Below, piece after piece: positions 1-64,000 of a stretch of 64,000 nucleotides of DNA. The position numbers were made by a program, and so were the translations under genes. The stretch comes from Planktomarina sp. (lineage in GTDB: Bacteria; Pseudomonadota; Alphaproteobacteria; Rhodobacterales; Rhodobacteraceae), in contig JAHDCF010000001.1 in NCBI GenBank assembly GCA_020630015.1, positions 81,946-145,945 of the forward strand, given 5' to 3'. Within the stretch, counting starts at the first letter, position 1; each line of letters opens with the position of its first letter. The notes under the pieces are model-generated. The model was not told the origin of the DNA. It worked only from the letters and a program-made list of their open reading frames with translations, and made no database searches.

Positions 1-663
1 TGCCACCGAAGTTGTGCTCGGATACGGGCCCACAACGTCACGTTCCGCCCCGTCGCGCAAAACCTGATAGGTAACATTCAAACTTTCCGGCAGATTGGAA
101 ATTGCATTTCCGTACGATTGTGTACTGTCGACCGGGTTTCCCGCGACGCCAACAATCTGATCCCCCACGCGCAATTCATTTTGAACTGGCAGGTCCTGCA
201 TTTTTTCAATGACCAAACTGTCTTGAAGTTGACCTTGCCACATGAAAACGCCCGCATAAAGAACGATGGTCAACATAAAATTGAACACCGGCCCCGCAGC
301 GGCGGTGGCCGCGCGCGCCCACACTGGGGCGCCATGCATGGTGTGCCTACGCTCTTCTTCGTTAAGAACGTTCAATTGATGCGCATCGGGTGCACTTGCC
401 GCGTTGGCATCGCCCTTGAATTTGACATAGCCCCCAAATGGAAGCGCTGCAATTTGCCAGCGCGTGCCACGACGATCGTAACGCGACATCAACACTGGGC
501 CAAACCCCACTGAAAAAACCTCCGCGTGGATGCCACACCACCGACCAACAATGTAGTGGCCATATTCATGGACCGCCACAATGATTGATATGGCCAAAAT
601 CGCAAAGAAAACCACCCAAGTTACACTGCCAAAGGCGTTGATCAGGCTTCCGATTTCAAACAT
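1..663 (-). CDS. rseP: RIP metalloprotease RseP (site-2 protease, M50), C-terminus cut by window edge
   Basis: Minus-strand reading from ATG at 663 gives MFEIGSLINAFGSVTWVVFFAILAISIIVAVHEYGHYIVGRWCGIHAEVFSVGFGPVL... with HEXXH (HEYGH) and a PDZ-like region; not in the ORF track because it is open at the edge; adjacent to dxr/cdsA. Confidence 0.93.
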   Translation of the reverse strand, partial: MFEIGSLINAFGSVTWVVFFAILAISIIVAVHEYGHYIVGRWCGIHAEVFSVGFGPVLMSRYDRRGTRWQIAALPFGGYVKFKGDANAASAPDAHQLNVLNEEERRHTMHGAPVWARAATAAAGPVFNFMLTIVLYAGVFMWQGQLQDSLVIEKMQDLPVQNELRVGDQIVGVAGNPVDSTQSYGNAISNLPESLNVTYQVLRDGAERDVVGPYPSTTSVA

Positions 664-678
664 CGTTGAGCACTTTCA

Positions 679-1839
679 TTACAGTTCAAGGGATCCAGCC
701 ACATCACGCGCAATCTGATCGAGGGTTAGTACAGCATCTAAGCTGTCGGGCATGGCATTCAATGCCCCTGTTTGATCCAAATTGTTCAACGTCATTTCCA
801 CCAAACTGGGCATGTCCATGAAACCGATCTCTCGTTTCAAGAATCTTTCTTGGGCTTTTTCTTTTGCTGCATTAAACGCCGCCCCCCAAAGGCCGCGTTT
901 TGCCATAACTTCGCGCGCCAATCGCAAGGCGGGATGGCGGATTTCACAGGCTTTTCGAAAGCTAAGATTGCCCAAGGCGACCAAATCCAAACGTTCAACT
1001 GGCACATGGTTGCGATCAGGATAATTCAAGGAAAATCCAATCGCGTGTCGCATATCAGCAGGGCCAAGATGCGCCATCAAAGCACCGTCAGAGAACCCAA
1101 CCAAGGCATGTATCATGCTTTCGGGATGTATGACGGCTTCGATCAGATCAGGATCGATCTGAAAATATTCCCGCGTTTCAATCAACTCCAGTGCTTTGTT
1201 GAATAAAGATGCGCTGTCGATTGTGATTTTTTGGCCCATTGACCAATTTGGATGTGTCGCGGCCTGTTCCGGGGTTGCCTTGATCAGCTTTTCCATTGGC
1301 CAATCGCGAAATGCACCACCGCTCGCCGTAATGATAATGCGTTCCACCGCTGATATGTCCTCGCCAATCAGCGCCTGAAAAACGGCGGAATGCTCACTAT
1401 CGACAGGTAAAATCTTCGTGCCTGCCTCTTGGGCCGTGGCCAACAAAAGTTGGCCCGCACATACCAAGCTTTCTTTATTGGCAAGCGCCAGGGTGGTTCC
1501 TTGCTTGGCTGCGATAAGACCCGGGCGAAGACCGGCGGCCCCAACGATGGCCGACATTACCCAATCCGCTGGCATTTGTGCGGCCTCATCCAAACCTGCC
1601 TCTCCCGCAGCCACCTTTACAGATGTGCCGGACAGCGCATTTTTGAGGTCTTCGTAGGAGGCAAAATCGGCAGTCACTGCCAGTTCAGCATCGAATTCAA
1701 CTGCGTCAGCCGCAAGCTGCGCAATATTGGCCGAACCCGTCAGGCAAACCACCTGATATTCATCACGTCGCGACCGCACCAGATCCAGCGTGTTTTGCCC
1801 AATCGATCCGGTCGCGCCAAAGATAGAAATGCGTTTCAT
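679..1839 (-). CDS. dxr: 1-deoxy-D-xylulose 5-phosphate reductoisomerase
   Basis: MKRISIFGATGSIGQNTLDL...; ALANKESLV, SEHSA, GGAFRDWP motifs; ORF extends to 1854 with alternative start. Confidence 0.97.
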   Translation of the reverse strand: MKRISIFGATGSIGQNTLDLVRSRRDEYQVVCLTGSANIAQLAADAVEFDAELAVTADFASYEDLKNALSGTSVKVAAGEAGLDEAAQMPADWVMSAIVGAAGLRPGLIAAKQGTTLALANKESLVCAGQLLLATAQEAGTKILPVDSEHSAVFQALIGEDISAVERIIITASGGAFRDWPMEKLIKATPEQAATHPNWSMGQKITIDSASLFNKALELIETREYFQIDPDLIEAVIHPESMIHALVGFSDGALMAHLGPADMRHAIGFSLNYPDRNHVPVERLDLVALGNLSFRKACEIRHPALRLAREVMAKRGLWGAAFNAAKEKAQERFLKREIGFMDMPSLVEMTLNNLDQTGALNAMPDSLDAVLTLDQIARDVAGSLEL

Positions 1840-1846
1840 GTGGTGG

Positions 1847-2626
1847 CTAGACAAAAACCATAATGATCAGTGCGGTAACCGCCGCGCCAAATAAACCATC
1901 AAAACGGTCCAAGACGCCACCATGCCCGGGGATCAAATCAGAACTGTCTTTTACCCCCAGAATTCTTTTGACCGCGCTTTCAGCGATATCGCCCATCTGG
2001 GCGCCGAATGCCAAAATCACCGCCGCGGGAACAATGGCCCAATACCCGGTTGCTATTGCAATGATCAGCCCCAAAATACCCGCCGCAACCCATCCAGCGA
2101 TGGTTCCTGACCATGTTTTCTTGGGGCTAATTGCAGGCCAGAACTTTGGCCCACCAAGTTGACGACCCACGAAATAGCCCGCCACATCCGACAAAATCAC
2201 AATCCCGATTAAGACCAAGATCGCCTCTAGACCATACACTTCGAACACATGCCAAAGCCCTGTCACACCCAAAACCGCAAATGCGCCATAGGCCAGATAC
2301 AGACCATGATTATTTTCAATGCTGATAAAACCAAGGATTAATGGAATACAAAGCACCAAAAACGCGAACATGAAGGGCGGTAATACCAACGACGGGCAGA
2401 CGATAATGATTAAGCCGACAAGCGCGGACAGCCCCATAATCCAAAATTGCCGATCTTTGTTGGCGCCAAACATATGTGAAAGTTCCCAGTGCGCGGTCAA
2501 AAACAAGACCCACAAAAGAACCCAAAGCCCAACAGGCTGCGCCCAAACTGCAATCGCCGCAACAACAAAAAGTGCCAGACCAGACAACATCCGAACACGA
2601 AGATCAGACCAATTCGATCCACTCAT
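1847..2626 (-). CDS. cdsA: Phosphatidate cytidylyltransferase
   Basis: Multi-TM protein with SPKKTWSGTIAGW and C-terminal KDSSDLIPGHGGVLDRFDGL CdsA signature. Confidence 0.96.
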   Translation of the reverse strand: MSGSNWSDLRVRMLSGLALFVVAAIAVWAQPVGLWVLLWVLFLTAHWELSHMFGANKDRQFWIMGLSALVGLIIIVCPSLVLPPFMFAFLVLCIPLILGFISIENNHGLYLAYGAFAVLGVTGLWHVFEVYGLEAILVLIGIVILSDVAGYFVGRQLGGPKFWPAISPKKTWSGTIAGWVAAGILGLIIAIATGYWAIVPAAVILAFGAQMGDIAESAVKRILGVKDSSDLIPGHGGVLDRFDGLFGAAVTALIIMVFV

Positions 2627-3339
2627 ACCAACACACCTCCAAATCTGCGTTCACGCGTGCCAAATTTTGACACCAGATTAATAAATTCTTCAGATGTAAA
2701 ATCAGGCCAAAGGGTGTCTATGAACTCATATTCCGCATACGCAGATTGCCACAAAAGAAAGTTTGAAATTCGTGCTTCGCCACTGGTTCGAATAACCAAA
2801 TCCGGATCCGGCAAGAAATGCGTATCAAGATATCTCGCCAACACCTCTGCATTTACGTCCGAATGCGAAAGTTTTCCTTGCTCCACATCAAAGGCCAATC
2901 GTTTGGCGGCGCGGGTCACCTCATCACGACCGCCATAATTGATCGCGATGGTGAGGTGAACACGGGAATTGTCTGCCGTCGCCAATTCCAGTTCATCCAT
3001 CAAAGCAACCAAACTATCTTCCAGACGCACACGATCCCCGATGAACCGAACGCGTACTCCGCGATCAACTAAATCCTGCATTTCACGTCGGATATAGCGT
3101 TTGAACAAACGCATCAGCCCTGCAACTTCGGTCTGCGTTCGCTTCCAATTTTCTGTAGAAAACGCAAATATTGTCAGGTGTTTAACGCCAACATCTGGGC
3201 AGGTTTCAACGATTTCGCGAATACGCTTTGCCCCAGCGTGGTGGCCCATCAAACGGGGACGACCCCGCATTTGGGCCCACCGACCATTCCCATCCATGAT
3301 GATGGCGACGTGGCCTGCTTTTTTTGATGTGGACGCCAT
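2623..3339 (-). CDS. uppS: Isoprenyl transferase / undecaprenyl diphosphate synthase
   Basis: HVAIIMDGNGRWAQMRGRPRLMGHHAGA and DLVIRTSGEARISNFLLWQSAYAEYEF motifs. Confidence 0.97.
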   Translation of the reverse strand: MASTSKKAGHVAIIMDGNGRWAQMRGRPRLMGHHAGAKRIREIVETCPDVGVKHLTIFAFSTENWKRTQTEVAGLMRLFKRYIRREMQDLVDRGVRVRFIGDRVRLEDSLVALMDELELATADNSRVHLTIAINYGGRDEVTRAAKRLAFDVEQGKLSHSDVNAEVLARYLDTHFLPDPDLVIRTSGEARISNFLLWQSAYAEYEFIDTLWPDFTSEEFINLVSKFGTRERRFGGVLV

Positions 3340-3344
3340 GTCAA

Positions 3345-3911
3345 TTAGACCTGCATGATTTCTTCTTGCTTCACTTCCAGCGCTTCATCAACGGCCTTGA
3401 TGTTCGCATCTGTCAGCTCTTGCACCTCACCTTCCCAAAGCTTTTGATCATCTTCCGACATGCCGGCCGCCTTGGCCTTTTTGATCTGATCCATCCCATC
3501 GCGACGTACATTGCGGATCGACACGCGTGCATTCTCAGCATACTGCGCGGCAACTTTGCCAAGTTCCCGGCGACGTTCTTCGTTCAACTCTGGGATGGGC
3601 AACATGATTATCGTACCATTTAGTTGAGGATTGATGCCTAAACCACTCTCTCTAATGGCTTTTTCGGCGGCATTGACAAGGCTTTTGTCCCAAATATTCA
3701 CCGTTACCATCCGTGGCTCGGGCACGTTTACCGTTCCAACTTGGTTCAATGGGGTCAGCGACCCATAGGCATCGACCATCACAGGCTCCAACATCGAAGC
3801 TGACGCGCGCCCCGTGCGCAATGATGCAAATTCTGTTTTCAGATTTCCCATCGCGCCCGACATTCTGCGCTCCAGGTCATCAAGATCGATATCAAGGTCT
3901 TCTTCAGCCAT
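3345..3911 (-). CDS. frr: Ribosome recycling factor
   Basis: [38 protein letters not shown]; start at MAEEDLD preferred to the longer ORF start. Confidence 0.97.
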
Positions 3912-3929
3912 GGTTTTGCTCTTCAATTC

Positions 3930-4658
3930 TTATCCGTGAACTTTGGTATAGGTGCCTTCACCTGCAAGAATGCCTCGGAAACCGCCCGGTTCATCCAAAG
4001 AGAAGACAATAATTGGCAGGTCATTATCACGCGCCAGTGCAATCGCAGAGGCATCCATGACATTCAGGCGCTTTTGCAATACTTCGTCGTATGAAACATC
4101 ATCGTAACGAACCGCGTCGTCATGCTTGACCGGATCTTTATCATAAACACCATCAACTTTGGTGCCTTTAAAGATCGCTTCGCAACTCATCTCACTCGCG
4201 CGAAGTGTGGCGGCTGTATCAGTTGTGAAATAGGGGTTTCCAGTTCCAGCGGCAAAAACACATACGCGCGATTTTTCCAAATGCCGAACTGCGCGGCGCC
4301 GAATATATGGCTCACACACCTGATCCATGGGAATGGCAGATATCACACGCGTAAAGACACCCAAATCTTCCAATGCTGATTGCATCGCCAAGGCATTCAT
4401 CACCGTGGCCAACATCCCCATGTAGTCGGCGGTGGTCCTTTCCATCCCTTGGGCTGACCCTTGCAAACCGCGAAAAATATTTCCGCCGCCAATGACCATA
4501 CAAATCTCAACACCCATATCATGTACGGATTTGATTTCGCGCGCTATGCGTTGAACGGTTGGCGGGTGAAGGCCAAATCCTTGATCCCCCATCAACGCTT
4601 CCCCTGAAATTTTCAGCAAAACGCGCTTATATTTCGTTGATCCTTGCTCGGATGCCAT
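3930..4658 (-). CDS. pyrH: UMP kinase
   Basis: [23 protein letters not shown]..., [13 protein letters not shown] track start at 4775 is probably too long ([12 protein letters not shown] preferred). Confidence 0.96.
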
Positions 4659-4739
4659 AAAATGCCCCTTTTCATTTTGACATAAGATGAAGGATTTCGG
4701 CACTAAGGGCAACGACCCAACGAGGTGAACCCGTAAAAA

Positions 4740-5639
4740 ATGCACATTAATGCCATTCCAGACCATATTGCCCAAGCATGTTCCGACCTTACCCCGGTTT
4801 TGATCGCCGGACCAACCGCCAGTGGAAAGTCGGAATTAGCTTTGCGGATTGCTGAAACTTGTGGTGGCGTCATTATCAATGCAGATGCGCTGCAGGTTTA
4901 CACGTGCTGGAACGTTTTGACGGCCCGTCCACCTGCAGATGATCTGGCCCGGGCCCAACATCGCCTTTATGGTCATGTCGCACACGACCAAACCTATTCT
5001 GTTGGAACTTGGCTTACAGAAGTAAAGCAAGCCTCACAAATCAATGTACGACCAATTGTTGTTGGTGGGACCGGCCTTTATTTTCGCGCCCTGACCGAAG
5101 GATTGGCCGAAATTCCCAGTATTCCAGACTCAACACGCACCATGGTTTGGAAGATGATCGAGGGTGATGGATTGGAATCTGCTGTTTCTCAACTGGCCAC
5201 AGACGACGCAGCAAGCATTGATACCAACAATCCAGCCAGGGTGGCCCGCGCGCTTGAGGTTTTCTTGTCAACTGGCCAATCTCTGAAAACCTGGCACAAA
5301 AAAACGCCCCCACCTTTGATGCCGCTTAAGGATGTCAAAGCGTTTTGCTTTGACGTGGAAACAGATTGGCTGAACACCCGAATTAAAAAGCGCTTTGATA
5401 TCATGATGGAATTGGGTGCCCTGCAAGAAGTTGAACAAAACTTGGAAATCTGGAACGAAACTGCGCCAGCGTTTCAAGCCATCGGCGCACCAGAACTTCG
5501 CAAGTATTTGCAGGGGGATTTGGATTTAGATAAGGCGCGGGATTTGGCGGTAATTTCCACGCATCAATACGCCAAGCGTCAACGGACATGGTTCAGAAAA
5601 CGAATGCAAAATTGGTATAAAGTGCAAATAAGTCCATAA
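4740..5639 (+). CDS. miaA: tRNA dimethylallyltransferase
   Basis: [19 protein letters not shown]-loop, [40 protein letters not shown]. Confidence 0.95.
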
Positions 5640-5697
5640 TACTTTACAAAACAGAACAATTGGCTATTCTGACCATGAAACAAAGATAGACGCCATT

Positions 5698-6519
5698 ATG
5701 CCAGTTCACAACCCAATCGAACAAAGCCCGACACCCCCCAAGCAAGTTTCGATACAACCGCTGGCGCAATTGGCGCGCGCCCCCCATTGGACGTTTGACC
5801 TCTTTCACAGCTGCCCCAATCATCGGCTTTTGTGGATCACCCGTGGGCAAGGAAAAATCACCTTTGATGGTCAAAACTTCGCCTATGGTCCCAATTCAGT
5901 TATATTTACACCAGCAGGTGTGATGCACCGTTTTGACCTGAAGCCATCGGTTTTTGGCACGATATTGGAAGTCCAAGACCTTCCAGAATTGGAGATGCCA
6001 GATCAGGCCGTTCACTTGCGCGTTCGGGACGCTATGGAACAAGCCAAATTCGTGGCGCTGGTGGAAAATCTGCAAAAAGAAGTGAATTCGAAGGCACCTT
6101 TTGCGGATCGAGCGTGTCTTTATCACGTGGGTTTAATCGGCGTTTGGTTGGATCGCGCATCAGTCGGTCAGGCAGATGGGCAAAGTAAAAATGCCTCTCG
6201 TGAATTGGTGCGAAAATACATGCAAAATGTCGAAAGCGACTTTGCAACTGGCAAGATCATTCAGGACTATGCGGAGGAGCTTGGTGTCACGACGACCCAT
6301 CTTACCCGTTGCTGTCGCAATTGTTTGGGGCAATCGGCTTTGTCACTTCTTAACCAACGCATCTTGCAAGAGGCGCGAAACCTTCTGATCCGCACGACAC
6401 TTTCAGGAAAAGATATTGCCCGGATGCTTGGGTTTTCATCGGCGGCTTATTTCACGCGCGCATTTCAACATGAAGTGGGCGTTTCCCCCAAAACCTTTAG
6501 GAACAATAGCAAATCCTGA
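5698..6519 (+). CDS. AraC family transcriptional regulator
   Basis: N-terminal cupin-like domain and C-terminal double HTH (ARMLGFSSAAYFTRAFQHEVGVSPKTFRN). Confidence 0.9.
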   Translation: MPVHNPIEQSPTPPKQVSIQPLAQLARAPHWTFDLFHSCPNHRLLWITRGQGKITFDGQNFAYGPNSVIFTPAGVMHRFDLKPSVFGTILEVQDLPELEMPDQAVHLRVRDAMEQAKFVALVENLQKEVNSKAPFADRACLYHVGLIGVWLDRASVGQADGQSKNASRELVRKYMQNVESDFATGKIIQDYAEELGVTTTHLTRCCRNCLGQSALSLLNQRILQEARNLLIRTTLSGKDIARMLGFSSAAYFTRAFQHEVGVSPKTFRNNSKS

Positions 6520-6698
6520 GCGCCCAACCCCGATTTGGTATAAACGACAATAAATGTCGCTTTTTTTACATTCAATGTTGCTTCTAACCGTTGACGCCAT
6601 GATCAATATCGCGATCATGGTTGTCGGAGGGGAATGTCGCGCGCAAAAAATCTGTGCGGAATATTGCCCGATATAAACTGTGTCACAGGGAGATAAAG

Positions 6699-8342
6699 AT
6701 GACGCAATCACATGAGTTTATGCACTCAGCAGCCGAAATGTATGCGGATGAACACAAGGCGGGTAAGCTTGACCGTCGTGAGTTCCTTGCGCGCACAACA
6801 GCATTGGGTGTTACGGCGACAGCCGCATACGCATTGATCGGCGCACAACCAGCTGCAGCGGCTGCGCACGCCAAACAAGGCGGAACAGTTCGCATGCAAA
6901 TGGAAGTGCGTGCATTGAAAGATCCACGTACATACGATTGGACGCAAATCGCAACATTTACAGCCGGTTGGCTGGAGTATTTGGTTGAATACAACAGCGA
7001 CGGTTCTTTTGAACCAATGCTTTTGTCCAGCTGGAGCGCAAACGACGACGCAACACAGTACACATTGAATGTGCGCAAAGGCGTTAAGTGGAACAATGGC
7101 GATGATTTCACAGCTGAAGATGTTGCCCGCAACATCGCCGGTTGGTGTGAAAAAGACGTTGAAGGAAACTCAATGGCCGGCCGCATGGCGACATTGATCG
7201 ATCCAGATACAAACAAAGCCCGTGAAGGTGCAATCGTTGTTCAAGACAGCCATACCGTTGTGTTGAACCTGCCATCACCTGACATCACAATCATTCCGGG
7301 TATGGCGGATTACCCCGCTGCGATTACGCACAGCAGCCACAACCCTGAAGATATGATGGGTACAGCAGTTGGAACAGGTCCTTATAAGCCTGAATCCCTT
7401 GAAGTTGGTGTTAAAGGCGTTGTTGTTCGCAACGAAGGCTTTGACTGGTGGGGTTACGCCGAAGGTAAAGGCGCATACTTGGACCGCATGGAATTCATCG
7501 ATTACGGTACAGACGCATCAGCATTTGTTGCTGCATTTGATGCAGATGAAATCGACATGAACTGGGAATCCACAGGCGAATTCATCGACGTGATGACAGG
7601 CATGGGCCTTGTTCAGTCTGACGTTGTATCAGGTGCCACCGTGGTTATCCGTCCAAACCAAACCCACGAACAGTACAAAGACGTGCGCATGCGCAAAGCC
7701 ATCGCAATGGCCGTCGACAACGCTGTTTGCTTGGAATTGGGTGTGAACGGTCAAGGCATCCCTGCTGACAACTGTCACGTGGGCCCTGTTCACCCAGAGC
7801 ATGATCCAAGCGTGACACGTATCCCGCATGATCCGGCTGGCGCTCTTGCTTTGGCGACCGAAGCAGGCATGGCAGATTATGAGCATGAGCTGATCTCAAT
7901 CGACGATGACTGGCGCAAGCCAACAACCGATGCGGTTGCGGCACAAATGCGTGACGCGGGCCTTAAAGTGAAGCGGACAGTTCTGCCTGGTTCAACATTT
8001 TGGAACGATTGGGCGAAGTACCCATTCAGCTCTACCAACTGGAACCACCGCCCATTGGGTACTCAGGTTCTGGCGCTGGCATATCGTTCTGGCGAAGCAT
8101 GGAACGAGTCTGGCTTTAACAACGCTGAGTTTGACGCGGAACTGGCAAAGGCAAACTCCATTGCGGATGCGGATGCACGTCGTGCAGTGATGAGCAAACT
8201 TCAATCCATCATGATCAATGAAGGCGTTACAATCCAGCCATACTGGCGCACAATCACGCGTCACCACAAAGACGGCATGGTTGGCGTTGATATGCACATC
8301 GCTTATTTGCCACAGGTCTATAAGTGGGGCTGGGCTGCTTAA
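6699..8342 (+). CDS. ABC transporter substrate-binding protein (peptide/nickel family 5), Tat signal
   Basis: [32 protein letters not shown] twin-arginine signal; SBP_bac_5-like body; followed by two permeases and ATPase; ORF start at 6621 likely too long. Confidence 0.93.
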
Positions 8343-8360
8343 GCCACCTTAAACTCAACG

Positions 8361-8390
8361 GGCCGTCCCTTTGATGGGGCGGCCTTTCTT
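8361..8390 (+). terminator. Intercistronic hairpin with following T-rich tract
   Basis: GGCCGTCCC-TTTGAT-GGGGCGGCC followed by TTTCTT, between SBP stop (8342) and permease start (8452). Confidence 0.6.
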
Positions 8391-8451
8391 GTCTGCGCTG
8401 CCATAAATCAAAACAACAAACGCCAGACGTCCACGCCAGACCGGGACCAGC

Positions 8452-9498
8452 ATGGGACTTTTCATACTCCGCCGCCTTGCGGTGATGCTTTTCACAGCAC
8501 TTTGTCTTACCTTCGTCGTCTTCTTTTTGACGAACCTTTATCCAAATCTTGAAAAACTTGCCAAAACACAAGGCAACTTCCGGATGAGCGAGGCCGAGGT
8601 CAGCTCTTGGTTGGGCAATCGGGGATATTCAGACAACATCTTTTCCAAATACGGACAATGGTTAGGTGTCGTTCCCGGCTATGTGATTGAAGGAACCGAT
8701 GGCGAAACGCGAGCAAGATGCGCAAGACAAGGGGTTGCCATCGATGACGCCCCCCGTTTTTGCGGCGTTTTGCAGGGGGATTGGGGTTTTTCCACGGTCT
8801 TTAAAGATGGCAATGGATCAATCATTGCGACACGTCTGGCCCTGACCGGGAAATTGATGTTCTGGGTTTTGATGGTGATGGTGCCCGGCGCCTTGATCAT
8901 CGGTGTTTTGGCCGGGATGCGCGAAGGATCGCGCACAGATCGCAGCCTTTCAACCGCCTCGATCATAACCACCGCCACACCGGAATATGTGTCCGGCGTT
9001 ATTTTTATTGCTATATTTGCATCCTCTGCCGTTGGGTTGAAATGGTTTAAAGGCACCGCCACCAGCGCGATGTCGGATGCGAATTTTGAAAACTTCTTCT
9101 TGCCGGTGATCACAATCGCGCTTTACGGCATCGGATATATCGCACGGATGACCCGTGCATCCATGACCGAAGTGATGACCGCACAATATATCCGCACGGC
9201 CCGTCTTAAGGGCGTGAGTTTTGCAAACATTGTGATGAAACACGCGCTCAGAAACGCTTTGATCGCGCCGTTCACAGTGATCATGTTGCAAATCCCATGG
9301 CTGTTGAATGGTGTGGTGATTGTGGAAACCCTGTTCAATTACAAAGGGTTTGGTTGGGTTCTGGTTCAGGCCGCAGGTAACAACGATGTTGAACTGTTGT
9401 TGGGTGTGTCTGTTGTTTCTGTCTTCGTGGTTCTTTTAACGCAGCTGATTTCTGATATCGGCTATGTCTTCTTGAACCCACGCATACGTATTTCTTAA
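8452..9498 (+). CDS. ABC transporter permease (DppB-like)
   Basis: MGLFILRRLAVMLFTALCLTFVVFFLTNLYP N-terminus; RTARLKGVSFANIVMKHALRNALIAPFTV EAA loop. Confidence 0.93.
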   Translation: MGLFILRRLAVMLFTALCLTFVVFFLTNLYPNLEKLAKTQGNFRMSEAEVSSWLGNRGYSDNIFSKYGQWLGVVPGYVIEGTDGETRARCARQGVAIDDAPRFCGVLQGDWGFSTVFKDGNGSIIATRLALTGKLMFWVLMVMVPGALIIGVLAGMREGSRTDRSLSTASIITTATPEYVSGVIFIAIFASSAVGLKWFKGTATSAMSDANFENFFLPVITIALYGIGYIARMTRASMTEVMTAQYIRTARLKGVSFANIVMKHALRNALIAPFTVIMLQIPWLLNGVVIVETLFNYKGFGWVLVQAAGNNDVELLLGVSVVSVFVVLLTQLISDIGYVFLNPRIRIS

Positions 9499-9511
9499 GG
9501 GGGACAGGGAT

Positions 9512-10708
9512 ATGGAACCGCTTACTTGGGGCGAAATCATCGTCCGCATTTTTATCCAGTTCACCCCAGTTTGGATTGCACTGGTTATCACATTTGCCTT
9601 GTCCATCAGCTTTAAGCGAAAGCTGGGCCTTTATGGCAAACTCTTTGACAGCCCGATTGGTATGGTCGGCTTTGCTTTGGTCGCCTTCTGGATCTTTACC
9701 GCATTCTTCACTGGCGCTTTCGATCTGATCTCAACCCATGATCCATTGGCGCAAGTTTCAGGTATGAAAAACAAAGTCCCCGGCACCCCCCTTCGTGGTG
9801 CCGAAGAAGGGGATTACAGCCATTATCTGATGGGTGGGGATACGCTGGCACGCGATGTGTTCAGCCGAATGGTTAAAGGGTCCACCATCGTGATCCTGAT
9901 CGCACCTTTGGCAACACTTTTTGCGTTTATGGTCGGCATCACATTGGGATTGCCCGCGGGGTATTATGGCGGAAGGTTCGACACGGTTCTGTCATTCTTG
10001 GCGAACCTGGTTTTGGCATTCCCGGTTATCTTGCTGTTTTATCTTTTGGTTACACCGGAAATCACTCAGACCGGCCTTCCAAACTATATGGCGGCGGTGC
10101 TGTTTTTCTTTCCAATAATCTTTTGCACGATTTTGCTTAACTCGCGTCTTTATACGCAACCGGCGAAACGAAATCTTTACGTTGCCTTGATCGTTGGCTT
10201 TATCGTTTTGGTGTATTTGACGGTTGTTTCAAACGCGGGCACCAAGATTGATTTCTTGCCATCATGGCTTGATTTCTATGATCCCGCGGCGGGGCTGTTG
10301 GTGGTGTTTGTGTCGGTGGTTTTTGTGAACTCACCCACCGTGTTCCGGATTGTTCGGGGATTGGCGCTTGATATTAAAACCCGTGATTATGTGGCTGCGG
10401 CCCAGACGCGCGGTGAAGGCCCATGGTACATCATGTTGTGGGAAATCTTGCCGAATGCACGTGGGCCCTTGATCGTCGATTTCTGTTTGCGAATTGGGTA
10501 CACAACCATCCTTCTGGGAACTTTGGGTTTCTTTGGGTTGGGTTTGCCACCTGAAAGCCCTGATTGGGGGTCAACAATTAACGAAGGGCGTAAGCTTCTT
10601 TCGGTGTATTTGCACCCCGTGTTGCCCCCTGCTCTGTCGCTTCTCAGCCTTGTGTTGGGATTAAACTTGCTGGCCGATGGCCTGCGTGAAGAAAGCCTGA
10701 GGGATTAA
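9512..10708 (+). CDS. ABC transporter permease (DppC-like, extended)
   Basis: MGGDTLARDVFSRMVKGSTIVI; RDYVAAAQTRGEGPWYIMLWEILPNARGPLIV EAA loop. Confidence 0.92.
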   Translation: MEPLTWGEIIVRIFIQFTPVWIALVITFALSISFKRKLGLYGKLFDSPIGMVGFALVAFWIFTAFFTGAFDLISTHDPLAQVSGMKNKVPGTPLRGAEEGDYSHYLMGGDTLARDVFSRMVKGSTIVILIAPLATLFAFMVGITLGLPAGYYGGRFDTVLSFLANLVLAFPVILLFYLLVTPEITQTGLPNYMAAVLFFFPIIFCTILLNSRLYTQPAKRNLYVALIVGFIVLVYLTVVSNAGTKIDFLPSWLDFYDPAAGLLVVFVSVVFVNSPTVFRIVRGLALDIKTRDYVAAAQTRGEGPWYIMLWEILPNARGPLIVDFCLRIGYTTILLGTLGFFGLGLPPESPDWGSTINEGRKLLSVYLHPVLPPALSLLSLVLGLNLLADGLREESLRD

Positions 10709-10711
10709 GTC

Positions 10712-12796
10712 ATGAGCACAGATAATTATGACGGACCGATCCTTGAGATCGACAAACTGTCCATCAGCTTTTTCACACGTTTGCGCGAAATCCCCGCGGT
10801 TATGGATTTCAGCTGCACCGTGCAACCCGGCGAGGCGATGGGCCTTGTGGGGGAATCCGGTTGCGGTAAATCCACTGTTGCCCTTGGGGTGATGCAAGAT
10901 CTTGGCGTAAATGGCCGGATTGTGGGGGGATCCATTAAGTTCAAAGGGCGCGATCTTGGCGCGATGTCCGCAGAAGAACTGTCAAAGATTCGCGGTTCTG
11001 AAATCGCGATGATTTATCAAGAACCAATGGCATCACTGAACCCCGCCATGAAGATCGGCAAACAGCTTATGGAAGTGCCAATGATCCACGAAGGCGTGAG
11101 CGAGGCAGAGGCTTATGCCCGCGCGCTTGAGGTGGTGACGGATGTTAAACTGCCCGATCCAGAGCGGATGTTGAAGTCTTACCCACACCAATTGTCGGGT
11201 GGGCAACAACAACGGATCGTGATTGCAATGGCATTGATGTCCAAGCCATCGTTGTTGATTTTGGATGAGCCGACAACCGCCCTTGACGTAACTGTAGAAG
11301 CAGCAGTCGTGGAATTGGTTAAAGATTTGGGCAAGAAATACGGCACATCGATGCTGTTCATTTCCCATAATCTGGGCCTTGTTCTTGAAACCTGTGACCG
11401 CATCTGCGTGATGTATTCCGGTGAGGCCGTCGAAACCGGCAAGATCGAAGACGTGTTCGATCATATGCGCCACCCCTATACGCAGGCATTGTTCCGGTCG
11501 ATCCCCTTGCCCGGTGCGGACAAAAACGCAAGACCATTGGTTGCCATTCCGGGCAACTTCCCGTTGCCGCACGAACGCCCATCGGGATGTAACTTTGGGC
11601 CGCGGTGCGACTATTTTGAGGGTGGTCGTTGCGATCAAGGTGATATCAAAATGTCAGAAGTCCCCGAAGGGGATCGCCACGGGAGCCGGTGCCTGAAATG
11701 GGCCGAAATTGATTGGGATGCCCCCATTGTGGCGGCCAATTCCACCGAAAAAGCAGAACCCGGCAAGGTTGTCTTGAAAATGGATAACCTCAAAAAATAC
11801 TATGAGGTCGCGGCCAATGCCCTGTTCGGCGGTGGCAACAAAAAGGTAGTCAAAGCCAACGAAACTCTCAGCTTTGAGGCGCGAGAATCGGAAACCTTGG
11901 CAATCGTTGGCGAATCCGGTTGCGGGAAATCAACCTTTGCCAAGGTTTTGATGGGTTTGGAAACGGCCACAGATGGCGAAATTATCTTGGACAATCGGCC
12001 TATCCAAGACATTGCGATTGAAAACCGAGGCACAGACATCGTGTCAGATATTCAAATGGTGTTTCAAAACCCCTTTGACACCTTGAACCCTTCTATGACG
12101 GTTGGGTCACAAATTATTCGGGCGTTAGAAATCTTTGGCGTTGGCGACAGTCAGGCTGACCGGCACGATCGCATGCTCAAGCTGTTGGATTTAGTTAAAC
12201 TGCCACGTGAATTTGCAGGACGCATGCCGCGCCAATTGTCTGGTGGTCAAAAGCAACGGGTGGGCATCGCCCGCGCATTTGCTGGTGATGCACGCATCGT
12301 GGTGGCGGATGAACCCGTATCTGCGTTGGATGTTTCTGTTCAAGCGGCGGTGACCGACCTGTTGATGGAAATTCAACGAGAACACAAAACAACGCTTTTG
12401 TTCATCAGCCACGATTTGTCGATTGTGCGGTATTTGTCAGATCGCGTCATGGTTATGTATCTTGGCCATGTGGTTGAATTGGGCAGCACTGAACAAATTT
12501 TTCAACCGCCTTATCACCCCTATACAGAGGCCTTGTTAAGCGCGGTTCCGATTGCTGACACCAGTATCGAAAAGCAACATATCGTGCTGGAAGGGGACAT
12601 TCCGTCAGCGATGAACCCGCCCTCTGGCTGCCCATTCCAAACGCGTTGCCGTTGGAAGGACCAAGTGCCTGGTGGCCTTTGCGAACAAGAGGTCCCGCCG
12701 GTTCGGAATATGGGTGATGGCCATCAAATGAAATGTCATCTGGCCGAAGACATTTTGGCCAAGATGGAACCCGTCATCAAAATCGCGGCGGAATAA
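10712..12796 (+). CDS. Fused peptide-type ABC transporter ATP-binding protein (two ATPase domains)
   Basis: Two Walker A (GLVGESGCGKST, AIVGESGCGKSTF), two LSGGQ signatures and two oligopeptide C-terminal domains in one ORF. Confidence 0.95.
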   Translation: MSTDNYDGPILEIDKLSISFFTRLREIPAVMDFSCTVQPGEAMGLVGESGCGKSTVALGVMQDLGVNGRIVGGSIKFKGRDLGAMSAEELSKIRGSEIAMIYQEPMASLNPAMKIGKQLMEVPMIHEGVSEAEAYARALEVVTDVKLPDPERMLKSYPHQLSGGQQQRIVIAMALMSKPSLLILDEPTTALDVTVEAAVVELVKDLGKKYGTSMLFISHNLGLVLETCDRICVMYSGEAVETGKIEDVFDHMRHPYTQALFRSIPLPGADKNARPLVAIPGNFPLPHERPSGCNFGPRCDYFEGGRCDQGDIKMSEVPEGDRHGSRCLKWAEIDWDAPIVAANSTEKAEPGKVVLKMDNLKKYYEVAANALFGGGNKKVVKANETLSFEARESETLAIVGESGCGKSTFAKVLMGLETATDGEIILDNRPIQDIAIENRGTDIVSDIQMVFQNPFDTLNPSMTVGSQIIRALEIFGVGDSQADRHDRMLKLLDLVKLPREFAGRMPRQLSGGQKQRVGIARAFAGDARIVVADEPVSALDVSVQAAVTDLLMEIQREHKTTLLFISHDLSIVRYLSDRVMVMYLGHVVELGSTEQIFQPPYHPYTEALLSAVPIADTSIEKQHIVLEGDIPSAMNPPSGCPFQTRCRWKDQVPGGLCEQEVPPVRNMGDGHQMKCHLAEDILAKMEPVIKIAAE

Positions 12797-13369
12797 TTAC
12801 CTCAAGATGACCCGGACATAGTTCCGGGTCTCTTTAAACGGGGGAACGCCACCGTATTTCTTCACTGCGCCTGGCCCGGCATTATACGCCGCCAAGGCCA
12901 ACCGCCATGATCCAAAGGTTCGATACTGTTGTGACAAATACCGTGCACCACCTTCCAGATTTTCTTTTGGATTATAGGGATCAACCCGCAAGGATTTTGC
13001 GGTCTGCGGCATAAGCTGCGTCAAACCAATTGCCCCTGCTGGGGAAATCGCTTTGGGGTTCCAGCCGCTTTCTTGTTGAATAAGCTTAAAAAACAGATCC
13101 GCTGGAACACGGTGCCTGCGCGCCGCACTTCGCGCCAGTTCCATAAACTGACCACGGTACTTACCCGTGTATTTACCATTAAACCCGCGCGATGCCGGTG
13201 TACCCGGTATCACAACCGCTTTCGGCTGCAGCCGGACCGAATTATTATATTGGCTTGCTGCGCGCGTATCCAAAATACGCGTTTTGTTTGAATAATCGCT
13301 GCCAAGCGACTGCGCACCTGCCACTGACGCGACCAAAACAAAACTTAAACCTAAAAAACATGTCTTCAT
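12797..13369 (-). CDS. Lytic transglycosylase (SLT domain)
   Basis: Signal peptide [58 protein letters not shown] motifs. Confidence 0.92.
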
Positions 13370-13504
13370 TGGTGTGGTATCCGCTGATTTGACCGATATA
13401 TAGGACAAAGAACCGGTTTGGGCTACTACCCATTGGTTCACGAAATGTTAAAATAGATTTAGTGATTGTGAACTTCAAGCGATCACAAAATTGATGGGGG
13501 GCTT

Positions 13505-13993
13505 ATGGCTGGTTCAGTAAACAAAGTAATTCTTGTGGGAAATTTGGGAAATGATCCCGAAGTGCGCAGTTTCCAAAACGGTGGTAAGGTCTGCAACCTT
13601 TCCGTTGCGACATCTGAAAATTGGAAAGATCGCAACACAGGCGAACGTCGCGAAAAAACCGAATGGCATCGTGTTGCCATTTTCAGTGAAGGACTGGTGC
13701 GGGTTGCAGAACAATATTTGCGCAAAGGATCGAAGGTTTATCTGGAAGGCCAACTTGAAACCCGTAAATGGCAAGATCAATCTGGACAAGATCGTTATTC
13801 AACTGAGGTGGTCCTGCGCGGCTATAACTCTAACCTAACGATGCTGGATGGCAGAGGTGACAGCGGCGGCGGTGGCGCATACATGTCAGACCAATCCGGT
13901 GGTGGCGGTGGTTATGGAAACCAATCCCAATCGCAAAACCAAGGTGGGTATGCGCCTGCCCCTTCAGACATGGATGACGAAATCCCGTTTTGA
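13505..13993 (+). CDS. ssb: Single-stranded DNA-binding protein
   Basis: [26 protein letters not shown]..., Gly/Gln-rich linker and DMDDEIPF acidic tail. Confidence 0.97.
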
Positions 13994-14283
13994 TCCTGTC
14001 ACCGGAACTGAAAATTCTGATCATCAATTTTGTTGGGATTGCGGTGGCCTATCTTGGGATATACCGCAATCTCAACCCGTTTTCGATTGAAAAGGTTGCT
14101 TGGGGTGATCTTGCTGTCACCCTTCTTGTGCTGACGGTTGCAGCTGGGTTGTTTTTGGGCTCTGGTATTCAGTTCTCTTTGATCTTCTTTCAAACAAATT
14201 GGTTTTTGTTTTCGATCATCACGTTAACGGCAATGGAAATCCCAGTTTTGCTGTGGCTGTTGCGTGATCAGGCGGATCGCTGA
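13990..14283 (+). CDS. Small membrane protein of unknown function
   Basis: 97 aa, three predicted TM segments; TTG start overlaps the ssb stop. Confidence 0.6.
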
Positions 14284-15386
14284 TCCAAACCATCTGACAG
14301 AACTTGTTTGACCACTTCAATATCAACATCTTGGGTCACGAAAGACTGACCAATTCCATTCGCCATAATGAACGTTAGGTTGCCTTCCACCACCTTTTTG
14401 TCTTGATACATGAGTTGCACCAGATCCTCTGCGCCCGGCAAATCACCGGGGATATCTGCAAGATCAGCTTTCATTCCCATCTTTGCTAAATGTTCGCGCA
14501 CGCGGCTTGGCGATTCTTGGCTGCACAGTCCCAATCGGGCCGAAGTTTCAAACGCAAGCGCGCACCCAATTGCCACACCTTCCCCATGCAAAAGGCGGTC
14601 TGAATAACCGGTGGCCGCCTCTAGCGCATGGCAAAACGTGTGGCCCAAATTCAAAAGGGCGCGATCCCCTCTTTCCTTTTCATCGCGTGCGACGATTTCC
14701 GCCTTCATTTGGCACGATGTTTTAACGGCTGAAATGCGCGCCGCCACATCCCCTTGCGCCATGGCTGGGGCATTTCGTTCCAGCCATTCAAAGAAATCCA
14801 AACTGCCAAGAAGCCCATATTTCATCACTTCGCCATATCCGGCCAAGAAATCACGGGGGGTTAAACTGCCCAAAACATCCACATCAGCCAAAACCAAAGA
14901 AGGTTGATGAAACGCCCCAACCAAGTTTTTTCCGTGGGGTGTATTGATGGCTGTTTTTCCACCCACAGAACTGTCTACCTGCGCCAAAAGGCTGGTTGGC
15001 ATCTGCACATAACGCACCCCACGGCGCAAAATGGCGGCTGCGAACCCGACCAGATCGCCGATCACCCCACCCCCAAACGCAATGACAATATCGTTGCGTT
15101 CAATCTGTTGATCCAAAAACCATTCGACTGTTTTTGATAGGTTTGACCAGCTTTTTGTACTTTCACCCGCAGGCAATGTCAGCGCCGCGTGAACAATGCC
15201 ACCTGTGCTTAAAACGTCCTTAAGGGCCGTCAAATGCAAACGTGCCACGTTTTCATCCGTAACAATCGCCACTTTTGGGCGTGGCAACAAGGGGGCCAGG
15301 TGATTGGCCGTTTGTGCGATGACGCCCTGCCCGATGACGATATCATAGGCCCGGTTACCCAAACCAACTGTCACAATTTCGTTCAT
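14268..15386 (-). CDS. aroB: 3-dehydroquinate synthase
   Basis: VIAFGGGVIGDLVGFAAAILRRGVRYVQMPTSLLAQVDSSVGGKTAINTPHGKNLVGAFHQP. Confidence 0.97.
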   Translation of the reverse strand: MNEIVTVGLGNRAYDIVIGQGVIAQTANHLAPLLPRPKVAIVTDENVARLHLTALKDVLSTGGIVHAALTLPAGESTKSWSNLSKTVEWFLDQQIERNDIVIAFGGGVIGDLVGFAAAILRRGVRYVQMPTSLLAQVDSSVGGKTAINTPHGKNLVGAFHQPSLVLADVDVLGSLTPRDFLAGYGEVMKYGLLGSLDFFEWLERNAPAMAQGDVAARISAVKTSCQMKAEIVARDEKERGDRALLNLGHTFCHALEAATGYSDRLLHGEGVAIGCALAFETSARLGLCSQESPSRVREHLAKMGMKADLADIPGDLPGAEDLVQLMYQDKKVVEGNLTFIMANGIGQSFVTQDVDIEVVKQVLSDGLDQRSA

Positions 15387-15389
15387 ATC

Positions 15390-15932
15390 TCAGGCCTTTT
15401 GTGTCAAAACATCTGGTCGCGTTGTCAGTGCCTTCAAAATACTATCACGCGTTTTTGCGATTGAATTGTCAGGCAGGCTTTCGACCACCAAATCACTTTG
15501 CGCATAAATCGGGGCACGTTTGGCATAGATTTCTTCTAAAGTGGCGCGTGGGTTACTTGTTCGCAACAACGGGCGTGTGTCTTTATTTTTCACGCGCGAC
15601 CACAGCAAATCAACCGAAGCGGAAATACATACAGACACCCCGTATTCTTTGATGTTTTTGCGGTTCTCTTCTTGCAAGAAGGCCCCTCCGCCCGTGGACA
15701 AAACACCCGGTTCGACAGTTAACAAACGGTGAATCACCTTGGTTTCGGCGGATCGGAAAAAATCTTCTCCGTATTTATCAAAGATCTCTTTGATGGTCAT
15801 ATTCGAGGCTGCAACGATTTCTTCATCCGAATCCAAAAACGGCACATTCAGCGATTGCGCCAACGATCGTCCCACCGCGGTTTTACCCGCACCCATCATT
15901 CCGACCAAAACAACAGTTTTTTTGAGCAGCAT
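15390..15932 (-). CDS. aroK: Shikimate kinase
   Basis: VLVGMMGAGKTAVGRSLAQ P-loop, DSDEEI, FRSAETKVI, STGGGAF. Confidence 0.95.
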   Translation of the reverse strand: MLLKKTVVLVGMMGAGKTAVGRSLAQSLNVPFLDSDEEIVAASNMTIKEIFDKYGEDFFRSAETKVIHRLLTVEPGVLSTGGGAFLQEENRKNIKEYGVSVCISASVDLLWSRVKNKDTRPLLRTSNPRATLEEIYAKRAPIYAQSDLVVESLPDNSIAKTRDSILKALTTRPDVLTQKA

Positions 15933-16044
15933 TTGCGTAATTTTCCCCTGTTGAAGGCCTGTTGACTTGCGCGATCCTTGGCGGGATTGTTAGACAAAGG
16001 CAAGAGCAAGGCCAACCCGGCCACAAAAACAAAAGGCAGATGTC

Positions 16045-16194
16045 GTGTTAAGACTGATCAAGATACTTTTCTATCTGGTTGTTTTCGCAGCCATCGGTCT
16101 GTTGGCCTTTGCCTATTTGGGGCCATTGTTTGGGGTTGATTTTTCTGCCCCCCAAACAACCATTCGACAAGATCTGGAGCTAAACCCTGAATAA
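16045..16194 (+). CDS. Small single-TM protein, 49 aa, GTG start (below the ORF-track cutoff)
   Basis: GTG at 16045 reads MLRLIKILFYLVVFAAIGLLAFAYLGPLFGVDFSAPQTTIRQDLELNPE*; overlaps the likely start of the next gene. Confidence 0.6.
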   Translation: MLRLIKILFYLVVFAAIGLLAFAYLGPLFGVDFSAPQTTIRQDLELNPE

Positions 16195-17632
16195 GCCTTT
16201 ACCCCTATTGGTGGCAATGTGGATGGCCGGTGCAGCATCGGCCCAATCAGACAGGCCTCTGACTGCGATCGATTGGCTTAATCAAGAAACGCAGACCCCT
16301 TTTCAACAGGTTAATCCGCAAGATTTGGAAGAACCCGTTGCGCGTTCTGTTGTGATCGAAACGGTTACGGTAACCGAACTTGCTGACATTTCTGCGACTG
16401 CAGCTGGCCTTTTGCCTTTGGATGTTGCCAACCTTCCGGCTTCGTTTTGGGATGGCCAGTCGGCAGAAGCCGCAAAAGATTTGATGTTGGAACTTCCTGT
16501 GAACCTTTTGCCGGCACCACGTGATATCTTGTACCGTGTCCTTTTGGCCGAAGCCCCCGCAAACGAAGACATCGTTAATGTTAGGCTGGAACAATTGATG
16601 CATCGCGGTGCCGTTCAAGCGGCGTTCGCGATGATGCAGGAAACGCCACCAGAAACGCCCGAAGGTTTTGCCCTTTATTTTGATGCATCTTTGTTGATGT
16701 GGCAAATCACAGAGGTTTGCCAACTTCTTCAACAAAAACCGCAATTGTCATCCAAATCCGCGGTCAAAATATATTGCACGGCACGCTCAGGGAATTGGGA
16801 TACCGCTGTCCTTCAATATTTTACCCACGACACATTGGGGGATATTCCGCGTCCCTTAAATCAGCTTTTAGGTGGATTTCTTGATCCTGGTTTGGCTGAA
16901 GAAATTGTTCTGCCTCCGGTCATACCTCAGGCAATTTCACCGTTGGAATTTCGTCTTCGCGAAAGCACAGGAACCCCAACACCAACCACAGGTTTGCCGT
17001 TAAAATTTGTTGCCACTGATTTGCAGCCTGCCGCTGGATGGCGATCCCAAATCGATGCCGCCGAACGCCTTGCCTCTGCAGGGGCCCTACCGCCGGATAC
17101 CCTACTTGAGATATATTCACTCAAAAAGGCGGCTGCATCCGGTGGGGTCTGGGAACGGGTGCGCATGATGGCGGCGGTGCAAAATGGTATCGACACGCGT
17201 GACATCATTGCGCTGCAATCGGTTCTTCCCGCACTTTGGAAACAGGCAAAATCCTCCAATCTTCAATCCGTTTACGCCACGCTTTTGGAACCTGAATTTC
17301 GCGAATTTCGGTTTGAAACGAAAGAAGCCGAAGATATTCGCAATCGTCTGACTTGGCTGTCGCCTGTGACAACAGACCTGCCTGAGGAATTGTTAGAATT
17401 GGCCGAGGGCCAAGAAGTAGGTGATGTTATTTCCTTAGCATTTTCCGAAAACGTTTCCCCGCGGGATGTCACAGCCTCAGAAGTTCTTCAAACCTTAACC
17501 ATCGCCGCCGCCGCGCAAAATGGGGATTTGAACGCACTTCAATTGGCCCTGCTGGGCCTGCGATCCCTTGGCTTCGAAACCGCCGCAAAACGGCTTGCCA
17601 TTGAATATTTGATTAAGGTGAAAGGGTTATGA
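16187..17632 (+). CDS. Secreted hypothetical protein between aroK and xerD; probable CTG start
   Basis: ORF track starts at TTG 16208; from CTG 16187 the N-terminus is MNKPLPLLVAMWMAGAASAQS, a normal signal peptide, with GGAG 7 nt upstream. Confidence 0.7.
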   Translation: MNKPLPLLVAMWMAGAASAQSDRPLTAIDWLNQETQTPFQQVNPQDLEEPVARSVVIETVTVTELADISATAAGLLPLDVANLPASFWDGQSAEAAKDLMLELPVNLLPAPRDILYRVLLAEAPANEDIVNVRLEQLMHRGAVQAAFAMMQETPPETPEGFALYFDASLLMWQITEVCQLLQQKPQLSSKSAVKIYCTARSGNWDTAVLQYFTHDTLGDIPRPLNQLLGGFLDPGLAEEIVLPPVIPQAISPLEFRLRESTGTPTPTTGLPLKFVATDLQPAAGWRSQIDAAERLASAGALPPDTLLEIYSLKKAAASGGVWERVRMMAAVQNGIDTRDIIALQSVLPALWKQAKSSNLQSVYATLLEPEFREFRFETKEAEDIRNRLTWLSPVTTDLPEELLELAEGQEVGDVISLAFSENVSPRDVTASEVLQTLTIAAAAQNGDLNALQLALLGLRSLGFETAAKRLAIEYLIKVKGL

Positions 17633-18534
17633 GCCATCAATGGATTTCAACCTTTTTAGATGCCCAAGCTGCGGAATTGGGTGCCTCAAAAAACACGCAA
17701 GAGGCTTATGGACGCGATCTTTTGGACTTTATGGAATTTCTGGAAAGCCAGAACACAACATTTCAGGACGTGGCGCAAATCAAGATCGAAGAATACCTGA
17801 TCCATTGCGATGCACAAGGACTTGCCCTATCCACCCGGGCGCGCAGGTTATCTTCCATTAAACAGCTATTTCGGTTCAGTTTCGAAGAAGGCTGGCGATC
17901 CGACAACCCTGCCCTTCAAATCAAAGGTCCGGGTAAGGAAAAGAAGCTTCCCAAGACCCTTTCAGTGGAAGATGTGGATCGTCTGTTGGACGCGGCCCGC
18001 ACCACCGGCAAAACACGTGAGGATCGATTGCGCAACACTTGTCTGCTTGAGGTTCTTTATGCGACCGGTCTTCGGGTATCTGAACTTGTGTCATTGCCCG
18101 TTGCAGCTGTGCGTGGGGATCCACGCATGATTTTGGTGCGTGGCAAAGGCGACAAAGAACGCATGGTGCCATTGTCACCGGGCGCGCGCGAAGCCGTTCA
18201 AGTTTGGCTTAAAATTCGGGATGAAAACAAAGATTGGGAGGCATCAGCATTCCTTTTCCCCTCACGCGGCAAAGCTGGTCATCTTACACGGATCTGGTTT
18301 TATAATCAGATTAAGACCTTTGCGGTGAATGCCGGTGTAAACCCCAAAAATGTAACCCCCCACACCCTTAGACACGCGTTTGCCACTCATTTGTTGGCAG
18401 GTGGCGCTGATTTAAGGTCCATTCAAACGCTTTTAGGCCATGCAGATGTTGCCACCACTGAAATTTACACCCATGTGCTGGATGAACGACTGAAAGAACT
18501 TGTGCTTGAACATCACCCCCTTGCAAAATCATGA
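17629..18534 (+). CDS. xerD: Site-specific tyrosine recombinase XerD
   Basis: LYATGLRVSELVSL, HTLRHAFATHLLAGGADLRSIQTLLGHADVATTEIYTHV. Confidence 0.93.
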   Translation: MSHQWISTFLDAQAAELGASKNTQEAYGRDLLDFMEFLESQNTTFQDVAQIKIEEYLIHCDAQGLALSTRARRLSSIKQLFRFSFEEGWRSDNPALQIKGPGKEKKLPKTLSVEDVDRLLDAARTTGKTREDRLRNTCLLEVLYATGLRVSELVSLPVAAVRGDPRMILVRGKGDKERMVPLSPGAREAVQVWLKIRDENKDWEASAFLFPSRGKAGHLTRIWFYNQIKTFAVNAGVNPKNVTPHTLRHAFATHLLAGGADLRSIQTLLGHADVATTEIYTHVLDERLKELVLEHHPLAKS

Positions 18535-19826
18535 CAGAATATTTTGACACTTCGTTTTGGCTAACGGCTGGCGCCATTTTTGTGCTGCTGTTGTTATCTG
18601 GATTTTTTTCTGGTTCGGAAACCGCACTGACGGCCGCATCGCGCGGTAAACTGCGAGCGCAGGCCGGCAAAGGATCCAAAGGTGCCGAACGGGCCTTAAA
18701 CATTACCGAAGACAGCGAACGTTTGATCGGTTCCGTCCTTTTGGGAAACAACCTGGTTAATATTCTGGCCACATCTCTGACCACTGCGTTGTTGACAAAA
18801 ATGTTTGGGGACAACGGGGTGCTTGTGGCCACCGCGGTTATGACTGTGCTGATCTTAATCTTTGCAGAGGTCCTTCCCAAAACCTATGCCATCACAAATG
18901 CCGAAACCGCGGCCAGCCGGGTTTCGCGCCCAATTGCATTTGTTGTTATGATCTTCGCCCCGGTGGTGAGCGCGGTGCAAATGTTGGTGCGTGGCGTTTT
19001 GCGCATATTCGGCGTAGAAACCGATCCTGATAAACACGTGTTGGCAATCCGCGAAGAAATCCAAGGCGCATTATCGTTAGGACACGAAGAAGGTGTGGTT
19101 GAAAAAGAAGACCGCGATCGCATTCTGGGGGCCCTTGATTTGGCCGATCGTACGGTTGAAGAAATCATGTTGCACCGCTCTGGCATTGAAATGATTGATG
19201 TGACTTTGCCCGCAGAAGAGATTTTGTCAGCCGCCTTGGAAAGCGCCCACACCCGGTTGCCACTGTATAAAGACAACCCTGAAAATATCGTCGGGGTAAT
19301 CCACGCCAAAGACTTAGCGCGTGCGATGGATAAACTCACCCGTGAGGGATCGTCGCGCGCCAAAAGCTTGAAAAACTTCAATGTCTTGGACGTGGCAATG
19401 AAACCCTATTTCGTGCCTGAAACCACACCCCTCGATGATCAGATGCGGCAGTTTTTGAGACGGCACACCCATTTCGCACTGGTGGTGGATGAATACGGGT
19501 CGTTACAGGGGTTGCTGACCCTCGAAGATATTTTGGAAGAAATCGTCGGTGAAATCACCGATGAATTCGATGCAGGCGATTTCGAAGTCGTGAAAGGCAC
19601 AGATGGCCAGATCACCGTGGATGGCGCGATGACGATCCGGGATTTGAACCGGGCCATGGATTGGTCTCTTCCCGATGAAGAAGCCAATACCGTTGCGGGA
19701 CTGGTTATTCATGAGGCACAAAGCATCCCTGCCCAAGGACAGGTCTTTGCATTTCACGGGTTCCGTTTTGAAGTCTTGGCCAAGAAGGAAAACCGCTTGG
19801 CCAAGCTTCGGATCAAGGTGCTTTAA
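18531..19826 (+). CDS. HlyC/CorC family transporter (DUF21/CNNM, CBS pair, CorC C-terminal domain)
   Basis: N-terminal DUF21 TM region, CBS domains, LVVDEYGSLQGLLTLEDILEEIVGEI. Confidence 0.93.
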   Translation: MTEYFDTSFWLTAGAIFVLLLLSGFFSGSETALTAASRGKLRAQAGKGSKGAERALNITEDSERLIGSVLLGNNLVNILATSLTTALLTKMFGDNGVLVATAVMTVLILIFAEVLPKTYAITNAETAASRVSRPIAFVVMIFAPVVSAVQMLVRGVLRIFGVETDPDKHVLAIREEIQGALSLGHEEGVVEKEDRDRILGALDLADRTVEEIMLHRSGIEMIDVTLPAEEILSAALESAHTRLPLYKDNPENIVGVIHAKDLARAMDKLTREGSSRAKSLKNFNVLDVAMKPYFVPETTPLDDQMRQFLRRHTHFALVVDEYGSLQGLLTLEDILEEIVGEITDEFDAGDFEVVKGTDGQITVDGAMTIRDLNRAMDWSLPDEEANTVAGLVIHEAQSIPAQGQVFAFHGFRFEVLAKKENRLAKLRIKVL

Positions 19827-21361
19827 CGGCCTTTAAACAATCCGCCCAAAATGCCACGCACGATACGGCGACCTGTTGTGCCAGTCAGCTCTCTCACGAC
19901 CATCCGACCCAATTCGGACCCAATGGAACGATCTGATCTGCGACTTCGGGACGAAGAACGTTCGACCCGGTTCCCAGAATATCTGCGCCCAGCGTTATAT
20001 TCCCGTTCGGCCACTGACATTTCTTCTTCTTTGGCTTCTTGGGCTTCTGCTTCTTTTGCGGCGGCTTCTGCGCGGGCCTGCAATTGTTCAAAGGCGCTGT
20101 GACGGTCAACCTCTGCCTCATATTTGCCTGCAATTGGGGATGCATTGATAACATCGCGGCGGGTTTGCGCGTCAATCGGCCCCAAATTCGAAGATGGTGG
20201 GCGGATCAAAGTCCGTTCCACAACACCGGGCACGCCTTTGTCTTCCAACATAGAAGTCACCGCCTCACCGACACCCACTTCGCGAATGGCGTCTTCTGTG
20301 CTGAACCGTGGATTGTCGCGATAAGTTCCTGAAGCCAACCGCAACTTTTTGCGATCCGCGGCCGTAAAGGCGCGCAACGCATGTTGAATGCGATTGCCCA
20401 GTTGCCCCAAGATATCTTCGGGAATATCGGCTGGGTTCTGCGTGATGAAATAGACACCAACCCCTTTTGACCGGATCAACCGTGCAACTTGTTCAACTTT
20501 GTCGACCAATGGTTTTGGGGCGCCGTCAAACAACAGATGCGCCTCGTCAAAAAAGAAAACCAATTTGGGTTTGTCCGGATCACCCACCTCTGGCAGTTCT
20601 TCAAATAATTCAGACAGCAGCCACAACAAGAATGTGGAATAAAGCTTAGGTGCGGCGATCAATTTATCTGATGCAAGAATGTTCACGCGGCCACGACCAT
20701 CCGCCTCCGTCGCCATCATATCGCTGAGCGCAAGTGCAGGTTCCCCAAACAGCTTTGCCCCACCCTGATTTTCCAAAACCAAAAGCGCCCGTTGAATTGC
20801 CCCAACCGAATGTGCGCTGACATTGCCATAGCGTAGGGATAAATCCTTGCCGTTTTGACCGACCCACACCAACAACGCTTGCAAATCTTTCAGATCTAAC
20901 AGCGGCAATCCTTGTTCATCGGCCACGCGGAATGCGATGTTCAACACCCCTTCCTGCGCTTCGCTGAGTTCTAACAATTGCGACAAAAGAAGTGGGCCCA
21001 TCTCGGCCACTGTGGTGCGAATGGGATGACCTTGCTGGGCAAACAAATCCCAAAACACGACGGGAAATTTTTGATAGGCATAATCGGAAAAGCCGATCTT
21101 TGCCGCACGTTCCATAAATGGCCCATGCAGTTTGTGGTCTTCGCTGCCACTTGCCGCAAGTCCCGAAAGATCACCTTTCACATCTGCCAAAAACACCGGA
21201 ACACCAGCATTCGAAAAGTTTTCAGCCAATATTTGCAATGTGACAGACTTTCCTGTCCCTGTTGCGCCGGCAACCAATCCGTGACGGTTGGCGTATTTCA
21301 AGGTCATCTCTTGGGGTGTTGTGTACCCTTCACCACCGCCACCAATAAAAATTTTTGTCAT
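19823..21361 (-). CDS. HerA-like ATPase / DUF853 family protein
   Basis: GLVAGATGTGKSVTLQILAENFS Walker A, FFFDEAHLLFDGAPK Walker B, long acidic/charged C-terminal linker; start MTKIFIGGGGEGY. Confidence 0.92.
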   Translation of the reverse strand: MTKIFIGGGGEGYTTPQEMTLKYANRHGLVAGATGTGKSVTLQILAENFSNAGVPVFLADVKGDLSGLAASGSEDHKLHGPFMERAAKIGFSDYAYQKFPVVFWDLFAQQGHPIRTTVAEMGPLLLSQLLELSEAQEGVLNIAFRVADEQGLPLLDLKDLQALLVWVGQNGKDLSLRYGNVSAHSVGAIQRALLVLENQGGAKLFGEPALALSDMMATEADGRGRVNILASDKLIAAPKLYSTFLLWLLSELFEELPEVGDPDKPKLVFFFDEAHLLFDGAPKPLVDKVEQVARLIRSKGVGVYFITQNPADIPEDILGQLGNRIQHALRAFTAADRKKLRLASGTYRDNPRFSTEDAIREVGVGEAVTSMLEDKGVPGVVERTLIRPPSSNLGPIDAQTRRDVINASPIAGKYEAEVDRHSAFEQLQARAEAAAKEAEAQEAKEEEMSVAEREYNAGRRYSGNRVERSSSRSRRSDRSIGSELGRMVVRELTGTTGRRIVRGILGGLFKGR

Positions 21362-21465
21362 GCTCTTTCCCCGCAGTTCTGCGCAACAATACAAAGTTAA
21401 CACATTTGCGCCAGTGTTCACAAAGGCCGCAACGTTTGTTTTGGCTTTCACCTCCCTGTCTGACT

Positions 21466-21497
21466 GACCGTGCTGATCTCAGCACGGTCTTTTTTTT
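21466..21497 (+). terminator. Strong intrinsic terminator without an obvious upstream plus-strand gene
   Basis: GACCGTGCTGA-TC-TCAGCACGGTC perfect 11-bp arms followed by eight T. Confidence 0.8.
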
Positions 21498-21554
21498 GCA
21501 ATTCGGCGGATTTTTGCCGTTGACCGACGGTTTATTCCATCATAGCGTCTCGCT

Positions 21555-21618
21555 TGTCGGCTGGTCCGACAGGGAGAAAAAGAATAGGCCCTTGCTGAAA
21601 AGCAAGGGTCTTTCGCTT
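21555..21618 (+). ncRNA. Candidate small RNA or leader with terminator-like 3' end
   Basis: Hairpin TGTCGG-CTGGT-CCGACA, purine-rich linker, hairpin CCCTTGCT-GAAA-AGCAAGGG followed by TCTTTCGCTTTTT; TTGACC -35-like at 21520. Confidence 0.35.
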
Positions 21619-21753
21619 TTTAAAATAGGTTGGTTCGCACCGACCTCGCGAAATCACACATTTGGCAACACTTTTTGATTTGGGGGGTGAATATTGGCCC
21701 TGACTTTGTGTGCACATAATGCTACAGGCACCCCAACAAGTGGGAGTTTATCA

Positions 21754-22371
21754 ATGAAGCTGAATATTTTTTACGCAGCGATCCTTTCAGGCGCGGTATT
21801 TGCATCGCAGGGCGCAGTTGCCCAAGAAACCTCAAACGACACAGAAACTGCACAGGAAACGGCGGCGGAAACAACAGCTGAACAAGACACAGGGCTCAGC
21901 CTAGGGGAAGAAGTCGCACCTGAACCGAAGGTTGGGGATCGTTATGCGAAAGCAGAGTTCGGAGATTGGTTAATTCAGTGCATCAAAACCGAAGACGGTA
22001 ACGATCCATGCAACATGTTTCAGCTGATGCGTGATTCAGACAACAATCCGGTTGCTGAAATTACGATGCAACCTTTGCCAACTTCTGGAAAAGCGGTCGC
22101 GGGCGCAAATATCGTAACACCTTTAGAAACACTTTTAACGGCTCAGATTTCGGTGACTGTCGATAAAGGCAAAGCGAAACGTTACCCTTTTGCATTTTGC
22201 ACGCGTCAGGGCTGCATCTCTCGGATTGGTCTCACGGCAGATGATTTGGCAAGCTACAAGCGTGGAAACGTCGCCAAAGTCGTTATGGTTCCTGCGGGGG
22301 CGCCTGACCGTCCAGTTGAATTGTCAATGTCTTTGGCCGGATTCACAGCCGCATATGACAGCCTGAAGTAA
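21754..22371 (+). CDS. Invasion-associated locus B (IalB) family protein
   Basis: Signal peptide MKLNIFYAAILSGAVFASQGAVAQ; FGDWLIQCIKTEDGNDPCNMFQ and CTRQGCISRIGL cysteine pattern. Confidence 0.88.
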   Translation: MKLNIFYAAILSGAVFASQGAVAQETSNDTETAQETAAETTAEQDTGLSLGEEVAPEPKVGDRYAKAEFGDWLIQCIKTEDGNDPCNMFQLMRDSDNNPVAEITMQPLPTSGKAVAGANIVTPLETLLTAQISVTVDKGKAKRYPFAFCTRQGCISRIGLTADDLASYKRGNVAKVVMVPAGAPDRPVELSMSLAGFTAAYDSLK

Positions 22372-22384
22372 TAAACATTTATGG

Positions 22385-22406
22385 GGGCCGCTGATCTAAG
22401 CGGCCC
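22385..22406. terminator. Hairpin between convergent ialB and fabF-like genes
   Basis: GGGCCGCT-GATCTA-AGCGGCCC, overlapping the stop codon of the minus-strand gene; no clear U tract. Confidence 0.4.
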
Positions 22407-23604
22407 TCAAAGCCAAAACGGCATTCAATCCACCAAACGCAAACGCGTTTGATAAAGCAGCCGAAATATTCGCAGATCGCGCCACATTTGGCACGACGTC
22501 CAAGGCGCATTCAGCATCTTCTTCTTCATATCCGATGGTTGGGGCTACAATCCCATCCCGCAAAGCCATGATGCAGGCCAACAATTCGACGGCACCCGTG
22601 CCGCCAATCAAATGCCCATGCATTGATTTCGTGGATGAGATCATAAGCTGATCCGCATGGGATCCAAAAACATCCGCGACGGCCGCGCATTCGGTTTTGT
22701 CATTTGCCGCCGTGCCGGTGCCATGCGCGTTGATATAGCCAATTTCTGACGCATCCATGCCAGCATCATTCAATGCGCCAGCGATCGCACGTGCCGCGCC
22801 TTGTTTCGATGGCATAACAATATCAGAGGCATCCGAAGACATGGCAAAGCCCACCACCTCGGCCAAGATATCGGCCCCCCGTGCTTTGGCATGATCCCAA
22901 TCTTCAAACACAAACACGCCCGCGCCTTCCCCTTGAACCATTCCATTTCGGTTCGCCGAAAATGGGCGACAGGCGTCTTTGGACATGACACGCAACCCTT
23001 CCCAAGCTTTGATGCCCCCAAAGGTCAACATCGCCTCTGACCCGCCGGTTAACATCGCTTTGGACGCGCCGGATCGGATCATCTGAAACGCAAGCCCCAT
23101 GGCGTGATTGGATGACGCACAGGCGGTGGAAACCGTAAATGTCGGCCCCTTCAGGTTGTGTTCCATCGAAACGTGGCTTGCCGCCGCGTTGTTCATCAGT
23201 TTTGGTACCACAAAGGGATGCACCCGGTTTTTACCACCTTCGTACACATCCTTGTAATTATCATCCCAAGTGTTCATCCCACCGGCCGCGGTGCCCAAAA
23301 TCGCACCCGATTGCACCGCCAAATCGCCTGTGAATGCCAAGCCCGATTGGGCAACGGCCTCTCGCGCGGCCAGAAGCGTGAATTGGGTGAAACGATCATA
23401 AAGTGAAATTTGTTGGCGATTGAAATGGGCCGCCTCGTCATAACCGACAACTTGCCCCCCGATTTTGATCGACAAACGATCCACATCCCGAAAGCTAAGG
23501 GGGCCGATTCCGCACCGCCCGTCTTGGAATGCCTGCAAGGTTTCGGGAACATTTGCCCCCAAAGCATTCACCGTCCCGGCACCTGTAATCGCAACGCGCT
23601 GCAT
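22396..23604 (-). CDS. Beta-ketoacyl-ACP synthase (KAS II / FabF-like)
   Basis: VSTACASSNHAMG (Cys), NAHGTGTAANDKTE (His), STKSMHGHLIGGTGAVE (Lys/His) catalytic motifs. Confidence 0.93.
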   Translation of the reverse strand: MQRVAITGAGTVNALGANVPETLQAFQDGRCGIGPLSFRDVDRLSIKIGGQVVGYDEAAHFNRQQISLYDRFTQFTLLAAREAVAQSGLAFTGDLAVQSGAILGTAAGGMNTWDDNYKDVYEGGKNRVHPFVVPKLMNNAAASHVSMEHNLKGPTFTVSTACASSNHAMGLAFQMIRSGASKAMLTGGSEAMLTFGGIKAWEGLRVMSKDACRPFSANRNGMVQGEGAGVFVFEDWDHAKARGADILAEVVGFAMSSDASDIVMPSKQGAARAIAGALNDAGMDASEIGYINAHGTGTAANDKTECAAVADVFGSHADQLMISSTKSMHGHLIGGTGAVELLACIMALRDGIVAPTIGYEEEDAECALDVVPNVARSANISAALSNAFAFGGLNAVLALRAA

Positions 23605-23607
23605 TTT

Positions 23608-23865
23608 TCAGCCTTTCTGCGCCACCAGTTTTTCAACAGCAGCAACAATGGCCGCCACGGACGAAATGTCAAAATCGCTTGCGGTTGGCTCGTTGGCATT
23701 AAAGGGAACTTGAATATCAAAAGTTTCTTCAATGGCAAAAATACTTTCGACCACACCCATGCTGTCGATGCCTAAATCATCCAGCGTGGATTGCATTGTC
23801 ACATCAGACACATCCAACAAAGCTTGATCCGCGATGATCTGAATAACTTGATCCTGAACAGACAT
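23608..23865 (-). CDS. Acyl carrier protein (specialised, second-type)
   Basis: DLGIDSMGVVESIFAIEETFDIQVPF; phosphopantetheine Ser in DSM. Confidence 0.92.
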   Translation of the reverse strand: MSVQDQVIQIIADQALLDVSDVTMQSTLDDLGIDSMGVVESIFAIEETFDIQVPFNANEPTASDFDISSVAAIVAAVEKLVAQKG

Positions 23866-23899
23866 GTTTTCCCCCAAATGATGGTGTCGATTGCACAGA

Positions 23900-24988
23900 T
23901 TATTTAGGTTTCGCACCCGATTTTTTAAGGGCGGCAAGATCTTTCAATGCCGAAGGCAACCGACGCAGGGCGCGATACATTTCAAGATGTTTGTCCATCT
24001 TTACCGCAGGATATCCCAGCATAACTCGACCTGCAGGCACATTTGCCAACACCTTTGTCGCCCCACCGGTGATGGCATTGTCCCCCACAAAAACATTATC
24101 GCTGACACCAGTTTGGCCGCCAAGAACAACATTGTTGCCCAACACCGATGATCCAGCAATGCCCACTTGCGCACAAATCAAGCAGTTGTCACCAATCACT
24201 ACGTTGTGCCCAATCTGCGTCAGATTATCGAACTTGCATCCGTTACCGATGCGCGTGTCGCGGATTGTGCCGCGATCCACACATACATTCGCACCCATTT
24301 CCACATCATTACCCACATGAACACTGCCCAACGAATGGATACGCGTCCAAGATTGGGCCTTCGCGTCGCCCCGATCGCCAAGCGTATCGCGAACATTTTC
24401 CACGGCAGAGGGTTCAGGCGTCACAAATGAAAATCCATCCCCGCCCACAACGACACCCGGCTGCGCGATAAAGCGATCACCAATGGTCACTTCTGCCCCG
24501 ATGTAGACCCCATCTGACAAGGTTGCATGATCCCCGATCACGACCCCCGCCCCGACAGTAACGCGTGCACCGATCCACGCATCCCGGCCAATTCTGGCAC
24601 CTGCCCCAATCACGCTAAAGGCCCCGATGTGGGCCCCCGGTTCAATCTCGGCGGACGCTGAAATCTGGGCAGTAGGATGAATTTCTGTGGAACCCGATCT
24701 GTGCCGATTATCAAATCGTTCGGTCAGGGCGGCCATGGCAAACCGTGGCCGTTTCACCAAAATGGCCGCTTGCAAACCAAGCGCCTGCCAATCGCTTCCT
24801 TCTGCAAGCAAAGCTGCACGGGCCTGACCTGACGACAGTTTGCCAACAAAAGCTTCGCTAGTGGCAATGGCCAGCTGATCCTTGGTGGCGTCTTGCGGTT
24901 CGGACACAGAAGAAAGCCGAAGGGATGTATCCCCTTCGGCTTTCGCCCCGATCGCCGAGGCCAGTTCTTTGACAGTGAACTGTGTCAT
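23900..24988 (-). CDS. lpxD: UDP-3-O-acylglucosamine N-acyltransferase
   Basis: Left-handed beta-helix hexapeptide repeats; VGGDGFSFVTPE, IGHNVVIGDNCLICAQVGIAGSS; start MTQFTVKELASAIGA. Confidence 0.95.
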   Translation of the reverse strand: MTQFTVKELASAIGAKAEGDTSLRLSSVSEPQDATKDQLAIATSEAFVGKLSSGQARAALLAEGSDWQALGLQAAILVKRPRFAMAALTERFDNRHRSGSTEIHPTAQISASAEIEPGAHIGAFSVIGAGARIGRDAWIGARVTVGAGVVIGDHATLSDGVYIGAEVTIGDRFIAQPGVVVGGDGFSFVTPEPSAVENVRDTLGDRGDAKAQSWTRIHSLGSVHVGNDVEMGANVCVDRGTIRDTRIGNGCKFDNLTQIGHNVVIGDNCLICAQVGIAGSSVLGNNVVLGGQTGVSDNVFVGDNAITGGATKVLANVPAGRVMLGYPAVKMDKHLEMYRALRRLPSALKDLAALKKSGAKPK

Positions 24989-25016
24989 CGCATCCCGCCT
25001 AATTGCGGGAATACGA

Positions 25017-26615
25017 TTAACCTTGAACGGCGCGCAATGCCACCCCTTCGCGCTGCAAGGCCTTCCAAATTTTTCCGTCACGTCCATAAACGTCACGGCG
25101 GAAATTCAAACGGCCACCGGGCGAAACAAAGGCTGTGCGATATACAATATGCACTGGCACCGGGCTTTTCAGGTTTACGCGCGCTTCTTTGTTTGTTTTC
25201 AATCGGCTTTGGAAGAAACCAACCGGATCGCTGGTTTGCTTGGCCAACAATGCATAGGCGAAATCAAACGGATCATTCAAACGCACACACCCGTGGCTGA
25301 AGGCCCGCACTTCACGGCCAAACAGCTTTTTCGCAGGCGTGTCATGCAAATAGATGTTGTATTTGTTGGGGAACATAAACTTCACAAGCCCCAAGGCATT
25401 TCCACGGCTGGGCGGTTGGCGCATGCTGTAAGGGAATGTCTTTTCATCAAACTTGTTAAAGTTGATGTTGGCGCGGTTCACGGCGTTACCCTTGCTGTCG
25501 CGGATTTCCAAATGGCTGACCGCGTTTTTGTTCTTTTGCAACAAAGGCAAATACTCTTTGGTGGTGATTGAACGTGGCACATACCAAGATGGGTTGATCA
25601 CCATGAATTCCATCACATCGGAAAATTCTGGGCTACGACGATCTTCTTCGTTGGCACCAACCACAGACCGTGTTTGGAAAGTTACTTTCCCATTGTCGAT
25701 AATCTGAGCCGAGAAATCTGTGAGGTTCACCCACACGTGGCGCTTGCCCAGTGGGCGGTTGATCCAACGTTCGCGTTCCATCGCGACCATGACAGATGTC
25801 AGGCGCGTTTCCATGGAGGTGTTCACTTGACGCAAAGTGCCCGGGCCCGCAACACCGTCGGCGGACAAGCCATGGGCCGATTGGAACAACTTAACTGCTT
25901 TCACCATTTCCTGATCATATGTGGCGGAATTCGTGCGTTTCATGAAACCCATGGCAACCAAACGATTGCGCAGGGCCACAACAGAATCCCCACCTTGACC
26001 AGGCTTCAATGATTTGGCGGCAACTTTCGGCCCCCACCCACCGCGGGCAACCATTTTTTCAAGGCGCAGCTTTTCTTTCATCAAACGCGCATACTGCGTC
26101 GATTTTGGCGGCAACGCCTTCAGGAAACCAGCCGGGGATGACTTGGTAAATGCAATCAATGTGCCCAGACGCCCACGATAAGGGATTGATCTAGCAATCT
26201 CGGAATCAATTTTGCTGGGTGTCAGAACACCCGTCTGAATATCACGTGCATAACGCATGAAAGCCAACGTCAGCTGGCCTTCCATCTTTCCGCGGGCTGC
26301 CGCGCCAGTCGCAGCTTTGATATTTGATTCCCACGCCTTGGCATTATAATTGGCGGCAGGCAGGCCGTGGGCACTTGCAGACCGAAACGCCGCCATTAAT
26401 GCGGTGCGACGCTTGCGATCAGCACCTGACCGACCCATCCAAATTGGTTTAAACCCGCGGGTTTTATAGAATTTGATGGCATCATTGTCTTTGGCGATGG
26501 TTTGCGCCAGCGCGTTTTTGAACCCTTCGGATTGGGCAAATGACGGGGAAGCACTGGCAAAAGCCAATGCGACGATGATCAAAATCGCTTTAGAAAGTGC
26601 ATGGATGCGCGACAT
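25017..26615 (-). CDS. L,D-transpeptidase (YcbB type) with peptidoglycan-binding domain
   Basis: Signal peptide, PG_binding region (LFQSAHGLSADGVAGPGTLRQVN), YkuD motif AFSHGCVRLNDPFDFAYALL. Confidence 0.93.
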   Translation of the reverse strand: MSRIHALSKAILIIVALAFASASPSFAQSEGFKNALAQTIAKDNDAIKFYKTRGFKPIWMGRSGADRKRRTALMAAFRSASAHGLPAANYNAKAWESNIKAATGAAARGKMEGQLTLAFMRYARDIQTGVLTPSKIDSEIARSIPYRGRLGTLIAFTKSSPAGFLKALPPKSTQYARLMKEKLRLEKMVARGGWGPKVAAKSLKPGQGGDSVVALRNRLVAMGFMKRTNSATYDQEMVKAVKLFQSAHGLSADGVAGPGTLRQVNTSMETRLTSVMVAMERERWINRPLGKRHVWVNLTDFSAQIIDNGKVTFQTRSVVGANEEDRRSPEFSDVMEFMVINPSWYVPRSITTKEYLPLLQKNKNAVSHLEIRDSKGNAVNRANINFNKFDEKTFPYSMRQPPSRGNALGLVKFMFPNKYNIYLHDTPAKKLFGREVRAFSHGCVRLNDPFDFAYALLAKQTSDPVGFFQSRLKTNKEARVNLKSPVPVHIVYRTAFVSPGGRLNFRRDVYGRDGKIWKALQREGVALRAVQG

Positions 26616-26909
26616 GGGATCGTTACTCCTGAAAAACTGTTGTGCACCGTGTAACCAACGGACAAAAACTGTCTATTCACAAATATGACAGCGGCACAGA
26701 GTAAGGCTAAAATGTGGCATTCCTGCATGAAATCTGTTGCCCAAATGCCACTCAATACAAATTGCTTAAAAAAGTGAAAATTTTCTTCGGAATACGCGGA
26801 TTTTTTGCAACAAAACCTTTGTCGAAGTGCAATTTTCGTGCAATACAGTCGGCGGTAAATAAGAAATCCGATCGGATGGCAGCCGGTCGCATCTTAAACG
26901 GGACAGAAA

Positions 26910-27479
26910 ATGAACAATAACGGTAAAACCGACTTCTCCCGTCGTGGCCTTTTGAAGGCCTTCGCTGCAACAACTTTGGTGGCAGCGCCGACATATTCCA
27001 ACGCAGCAGGTTTATTGCGTGGATCAGGTGATATTCGCAGCATCAAAATGTATTCGACCCGCACGGGTGAAAACATCAACATGATTTACTGGGTTGAAGG
27101 TCACTATATTAAAGACGCGTTGAAAGAAATTAATTGGTTCATGCGTGATTGGCGTCAGAACCAAGCGATGAATATGGACACGCGTACAGTTGATATCATT
27201 TCAGCGTCTCAACGTCTTTTGAAAACAGATCAACCTTTCATGCTTCTGTCCGGTTACCGTACACCCAAGACCAATCGCATGTTGCGGTCGCGCAGCCGTG
27301 GTGTCGCGAAATATTCGCTTCATTTGGAAGGCAAAGCCGCAGATCTTCGCATGAAGGGCCGGTCTGTTGGGCAAATCGCACGGGCCGCGGCGGCTTGTTC
27401 TGCGGGTGGTGTTGGAAAATATTCAGGTTCCAACTTCGTTCACATGGATTGTGGCACCGTTCGCGTCTGGGGACGCTAA
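26910..27479 (+). CDS. DUF882 family (M15-like peptidase) protein with Tat signal
   Basis: FSRRGLLKAFAATTLVAAPTYSNA Tat signal; SGYRTPKTNRMLRSRS...YSLHLEGKAADLRM; HMDCGTVRVWG. Confidence 0.9.
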   Translation: MNNNGKTDFSRRGLLKAFAATTLVAAPTYSNAAGLLRGSGDIRSIKMYSTRTGENINMIYWVEGHYIKDALKEINWFMRDWRQNQAMNMDTRTVDIISASQRLLKTDQPFMLLSGYRTPKTNRMLRSRSRGVAKYSLHLEGKAADLRMKGRSVGQIARAAAACSAGGVGKYSGSNFVHMDCGTVRVWGR

Positions 27480-27534
27480 TTCCTTTTAAATGACCCGTTG
27501 CAGCTTCCGATTCCCGTCGGTATAGCAACCGCAC

Positions 27535-27611
27535 GCACCCATAGCTCAGCTGGATAGAGCGCTGCCCTCCGAAGGCAGAGGTCTGAGGTTCGAATCCTCA
27601 TGGGTGCGCCA
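27535..27611 (+). tRNA. tRNA-Arg (anticodon CCG), CCA encoded
   Basis: GCACCCA...TGGGTGC acceptor, anticodon loop CTCCGAA, T-loop GGTTCGAATCC, followed by G-CCA. Confidence 0.96.
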
Positions 27612-27612
27612 C

Positions 27613-28836
27613 CTACCCAAATAATTCGTGACAGAATTCCAACCCTTCGATCAATTTGTCGACTTCAGCTTTGGAATTATACAATCCAAAACTGGCCCGC
27701 GCTGTGGCTGTTACGCCGAAATGCTGCATCAAAGGTTGCGCACAATGGTGCCCTGCCCGAATTGCGATTCCCTGCTTGTCCAAAATCGTTGACAGATCAT
27801 GGGCATGCCCGACGCCATCCATTGTCATCGAAAAAATGGCGGCTTTATTATCGGAATTGCCCTGCACCGTAACCCAATTCAATCCCGACAAACGCGAATT
27901 GGTATAATCGCGCAAATCGGCTTCGTGCCGGGCCACATTTTCCATGCCCAAATCCATCAGATAATCCAATGCAACACCCAGTCCAATTTGTTGCACAATC
28001 CCCGGCGTGCCGGCTTCAAATTTCATAGGGGCCGAATTCCAAGTGACGGTGTCGCGATGAACCTCTTTGATCATGTCACCGCCGCCCAAGAAGGGCTGCA
28101 TTTCATCCATCCGATCTGGATGAACATAAATGGCACCAGATCCCGATGGGCCATATAACTTGTGCCCTGTAATTGCATAAAAATCGCACCCGATATCTGA
28201 AACATCCACCGGCGCATGCACCGCGGCTTGCGATCCATCCACCAATACGGGCACGCCTTGCGCATGTGCGCCTTCCGTTATTGCCTTCACATCAACAACT
28301 GTTCCCAACACATTTGATGTGTGGGTAATGGCGATTAATTTGGTTTTCGAAGTGATCGCATCCAAAACACGCTGAGGATCCAAATCTCCACGTTCATCCA
28401 CATCCACCCAAACAAGTTTCACCCCAAGGCGTTCGCGCAAAAAATGCCATGGCACAATGTTGGCGTGGTGTTCCATAATGCTTAGGATGATTTCATCGCC
28501 CGCTTGCATGCGTGGCGCCGCCCAAGCGTAAGACACCATATTGATGCCCTCTGTGGTTCCAGAATTAAAGATGATGTGATCTTCTGAAGGGGCATTGAGG
28601 AACGTCGCGATCTTACCCCGGACAGCCTCGTATTTATCAGTCGCTAGATTAGAAAGATAATGTAAGCCCCTGTGAACATTCGCATATTCCTGAGAATAGC
28701 CAGCCGTAACAGCATCGATAACCACCTGCGGCTTTTGGGCCGAGGCCCCATTATCAAGATAAACCAAATCGCGCCCGTTCACCTGCCGCGACAGGATTGG
28801 AAAATCAGCGCGAATTGCATCAACATCATAGGTCAC
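27613..28836 (-). CDS. sufS: Cysteine desulfurase SufS
   Basis: ITGHKLYGPSGSGAIYV PLP lysine; IAIRAGHHCAQPLMQHFGV catalytic Cys. Confidence 0.94.
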   Translation of the reverse strand: MTYDVDAIRADFPILSRQVNGRDLVYLDNGASAQKPQVVIDAVTAGYSQEYANVHRGLHYLSNLATDKYEAVRGKIATFLNAPSEDHIIFNSGTTEGINMVSYAWAAPRMQAGDEIILSIMEHHANIVPWHFLRERLGVKLVWVDVDERGDLDPQRVLDAITSKTKLIAITHTSNVLGTVVDVKAITEGAHAQGVPVLVDGSQAAVHAPVDVSDIGCDFYAITGHKLYGPSGSGAIYVHPDRMDEMQPFLGGGDMIKEVHRDTVTWNSAPMKFEAGTPGIVQQIGLGVALDYLMDLGMENVARHEADLRDYTNSRLSGLNWVTVQGNSDNKAAIFSMTMDGVGHAHDLSTILDKQGIAIRAGHHCAQPLMQHFGVTATARASFGLYNSKAEVDKLIEGLEFCHELFG

Positions 28837-29441
28837 GAAACCATCTCCACCTTCAGGAAACCGGTGACTAAGGCCACATTCGATAAGATAAACCCGGCAA
28901 TGAAAAGCGCCAGTATGAACGCAACAATCGGGCGGCCGACTGTTTCAAAGTTATGAACAGTGGCCAAAAATAGGATCGAAATGCGCACCATAATGATGGA
29001 AATTGCAATCACCAGAACCCCGCCAACAACGGGCACCACAAGCGCGATCAGCATGACAAGAAGGCTCAGCACCGTGCTAAAAATATCAGCCCAGGCTGTT
29101 GCCGCCACCACATGGGCGAACTTTGCCGTGCCACCAAGCGCATACCCAACCACATAAAACGAAACGGTCATCACTGCGGCGATCACAGCCGCCACCAGCA
29201 AACTTCCCAAGGGACCTGTTTCCATTAAAATGATATTTGGCGTCCCGGGTGGCAAATCAGTTGCGGCAGGTTCCGCCACAACAGAAGATAAACCCGTGCC
29301 CACCAAAACGCTGAAAATCAAGGAAAGGCCAAACACAGCCGCCGCCATGGGCAAAGCCAAGTTTAACTCCATGATTTTGCGCGCCGCAGCCCGCGGGTCA
29401 AATAAGGTTAGGTGCACCAAGTGATGGATAACATTCATCAT
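28833..29441 (-). CDS. YIP1-like membrane protein
   Basis: About five TM segments, Yip1-like pattern (FDPRAAARKIM N-terminus); inside suf cluster. Confidence 0.6.
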   Translation of the reverse strand: MMNVIHHLVHLTLFDPRAAARKIMELNLALPMAAAVFGLSLIFSVLVGTGLSSVVAEPAATDLPPGTPNIILMETGPLGSLLVAAVIAAVMTVSFYVVGYALGGTAKFAHVVAATAWADIFSTVLSLLVMLIALVVPVVGGVLVIAISIIMVRISILFLATVHNFETVGRPIVAFILALFIAGFILSNVALVTGFLKVEMVS

Positions 29442-29914
29442 GTTTCAGCCTCCCACAGGGACGAAATCCATATCCACAAAAATATCGCGAACCATAACGC
29501 CCCCACCAATGTGTTTTCAGGGCCCGGCCCGATAAAGCCTTTCACGAGCCCCGCCAAAACCAGCAATGGGGTTGATGCCAACAACGACCAAAACAATGCC
29601 AATCGTGCACCATACCAACCGCCGCGCCCACCGAAAATTCGGGCAATCATATGCGTCAACGCTGCAAATCCATATGCGATCAAAGGCAAAACAAAGATCA
29701 GCGCAAACAAATCATTTTGAATCAGGTCTGTCAGACTGCCGCCTGTCTCATGGGCCTCACGCGCGCGCCAAGGCCACTGTGAAATGAACATCACAAAACA
29801 AGCGGCCATCAACATCGCCAACGCCCGATCTTCGCGCTGTCCCATGTCCAACAGTTTGCGCATCACCTGTCGCGGCTGTTTATGCGCACGCACCATATCC
29901 GTGGTAACGGCCAT
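29438..29914 (-). CDS. YIP1-like/unknown membrane protein
   Basis: Four TM segments; overlaps neighbours by 4 nt and 1 nt (operonic). Confidence 0.55.
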   Translation of the reverse strand: MAVTTDMVRAHKQPRQVMRKLLDMGQREDRALAMLMAACFVMFISQWPWRAREAHETGGSLTDLIQNDLFALIFVLPLIAYGFAALTHMIARIFGGRGGWYGARLALFWSLLASTPLLVLAGLVKGFIGPGPENTLVGALWFAIFLWIWISSLWEAET

Positions 29915-31200
29915 TATGCGCGCCGCACCTCAAGCGTTTCTGTCAAAAAGGCCAAAACCGTTTCTGCCAATGCGTCATCCGCGATCTCTTCGATTGCCTC
30001 GGCCATAAATGACAGGGTCAGCAAATCGATGGCATGGGCATGCGGCACCCCGCGCGAGCGCAGATAAAACAAGGCATCTTCATCAATGGCCCCCGACGTG
30101 GACCCATGCGAACAGGCCACATCATCGGCATAAATTTCCAGTTCGGGCTTGGCCAAAAACTGGCTGTCATCATCCAGCAAAAGAGACTGCGAAATCTGAT
30201 AACCATCCGTTTTTTGCGCATCCGGTTGCACAAGGATTTTGCCTTGGAACACACCGGTTGCACCATTGCGCAGAACCTTTTTGAACACCTGACGGCTTTC
30301 ACAATTTACGGCGTCATGGGTGATAAAGACCGTGTCATCATGATGAAAAGCCCCATCCCCCAAACAGGCCCCGGCAATATGGGCTGTGGCATCGTCACCA
30401 TTGATATCAATCACGGCTTCGTTGCGGGTCATCTGACCACCTGGTGTCAGTGTGAAACTGCGAAAAGTGGATTGGGCGCCCAAATTGGCAAAGCAATGGT
30501 TGGACAAAGTGCGTTCAGCATCCAGCGGCAACACACGCAGATGATCAAACCGCGCGCCATCGGCAACCGCGACTTCCATATTGGTGGATGCCCGGGCACC
30601 GGCCAACCCTTCTTCCAAAATCGTCACACCAGCCTTCGGTGCCACTTTGATCACGTGATGCACATTCGCTTGCCCGCCGTCGGTGGTATAAACGATCCGG
30701 ACAGGTTGGGTCACATCTTTGGTTGCATGGATCAAGATACCTTCGGTGGCCAACGCCGTGGTTAAGGCCGCCAAAGGCCGTTCCACATTGTTTTGGCCCG
30801 CGGCCTCTAACACACCAAATGTGTCTTGCGCCCAGTGAATTTCTGCGTCAGCGGCGGCCGATAAGCATTGAATGTCCAGCCCATCCACAACAGGCAATTC
30901 ACCTTGAACCTTGCCGTTGGTGATCGTGATGGTCACCGCGCCCGATGCCCCAAAAACATCGGTGGCCGCAATGGCCCCAGTGTGATCGGGATCAACATTG
31001 GTAAAGGGTTTGGTGTCGGTGTATTTCCAGTATTCATCGCGGCCAAGGGGCATTCCCATCTCCGCCACACGGGCGCGTGCGGCGGCGCGGGCTTTATCAG
31101 CCCACCCCAAACCATCAAACGATGGCACATGCGCCAAAGTCGCCGCCGTCAGATCCAGCTTGGCCGGTGATTTCACCGTTCTTTTTGGGGTGAAAGGCAT
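29914..31200 (-). CDS. sufD: Fe-S cluster assembly protein SufD
   Basis: DDVACSHGSTSGAIDEDALFYLRSRGVPHAHAIDLLTLSFM SufBD motif; adjacent sufC. Confidence 0.95.
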   Translation of the reverse strand: MPFTPKRTVKSPAKLDLTAATLAHVPSFDGLGWADKARAAARARVAEMGMPLGRDEYWKYTDTKPFTNVDPDHTGAIAATDVFGASGAVTITITNGKVQGELPVVDGLDIQCLSAAADAEIHWAQDTFGVLEAAGQNNVERPLAALTTALATEGILIHATKDVTQPVRIVYTTDGGQANVHHVIKVAPKAGVTILEEGLAGARASTNMEVAVADGARFDHLRVLPLDAERTLSNHCFANLGAQSTFRSFTLTPGGQMTRNEAVIDINGDDATAHIAGACLGDGAFHHDDTVFITHDAVNCESRQVFKKVLRNGATGVFQGKILVQPDAQKTDGYQISQSLLLDDDSQFLAKPELEIYADDVACSHGSTSGAIDEDALFYLRSRGVPHAHAIDLLTLSFMAEAIEEIADDALAETVLAFLTETLEVRRA

Positions 31201-31955
31201 TAGGCCACCTCGCCCAACAGATCGGCATAACCGTTGTTTTCCACTTCGATGGCCAATTCAGGCCCACCCGATTTGATGATTTTTCCATCTGCCATGATAT
31301 GCACAACGTCGGGCTTAATATGATCCAACAAACGCTGATAATGAGTGATCACCAGAAACGTGCGCTCTGGGCTGCGCAAGGCATTCACCCCTTGGGCAAC
31401 AAGTTTCATCGCATCCACGTCCAGACCGGAATCTGTTTCATCCAAGATGCACATCTTGGGTTCCAACATGGCCATCTGGAGGATTTCGTTGCGCTTCTTC
31501 TCACCACCCGAGAACCCAACGTTGACGGGGCGTTTCAACATATCCGCATCAATTTTCAGGTCTTTGGCCTTGGCCCGCACGAGTTTCAAAAAATCACCCG
31601 CCGACATTTCATCTTCGCCACGCAATTTGCGTTGGGCGTTCACGGCTGTTCGCAGGAACGTCATGTTTCCCACACCGGGAATTTCAACCGGGTATTGGAA
31701 CGCCAGAAACAGACCGGCGGCGGCACGTTCTTCGGGCTCCATCTCTAGGATGTCTTCACCGTCCAACGCGGCAGACCCATCTGTAACCTCGTAACCATCT
31801 TTGCCGGACAAGACATACGACAGCGTTGATTTACCCGATCCATTTGGCCCCATGATGGCATGCACTTTGCCTGCTTCAAGCTCCAAATTCACTCCTTTCA
31901 GGATGACTTTGTCTTCTTCTTCCAATTGGACATGAAGGTTTTCAATTTTTAACAT
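31200..31955 (-). CDS. sufC: Fe-S cluster assembly ATPase SufC
   Basis: MLKIENLHVQLEEEDKVILKGVNLELEAGKVHAIMGPNGSGKSTLSYVL; VGFSGGEKKRNEILQMAML. Confidence 0.97.
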   Translation of the reverse strand: MLKIENLHVQLEEEDKVILKGVNLELEAGKVHAIMGPNGSGKSTLSYVLSGKDGYEVTDGSAALDGEDILEMEPEERAAAGLFLAFQYPVEIPGVGNMTFLRTAVNAQRKLRGEDEMSAGDFLKLVRAKAKDLKIDADMLKRPVNVGFSGGEKKRNEILQMAMLEPKMCILDETDSGLDVDAMKLVAQGVNALRSPERTFLVITHYQRLLDHIKPDVVHIMADGKIIKSGGPELAIEVENNGYADLLGEVA

Positions 31956-31969
31956 AGTGTCTTCTTTCA

Positions 31970-32575
31970 TCAGCGCGCAGCGGTCAGTGTTTCAAAAATT
32001 TCGATCAGGCGGGTTGCGTCAACCGCCGTGGGTTCAACATCAAATCGGGCCATCCTGCCGCGCACCTCGCCGCGGGTCATAAATGTTTCGATTTGGTGGT
32101 AATGTTTGCGATTGATATAATCGTCAAAATAGATCGTCACAGGGCGTTGGCACCGCAACAAAGTGGCCAAGGCACAGCCCCGGCGAAACCGTCCGTCCAC
32201 CAACACCACATCGGGGTGTTGAAAATCGGGGCGATCCCACACCGACAAAGCATAGGATGGAAAAGCACGCCATTTGTTGGTGTTAATCGGCATGCCCCAT
32301 TCTTTGGTCGGCCCCACGTTGCCATGATGCAGGTGAATATTCTGGGCCAGATCATGGTCATCCAACCACGCCTGCAATCCGTTCATCCACGCCTGATCAC
32401 TTTCAACAGAAAAGACGGTTTTGCCCTTCATTTCCGCGGCCATGACGGTGCTGCCGCCACTGCCGTATTCCAAAATGACGGTCGCATCTTCATACACTTC
32501 GCGCAGCCAAGCAGCCTCTGCCGGGGGCAAAGTCAGCTGTGGGCGCTGTGTGAATTGATGAACCGGGGCCATCAT
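31970..32575 (-). CDS. Class I SAM-dependent methyltransferase-like protein
   Basis: VILEYGSGGSTVMAAEMKGKTVFSVESD motif I-like; HPDVVLVDGRFR. Confidence 0.6.
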   Translation of the reverse strand: MMAPVHQFTQRPQLTLPPAEAAWLREVYEDATVILEYGSGGSTVMAAEMKGKTVFSVESDQAWMNGLQAWLDDHDLAQNIHLHHGNVGPTKEWGMPINTNKWRAFPSYALSVWDRPDFQHPDVVLVDGRFRRGCALATLLRCQRPVTIYFDDYINRKHYHQIETFMTRGEVRGRMARFDVEPTAVDATRLIEIFETLTAAR

Positions 32576-32577
32576 GG

Positions 32578-33480
32578 TCAGATCGTGTCCCCATTATTGA
32601 TTTTATATTGATGTGGAAGGCGTTCCCAATACCGGCGCGCATTGATCTTTTCGATCGCACCCCTGTCTGCCAACATGTCAATGCAACGCAGGGTCAAATC
32701 AAAGCTGAACCAAACCGCATCAGACAAGATGGCAAGATGTTTCAGATCATTATCGGAATAGGCCTCAGGATTTTTGAGATCCCGAATATAAACAGCATCC
32801 CCATCAATCAACTGATTGCCTGATGCCTCTTTGTTCATTGAATTATATTGGCTGGTGGGAAGGATCAGCCCTTTGTTGAACATGAATTTATGCAAGGCAA
32901 AGCCACGTTTGCGCAGATCACTGTCCAAACCGGCAAACATTGGTTCCCCTTCGTACAGTTGATACCAACGCACCTCTGGGATCACGGCAACCGCATTCGA
33001 TAACTTTTGGGATGCGCCATCAAATACGATGGTTTCCCCACCTTGAATATCGATCTTCAGAAGCTGAAAATCAGGCACTTTGGATTTGTCCAAGGCAACG
33101 GTGTCCAGATCAATCTCTTCCACCACCTCCAGCCCACCGGCAAAGCGCCGAAGGTAAGAACATCCCTTAAAGTCACCTTTGTAAAATGAGGACATACTGT
33201 CGTGTTTGGTGAAATATAATTTGCGTGTTTTGCCATCACCCACGGCAAAATTGTGATACGTCTCGTTTTTGCCTTTGATTTTTTGCAGCTTTTGGAAGGC
33301 CACTTTCCCCGGTTCAAACCCGGTCACCTTGCAGCCCCCCATTTTAAGCAGGTCACTATAAGGAACGGGTTCAATCGGGTTCGCCCCCACATCAACGATA
33401 TGGGTCAACCCATCCGCCATCAACGTGGTGATTAACCATTTGGTGCGTTCAAAGTCGAAATCTGGGGCAGGTTTGCTCAT
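32578..33480 (-). CDS. FkbM family methyltransferase
   Basis: LTHIVDVGANPIEPVPYSDLLKMGGCKVTGFEPGKVAF; LLKIDIQGGETIVFDGA. Confidence 0.82.
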   Translation of the reverse strand: MSKPAPDFDFERTKWLITTLMADGLTHIVDVGANPIEPVPYSDLLKMGGCKVTGFEPGKVAFQKLQKIKGKNETYHNFAVGDGKTRKLYFTKHDSMSSFYKGDFKGCSYLRRFAGGLEVVEEIDLDTVALDKSKVPDFQLLKIDIQGGETIVFDGASQKLSNAVAVIPEVRWYQLYEGEPMFAGLDSDLRKRGFALHKFMFNKGLILPTSQYNSMNKEASGNQLIDGDAVYIRDLKNPEAYSDNDLKHLAILSDAVWFSFDLTLRCIDMLADRGAIEKINARRYWERLPHQYKINNGDTI

Positions 33481-33483
33481 GGA

Positions 33484-33789
33484 TCACCCTACACTTTTTT
33501 CATCGACAGACGCATCTTTCGTGCGTCGGTGATCTTGCACTTGTTGGTCACGCTGTTTCAAAACACGCCTTCGGGCAAGTCGCCCCTGCACCAGAAAACC
33601 AGCACCAACAACCAATGTTGCACACAAGCCCACGGCAAATCCTGCGCCCAAAGGAAGCTTGAATAACAACAGGGACAGCAGAAAGCACGCCAAAAAAATA
33701 ACAACCAACAACATTGGTTTCAGATCTTTGGACGAAGTTGGCGCTTTACGGTCATATTGCGCGGCATGTGCTTCCAGATTTCCAGCCAT
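33484..33789 (-). CDS. Small membrane protein of unknown function
   Basis: 101 aa, two TM segments, flanked by highly charged ends. Confidence 0.55.
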   Translation of the reverse strand: MAGNLEAHAAQYDRKAPTSSKDLKPMLLVVIFLACFLLSLLLFKLPLGAGFAVGLCATLVVGAGFLVQGRLARRRVLKQRDQQVQDHRRTKDASVDEKSVG

Positions 33790-33791
33790 CG

Positions 33792-35300
33792 TTACCCCAC
33801 AGACCCTTCCAGCGAGATCGCAACCAATTGCTGCGCTTCCATGGCGAATTCCATCGGCAGGGCCTGCAGCACTTCTTTGCAGAACCCATTCACCACAAGG
33901 GCCACGGCCTCTTCCTCATCCATACCACGGCTGCGGCAATAGAACAGTTGATCATCATCCACTTTGGATGTGGTGGCCTCATGTTCGACCCGCGAAGAAT
34001 TATTCTTCACCTCGATATAAGGCACGGTATGCGCCCCACATTTGTCACCAATCAACAGACTGTCACATTGGGTATAGTTTCGGCTGTCTTTCGCTTTTGG
34101 GTGCATCGACACCAAACCGCGATACGTGTTCTGTGCCTTGCCGGCGCTGATCCCTTTTGACACGATCCGTGACTTTGTGTTTTTGCCCAAATGCACCATC
34201 TTTGTGCCGGTGTCGGCCTGTTGCATATTGTTGGCAATGGCGATGGAATAAAATTCACCTTGGCTGTCATCCCCGCGCAAAATGCAGCTTGGATATTTCC
34301 AAGTCACCGCTGATCCGGTTTCCACTTGGGTCCACATCACCTTCGAACGTGCCCCCCGGCAATCGGCGCGTTTGGTCACAAAATTGTAGATGCCGCCCTT
34401 GCCCTCTTCATCGCCTGGGAACCAGTTTTGAACCGTTGAATATTTAATCTCTGCATCATCCAGCAAAACCAATTCCACGACCGCGGCGTGCAATTGGGCC
34501 GTGTCGCGCTGTGGCGCTGTGCACCCTTCCAGATAAGACACATAGCTTTCTTTGTCGGCAATGATCAGGGTGCGTTCAAATTGGCCGGTGTTTTCGGCAT
34601 TGATCCGGAAATACGTCGACAGTTCCATCGGGCAACGGACGCCGGGTGGGATGTACACAAACGACCCGTCGGAAAAGACCGCGCTGTTCAATGTGGCGTA
34701 ATAATTGTCAGACGCAGGCACAACAGACCCAAGGTATTTTTTAACCAGTTCGGGGTGTTCCTTGATCGCCTCTGAGATCGAACAGAAAATCACACCGGCT
34801 TTTTTCAGCTCAGCCTGAAAGGTTGTGCCAACGGACACGGAATCAAAGACCGCATCAACGGCCACTTTGCGTTCCTCTTCGGGCACTTCCACACCCGCCA
34901 AAATGGCTTGTTCCTTCAGCGGAATGCCCAGTTTGTTGTATGTCTCCAACAACTTTGGATCGACTTCATCCAATGACTTTGGCTTTTCAATCATGCTTTT
35001 GGGGCGGGCGTAATAATACTGATCCTGAAAATCAATTTCAGGATAATCCACCAAGGCCCATTCCGGTTCTTCCAACTGAACCCAACGGCGATACGCCTCT
35101 AGGCGCCATTCGGTCATCCATTCAGGTTCGTCATTTTTGGATGAAATCAGGCGCACGATATCTTCGGAAAGGCCCTTAGGGGCGTATTCCATTTCAATCT
35201 CTGTTTCCCACCCGTGTTTATAGGTGCCCGAAAGGGCCGCAACTTGTTCCACGGTTTCGGCATCAACGCCGTCTTTAACCACTACGTCTTCCAAGCTCAT
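33792..35300 (-). CDS. sufB: Fe-S cluster assembly protein SufB
   Basis: [81 protein letters not shown]; start [11 protein letters not shown]. Confidence 0.97.
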
Positions 35301-35310
35301 CTCTTTCCCT

Positions 35311-36342
35311 TCAGGCGGCGCGCGCCAAATATCTGCGGTATGCGTCCAACCAAGTGTCAGCGAACCGCATGATTTCGTCTTCTGTTGTATCCAAACCAAG
35401 CGACACCCGAATGGCGCAGCTGGCTTCCTCATCTTCAAATCCCATGGCCCGCAGGACGCGGCTTGCCTTCACCTTGCCCGAAGAACAGGCCGATCCCGCT
35501 GAAATGGCAAACCCTGCCAGATCCATCGCCATCACCTGTGTCTCACCCCGCCATCCGGGTGCGATCAGACAACTGGTGTTGGGAAGGCGGTTCACGCCTT
35601 TCCCGACAAAAATAATAGGCTTTCCAGATTCTTCCAGTGTGTTTTCTAGAATGTTTCTAAGTTTCTCGACTTTTGCCCATTTACCGCTGTCCAAATCGCG
35701 TGTGGCGGCCTCAGCCGCGGCACCAAAGCCCGCAATACCAATCACATTTTCAGTGCCGGCCCGACGCCCCAGTTCTTGGCCACCACCGCGCAATTGGGCG
35801 GCAACATCTGTGCCACGTTGCAAGATCAGGCACCCCACGCCCTTGGGACCGCCCAGCTTATGGGCGCTGGCACAGGCCATCACCGCGCCAGACCAACTGA
35901 AGGATGCCGGGATTTTGCCAAAAGCTTGGGTCATGTCGCAAAACTTTGTGCCATCCGGAATGGTCTGCAAAATACCAGTTTCCGGATTGGCCAGTTGCAA
36001 CACCTCTGCTCCGGCCACCTGTCCATTCGCCCCCACTGGAACGTCATTTACCGTCCAAGCGCCCACCGCATCATGTTCAATATCACTGGCGTGAAACCCT
36101 TGACCGGCCAAGGCAAGGGCCGCCGCTTCTGTTGCGCCGCTGGTGAACACAATGTCATTTTCGCCCACCCCAAAGGCCTGCGCGATTTGACGGCGTGCTT
36201 TTTGTACCACGCCCAATGCCGCACGCCCTTCGGAATGCACAGAAGACGGATTGCCCACCACATTCATCGCCGCCAGCATTGCTTCTCGCGCCTCAGGCCT
36301 CAGCGGTGTGGTGGCGTTATGGTCCAAATAAACGCGGGTCAT
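35311..36342 (-). CDS. Cysteine desulfurase (IscS/NifS type)
   Basis: [50 protein letters not shown]. Confidence 0.92.
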
Positions 36343-36797
36343 TCGTCGACCATCTCAAACAGGTTTGGAACAGCCGGGCATGGCGTCATTTCGTTTTGGA
36401 TAACATCGCTGAGACGTGTTTGGTGTAAAAACACATAGACATGGGCCGACAACCCTTCCCACAAGCGGTTCGACAAGCTTTGGGCGCGACTGCCGGAACT
36501 TCCGCCTGATGCCCCTGCGCCTTGGTGCAATGCATCCACAGTTTCATCAACGGCGGCCAAAATTTCAGACACACGGATTTCTGTGGCCGACCGCGCCAGT
36601 TTGTACCCCCCTTGCGGTCCGCGCACGGACGCGACCAAACCCGCGCGCCGCAATTTCACGAACAGCTGCTCAAGATACGGCAAAGAGATCTTTTGACGCC
36701 GCGAAATTTCAGCCAATGACGTAAGGGCATCTTCCTCCAACAAGGCAAGATCTGCCAATGCGACCATCGCGTAACGCCCTTTTGTTGAAAGTTTCAC
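36339..36797 (-). CDS. iscR: Rrf2 family regulator (IscR-like, single cysteine)
   Basis: MKLSTKGRYAMVALADLAL...ISLPYLEQLFVKLRRAGLVASVRGPQGGYKLAR; heads the suf operon. Confidence 0.9.
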   Translation of the reverse strand: MKLSTKGRYAMVALADLALLEEDALTSLAEISRRQKISLPYLEQLFVKLRRAGLVASVRGPQGGYKLARSATEIRVSEILAAVDETVDALHQGAGASGGSSGSRAQSLSNRLWEGLSAHVYVFLHQTRLSDVIQNEMTPCPAVPNLFEMVDE

Positions 36798-36885
36798 GAC
36801 CAGCCCCCCAGTTTCGGCCCAATATCATTGACCTGCCCGTCCCGGTTGCGTAGGTCACTTGGGACGGATCAAAAGGATCACATAA

Positions 36886-36902
36886 TTTAGAATGGTTCTA
36901 AA
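36886..36902. promoter_or_regulatory. Perfect TTTAGAA-N3-TTCTAAA palindrome, Irr-box/ICE-like
   Basis: TTTAGAATGGTTCTAAA, 7-3-7 inverted repeat, 89 bp upstream of the suf-operon regulator start. Confidence 0.75.
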
Positions 36903-36961
36903 CTTGCCCCCGATCCGGGTCAAGATCAAGGACCCCAAAACCGACGGATCAAACAGCCAAA

Positions 36962-37615
36962 ATGCCTGAAGTTATATTTCCTGGCCCTGAGGGTCGCTTA
37001 GAAGGTCGCTATCACCCGCAAAAGGTTAAAGACGCCCCAATCGCCATCATCTTGCATCCACACCCACAATTTGGCGGCACGATGAACAACAAGGTTGTCT
37101 ATAACCTTCATTATGCCTTCCACAACATGGGCTTTACCGTGCTGCGCTTTAACTTCCGCGGTGTAGGGCGCAGCCAAGGGGAATATGACCAAGGTGTGGG
37201 AGAGCTGAGCGATGCAGCCTCAGCCCTGGATTACCTGCAATCGATGAACACAAATTCCAAGCATTGCTGGGTTGCTGGCTTCAGCTTTGGAGCGTGGATT
37301 GGCATGCAACTGTTGATGCGCCGCCCTGAAATCACCGGGTTCATCTCCGTTTCACCCCCGGCAAATATGTATGACTTTTCGTTCTTGGCGCCTTGCCCAT
37401 CGTCGGGCTTGATCATCAACGGGTCAGCAGATCGTGTTGCACCACCGGCGGACACTGTCAGCTTGGTCAATAAGCTGCATGAACAAAAGGGCATCACCAT
37501 CACCCACGAAGAGGTTCAGGGCGCGGGTCATTTCTTTGAAGAACCGCATATGGATCACATGATCGGATCGGTGCAAACCTACGTCAAACGGCGGTTGACC
37601 GAAAACACCCGGTAA
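36962..37615 (+). CDS. Alpha/beta hydrolase
   Basis: HPHPQFGGTMNNKVVYNL, VLRFNFRGVGRSQGEYDQGVGE, VAGFSFGAWIG nucleophile elbow. Confidence 0.88.
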   Translation: MPEVIFPGPEGRLEGRYHPQKVKDAPIAIILHPHPQFGGTMNNKVVYNLHYAFHNMGFTVLRFNFRGVGRSQGEYDQGVGELSDAASALDYLQSMNTNSKHCWVAGFSFGAWIGMQLLMRRPEITGFISVSPPANMYDFSFLAPCPSSGLIINGSADRVAPPADTVSLVNKLHEQKGITITHEEVQGAGHFFEEPHMDHMIGSVQTYVKRRLTENTR

Positions 37616-37628
37616 ATCCCCGGTGTTG

Positions 37629-38108
37629 ATGCGTGTTTTAACCATTCTTGCGGTTTTGGGGCTTGTGGCAACAAGCCCCGCCCAAGCGATGCGCGAAACG
37701 CGATCTGAATTTGATATTTTGAAGGCCGTCAATGTTTCGATCCCCGGCCTGCGATATACACGATGTTTCCGGCCACCCCCAAAAGGCCAAGTGATTGCAC
37801 ACGCCTGTTACAAAGTTGCCGCCAAAGATGTGCTGCGCACCGTGGCAATTCTCGAAACGGATTTTGACCACCCCCCAATGGTGACACATGGGGAAAACTG
37901 GCATGGGCACGGTATAGGCACCCTGCCCCTGACGGAAGAAATCCGGCAAGGTTTCAAGCATATTGGTGATCCAGAATATCTGTCGGGAATGCTGACCTTC
38001 ACGGCCCCGGCCCAACGCCGTTTCTTTCAACCACAGTTTGGTCTGCCACAGGTGATCGCCTTAGGCGAATTAGATGGGTTGGTTTATGTTCGACTTGCCT
38101 TCGTCTGA
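37629..38108 (+). CDS. Secreted hypothetical protein
   Basis: [20 protein letters not shown] signal peptide; alternative GTG start at 37623. Confidence 0.6.
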
Positions 38109-38152
38109 AATCTGACAGACATAAGGGACAGTTCGTTCAAAAGGATCTGGCG

Positions 38153-38887
38153 ATGCCCATCTCCGACCTGCGCCGTCATCTCAAAGACGATCACGGCATC
38201 ACAACATTCCAAGAAAACTTGCGCCAAATCGTTTACGGTGGCAACGACGGGATTGTGACAACCTTTGCCATTGTTGCGGGATTTGCGGGTGCCGGGGCCG
38301 ATGGGATTGTTCAAATTGGCGGGATTGCCGTAATCCTTTTTGGATTGGCCAATCTTTTTGCGGATGCCACCGCGATGGGCCTTGGGGAATTTTTGTCGCA
38401 CAGATCGGAACGCGATGTATACCGCGCCACCCGCAAACGCGAGTTGGAGCTGATGAAAACCGCGCCAGACGAAGAATTCAGTGAGGTGGTCTCATTGCTT
38501 CAAAAGGAAGGAATGCCCAACAGAGATGCCCTGCAAATGGCTGATATCCTTGAAAGAAATCCCAAACTGATGGCGGATTTCATGATGCGATATGAATTTG
38601 GCATGGGCGACGCGGACGCCAGCAATGGCATCAAAGAAGGATCCATCACCTTTGCGTCCTTTTTGGTTTTTGGTGTTGTGCCGTTGATCCCATACTTCCT
38701 GTTGGAACCCATTCAATCCACGTTTTATCTGTCGTCATTGGCCACTCTTGGGGCATTGATCGCCCTTGGCCTGCTGCGATGGACCGCAACCCGAGAATTC
38801 GTTTTGCGCTGTGTGGGTGAAACGGTATTGGTGGGCGGCACCTGTGCCCTTGTGGCCTATGCCGTTGGGGTGATCATCGGCGGCTAA
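38153..38887 (+). CDS. VIT1/CCC1 family transporter
   Basis: [61 protein letters not shown]. Confidence 0.9.
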
Positions 38888-38982
38888 TGAATTTCGGTAT
38901 ACAAATGCATACATTTTGGCTTTGCATTGGCGGCGCGCTGGTGTAACAGCCCTTCAAACACACTCACAACACGAGGATTACC

Positions 38983-40191
38983 ATGTCTAAGATCAAGGTA
39001 GAAAACCCAGTCGTCGAACTTGACGGCGATGAAATGACACGCATCATCTGGCAGTTTATCAAAGACAAGCTGATCCTGCCCTACCTTGATATTGATCTGA
39101 AATATTACGACCTGGGCATCGAAGCGCGTGATGAAACCGATGACCAAATCACCATCGACGCCGCAGAAGCGATCAAAAAATATGGCGTTGGTGTTAAATG
39201 CGCGACCATCACCCCGGACGAAGCCCGCGTGGAAGAATTCGGCCTAAAGAAAATGTGGAAGTCGCCCAACGGCACGATCCGCAACATTTTGGGCGGTGTT
39301 GTGTTCCGCCAGCCGATCATCTGTAACAACGTGCCGCGCCTTGTGCCGGGATGGACACAACCCATCGTGATTGGCCGTCACGCCTTTGGTGATCAGTACC
39401 GCGCCACAGATATGAAATTCCCTGGGCCAGGAAAGCTGACCATGAAGTTCGTCGGTGAAGACGGCACCGTGGATGAGCGCGAAGTCTTCGACGCCCCTGC
39501 CGCAGGCATCTTCATGGGCATGTATAACCTTGATCAGTCGATCATCGATTTCGCCCGCGCCTCCATGAACTATGGCCTTAACCTTGGCTGGCCTGTGTAC
39601 TTATCCACAAAAAACACGATCCTGAAACAATATGACGGTCGTTTCCTTGAGCTGTTTCAAAAGGTCTATGAAGAAGAATTCGAAGATAAATTCAAAAAAG
39701 CCGGCATCCACTACGAACACCGCTTGATCGACGATATGGTTGCATGTGCGATGAAATGGAATGGTGGTTTTGTGTGGGCCTGTAAAAACTATGACGGCGA
39801 CGTGCAGTCTGACACAGTCGCGCAAGGTTTTGGTTCGTTGGGCCTGATGACATCGCAGCTGATGACACCAGATGGAAAAATCGTAGAAGCCGAAGCCGCG
39901 CACGGCACGGTGACACGTCACTATCGCCAGCACCAAAAGGGTGAAGCGACCTCGACCAACTCCATCGCGTCTATCTTTGCTTGGACCGGCGGTCTGAAGC
40001 ACCGTGCAAAACTGGACAGCAATGAACAGTTGATGAAGTTTGCTGAAACTTTGGAAAAAGTCATCGTGGACACCGTTGAAAGCGGCGACATGACCAAAGA
40101 TTTGGCCTTGCTTGTTGGGCCAGATCAAAAATGGCTGACCACCGAGGGATTCTTGGAAAAAATCGACGAAAACCTGAACAAAGCGATGTAA
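38983..40191 (+). CDS. icd: NADP-dependent isocitrate dehydrogenase
   Basis: [50 protein letters not shown]...; [20 protein letters not shown]. Confidence 0.97.
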
Positions 40192-40214
40192 AACACACCG
40201 CCAAATTCGTCTTC

Positions 40215-40242
40215 AAAAGGTCGCCTTCGGGCGGCCTTTTTT
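40215..40242 (+). terminator. Intrinsic terminator after icd
   Basis: AAAAGGTCGCC-TTCG-GGCGGCCTTTTTT. Confidence 0.85.
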
Positions 40243-40291
40243 GTCGGGTGTTTGACATAAAAGATTTAGGTTGATCAAAGGGGAACCCACC

Positions 40292-40627
40292 ATGCCCACG
40301 CATTATGTCTATCTTATTCTTGCGATTTTGTTCGAAGTGGTTGGCACCTCTGCCATTAACGTCAGCAATGGGTTCAGTAAACTTGTTCCATCGGCGATTG
40401 GCATCGTTTGCTTTTTTGCCGCCCTGTTCTTTATGTCGCTGGTTTTGAAAGTGATGCCCGTGGGCATCGTCTATGCGATTTGGGCGGGTCTCGGGATTGT
40501 GACGATTACTTTGATTGGGTTCGTGGTCTTCGGACAAAAACTGGATATGCCTGCCTTGTTTGGCATTGGTTTGATTGTTGCCGGTGTCTTGGTCATCAAT
40601 TTGTTCTCAAGTTCGACGACCCACTAG
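40292..40627 (+). CDS. SMR family multidrug efflux protein
   Basis: HYVYLILAILFEVVGTSAINVSNGFSK..., four TM, conserved Glu in TM1. Confidence 0.9.
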   Translation: MPTHYVYLILAILFEVVGTSAINVSNGFSKLVPSAIGIVCFFAALFFMSLVLKVMPVGIVYAIWAGLGIVTITLIGFVVFGQKLDMPALFGIGLIVAGVLVINLFSSSTTH

Positions 40628-40639
40628 CCCATCTAATGA

Positions 40640-40661
40640 AAAAGGGGGCCGAAGCCCCCCA
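40640..40661 (-). terminator. Intrinsic terminator for the minus-strand flavoprotein gene
   Basis: Minus strand: GGGGGGCTTCGGCCCCCTTTTT just past the stop at 40687. Confidence 0.75.
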
Positions 40662-40686
40662 AATCCTCGGTATTGCACTGGTGGGA

Positions 40687-43104
40687 TCAAGCGCGCAGCT
40701 TGGCCCCTTCTGGATCAAACGGTGGATCGGCAAGAACAACACCTTTGTGGGGTTGGCCAAGGATCATCACACTGACCTCATCCCCCGGTTTGGTGTCTGG
40801 CGTGACATAGCCAAGTGCCAAAGACATATCGACCGAATATCCATAGGTTCCGGATGTGACGCGCCCAATGCCATTACCATTTTTATCAAAGATCGGCTCA
40901 CCGCCCGTGGCGTCGGCATTATGCGGAGTTTCTTGCACATGAATGATCGAAAGAACTTCACGCGGTGCATTATCTTTCAACGCCAAATATGCGTCTTTGT
41001 GCAAGAAATCTTTCTGCAACTTTATCAATGGGGCAAGATGCACTTCTTGTGGCCAATATTCTGGGGAATATTCACGGCTCCAAGATCCATACCCTTTTTC
41101 ACAGCGCAATGACATCAATGCACGTGCGCCAACTGGGCCCGCATCAAACGCTTTGCCAGCCTCCAATAAGGCTTGGTACAGTTGCAACTGATCTTCGGTG
41201 CGGCAGTGCAGTTCCCACCCCAAGTCGCCCGTGAACGACACACGCAAAGCAAGACATTCAACCCCACCCAATTCGATCATCTTGGATCGCATAAAGGGGA
41301 AATCCTCTGTCGCAAGGGATGTGTTGGTCAGGCGTTGAAGCAATTCGCGGGATTTTGGCCCTGCAACGTTGAAACCGCACCAATCAATTGTCCGGCTTTC
41401 AAAATGCACCGTGTCCGGCTTGGGTACCATTTTCCAGAACCGCTGGTGATAACGTTCGGCCATCCCAGACCCGATGATCATAAACTCTTCTTCGTCTAGC
41501 TTTGTCACCGTGAAATCACCGGCGATGCCACCATTCACACCAATCAAAGGCGTCAGGCAAGACCGCCCCACCCCTTTGGGCATGTTGTTGGCAAAGATGG
41601 CGTTCAGCCAATCAGAGGCCCCATCCCCCTTGATGTAATATTTCGCAAAGTTCGAAATATCGATGATACCCGCGCGATCCCGCAACATCCGACATTCGTT
41701 GCCCACAGGTTCGAACCAGTTTTGGCGGGTAAAGCCATTGGTATCTTTGGCCCCCGGCGTATCGGCAAACCATTGCACATGTTCCCAGCCATAGTTCAGA
41801 CCGAAAACACCGCCCATTTCTTTTTGCAGTTCAAAGATTGGGCGCGTGCGTACCGGGCGGCCAGCCTCCCGCTCTTCGTTGGGATAATGGATTGAGAAAC
41901 GCTTAGCATATTGATCGCCAACGCGGGCTTTGGTGAACTTTTTGTCCGCCCATTCGCCAAAACGTGCCACATCCCAGGCAAACATGTCATATTGGCTTTC
42001 ACCTTGAACAATCCACTGGGCCGATTGCATGCCCATCCCGCCAGACTGTGAAAAGCCCGGGATGATGCCGTTACAGCAGAAATAATTGCTCAGATCCGGA
42101 TGCGGGCCAAACAAGACGTTGGAATCAGGCGACCAGATCATTGGCCCGTTGATCACACGCTTAATCCCAGCCATACCCACGGCGGGGACGCGATCAATGG
42201 CGCGCATCATGTTTTCTTCGATCCGCTCCAAATCATCGGGGAACAGGTCGTGGGCGAAATCAAGGGGCGTGCCGTCCTCGGCCCAATATTTCAGATCTTT
42301 CTCATAGGCGCCGATCAACAGGCCTTGCCCCTCTTGCCGCAAATAATATTCGCCGTCACGGTCCGCAACCGATGGCAAACGACGGCCCAAATCGGCAATT
42401 TCTTGAATGGTTTCGGTGACGAAATACTGATGCTCTGTCGGCATCAAAGGTAGTTCGATCCCGGCCAAGGCCGCAACCTCACGCCCCCAAAGACCGGCGG
42501 CATTCACAACCCATTCCGTGTTGATGTCACCTTTGGGTGTGCGCACAATCCATGTGCCATCGGGCTGTTGCTCGGTCGCTGTTACGGGCGTGAAACGATG
42601 AATCTCTGCCCCATTTTGACGCGCGCCCACCGCATATGCATTGGTGACACCAGATGGATCAACATTCCCGCCGTCGGGTTCATACATGATACAGCGGATG
42701 CCGTCGAAATTGGTCAGCGGATGCAAACGCTCTGCCTCATCGCGATCAATCTCATAAAAATTCATGCCGTAAAGCTTGGCTTTGGCCGCTTGCAACTTCA
42801 ACTGATGTTCGCGCGCTTCGGTTTGGGCCAAATAAAGTGAACCAGGCTGGAACACACCACAGCTTTGCCCGGTTTCTTCTTCCAGGTTTTTGTACAACTG
42901 CATCGTATAATGCTGAATACGGCTGATGTTTGTACTGTCGTGCAGGCCGTGAATGTTGGCGGCTGCATGCCATGTTGAGCCAGAGGTCAGCTCATCACGT
43001 TCCAACAAAACCACATCTGTCCACCCCAATTTTGTCAGGTGATACAAAATGGAGCAGCCAATAACGCCCCCCCCAATAACAACCGCTTGTGCATGTGTAC
43101 GCAT
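40687..43104 (-). CDS. FAD-dependent oxidoreductase with GcvT-type C-terminal domain (dimethylglycine/sarcosine dehydrogenase-like)
   Basis: VVIGGGVIGCSILYHLTKLGWTDVVLLERDELTSGSTWHAA Rossmann and covalent-FAD His motif; aminomethyltransferase-like C-terminus. Confidence 0.9.
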   Translation of the reverse strand: MRTHAQAVVIGGGVIGCSILYHLTKLGWTDVVLLERDELTSGSTWHAAANIHGLHDSTNISRIQHYTMQLYKNLEEETGQSCGVFQPGSLYLAQTEAREHQLKLQAAKAKLYGMNFYEIDRDEAERLHPLTNFDGIRCIMYEPDGGNVDPSGVTNAYAVGARQNGAEIHRFTPVTATEQQPDGTWIVRTPKGDINTEWVVNAAGLWGREVAALAGIELPLMPTEHQYFVTETIQEIADLGRRLPSVADRDGEYYLRQEGQGLLIGAYEKDLKYWAEDGTPLDFAHDLFPDDLERIEENMMRAIDRVPAVGMAGIKRVINGPMIWSPDSNVLFGPHPDLSNYFCCNGIIPGFSQSGGMGMQSAQWIVQGESQYDMFAWDVARFGEWADKKFTKARVGDQYAKRFSIHYPNEEREAGRPVRTRPIFELQKEMGGVFGLNYGWEHVQWFADTPGAKDTNGFTRQNWFEPVGNECRMLRDRAGIIDISNFAKYYIKGDGASDWLNAIFANNMPKGVGRSCLTPLIGVNGGIAGDFTVTKLDEEEFMIIGSGMAERYHQRFWKMVPKPDTVHFESRTIDWCGFNVAGPKSRELLQRLTNTSLATEDFPFMRSKMIELGGVECLALRVSFTGDLGWELHCRTEDQLQLYQALLEAGKAFDAGPVGARALMSLRCEKGYGSWSREYSPEYWPQEVHLAPLIKLQKDFLHKDAYLALKDNAPREVLSIIHVQETPHNADATGGEPIFDKNGNGIGRVTSGTYGYSVDMSLALGYVTPDTKPGDEVSVMILGQPHKGVVLADPPFDPEGAKLRA

Positions 43105-43411
43105 AATGTCCCCCGACGTCTGTTGGTTGGGCAAGCCTTACTTGCCCATTTTGATCTGTCCAGTGTTCTAAACCGAAAATATACCAGAATCAGCCAATAT
43201 TTTTAACTTTGGCTTCATTTTGGAATACATTGTCCAAATTTTCTGTGATTTTGGTATAATATTGGTTCAAAACACGAATTCTTCTTATCAAGAACCAAAC
43301 CAGATCAGATTGAGCTGAAAATGGCATTTTCCGACATTCAAAGTCGCTGTTTATCTTTGTGATGCAAAGCCCATTCGATACACAGGCCACATCGACATTT
43401 AAGGGGCGATC

Positions 43412-45802
43412 ATGAAATCCACGACCCAAGTTTTAATCATTGGCGGCGGCGTTGTCGGCTGTTCGGTCTTGTACCACCTCACTAAACTGGGGTGGTCTGA
43501 TGTGATGTTGGTGGAACGATCAGAATTGACATCTGGATCCACTTGGCACGCGGCAGGTGGGTTTCACACCTTAAACGGCGACACCAATATGGCCGCGCTG
43601 CAGGGATATACGATCAAACTGTACAAAGAGTTGGAGGAAATCACCGGGCAATCCTGTGGCTTGCACCATGTGGGCGGTGTCACTTTGGCCGACAACCAAG
43701 ATCGCATGGACATGCTGGTCGCTGAACGGGCAAAGCACCGATACATGGGGCTTGAAACCGAAATCGTCGGCCCCGACGACATCAAGAAAATTGCCCCTGT
43801 CACCAATACCGATGGTGTCATCGGGGCACTTTATGATCCACTGGATGGGCATTTGGATCCCTATGGCACCACCCATGCTTATGCCAAAGCTGCGAAAATG
43901 GGGGGTGCCACGATTGAAACCCATACGATGGTCACCGCCACAAAACAACGCCCAGACGGCAGTTGGGATGTGGTCACGGACAAAAGCACAATTCACGCAG
44001 AACATATCGTCAATGCCGGCGGCCTTTGGGCCCGCGAGGTGGGCGCAATGGCGGGGGTTTATTTCCCCCTCTTGCCCATGGAACATCAATATCTGATCAC
44101 CGAAGAGGTGCCAGAAATCGCCGCCATTATCGATGCTGGCGGCGAACACCCCCACGTGATGGATCCAGCCGGCGAAAGTTACCTGCGCCAAGAAGGGCGC
44201 GGGTTGTGCATTGGATTTTATGAACAAAAATGCCGCCCTTGGGCCGTTGGGGGAACATCTTGGGAGTTTGGCCAAGAATTGTTGGCTGATGATTTCGACA
44301 AAATCGAAGACAGCATCAATTTTGCCTATGATCGCTTCCCTGCCCTTGGGCGTGCGGGTGTCAAACGCGTTATTCACGGGCCTTTCACCTTTGCGCCTGA
44401 CGGCAACCCCTTGGTCGGCCCTGTGCCGGGAATGCGCAATTATTGGTCCGCCTGTGCGGTGATGGCCGGGTTCAGTCAAGGCGGCGGTGTGGGCCTTACC
44501 CTGGCGCAGTGGATGATTGAGGGCGAACCCGAACGCGACGTCAGCGCCATGGACGTCAGCCGCTTTGGCCCATGGATCAGCCCCGGTTACACCGTTCCAA
44601 AGGTGATTGAGAATTATCAGCGGCGTTTTTCCGTCAGCTATCCCAACGAAGAATTGCCCGCCGCGCGCGGGATCCGCCGCACACCGATGTATGACACATT
44701 TGATGCGATGGGGGCCGTTTGGGGGGCCCAATATGGGTTAGAGGTGCCAAATTATTTTGCACAAAACGATGAACCCCGCTTTGAAACCCCATCATTTCGC
44801 AGGTCAAACGCATGGGACGCCACCCGGCGCGAGGTAAAGGCCGTGCGTAACAGTGTCGGCATCAATGAAACACATAATTTTTCCAAATTCGCGGTTTACG
44901 GCCCCGGTGCCCGCGATTGGTTGGATCGCATTATGGCGGGGCGCATCCCCCGACCGGGCAGGTTGGCACTAAATCCTATGTTATCCCCCAAAGGCAAAAT
45001 CATCGGGGATTTCACGGTGTCTTGCCTTGACGAAGACGAGTTTCAACTGACTGCAAGTTACGGCAGTCAGGCCTTCCACTTGCGGTGGTTTGAACAAAAC
45101 CCCGGCCCCAATATGCGGCTGATGAATGTGTCAGATCAACGCACAGGTTTTCAAGTGGCCGGGCCGAACGCCACCAAAGTGTTATCCGCCTGCACCGACT
45201 ATGATGTGGCGGGCATGCGGTTCTTGGACGTGGCGCGCATGAACGTGGGGGCTGCGGGCTGTATCGTACAAAGGGTCAGTTATACCGGTGATCTGGGATA
45301 CGAAGTTTTCACAGACCCCATGTCACAAAGACACCTGTGGGAGGTTCTATGGGCCGCAGGCCAAGAGTTTGACATGCGTCCCTTTGGCATGCGGGCGATG
45401 ATGTCCCTGCGGTTGGATCGGTTCTTTGGGTCTTGGATGCGAGAATTTTCACCAGATTACACCCCAGCTGAAACCGGGCTGGATCGCTTTATCTCTTTCA
45501 AGAAAAATACCGATTTCATTGGTCGCTCAGCGGCGGAAAGCGACCGCAAAACTGGCCCATCCCGACAGCTTTGCACGTTCGAGGTTGATGCCATCGATGC
45601 GGATGTCGTGGCCTATGAACCGATCTTTTATGATGACCAAGTTGTTGGGTTTTGCACCTCGGGCGGGTATTCCCATCATGCCGACAAAAGCGTCGCATTT
45701 GGGTTCTTACCCACCCATTTGGCAGACCAAAATGTGGATGTCAGCATTGAAATTCTCGGCAAAAAATTGCCGGCCAAACGCATTTTGGAAACATTATTGT
45801 AA
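43412..45802 (+). CDS. FAD-dependent oxidoreductase with GcvT-type C-terminal domain (dimethylglycine/sarcosine dehydrogenase-like), paralogue
   Basis: LIIGGGVVGCSVLYHLTKLGWSDVMLVERSELTSGSTWHAAGG; same architecture as the divergent neighbour. Confidence 0.9.
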   Translation: MKSTTQVLIIGGGVVGCSVLYHLTKLGWSDVMLVERSELTSGSTWHAAGGFHTLNGDTNMAALQGYTIKLYKELEEITGQSCGLHHVGGVTLADNQDRMDMLVAERAKHRYMGLETEIVGPDDIKKIAPVTNTDGVIGALYDPLDGHLDPYGTTHAYAKAAKMGGATIETHTMVTATKQRPDGSWDVVTDKSTIHAEHIVNAGGLWAREVGAMAGVYFPLLPMEHQYLITEEVPEIAAIIDAGGEHPHVMDPAGESYLRQEGRGLCIGFYEQKCRPWAVGGTSWEFGQELLADDFDKIEDSINFAYDRFPALGRAGVKRVIHGPFTFAPDGNPLVGPVPGMRNYWSACAVMAGFSQGGGVGLTLAQWMIEGEPERDVSAMDVSRFGPWISPGYTVPKVIENYQRRFSVSYPNEELPAARGIRRTPMYDTFDAMGAVWGAQYGLEVPNYFAQNDEPRFETPSFRRSNAWDATRREVKAVRNSVGINETHNFSKFAVYGPGARDWLDRIMAGRIPRPGRLALNPMLSPKGKIIGDFTVSCLDEDEFQLTASYGSQAFHLRWFEQNPGPNMRLMNVSDQRTGFQVAGPNATKVLSACTDYDVAGMRFLDVARMNVGAAGCIVQRVSYTGDLGYEVFTDPMSQRHLWEVLWAAGQEFDMRPFGMRAMMSLRLDRFFGSWMREFSPDYTPAETGLDRFISFKKNTDFIGRSAAESDRKTGPSRQLCTFEVDAIDADVVAYEPIFYDDQVVGFCTSGGYSHHADKSVAFGFLPTHLADQNVDVSIEILGKKLPAKRILETLL

Positions 45803-45873
45803 TTATTTCAATGCATTAAGGATCATTCCTCTGGTATCTTGATTGAAATCTCTGCACCCCCCATATTTGGGGC

Positions 45874-46467
45874 ATGGAACAGATATTGATTGCAATGTGT
45901 GCCGCGGGCAATTCGTCCCGCATGGGTGAAACGGACAAACTTCTTGTCGAATTGGACGGGGAACCGATGCTGCGGCGGCAGGTTCTGCGCGCGTGTGAGG
46001 TGGAAGCAGACGTGCTTGTGGCCCATAATCCCAACATGCTGGACCGGGTGTTCAAGGTATCAGATTTGCCTGTCGAAAACGCCACCTTTGGCGGATCAAG
46101 TGAAGGCCTGTCTGGCACATTACGCGGTGTCGCCCACCGCGCCAAGGATTACGATTTCCTGATGGTTGTCTTGGCGGATATGCCCCTTTTGACTTCTGTG
46201 CAAATGGCCCGCATGGCCAAAGCCCCGCGGGATTTCCCCGATGCCAAGATTTGGCGCGCCACGGGCCGCGATGGGCAGCCCGGTCACCCGATTGTATTCG
46301 CCAAAGAGGTTTTGAAAGATTTCGCCGATTTGTCTGGGGATGACGGGGCCAAATCCATATTGGAAAAACATCGCGATGCGGTTCAAATGGTGCCGCTTTA
46401 TGATGATGGTCCGATCTTTGATGTGGATACCAAATCAGACTTGGCGCAGTTTGAAAAACTGAACTGA
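45874..46467 (+). CDS. MobA-like nucleotidyltransferase family protein
   Basis: CAAGNSSRMGETDKLLVELDGEPMLRRQV; VVLADMPLLTSVQM; DGQPGHPIVF. Confidence 0.85.
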   Translation: MEQILIAMCAAGNSSRMGETDKLLVELDGEPMLRRQVLRACEVEADVLVAHNPNMLDRVFKVSDLPVENATFGGSSEGLSGTLRGVAHRAKDYDFLMVVLADMPLLTSVQMARMAKAPRDFPDAKIWRATGRDGQPGHPIVFAKEVLKDFADLSGDDGAKSILEKHRDAVQMVPLYDDGPIFDVDTKSDLAQFEKLN

Positions 46468-47646
46468 TCACCCATCTTGGGTCACGTCGTGGCCATAGAT
46501 CCAATCATATCGGCGATGCAATTGGTTTGGGGCCAGCTTGCCCACAATGGCCGCAGGTCCATATGTTGCCAATTGCGTCGCCGCTGATTTTCGGTGAAAC
46601 AAGCGCAGATTCGCCGCTGACAATTTTTGCACATCCGCCGTACGCGCAAGGCGTTTTGCCTGATACGCTGCCAATCCTTGTGGGATTGCCTGCGCGTTAG
46701 ACAAGGTTTCAGCCAAAACATAGGCGTCTTCCATGGCCTGCACGGCCCCTTGCGCCATGGATGGCAACATCGGATGCGCCGCATCCCCTAGCAGGGTAAT
46801 CTTACCATTTGTCCACGTGTCCAACGGCGCCCGATCAAAAAGAGACCAACAAAACACGGCCTCAGCTTTTTCCAAAATCTCGGTCAATGTGGGGGCCCAT
46901 CCCGCAAAATCACTTAAGGCTTGGGCACGGTCCCCTATGTTTCGCCAGCTTTCTGGGGCGGGGTCAGGTCGTTCCACAACCCCCACGAAATTGGCAATCC
47001 GACCTGATTTAAGGCGTGTGGTAACGGCATGGCGGCCTGCCCCAACCCATGCACATGCCGTGGGCGGCGGTGGTGCCGAAAGAACATCCATGTCCACCGT
47101 CGTGCGCCACGCGATACAACCGGTAAACCGTGGTTTTCCCACCTGCGCGACAGCCTGCGCCGCTTGTGATCCCAAACCATCCGCCCCGATGATCAAATCC
47201 CCATCAAACTTTTGCCTTTGCGCGGTGATTACCCCATCTTGGGTGATCCGGGTGCAATCTTGCCCTGTCAAAACCGCATCGGCCTGCAGGGACTGCAGGC
47301 GCAACAATAACGTTTTGTGCAGATCGGCACGATGGATTTGCACGTAAGGGGCATGCCAACGATCCCTGGCCACCCCGTGCAGTGGTAAGGCAAACACACG
47401 CCGGCCAGACCGCCCCATGCGCATTTCGATCGCCTCTGGTTCAAACCCGTGTTCCAGAATCTTATCGGCCACGCCAAAGGCCCGCAGCACATGCATTCCG
47501 TTGGGGGAAATTTGCACCCCCGCCCCAACCTCAGCCAAGGTTTCAGATCGCTCTAGCACTTGAACGCGCCATCCGCGTTGGATCAACGCAATGCCAGCCG
47601 ACAACCCTGCGATTCCTGCGCCGATGATGATGGCTGTTTTCGTCAT
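46468..47646 (-). CDS. FAD-dependent monooxygenase (UbiH/salicylate hydroxylase-like)
   Basis: AIIIGAGIAGLSAGIALIQRGWRVQVLERSE; ITLLGDAAHPMLPSMAQGAVQAMEDAYVLAE. Confidence 0.9.
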   Translation of the reverse strand: MTKTAIIIGAGIAGLSAGIALIQRGWRVQVLERSETLAEVGAGVQISPNGMHVLRAFGVADKILEHGFEPEAIEMRMGRSGRRVFALPLHGVARDRWHAPYVQIHRADLHKTLLLRLQSLQADAVLTGQDCTRITQDGVITAQRQKFDGDLIIGADGLGSQAAQAVAQVGKPRFTGCIAWRTTVDMDVLSAPPPPTACAWVGAGRHAVTTRLKSGRIANFVGVVERPDPAPESWRNIGDRAQALSDFAGWAPTLTEILEKAEAVFCWSLFDRAPLDTWTNGKITLLGDAAHPMLPSMAQGAVQAMEDAYVLAETLSNAQAIPQGLAAYQAKRLARTADVQKLSAANLRLFHRKSAATQLATYGPAAIVGKLAPNQLHRRYDWIYGHDVTQDG

Positions 47647-47766
47647 TGTTTAAGATGGCCTTTGCCAGTGGGATCCGATCGGTCTCGTTTGCGAATGACG
47701 GGAAATTGCCACAACAGCCGCAAACATTTTACTTTTCGGCGTCTTGCATCACGCTGGGATGCAAGA

Positions 47767-47852
47767 TGGTACCCAAGGCCGGACTCGAACCGGCACGCCA
47801 TCGCTGGCGGGGGATTTTGAATCCCCTGCGTCTACCATTCCGCCACTTGGGC
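47767..47852 (-). tRNA. tRNA-Leu (anticodon CAA), CCA encoded
   Basis: Minus strand GCCCAAGTGGCGGAATGGTAGACGCAGGGGATTCAAAATCCCC...GGTTCGAGTCCGGCCTTGGGTACCA; long variable arm. Confidence 0.95.
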
Positions 47853-47893
47853 ACTGGGCGGTGGTTACGCGCAGTCACGGGCGACGTCAACTC

Positions 47894-49339
47894 TTACATG
47901 GGGCGAAAATGACGCCAAAGGGCAGAAAAAATCATCAAGCCCAAAACAAGCGCCCCCGCGCCCCAAATCCAAACGGCGGATGCCCCGTTATAGGCGATAT
48001 TTACAAGGTACAGTGAAATGCCTGGGAACAAGATCAAAATCCCCACACGCAACACGTCAGAGACAACAAACGGTGTCACCCCGGCGTAGGTCTTTGCCAT
48101 CGGAATATCTTTGGCCATGGAATTGATAATGAACAAATTCATACCCACGGGGGGTGTGATCAACCCCACCTCGACCACGATCAAAACAAGAATACCAAAC
48201 CAAATCGCCACGGCCTCAGCTGGCATGCCGAAATCAAGCGCCTGAATGATCGGAAAGAAGATCGGGATCGTCAGCAAAATCATCGAAAGGCTGTCCATCA
48301 CACAGCCAAAAACCAAATAGGTGATCAACATCGCCAACAAAACCATCATTGGGGCAAACCCCTGCCCGGATACCCAATCCGCCAGCTGTTGTGGCGCCTG
48401 TGTGGTGGCAAGAAAGCTGTTAAAAACGGCCGCCCCGAAAACGATAAAGAATATCATCGCACTGGCGGTTGCGGTGCCATAGATGCTGTCGACAAAGGCG
48501 CGCCACGTCAGATCGCGCGTGAATAACCCATAAAGCCCCGTCAAAACGGCGCCTACGGCCGCCCCTTCGGTTGGGGTAAACAAGGCGTCCGGCCCGGGAT
48601 TAGACCAATCCCAATCCCCGGCGATGCCATACATCACCAATCCGAAAATTCCTAACACCGGCCAAGTTTTCCCCAAGGATTTAAATCGGTCGCCATAGGC
48701 CACCCGGGGCGCAGGTGTGGCCGATCCGGGGCGCAACCGCACATAAATCATCACGGCTATCATATATCCCAATGCCGCCAACAGGCCGGGGATCAAGGCC
48801 GCAAGGAACATCTTTACGATGTTTTGGCCTGTCAAAATGGCGTAAATCACAAGGATAACGGACGGTGGTATCAAAATGCCCAAGGTGCCCCCTGCGGCCA
48901 ACACACCGGTGGACAGGGCATCGGAATATCCGCGTTTGCGCATTTCTGGTAACGCGACCTGCCCCATGGTGCTGGCTGTGGCCAATGATGAACCGCAGAC
49001 TGCACCAAACCCCGCGCAGGCCCCAACGGCGGCCATAGCCACCCCGCCCTTGCGATGGCCCAACCAATCAGAGGCGGCCTGAAACAATGCAGCAGACATG
49101 CCAGATTTGGTGGCAAACTGCCCCATCAGCAAAAACAAAGGCACAATCGACAGGGAATAGCTGGAAAATGTATCATAGGTCAGGGTCTTAAGCTGGGCCA
49201 TGGGCGCGGCTGGTGTGCCCCGCACATACCAAATCCCCAAAAAGCCAGTAATGGCCATGGCCACGGCAATGGGAATGCGCAGGAAAATCCCGATCAACAT
49301 CAAACCAAAACCGATTGCGGCAACCTCAAACCCGGTCAT
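47894..49339 (-). CDS. TRAP transporter large permease (DctM)
   Basis: MTGFEVAAIGFGLMLIGIFLRIPIAVAM; PLFLLMGQFATKSGM; ATASTMGQVALPEM; LITPPVGMNLF. Confidence 0.94.
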   Translation of the reverse strand: MTGFEVAAIGFGLMLIGIFLRIPIAVAMAITGFLGIWYVRGTPAAPMAQLKTLTYDTFSSYSLSIVPLFLLMGQFATKSGMSAALFQAASDWLGHRKGGVAMAAVGACAGFGAVCGSSLATASTMGQVALPEMRKRGYSDALSTGVLAAGGTLGILIPPSVILVIYAILTGQNIVKMFLAALIPGLLAALGYMIAVMIYVRLRPGSATPAPRVAYGDRFKSLGKTWPVLGIFGLVMYGIAGDWDWSNPGPDALFTPTEGAAVGAVLTGLYGLFTRDLTWRAFVDSIYGTATASAMIFFIVFGAAVFNSFLATTQAPQQLADWVSGQGFAPMMVLLAMLITYLVFGCVMDSLSMILLTIPIFFPIIQALDFGMPAEAVAIWFGILVLIVVEVGLITPPVGMNLFIINSMAKDIPMAKTYAGVTPFVVSDVLRVGILILFPGISLYLVNIAYNGASAVWIWGAGALVLGLMIFSALWRHFRPM

Positions 49340-49938
49340 TGGGCGCCCTCCTGACCGGGCAAATCGTTCAGATCGCGCCAAACACAGTAAAGCGCAACAA
49401 CGCAAAACAAGACTGCCCCGACCAAAGCAATGGCCATGGGGATCCAAATCGGCATGGCCAATTCATAGGTCGTTTCAGGAAAAAAGGGTTTGTATCCCAT
49501 GGACAACGCATCCCGCCAATCTTGGCTGAAATACGGGAATTTTTCACCCACCCCCAGATAAAGTCGCCACATAACCACAAAGGCCACAATCGCCACCAAA
49601 ATATCACCCACCAAGATCAATCCACGCTGCACGATGGCGGGCAAGCGGTTGGTGAAAATGTCGACCGTCACATGGCCCCGCCGCAAATGGCATAGTGGCA
49701 AAAAGGCAAAAATGGCGATGGCGCACCCCATTTCGACCAGTTCATAATCGCCCGATATGGCGCGAAAGCCGCCTGAATTGATCTTACGGCCAATGACAGA
49801 CACCAGTGTTAAACTGGCCAAGGCAACCAAAATGATGCCGCCGATCAAGGCGACCCCGCGGGCCAGACCATCCAACCCGCGTCCAATTCGGCGTTCAAGA
49901 TCCTTGGCAATCATCCGCATCCCCCATTTGAACGCCAC
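49336..49938 (-). CDS. TRAP transporter small permease (DctQ)
   Basis: Four TM segments, RRGHVTVDIFTNRLP; between DctP and DctM. Confidence 0.9.
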   Translation of the reverse strand: MAFKWGMRMIAKDLERRIGRGLDGLARGVALIGGIILVALASLTLVSVIGRKINSGGFRAISGDYELVEMGCAIAIFAFLPLCHLRRGHVTVDIFTNRLPAIVQRGLILVGDILVAIVAFVVMWRLYLGVGEKFPYFSQDWRDALSMGYKPFFPETTYELAMPIWIPMAIALVGAVLFCVVALYCVWRDLNDLPGQEGAQ

Positions 49939-49966
49939 CTCGGGTTAATGGCCTCGCGGATATAAC

Positions 49967-49995
49967 AAAAGGGGGATGTTGCCACCCCCCTTTTT
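49967..49995. terminator. Hairpin with flanking A and T tracts between dctP and dctQ
   Basis: AAAAGGGGG-ATGTTGCCA-CCCCCCTTTTT. Confidence 0.7.
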
Positions 49996-50020
49996 CAAAC
50001 ATTCAAAATATACGAGACGA

Positions 50021-51052
50021 TTATTTGTCGTATTCAGCAACCAGTTTGCGGGCCAAATCAACCATGCCTTGGCCATCCAGACCTTTGGCTGTCACCTCTT
50101 CGATCCATGCTTGCGTCTGGGTTTCACCCAAAGCCTGCAACGTATCGACCATGTCACCTTCGATAACATGCATTTCGTTGTCTGTTGCTTTGATCAGCTC
50201 TACCCCGATATCATCGCCCTTATCCATCGCACGCCCGGCCCAGGCAGAGGCCTCCACCCCGGAGTTGGCGTCGATCACGGCCTTCAGATCATCTGGCAGT
50301 GCGTTATAGCTGTCTTTGTTCATCGCCCAGACAAACAAGATATTATACAAAGATCGGTCGCCACCCACTTCTGTGTGGCTGTCGGCCAATTCTTGGATTT
50401 TCAACAATGGCACGATCTCTTGTGGGATAACGCCACCTTGCACAACGCCCTTGGACATCGCTTCTGGAAAAGATGGCACAGGCATACCAACCGGTGTTGC
50501 CCCCAAGGATTGCAGCAATTCATTGGCCTGACGGGATGGTCCGCGCAGTTTCAACCCTTTTAGGTCGTCCAATGATTTAACCGCTGGTCCCTTTTTGTGG
50601 ATCACACCGGGCCCGTGTGTGTGTAGGGCCAAGAGTTTCACATCGCCCATGCGTTCGGTCAAATAGGTTTCGCCATAAATCCAAGCAGCACGCGAGGTAT
50701 CTTCAGCATTTTTGGATGTCATGAACGGAAGTTCGAAGGGTTCAACTTCTGGAAAACGACCGGGGGTATAAGCCGGAAGCGCCCAGCCCCCATCAATCAC
50801 ACCATCGCGAATCTGATCATAAAGTGCGGGCGGCTTCCCCCCCAATTGCATGCCGGGATAAATCTCGATCTTCAAACGCCCATTAGATTCAGCCATAACC
50901 TTTTCCGCCCATGGGGCCATGAAAAAGGCAGGAACACTTGAGCTTGGCGGCAGAAAGTGTTGAAACCGTAAGGTTATTTCTTGTGCGAACGCCGCAGTTG
51001 TTGTCAGGGTAAGGGCCAAAGCTGCACCTGCAGCACGTTTAAAAATAGTCAT
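50021..51052 (-). CDS. TRAP transporter substrate-binding protein (DctP)
   Basis: Signal peptide MTIFKRAAGAALALTLTTTAAFAQ; LKGLKLRGPSRQANELLQSLGATPVGMPVPSFPEAMSKGVVQGG. Confidence 0.94.
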   Translation of the reverse strand: MTIFKRAAGAALALTLTTTAAFAQEITLRFQHFLPPSSSVPAFFMAPWAEKVMAESNGRLKIEIYPGMQLGGKPPALYDQIRDGVIDGGWALPAYTPGRFPEVEPFELPFMTSKNAEDTSRAAWIYGETYLTERMGDVKLLALHTHGPGVIHKKGPAVKSLDDLKGLKLRGPSRQANELLQSLGATPVGMPVPSFPEAMSKGVVQGGVIPQEIVPLLKIQELADSHTEVGGDRSLYNILFVWAMNKDSYNALPDDLKAVIDANSGVEASAWAGRAMDKGDDIGVELIKATDNEMHVIEGDMVDTLQALGETQTQAWIEEVTAKGLDGQGMVDLARKLVAEYDK

Positions 51053-51145
51053 GGTCTTCTCCAAATCGTGGGCGGCAAAAGCACGGCCCTGAGGCCAGAA
51101 CCGCATCGAAAGCCACTGGCCCTCAAATATACCCAATTTACAAAT

Positions 51146-51985
51146 TTACAACTGGCGTGCGCTGAACGTATCACAATCAGCCACCTGCCCACTTCGGTAA
51201 CCGCGTTCAAACCAACGTTGCCGTTGTGCGGATGTTCCATGGGTGAAGGTATGCGGATTGGGGCGGCGTCCGGCGTTGCGTTGCAAGGTATCATCGCCGA
51301 TTTGTTTGGCGGCGTTCAATGCTTCCTCCAGATCGCCACGTTCCAGACTGCCGAACTGCCGTTCGACCGCGCGGGCCCAAATACCGGAAAAACAATCGGC
51401 CTGAAGTTCAATCATCACCGAAACGCGATTGCTTTCGCCTTGGCTCATGGATTGACGGGCACGATTGGCCTGTCCCAAAATTCCCAGCTCATTTTGCACG
51501 TGATGGGCCACTTCATGGGCGACAACATAGGCCGCTGCAAAATCCCCAGACGCCCCCATCCGGCGGGACAACGTGGTGAAAAAGTCGGTGTCCAGATATG
51601 CCTTGCGATCCGCAGGGCAATAAAACGGGCCTGATGCGCCGCTGGCCGCACCACAGGGGGATTGGGTCGCCCCTTTGAACAATACCAACGTCGCTGGATT
51701 ATAACGACGGCCCAACTGTTGCTGGAATATTCCGGCCCAGACTTCCTCTGTGTCGGCCAAGGTGACGGATACAAATTTACCGGCTTGTTCATCGGCAGGT
51801 GTAATTTCTTGGCTGACGCTGCCACCACCGCCACCTTGCCCCGACAGGAATGGCGTCACATCAATACCCAGAAAATACCCGGCCGCCAGAATGGCCAGCA
51901 ATCCAACACCACCGATCCCAGCACCACGTCCGGCACCCGATCTGCGGCGATCTTCGATATTTCGGCTGCCACGCCGTCCTCTCCA
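51146..51985 (-). CDS. Neutral zinc metallopeptidase (YpfJ family)
   Basis: MQWRGRRGSRNIEDRR N-terminus; AYVVAHEVAHHVQNELG zinc motif; QADCFSGIWA; start coordinate approximate (MQWRGRR; ORF opens at 52006). Confidence 0.9.
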   Translation of the reverse strand, partial: WRGRRGSRNIEDRRRSGAGRGAGIGGVGLLAILAAGYFLGIDVTPFLSGQGGGGGSVSQEITPADEQAGKFVSVTLADTEEVWAGIFQQQLGRRYNPATLVLFKGATQSPCGAASGASGPFYCPADRKAYLDTDFFTTLSRRMGASGDFAAAYVVAHEVAHHVQNELGILGQANRARQSMSQGESNRVSVMIELQADCFSGIWARAVERQFGSLERGDLEEALNAAKQIGDDTLQRNAGRRPNPHTFTHGTSAQRQRWFERGYRSGQVADCDTFSARQL

Positions 51986-52070
51986 TTGCATGGTTTTCCC
52001 TTTCACCCTTGCTTAAGGGCCTGTATGCCACGCCCAACTGGATTTGAAAACGAAAAGGACCGTCCGCCCC

Positions 52071-52649
52071 ATGCTGCGCCGATTGTATGACTGGACCATG
52101 TCCATGGCAGACCACCCCCGCGCCCTTTGGGTGTTGGCCTTGGTGGCCTTTACCGAAAGCTCTTTCTTTCCCATTCCACCCGATCTTTTGATGATCCCAA
52201 TGATCTTGGCCGCACCACGACGGGCGTTTTTGATTGCGGGTGTTGCCATGGTATCATCCGTTTTGGGGGGGATCTTTGGGTACTTGATTGGTGCTTTCGC
52301 CTTTGAAACCCTGGGCCAACCCGTGTTGCAGGCGTTGGGCAAAGGGGCCTATTTCGACGAATTTGCAGCCCGTTATAACGAATGGGGAATCTGGGTGGTG
52401 TTGGCCGCAGGCGTGACACCCTTCCCCTATAAGGTCATCACAATCCTGTCAGGGGCCACAGCATTGCCGTTTTGGGTGTTTGTTTTGTCCTCCATCGCCG
52501 CACGATCCCTGCGGTTTTTCGTGGTTGCCGGCCTTTTGTGGTGGATTGGGCCACCCGTGCGTGCGTTCATTGAAAAACGGCTGGGCTTGATGTTTACCAT
52601 TTTTATGGTTCTACTCTTTGGTGGGTTTTATTTGGTGCGCATCCTTTAA
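52071..52649 (+). CDS. YqaA/VTT-domain (DedA-like) membrane protein
   Basis: FTESSFFPIPPDLLMIPMILAAPRRAF; GVTPFPYKVITILSGA. Confidence 0.85.
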   Translation: MLRRLYDWTMSMADHPRALWVLALVAFTESSFFPIPPDLLMIPMILAAPRRAFLIAGVAMVSSVLGGIFGYLIGAFAFETLGQPVLQALGKGAYFDEFAARYNEWGIWVVLAAGVTPFPYKVITILSGATALPFWVFVLSSIAARSLRFFVVAGLLWWIGPPVRAFIEKRLGLMFTIFMVLLFGGFYLVRIL

Positions 52650-52661
52650 GGGGGGAAGTTG

Positions 52662-53147
52662 ATGGGGTCTTTGACACCGCGTGCGTTGGTTATCATCGCG
52701 GCCGCTGGATCGGCCGCCCTGTTGCTGGGGGCATTTATTTTCCAAGCATTAGGATATGCACCTTGCCAAATGTGCTATTGGCAGCGTTGGCCCCACGGCC
52801 TTGCCATCACCTTTGCTGTGATTGCCCTTTATGACATGCAGTGGATCTGGTTGGTGGGCGGTGCGGTCTCAGCGTTGGCCACATCCGCCACGGGTGTTTT
52901 TCACGCGGGTGTTGAACAAAAATGGTGGGACGGGCCCGCCTCCTGCACCGGAGGTGGTTCACTTGAGGGGTTGTCAGGCAACGATCTTTTGAACGTGAAC
53001 GTCAACGATAAACTGGTCATGTGCGATGAAATAAGCTGGCAGTTTTTGGGGCTGTCAATGCCGGCGTGGAATGCGTTCTTTTCAGCCTGCCTGTGTGCGA
53101 TCTGGATTTATGCAATCTTACGAAATCGTTCAAAAGCCGCTGGTTAA
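52662..53147 (+). CDS. dsbB: Disulfide bond formation protein B (DsbB)
   Basis: GYAPCQMCYWQRWPHGLAI CXXC; second Cys pair in periplasmic loop (PASCTGG...VMCDE). Confidence 0.9.
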   Translation: MGSLTPRALVIIAAAGSAALLLGAFIFQALGYAPCQMCYWQRWPHGLAITFAVIALYDMQWIWLVGGAVSALATSATGVFHAGVEQKWWDGPASCTGGGSLEGLSGNDLLNVNVNDKLVMCDEISWQFLGLSMPAWNAFFSACLCAIWIYAILRNRSKAAG

Positions 53148-53618
53148 TTCTTCCACAAAATAGCTGACCAACTGCGCGCGATTATTCATACCTGATTTTT
53201 GATAGATCGATGAATTCTGCGCCTTCACCGTGGCTTGGCTTCGACCCCGAAGCTCGGCAATTTCGGAAATGGACATTCCTTTGATCATCAACATTCCAAT
53301 TTCACTTTCCGCATCGGTAAACCCCCATGCCTGAAATTGATCGGTGATGACATCATGAAACCGGCTGGATGCCACATCCAACTTGCTTTCCAGCTGTTCC
53401 GTTTTGGCTTGCAACTTGAAAAATAGATAGACTGAGATACAGCAACCAATCAGCAGGGCTAAAAACGCTACGACCTCTGTTATTTCGTACAAAAACCAAC
53501 TGATTCTCAGATTTTTAGCGAAAACCAGCACAACCAAAAGATAGCCATAGAGAAGCAGTCCTGCGAATTGAGCAACAAAGCAAACGGCCAAAATGCGCCT
53601 TAGCGTTTTTGTTGTCAT
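53130..53618 (-). CDS. Membrane-anchored LuxR-type HTH transcriptional regulator
   Basis: Two N-terminal TM segments, coiled-coil, then WGFTDAESEIGMLMIKGMSISEIAELRGRSQATVKAQNSSIYQKSGMNNRAQLVSYFVEEL. Confidence 0.85.
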   Translation of the reverse strand: MTTKTLRRILAVCFVAQFAGLLLYGYLLVVLVFAKNLRISWFLYEITEVVAFLALLIGCCISVYLFFKLQAKTEQLESKLDVASSRFHDVITDQFQAWGFTDAESEIGMLMIKGMSISEIAELRGRSQATVKAQNSSIYQKSGMNNRAQLVSYFVEELTSGF

Positions 53619-53670
53619 TGCGAATTCCACCTACCCCGAACCATCAATCAAATGACAGTTTTTGAAACCA

Positions 53671-53745
53671 GTCGATATCGACCTTCACAATTCAAAAGAA
53701 GCGTACCATTTCGATTATCGAAATCGAAGATCGCCACGTGATCAC
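53671..53745. promoter_or_regulatory. Cluster of three palindromes upstream of the LuxR-type regulator
   Basis: GTCGATATCGAC (53671-53682), TTTCGAT-T-ATCGAAA (53709-53723), GTGATCAC (53738-53745). Confidence 0.5.
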
Positions 53746-53766
53746 CTCCAAATTACAATAAAAGTG

Positions 53767-54237
53767 TCAGTCCGACACAAGCGGCGTTACCGTCGTGACC
53801 GGACTTACCACAGGGCTTATAACCGACGTTCCATCAGAACTTGTATCTGTTGAAACTGTGGGATCCGTGAGAACGCTTATGGAATCTTCGCCCCTGCCTC
53901 CATCGCCATCAGACGGGCTGATGACATCGGTCTTTGAATCAGGCGGTGGATCATCATTATCTGACTGTTCTGGAATTGGATTGGACAACGGCTTGTTGTC
54001 AACGTCGAGATAATCAAAAAGGATTTGACCATTCCGGGCGACAACAATTTCGCGCGTAACACCACCGCGGGTTGCCAGAATACGTGTGCGACCCAGCAGA
54101 GTTGTTGAAATTTGGAAGTCCCCATACCCTTGATGCTGCAGTTGCGCAACGTAGCTGGAAACCGCCGATTGACCAAAGGCAGGGATAGGAAAGCCAAGGC
54201 CCATCACGATACATAACGGATAAATAAAACTCTTCAC
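53767..54237 (-). CDS. Secreted PepSY-like protein with acidic, Ser/Thr/Pro-rich tail
   Basis: Signal peptide VKSFIYPLCIVMGLGFPIPAFGQ; YVAQLQHQGYGDFQISTTLLGRTRILATRGGVTREIVVARNGQILFDYLD; low-complexity C-terminus; GTG start inferred. Confidence 0.6.
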   Translation of the reverse strand: MKSFIYPLCIVMGLGFPIPAFGQSAVSSYVAQLQHQGYGDFQISTTLLGRTRILATRGGVTREIVVARNGQILFDYLDVDNKPLSNPIPEQSDNDDPPPDSKTDVISPSDGDGGRGEDSISVLTDPTVSTDTSSDGTSVISPVVSPVTTVTPLVSD

Positions 54238-54473
54238 TGCAACGGTCTCCAACCACGCAAGAACAGATTGATCACGGTCATACATCCCGGTCCATTAGAC
54301 TTTAGTTGATTTATATCTTATCCGACCTTTGTCTTATGCGAAAGACTGGTCATTTTAATCTTTTTTTCGTGTATTTTTCGCATTCAACGCCCCAAACCAG
54401 AAAGCAGTAATTGCACCATATATAGTCTTTTGATAGGGGTATATTCAACAATATATGGCGAAAGCAGGCGGTC

Positions 54474-57209
54474 ATGAGCGACGACACCCCAATCGATACC
54501 GAAGAATCTGGCGCTGAACGCGAACGTCCCGCATACGACGGCCCATCGATCAGTATCACGGAGGAAATGAAAACCTCCTATCTGGATTACGCCATGAGTG
54601 TAATCGTGAGTCGTGCGATTCCCGATTTGCGCGATGGGCTGAAGCCGGTGCACAGGCGCATCCTTTATGCCATGCACGAAACGGGCAACAGCCACGATAA
54701 GGCATACCGCAAATCGGCCCGTCCTGTTGGCGATGTTATGGGGAAATATCACCCGCATGGCGACGGGGCGATTTATGACGCGTTGGTGCGGATGGCACAG
54801 GATTTTTCCATGTCCCTGCCCCTTTTGGACGGTCAAGGAAACTTTGGGTCCATGGATGGCGATAACCCCGCCGCCATGCGTTATACCGAAGTGCGCATGG
54901 ACAAACCCGCCGCATTTCTTTTATCGGACATCGACAAAGAAACAGTGGATTTTCAAGATAACTATGACGGCAAAGATCGTGAACCCACGGTCCTGCCTGC
55001 GCGCTTTCCCAACATGCTGGTCAATGGTGCCGGCGGTATCGCGGTGGGTATGGCCACCAACATCCCCCCCCACAATTTGGGAGAGGTTGTCGATGCAACC
55101 CTTGCTTTGATCGAAGATCCAGACCTGACGTCCGAACAACTTATTGAATATGTCCCTGGCCCTGATTTCCCGACAGGGGGCATTATGCTGGGCCGTTCGG
55201 GGGCGCGCAAAGCCTATCTTGAAGGGCGCGGTTCGGTGATTGTGCGGTCAAAGACGCGGGTTGAAGAAATCCGCAAAGATCGCTGGGCCATCGTCATCGA
55301 TGAGATCCCTTATCAAGTAAACAAGGCCGCGATGATCGACAAAATCGCAGAGGCCGCCCGCGACAAAAAGATCGAAGGCATTGCCCACGTACAAGACGAA
55401 TCCGATCGAAACGGCGTACGGGTTGTGATCGAACTGAAACGTGATGCAACCGCAGAGGTGGTTTTAAACCAACTGTTCCGTTTCACGCCGATGCAAACCT
55501 ATTTCGGCTGTAATATGCTGGCCCTGAATGGGGGTCGCCCAGAACAGCTGACGTTGCGCCGTTTCCTGACCAGTTTTATCGATTTCCGCGAAGATGTTGT
55601 TGCCCGCCGCACCGCGCATTTGTTGCGCAAAGCGCGGGAACGCAGCCATATCCTGTGTGGTTTGGCCGTGGCCGTTACCAACATTGATGAAGTTGTGAAC
55701 ACCATCCGTGCCTCTGCCGATGCGGCCGAGGCCCGAGAAAGGCTGATGACCCGCCGTTGGCCTGCCGCCGATATCTTGGATTACATCGCCCTGATTGATG
55801 ATCCGACCCACACAGCAAACGAAGACGGCACCTATAACCTGTCTGAAACACAGGCCCGCGCGATTTTGGAATTGCGCCTGCAACGCCTGACCCAGATCGG
55901 CGTGAAAGAGGTGACGGACGAGTTGGAAGAACTGGCCGGGAAAATCAAAGAATACCTTGAAATCCTGTCCTCCCGCGACCGGATCATGGGCATTATCTCG
56001 GACGAATTGCGTGAAGTTCGCGAACAATTCGCCGTTCCCCGCCGTACCGAAATCACCGAATGGTCCGGTGATATGGAAGACGAAGACCTGATCGAAAAGG
56101 AAGATATGGTCGTGACGGTCACTGCCGGTGGATATATCAAACGCACAGCCTTGGCTGATTTCCGCTCTCAACGTCGTGGTGGGAAAGGCCTGCAAGGGAT
56201 GGCCACCAAAGACGAAGATGTGGTCACCACCCTTTTTGTGGCGAACACCCACACACAACTTCTGTTCTTCACCACCGATGGCATGGCCTATAAGCTGAAA
56301 ACATGGCGCCTGCCCCTTGGGGGACGCACGGCCAAAGGCAAAGCCATTGTGAACATCCTGCCAATCCCATCTGGCGTCAGCATCGCGGCGATTATGCCGG
56401 TGGATGTGGATGAAAAGGATTGGGGGGATCTGCAAATTGTTTTTGCCACATCCGAGGGTGACGTGCGCCGCAATCGTTTGTCAGATTTTACCAATGTGAA
56501 ATCAAACGGCAAAATCGCCATGAAGCTACCCGAAGGGGTGGAATTGGTGAATGCACGTATCTGTTCTGAAGATGATGATGTCATGTTGGTTACGAACACG
56601 GGCCGCGCCATTCGATTTGCCAGCACCGATTTGCGCGTCTTTAACAGCCGCAGTTCCACAGGTGTGCGGGGTATTAAGGTCGATGGCGATCACGTGGTGT
56701 CCATGTCTGTGATCCGCCACTTTAAGGCCAGCCCCGAGGAAAGGGCTGCGTATCTGAAAATGCGCCGCGCGGTTGCCGGGCTGACGGATGCCGATGGTGA
56801 TGAAGACAGCGAAATTGCAGGCGATATCACCCAAGAACGTTACGCCGAAATGTCCGCCGCTGAAAACTTGATCCTGACCATCACCAAAGATGGGGCGGGT
56901 AAATTGTCATCCAGCCATGATTACCCCGTGCGTGGTCGCGGTGGCATGGGCGTTATGGCCATGGACAAAGCCATGCGCGGCGGCGATATCGTCGTCAGCT
57001 TCCCGGTGGAAATGGAAGATCAGATCATGCTGGTCACATCCACAGGCCAATCCATCCGTTGCCCAATTGATGGCATTTCATTCAGATCGCGATCTGCCGG
57101 TGGGGTCAAAGTCTTTGACACGGCCAAAGGTGAAAGCGTTGTGTCGGTCGCCTATATCCCCGACCAAGGGGATGAAGAAGAAACGCCAGAGGCCGCACCA
57201 GAAACCTGA
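54474..57209 (+). CDS. gyrA: DNA gyrase subunit A
   Basis: [75 protein letters not shown]; GyrA box QRRGGKG. Confidence 0.98.
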
Positions 57210-57239
57210 TCGGGTGTATAAAAACAACGGGAAGGCCCC

Positions 57240-57623
57240 TTAAGGAAAGTTAAGCTGCTTTCCCTCTTCGATCCGGAATGGTGTTGGTGGTGTGGTTTTG
57301 GAGACCCAAAAATATGTGCCGGCGTATTCCATCACCAGCCACCCTTCCCATTCTGTGTCGCCGGGCCAAATGCTTTGATATTCACTGGCATCATCGCTGA
57401 CGCGCCATTCCCCACGGGCCGACCGCGCCCCTTGGGCGGCATAAATCGTGATACCATCTTCACCGAAATATTGGCGATAGGATTGCCCTTCCCAATGGCC
57501 CACGGCGGTATTGCCCGTCAAAAGCGCGCTGATTTCATGGCTTTGCAGTTTCACAGATTGCCCCTGCACCGCACCCGCCAAAGACATCAAACCCGACAGC
57601 ACCAGAATAAATATACGTTTCAT
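57240..57623 (-). CDS. Secreted hypothetical protein
   Basis: MKRIFILVLSGLMSLAGAVQGQ signal peptide; 127 aa. Confidence 0.65.
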   Translation of the reverse strand: MKRIFILVLSGLMSLAGAVQGQSVKLQSHEISALLTGNTAVGHWEGQSYRQYFGEDGITIYAAQGARSARGEWRVSDDASEYQSIWPGDTEWEGWLVMEYAGTYFWVSKTTPPTPFRIEEGKQLNFP

Positions 57624-57729
57624 GCAGCGTCCCTTCCCTTCTGGGGCAGAGTATTTCCATCTTCGATCGCCGCTGCAAGATCACAACGCAACCCAACCCA
57701 TCAAAAGGTTAACGGTCAAAGGGCGAACC

Positions 57730-57745
57730 TTAACCTTGCCTTAAC
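57730..57745. promoter_or_regulatory. CtrA-type binding site (TTAA-N7-TTAAC)
   Basis: TTAACCTTGCCTTAAC, perfect match to the alphaproteobacterial CtrA full-site consensus. Confidence 0.6.
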
Positions 57746-57796
57746 AAATCAAGAAAATTTGTTAACACATCCGGCTTTCGCGCAAAATGCACCTTC

Positions 57797-57838
57797 GGTG
57801 TACGGGGTGTGTACAGGGTGTGTACGGGTTGTGCACAG
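57797..57838. repeat. Four tandem 9-11 bp iteron-like repeats
   Basis: GGTGTACGG|GGTGTGTACAG|GGTGTGTACGG|GTTGTGCACAG. Confidence 0.8.
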
Positions 57839-57851
57839 CCGTTCGCCCGGT

Positions 57852-59312
57852 TCATAAATCGTATAACACACCGAACTTATCGTTAAGATATGCCATCAAA
57901 GGGGCCTCTGTCGGGGCAAAACCGCAGGCATCTTGGATGGTCTGCGTTGGTGTTTTCAGACCGCCAAATCTTTGCAGATTGTCCCGCAACCAGCCCGTCG
58001 CCTGGGCCGTGTCACCCTGCGCCAATTGGGTATCCAAATCCGGTATCGCCGCACGCAATCCTTGATGCAAACATCCGGCATACACATTGCCCAAGCTGTA
58101 GGTCGGGAAATATCCAAACAACCCAACCGACCAATGCACATCCTGCAAGCATCCGTTCGACGCACGATCCACCGCAAACCCGAAATCTGACTTGAACCGA
58201 TCGTTCCAAGCGGTTTCCAAATCCGCGACGATCAAATCCCCAGACACAAGCGCGCGTTCCAAATCAAATCGCAGCAAAACATGCAGATTATACTGCACTT
58301 CGTCGGCCTCTGTCCGGATGAAACCATCGCTGACCCGGTTCACGACCTTATAGAACGTGTCAGCGTCAGAAACACCAAAATCTCCAAAGGTTTCAATCAT
58401 TTGTCCATAAAGCCACCCCGTGAAGGCGCGGCTGCGGCCCAGCTGGTTTTCATAGATGCGGGATTGGCTTTCATGCACCCCCATCGACACACCATGTCCG
58501 ATGGATGTGAGGGCAAAATCTGGGTCGATGTTTTGCTCATAACAAGCATGACCGACCTCATGTATCGTGGAATAAAAGCAATTGAACGGATCGCGTTCGG
58601 CCGTCCGCGTTGTGATACGTACATCGGCCCCAGACCCGCTGGAAAATGGGTGCACCGCCTTATCAATCCGCCCTTTGTTTAGGTCATATCCAAAGGTGGT
58701 GGCCAAGGTTGTGGACAAGGCCAACTGCCCCGCCTCATCAAACGCATGATCCAATTCTGACGGTGCTGATCTTTCCAAAATCGCGGCACGCAAATCCACC
58801 AGCCCCGGCCGCAACGCGCCAAACATCGCATCCAAATCTGCGGCTGTTATTCCCGGCTCGTAATCTTGCAACATCGCATCGTAAACATCCCCACCGTTCG
58901 CAAGGGCAGCACCTTCTTCACGTTTCAGCGCCAATATGTTTTCCAGAACCGGGGCAAACGCCGCAAAATCATCCGCCGCCCGCGCCGCCGCCCAATCCCC
59001 TTGGGCTTGTGACGTGGCAGCGGCAATGGCAGAGGCAAGATCGCTGGGCACTTTTGTGGCTCTGTCAAAGGCCTTACGGATTTCGCGCACTTGCGCCTGT
59101 TCAACCTCTGAAACGGGTGACGCTTTGCCCAACCAATCGCCGATGCGCGGATCACAACGGCGGGCATGCAAAACCGCTTCGATTGCTGCCATTTCCTCCG
59201 CCCTTTGTGGGGCAGATCCGGCGGCCATCATGGTTTCTTGATCCCACCCTAACCGGCCTGCGATTTGGGCTAAGGCTTGGGTCTGGCGATCGAACTGAAG
59301 AAGCTCTTTCAT
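57852..59312 (-). CDS. Carboxypeptidase M32 (Taq family)
   Basis: DVRITTRTAERDPFNCFYSTIHEVGHACYEQN HEXXH; HESQSRIYENQLGRSRAF. Confidence 0.94.
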   Translation of the reverse strand: MKELLQFDRQTQALAQIAGRLGWDQETMMAAGSAPQRAEEMAAIEAVLHARRCDPRIGDWLGKASPVSEVEQAQVREIRKAFDRATKVPSDLASAIAAATSQAQGDWAAARAADDFAAFAPVLENILALKREEGAALANGGDVYDAMLQDYEPGITAADLDAMFGALRPGLVDLRAAILERSAPSELDHAFDEAGQLALSTTLATTFGYDLNKGRIDKAVHPFSSGSGADVRITTRTAERDPFNCFYSTIHEVGHACYEQNIDPDFALTSIGHGVSMGVHESQSRIYENQLGRSRAFTGWLYGQMIETFGDFGVSDADTFYKVVNRVSDGFIRTEADEVQYNLHVLLRFDLERALVSGDLIVADLETAWNDRFKSDFGFAVDRASNGCLQDVHWSVGLFGYFPTYSLGNVYAGCLHQGLRAAIPDLDTQLAQGDTAQATGWLRDNLQRFGGLKTPTQTIQDACGFAPTEAPLMAYLNDKFGVLYDL

Positions 59313-60446
59313 TTATGTACCTCGAATGGTTTCACCCATGGGATATCCGGTCAAGAAACGGGCGCGCACAATGGCAAACCACAACAAGATCGCCAAGAAT
59401 TGGTGCACAATCGCCAACTGCAAGGGTGAGGAATACATGACGGTAACAATTCCCATAATCATCTGCAAAATCAATATGATACCAACCGTTCCAAAGGCCG
59501 ATCTTGTGCGTTTGAAGGCCGCTTTTGCCCCCTGCATTCCCACATAGATGCCAAACCCAAACAACAGATAGGCACTGATGCGGTGGATGAATTGTACCAA
59601 TCCATCATTTTCGAAAAAGTTACGCCACCATGGGCTGATGTCGAACATATCAGGTGGGAAAAATCCACCAGCCATCAAAGGCCAATCCGGGTAATTTCGC
59701 CCTGCATCAATCCCCGCCACAAGGGCCCCCAACAGGATCTGCAAAAAGACGAAATGCATCAGTCCCGTTGACAAAGACCACAGCTTCGCAGGGCGATTGC
59801 GGCGCGCCTGCAAAAGATCGGCCTCCGCGCGGCCAAGGATCAGGGCCTGCCAAATCACAAAGCCCAACAAGGCAAAAGCGGCACCCAAATGGGCCATCAA
59901 CCAGTATGATTTAACATCAAGGGCATCCAAACCGGACCGGACCATCAACCACCCGATCAAGCCTTGCACGGCAATAAATGGGCCAATTAAAAACAGTGAT
60001 GTCCGGCGCGCGGGGGGAAGTTTTTTCAACACCAAAAACGCCAAAAACCCAACCAACCAGAACAGCCCAATAAAACGCCCCAATTGGCGATGGCCCCATT
60101 CCCACCAATAGATGACCTTAAAGTCGGCCATCGTCATCGAAGCATTTTGTTCTTTGAATTCAGTCGTGGTTTGATAGGCCGCGAACGCAGCATCCCAGGC
60201 CGCGGCTGACATGGGCGGAATGGCCCCCATAACCGGGGCCCATTCGGTGATCGATAATCCCGAATCCGTAAGCCGGGTCAGCCCGCCAACCAAAATCATA
60301 ACCACGATCAATGCAGCCAAAGCCCAAAGCCAAGTGGCCACAGCCCCGCGGGCCGCGCCATCGGTGCGTGTGATCGTGCCTGTGGCGGCAGATGCGATTT
60401 TCGTATCTGTGCCAACCTCTTGAAAAATATTGCGTTTTTCTGACAT
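59313..60446 (-). CDS. ctaA: Heme A synthase (CtaA/COX15)
   Basis: VGGLTRLTDSGLSITEWAPVMGAIPP; WWEWGHRQLGRFIGLFW; ALVAGIDAGRNYPDWPLM. Confidence 0.95.
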   Translation of the reverse strand: MSEKRNIFQEVGTDTKIASAATGTITRTDGAARGAVATWLWALAALIVVMILVGGLTRLTDSGLSITEWAPVMGAIPPMSAAAWDAAFAAYQTTTEFKEQNASMTMADFKVIYWWEWGHRQLGRFIGLFWLVGFLAFLVLKKLPPARRTSLFLIGPFIAVQGLIGWLMVRSGLDALDVKSYWLMAHLGAAFALLGFVIWQALILGRAEADLLQARRNRPAKLWSLSTGLMHFVFLQILLGALVAGIDAGRNYPDWPLMAGGFFPPDMFDISPWWRNFFENDGLVQFIHRISAYLLFGFGIYVGMQGAKAAFKRTRSAFGTVGIILILQMIMGIVTVMYSSPLQLAIVHQFLAILLWFAIVRARFLTGYPMGETIRGT

Positions 60447-60492
60447 GATGCCCCCTTCACTTCCCTTAACCTAGGGCCAAGTCAGCGGTGCT

Positions 60493-61236
60493 TCAATCCC
60501 GCTCTTTCCAGCGGACCATCTGCCGCAGCAAACCGTGAAAAATTTGCACGTCTGCCCGTGTCAACGGCATGCGCGACCACATGTTGCGCAAGTTGATTTT
60601 CATTCCATCCGCTTTGGTTTCAGGGAAAAAGAACCCCGCCGTTTCCAACCTGTCTTCGTAATGTTCAGCCAGTTTTTCAATCTCATGCCCCGTGGCCCAT
60701 TCTGTTTTGGCCATGTCCACGCGCTCAGCCTCTGTGGATGTTGTTTGTCTGCGCCATTCATAGCCTAACAATAAAACACATTGGGCCAGATTAAGAGACG
60801 CATAAAGCGGGTTCACAGGCACATTGATGATGGCATTTGCACGGGCAATATCGTCATTTTCCAACCCCGCCCTTTCGGGGCCGAACAAAACCGCCACACG
60901 TTCCCCTTTGGCAATTCGGTCCTTGGCTTCTTTCATGGCGTGTTCGGGCGTGAACACGGGCTTTGTCAGCCCCCGTGCCCGCGCCGTTGTGGCCATGACA
61001 AAGGTTGCATCTTCCAAAGCTTCGGCAGTTGTATCCACCAAACGCGCTTCATCCAAAAGCCGCCCCGCACCACTGGCCATGGCCACTGCCTTGGAATTGG
61101 GCCATCCGTCGCGGGGGGCCACAATGCGCATGTGATCCAGCTCAAAATTCCACATAGCACGTGCCGCCGCACCAATGTTTTCACCCATTTGGGGCCGAAC
61201 AAGAACGAATGCGGGTTGATTGGTTTTATCCTTCAT
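60493..61236 (-). CDS. trmJ: tRNA/rRNA 2'-O-methyltransferase, TrmJ-like (SPOUT/TrmH family)
   Basis: FVLVRPQMGENIGAAARAMWNFELDHMRIVAPRDGWPN; VLFGPERAGLENDDIARANAIINVPVNPLYASLNLAQ. Confidence 0.9.
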   Translation of the reverse strand: MKDKTNQPAFVLVRPQMGENIGAAARAMWNFELDHMRIVAPRDGWPNSKAVAMASGAGRLLDEARLVDTTAEALEDATFVMATTARARGLTKPVFTPEHAMKEAKDRIAKGERVAVLFGPERAGLENDDIARANAIINVPVNPLYASLNLAQCVLLLGYEWRRQTTSTEAERVDMAKTEWATGHEIEKLAEHYEDRLETAGFFFPETKADGMKINLRNMWSRMPLTRADVQIFHGLLRQMVRWKERD

Positions 61237-61329
61237 GTGGCTGCTTCTATCCTTCACTTTTCCCGGCCACAAGTTGTGGTCAAATCTGAATGAAAGCGCT
61301 ATAGACATCCAGCAAATCAGGAGGCGATT

Positions 61330-61950
61330 ATGGATCAACAAGAACTGGCACAGATCTATCTTATTTCGCCACCCGCCCCTGAATTATCAAGTTTTCCAGC
61401 ACTTTTAGCTGACGCATTGGATGCGGTGGACGTTGCTTGTTTTCGCCTTGCCCTTGCCTCTAAGGATGAGGGCGAAATTGCGCAAATTGCGGATGCCTGC
61501 CGCGAAGTGGCGCACCAAAGGGATGTGGCAATCGTGATTGATGATCACGCGCAATTGGTTCAGCGCCTGGGCCTTGATGGGGTGCACCTGACCAGCGGTG
61601 CCCGCCTTGTGCGTTCCTGCCGCAAAGATCTGGGCGCAGATGTGATTGTAGGAAGCTTCTGCGGCGCCTCTCGCCATGATGGCATGAACGCAGGCGAAGC
61701 AGGTGCCGATTACGTCAGCTTTGGGCCTGTGACCTCCTCTGCGCTTGGGGATGGATCATTGGCCGAAGCGGACTTGTTCCAATGGTGGTCAGAAATGATC
61801 GAAGTGCCCGTCGTCGCGGAAGGCGGCCTTGATGCGGACCTTATCCGAAGTCTGTCACACAAGGTTGATTTCTTTGGTATTGGCCAAGAAATTTGGGGGC
61901 AAGATCATCCGGTTGAAACCCTGCAAACTTTGGCCAAAGCCCGGATTTAA
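61330..61950 (+). CDS. Thiamine phosphate synthase-like (ThiE/TenI fold) protein
   Basis: TIM-barrel pattern IVIDDHAQLVQRLGLDGVHL, GADYVSFGPV; diphosphate-binding residues of ThiE not conserved. Confidence 0.75.
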   Translation: MDQQELAQIYLISPPAPELSSFPALLADALDAVDVACFRLALASKDEGEIAQIADACREVAHQRDVAIVIDDHAQLVQRLGLDGVHLTSGARLVRSCRKDLGADVIVGSFCGASRHDGMNAGEAGADYVSFGPVTSSALGDGSLAEADLFQWWSEMIEVPVVAEGGLDADLIRSLSHKVDFFGIGQEIWGQDHPVETLQTLAKARI

Positions 61951-62768
61951 TCCCGCGACAATCCCGCCGCAACAGTGGCTTGCAATGCAGTGGCCAGCGT
62001 CTTGCGATCGGAAAAATCACGAACATGCACCGGCGGGTGATAAATCACATCTACACCACCTTGATTCCACGTTGCCAAAGTGTGCAAAAGATGGGGCCCA
62101 AAATCCATATCCCCCCACCAACCGTAATATCGTGGATCTTCCCCCACCGGTGCGTGATATCGCAACGTGATTGGTTGAATGGCTAAGGTACCCCGCAAAT
62201 CATCCGTCAAAAAGGATTGAAACAAAGTTGGTTTAAACGGCAAAACCTGCATGCCATCCGTTGACGTTCCCTCTGGAAAAAACAAAAGCCTATGCCCAAG
62301 CGACAGGCGTTCATTCATAAGCTGGGTTTGTTCTTTGGCGTGTTTGCGATCGCGCACAACAAACATGGTGCCTGTTGCACGGGCCAACCAACCAATTCCG
62401 GGCCATGACGCCACCTCAGATTTGCTGACGAAAAAGACCTCGTTATAGGCATTCAGCGAAAATATATCCAACCAAGAAGAATGATTTGCCACTGCGGCCC
62501 CCATCCCTTCCATTGGTGTGCCGATGACCCGATGTTTTATTTGCAAAACAAAAAATGCAGAGCGGCAAACAAACTTGGTAATTTTGGGTGTGATCGGACG
62601 CGCCGTTCCAAAAATAGGACGTTCAAAAAAGCGCACCAAAATCAATAGGCCAAGACAACCAAACGTAATTCCACCCAAAATCAGGCCACGAACAAACACC
62701 AAAACCCATCCAAAGGTAGATATGCGATGGTGATCTGGTGGAATGCCTTCGTTCCAAGCTTCATTCAT
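61947..62768 (-). CDS. olsA: 1-acyl-sn-glycerol-3-phosphate / lyso-ornithine lipid acyltransferase (PlsC family)
   Basis: VANHSSWLDIFSLN (HX4D-like), LFFPEGTSTDGMQVLPFKPTLF; overlaps olsB. Confidence 0.85.
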   Translation of the reverse strand: MNEAWNEGIPPDHHRISTFGWVLVFVRGLILGGITFGCLGLLILVRFFERPIFGTARPITPKITKFVCRSAFFVLQIKHRVIGTPMEGMGAAVANHSSWLDIFSLNAYNEVFFVSKSEVASWPGIGWLARATGTMFVVRDRKHAKEQTQLMNERLSLGHRLLFFPEGTSTDGMQVLPFKPTLFQSFLTDDLRGTLAIQPITLRYHAPVGEDPRYYGWWGDMDFGPHLLHTLATWNQGGVDVIYHPPVHVRDFSDRKTLATALQATVAAGLSRD

Positions 62769-63553
62769 CGATCAAATCCCTTGGTATAAATCTTCTTTTG
62801 CAAAGGGTTCATTCGGTTCAAATCCAAAACCAAACAAATGTCGGTTGTATTGAAATTCAAATCCACAAAAGCACCCTCACCGATCCATCCACCCAGCCTG
62901 AGATACGCTTTTATCAACGCGGGAACATCGCGCATGCCGGATTTTTTATCAAGCCAAGGTGGGCCAAAATCATTCGGTCTTAGGGACGTTTCCCCAATTG
63001 CCTTGGGGCGCAGTTCAGATGGTGCCAAATGAAGTGCGTGCAGATGGGACAGCGGCGTTTGCAACGCTTGCGTATCAACGCCATGGAAACTGGCAACGCC
63101 GAACATGACGTCAATGCCCCTTGCCATCACATGATGCGACAGTGCATTCCAAAGCATCATCATACCCGGTCCACCCCGGTAATCCCTGTGCAAACATGTG
63201 CGCCCCACCTCCAACAAACGCAGGTCAGCGCGTTTTAAGGGCGTCAGATCAAATTCGGTTTCGGTGTAAAATTGACCTGCCTTGGCCATCCCGCCCCCGT
63301 CCAGCAATCGATAGGCCCCTACCACATATTCCCCGTCCGTCCGGGAATCATCAATCAACAAAAGATGTTGGCAAACCTCATCAAAGGTGTCTTTTTCGAT
63401 TTGTTTGTCATGATCCACACCCGCACCGTGCCCACCAAGTTCTTGCACAAACACCCGATATCGCAAGCGTTGTGCCATGCGCAGGTCTGCTTGGGATTGC
63501 GCCAATCGAACGGTCAGCTCAGGCATTTCCGCCCCTTCGGCAAATACATGCAT
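62765..63553 (-). CDS. olsB: L-ornithine N(alpha)-acyltransferase
   Basis: VRLAQSQADLRMAQRLRYRVFVQELGG; LLEVGRTCLHRDYRGGPGMMMLWNAL. Confidence 0.9.
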   Translation of the reverse strand: MHVFAEGAEMPELTVRLAQSQADLRMAQRLRYRVFVQELGGHGAGVDHDKQIEKDTFDEVCQHLLLIDDSRTDGEYVVGAYRLLDGGGMAKAGQFYTETEFDLTPLKRADLRLLEVGRTCLHRDYRGGPGMMMLWNALSHHVMARGIDVMFGVASFHGVDTQALQTPLSHLHALHLAPSELRPKAIGETSLRPNDFGPPWLDKKSGMRDVPALIKAYLRLGGWIGEGAFVDLNFNTTDICLVLDLNRMNPLQKKIYTKGFDR

Positions 63554-63594
63554 AGCTTGACTAATACTTCGATATGTTCTTCTTTAAGTTGCAT

Positions 63595-63774
63595 CTATTC
63601 AAAATACGGCAGTAACGTGATGTGAGAGCTTTCAACGACAACTTTACCCATTTCCGGAAAATTGACGGTCACGCGACCCGCGATGTTCGATTGAACCTGT
63701 CCAATGCCCCAATCCGGTTGTGTTGGGTGCTGCACCCTTTGGCCCGGTTCCAAAAATGCGTTCGGATCGTCCAT
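63595..63774 (-). CDS. DUF3553 family protein, 59 aa (below the ORF-track cutoff)
   Basis: Minus strand MDDPNAFLEPGQRVQHPTQPDWGIGQVQSNIAGRVTVNFPEMGKVVVESSHITLLPYFE*. Confidence 0.85.
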   Translation of the reverse strand: MDDPNAFLEPGQRVQHPTQPDWGIGQVQSNIAGRVTVNFPEMGKVVVESSHITLLPYFE

Positions 63775-63807
63775 AAATTCCCCACTTTCTGAAAGGATAT
63801 ATGACCC

Positions 63808-64000
63808 GTGACCAAAACTTTGTCATCCTTGATTGTTTCGCGCATGACCCACGATCTTGCAAATCCTTTAGGTGCCATCGGTAATGGGATCGAATTACTT
63901 GAAATGACGGATGTGACCGGGCCGGAAATTGCGTTACTGAAAGAGGCCACTCAGGTTGCGCAGGCAAGACTGCGTTTGTTTCGAATTGCCTTTGGGGCCA
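63808..64000 (+). CDS. chpT: Histidine phosphotransferase ChpT, N-terminal part (cut by window edge)
   Basis: GTG start; MTKTLSSLIVSRMTHDLANPLGAIGNGIELLEMTDVTGPEIALLKEATQVAQARLRLFRIAFGA. Confidence 0.85.
   Translation, partial: MTKTLSSLIVSRMTHDLANPLGAIGNGIELLEMTDVTGPEIALLKEATQVAQARLRLFRIAFGA

Follow-up and report, generated by a model that had tools for sequence, protein, structure and literature searches.

A dispersed intergenic element of GTGYAC arrays and helically phased TTAAC motifs in Rhodobacteraceae, a candidate protein-docking site

A CtrA-type sequence found near a small secreted-protein gene in Planktomarina sp. forms the left arm of a larger, composite element built around an array of 11 bp GTGYAC units. 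On sequence grounds, and with a probability of roughly 0.5, the site belongs to a dispersed composite DNA-binding element, i.e. a candidate array for protein docking that is shared across the family, has a lineage-specific arm resembling a CtrA site and would act locally in chromosome architecture or as a boundary. Rather than a switch for the 127-amino-acid secreted protein encoded next to it, the element is probably a site of general chromosome binding. Features of the element and its neighbours in the window, which is the whole 64,000-nucleotide stretch of DNA analysed, are as follows.

57240–57623, minus strand: gene of the 127-amino-acid secreted protein, the left neighbour, with its start facing the element (Pfam match sub-threshold only).
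57705–57737: inverted repeat AAGGTTAA-N17-TTAACCTT (arms 57705–57712 and 57730–57737).
57708–57713: GTTAAC, the TTAA core of the left arm that lies farthest from the array, and one core of the 21/11/21 spacing.
57730–57745, plus strand: CtrA-type full site TTAA-N7-TTAAC, TTAACCTTGCCTTAAC, at −67 and −56 from the array start.
57741–57765: inverted repeat TTAACAAAT-N7-ATTTGTTAA (arms 57741–57749 and 57757–57765), particular to the window copy.
57761–57766: GTTAAC closest to the array, 35–36 bp to its left, the commonest left-arm position.
57797–57840, plus strand: core array of four 11 bp units, GGTGTACGGGG TGTGTACAGGG TGTGTACGGGT TGTGCACAGCC, seen in the sequence and in repeat and pattern searches.
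57852–59312, minus strand: M32 carboxypeptidase gene, the right neighbour, with its stop codon 12 bp from the array (Pfam PF02074, E = 1.3e-161).

At the DNA sequence level, TTAACCTTGCCTTAAC is an exact TTAA-N7-TTAAC match, as claimed in the preliminary description, and is the only one in the window. Taken alone it is weak evidence, because 0.19 occurrences are expected and 15 of 100 shuffled sequences have at least one. Genome-wide, a pattern search gives 29 exact matches. The reversed pattern, with 47 matches, proved a poor control since AATT is probably commoner than TTAA, and it was replaced by spacing scans. N7 is the peak TTAA spacing, with nine places compared with zero to five at the other spacings between 0 and 25 (mean ∼2), in 464 kb of the same genome; this sample, together with pattern searches, is the basis of the genome-wide statistics. 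The CtrA-type N7 spacing is non-random in this genome. TTAA cores are present at four start positions, 57709, 57730, 57741 and 57762, and their spacings of 21, 11 and 21 bp are about two, one and two helical turns. Both of the nested inverted repeats described earlier at 57705–57765 are present in the sequence, and that with the N17 spacer arises because the GTTAAC motifs are phased. Three other copies of the element (L087, L154 and L091) have a TTAA-N7-TTAAC of the same form and in the same place.

These properties raise the question of a plain CtrA promoter, where phosphorylated CtrA on the full site and the half-sites would regulate the 127-amino-acid protein gene. The exact full site is ∼107–122 bp upstream of the start codon of this gene, the N7 spacing is enriched, and ctrA and chpT are both found in the genome. 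The ctrA gene is on the same contig, ∼66 kb from the window site (C14:72737–73411), and its product is 73% identical to Caulobacter CtrA. The chpT open reading frame begins at ∼63808, at the end of the window as first reported, and continues past it into the contig (Pfam HPTransfase PF10090, E = 1.3e-11). However, a search of the region upstream of chpT revealed no CtrA full site, and the nearness of chpT lends no weight to CtrA control. Separately, TTAACCAT and TTAA half-sites are found 34–50 bp upstream of the ctrA start (L054), and these would fit possible CtrA autoregulation.

The 127-amino-acid protein had been viewed as the obvious target, a proposal not borne out by comparison with relatives. 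Its gene is a rare accessory gene, present in three of 20 congeneric genomes at an identity of at least 62% (its own included), and orthologues with 62–66% identity are found in two of 19 congeners. In both congeners (G019 and G011) the orthologue follows a gene that we take, from reading the sequence, to be gcvT, directly in one and behind a 74-codon open reading frame in the other; the regions upstream of these orthologues, when searched, had no TTAA cluster and no CtrA-type site. In the Planktomarina genome under study the gene is in the gap between gyrA and the M32 gene. In the close relatives G019 and G013, the M32 gene converges directly on the 3′-end of gyrA, identified from a reading of the reverse strand, and neither the 127-amino-acid protein gene nor the element is present in between. 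Since neither gene nor site is conserved in this gap, the gene is not a conserved target of the site, and its candidacy as a conserved CtrA target is rejected on synteny. Thus, of the initial CtrA reading, the full-site form, the enriched spacing and the presence of ctrA and chpT stand, but the target gene does not. In addition, TTAA clusters in the same register are found beside ∼30 unrelated gene pairs, six of which are convergent and offer no promoter. A plain CtrA promoter is considered quite unlikely.

The core array starts 31 bp beyond the right end of the 57705–57765 interval and was omitted from the preliminary description. When the whole intergenic region is used in a search, the repeats found at other places in this genome and among other species match its right part and not the TTAA part. 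The unit is 11 bp in length, GTGYAC-N5 ([G/T]GTGYAC-N4), and is repeated head to tail two to six times, mostly three or four. There are ∼33 arrays genome-wide (53 and 68 overlapping pattern matches, and two further arrays on contigs C5 and C12), and a genome-wide search with the mirror pattern gave no matches. All 31 arrays examined are intergenic, according to gene calls by a codon-usage gene caller made for this analysis. Spacers between motifs differ among copies, and the motifs and their phase are retained.

Two arrays on contig C53, at 71057 and 72509 (L147, G000:C53:69000-74500), are in near-identical copies of the element, ∼1.45 kb apart and in the same orientation. The pair brackets a transglutaminase-like gene and a MerR-like regulator, and it looks as if a cassette entered or was duplicated at the element. 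An array lies within a few hundred bases of the end of several contigs (C3, C11, C18, C64 and C68 of G000; G011:C46; G337:C21; G229:C7), which suggests that assemblies tend to break near arrays.

TTAAC/GTTAA motifs flank the arrays at regular distances. Relative to the array, they start at 13–14, 24–25, 35–37, 46–47, 56–57 and 67 bp on the left, and at 12–13, 21–23, 33–34 and 44–45 bp on the right. For the left motifs, a scan of periods of 6–20 bp puts the strongest phasing at 10.5 bp, with a Rayleigh R of 0.80 (48 motifs in 29 copies), a value reached in none of 5000 circular-shift nulls, and in none of 1000 for the maximum over periods, although this null takes positions as more independent than copies with shared ancestry may be. 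Right phasing has an R of 0.68 near 11 bp (25 motifs in 29 copies; 0/5000 nulls). A separate species, G019, replicates the left phasing in the same phase (R 0.77, 0/10000 nulls). Descent alone does not account for different turns being occupied amid unrelated spacers. TTAAC is found in 27 of 29 left flanks compared with 14.7% of 100 bp noncoding windows. Of 31 left flanks, 8 contain a TTAA-N7-TTMA pair, which is at exactly −67 in four; most other spacings occur zero to two times. Left TTAAC motifs and the array are offset by about half a turn. In the window copy, a right arm is not clearly recognisable.

With respect to gene context, the gaps holding arrays are convergent in six cases, divergent in four and tandem in ∼17, and the corresponding background gaps of at least 120 bp number 8, 48 and 71, a rough comparison because the element itself lengthens the gap. 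There is no promoter bias. Arrays also show no bias in strand relative to tandem genes (∼7 versus 9) and no clear bias along chromosomes (8/9 in Paracoccus and 17/10 in Roseovarius, ori and ter being unmapped); replication-polarity sites resembling KOPS were rejected on these counts. A plasmid origin of the arrays was rejected as well, there being no plasmid match. A functional theme was sought among genes flanking the arrays and none was seen. The gap types and the absent strand bias speak against the element being a promoter switch, an RNA element or a signal of replication polarity.

At the RNA level, the arrays might represent a small RNA, terminator or untranslated-region motif transcribed with adjacent genes. 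They are often found immediately downstream of a stop codon or a short distance ahead of a start codon, and the window copy folds better than shuffled sequences (z −2.1 and −3.2). However, for two other copies the fold z-scores are −0.7 and −1.9 and the structures differ, tandem gene pairs display no strand preference, and helical phasing is a signature of double-stranded DNA. An RNA family is rejected, with no Rfam match and inconsistent folds over the three copies, and an RNA-level element is deemed highly improbable.

Positions of arrays are conserved phylogenetically. Arrays are found beside the same genes as those of the Planktomarina genome in 8 of 16 cases in G019, in two in G011, in the sole case in G013 and in one in G048, which belongs to another genus. 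A comparison of 245 arrays reveals recurrent places across genera, i.e. after gltD, before lpdA, and at arfB, bolA, prfC and leuD, gene identities that we take from reading protein sequences rather than from a family search. The array after gltD is found in the Planktomarina genome and in Leisingera, Lentibacter, Nioella and Paracoccus records. At recurrent gene borders the array is retained, mostly in the same orientation, and neighbouring noncoding DNA has diverged.

In a sample of 385 genomes of the class, array matches are limited to the Planktomarina genome and one genome outside the family, and the latter is likely a chance match. Matches in a scan of named records are almost all from Rhodobacteraceae. 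Two others, L225 and L277, are metagenome-assembled genome records labelled Flavobacteriia and Planctomyces, and these contigs may be mislabelled or contaminated. In viral collections, only five contigs have the array pattern (IMG/VR, L318–L322). Core arrays appear confined to Rhodobacteraceae, or nearly so. Their abundance is patchy between genomes. In many other genera most arrays are without TTAAC arms (112 such arrays); in these, phasing is marginal on the left (R 0.26, 204/5000) and strong on the right. The missing TTAAC flanks in many genera suggest that the core array probably came first and that the TTAAC arm is particular to a lineage.

Several of these properties resemble those of a REP- or MITE-like dispersed repeat that has no host function and was copied about, then slowly decayed in place: copies are dispersed in every gene orientation, abundance differs between genomes, the C53 pair is near-identical and the neighbours share no theme. 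Yet spacers vary where motifs and phase are kept, and position and orientation are constant across genera despite diverged flanks. This origin is unlikely.

The ∼100–150 bp element consists of a directional array core and, in this lineage, flanking TTAAC/GTTAAC motifs in register at 10.5–11 bp. Under the docking-array proposal, each helical turn of the core may hold one DNA-binding protein, which would read it much as winged-helix regulators of the OmpR/PhoB family do, and CtrA or a relative may bind the TTAA-N7-TTMA pair present in about a quarter of left flanks; CtrA at the TTAAC arm is plausible. The regular phase would imply an ordered nucleoprotein complex on double-stranded DNA, and helical register with head-to-tail units argues for a protein filament or a multi-protein complex. 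Occurrence in all gap types, on either strand and beside unrelated genes, yet at fixed gene positions across genera, suggests that the element acts locally in architecture or as a boundary, and not as a promoter switch for the secreted protein. Such a role might be 3′-end or operon-junction insulation, supercoiling, or nucleoid docking. More broadly, and only tentatively, Rhodobacteraceae may carry unrecognised family-wide sites of chromosome architecture or boundaries, in which directional 11 bp GTGYAC arrays at fixed gene borders have a putative reader protein and, in some lineages, are coupled to CtrA by helical phasing.

A literature search on the motif, on intergenic repeats and on 11 bp repeats in Rhodobacteraceae found no description of the element, most subscription papers being outside its scope. 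Should the element prove to be a docking array, it would provide a handle on transcription-unit or nucleoid organisation in a large, mostly marine bacterial family, and the reader protein could be searched for directly with array DNA as bait. Four of ∼12 intergenic TTAA-N7-TTAAC full sites examined adjoin arrays. In these genomes, a TTAA-N7-TTAAC match need not be a promoter site, and CtrA regulons based on the motif would be inflated.

Compared with known systems, the left arm shares with the CtrA full site of Alphaproteobacteria its exact sequence and spacing, and the spacing is enriched in a genome that encodes ctrA and chpT. It differs in that it is embedded in a dispersed array element, is found in convergent gaps too and is not conserved with the adjacent gene. 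OmpR/PhoB-family operators are similar in having direct repeats at ∼10–11 bp; the 11 bp period is found in all arrays, and head-to-tail units one helical turn apart are consistent with one protomer per unit. These operators differ from the array in promoter location, and to our knowledge the GTGYAC core matches no motif of this family. Several OmpR-like paralogues are encoded in the Planktomarina genome and none is linked to the arrays. CenR was rejected as the array reader, as its motif in Rhodobacter sphaeroides, TGA-N8-TGA (PMC9275681), does not fit the array.

Tandem DnaA boxes resemble the array in having 9-mer-like units head to tail at an 11 bp period. Read as 9-mers TTGTGYACR with 2 bp spacing, the arrays could titrate or load DnaA; set against the DnaA box consensus and the box spacing of oriC, the final unit commonly reads TTGTGCACA, a single mismatch away from TTATGCACA. 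However, most units contain GTGTAC with further mismatches to TTATNCACA, reading TTGTGTACG/A, and ∼33 dispersed sites resemble neither an origin nor a lone titration locus. A DnaA box cluster is given next to no credence.

REP/BIME elements and Escherichia coli gyrase sites (PMC6379681) share with the array element a dispersed, extragenic location, as in BIME-2, a size of ∼130 bp and helical periodicity. A strong site for DNA gyrase or another DNA-wrapping protein, where phased flexible steps over ∼130 bp favour wrapping, would be in keeping with the size and the 10.5–11 bp period, which fit the E. coli gyrase motif of ∼130 bp with 10.75 bp periodic flanks and an unphased centre (PMC6379681). 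But the gyrase motif is degenerate, whereas the array centre is strictly periodic and sequence-specific, and the half-turn offset between the left TTAAC motifs and the array also counts against such a site, which is quite unlikely. The stable hairpin from an imperfect palindrome that typifies REP/BIME has no common counterpart over three copies of the element. The element differs from both in being an array of short head-to-tail units that has a specific core and is nearly restricted to one bacterial family.
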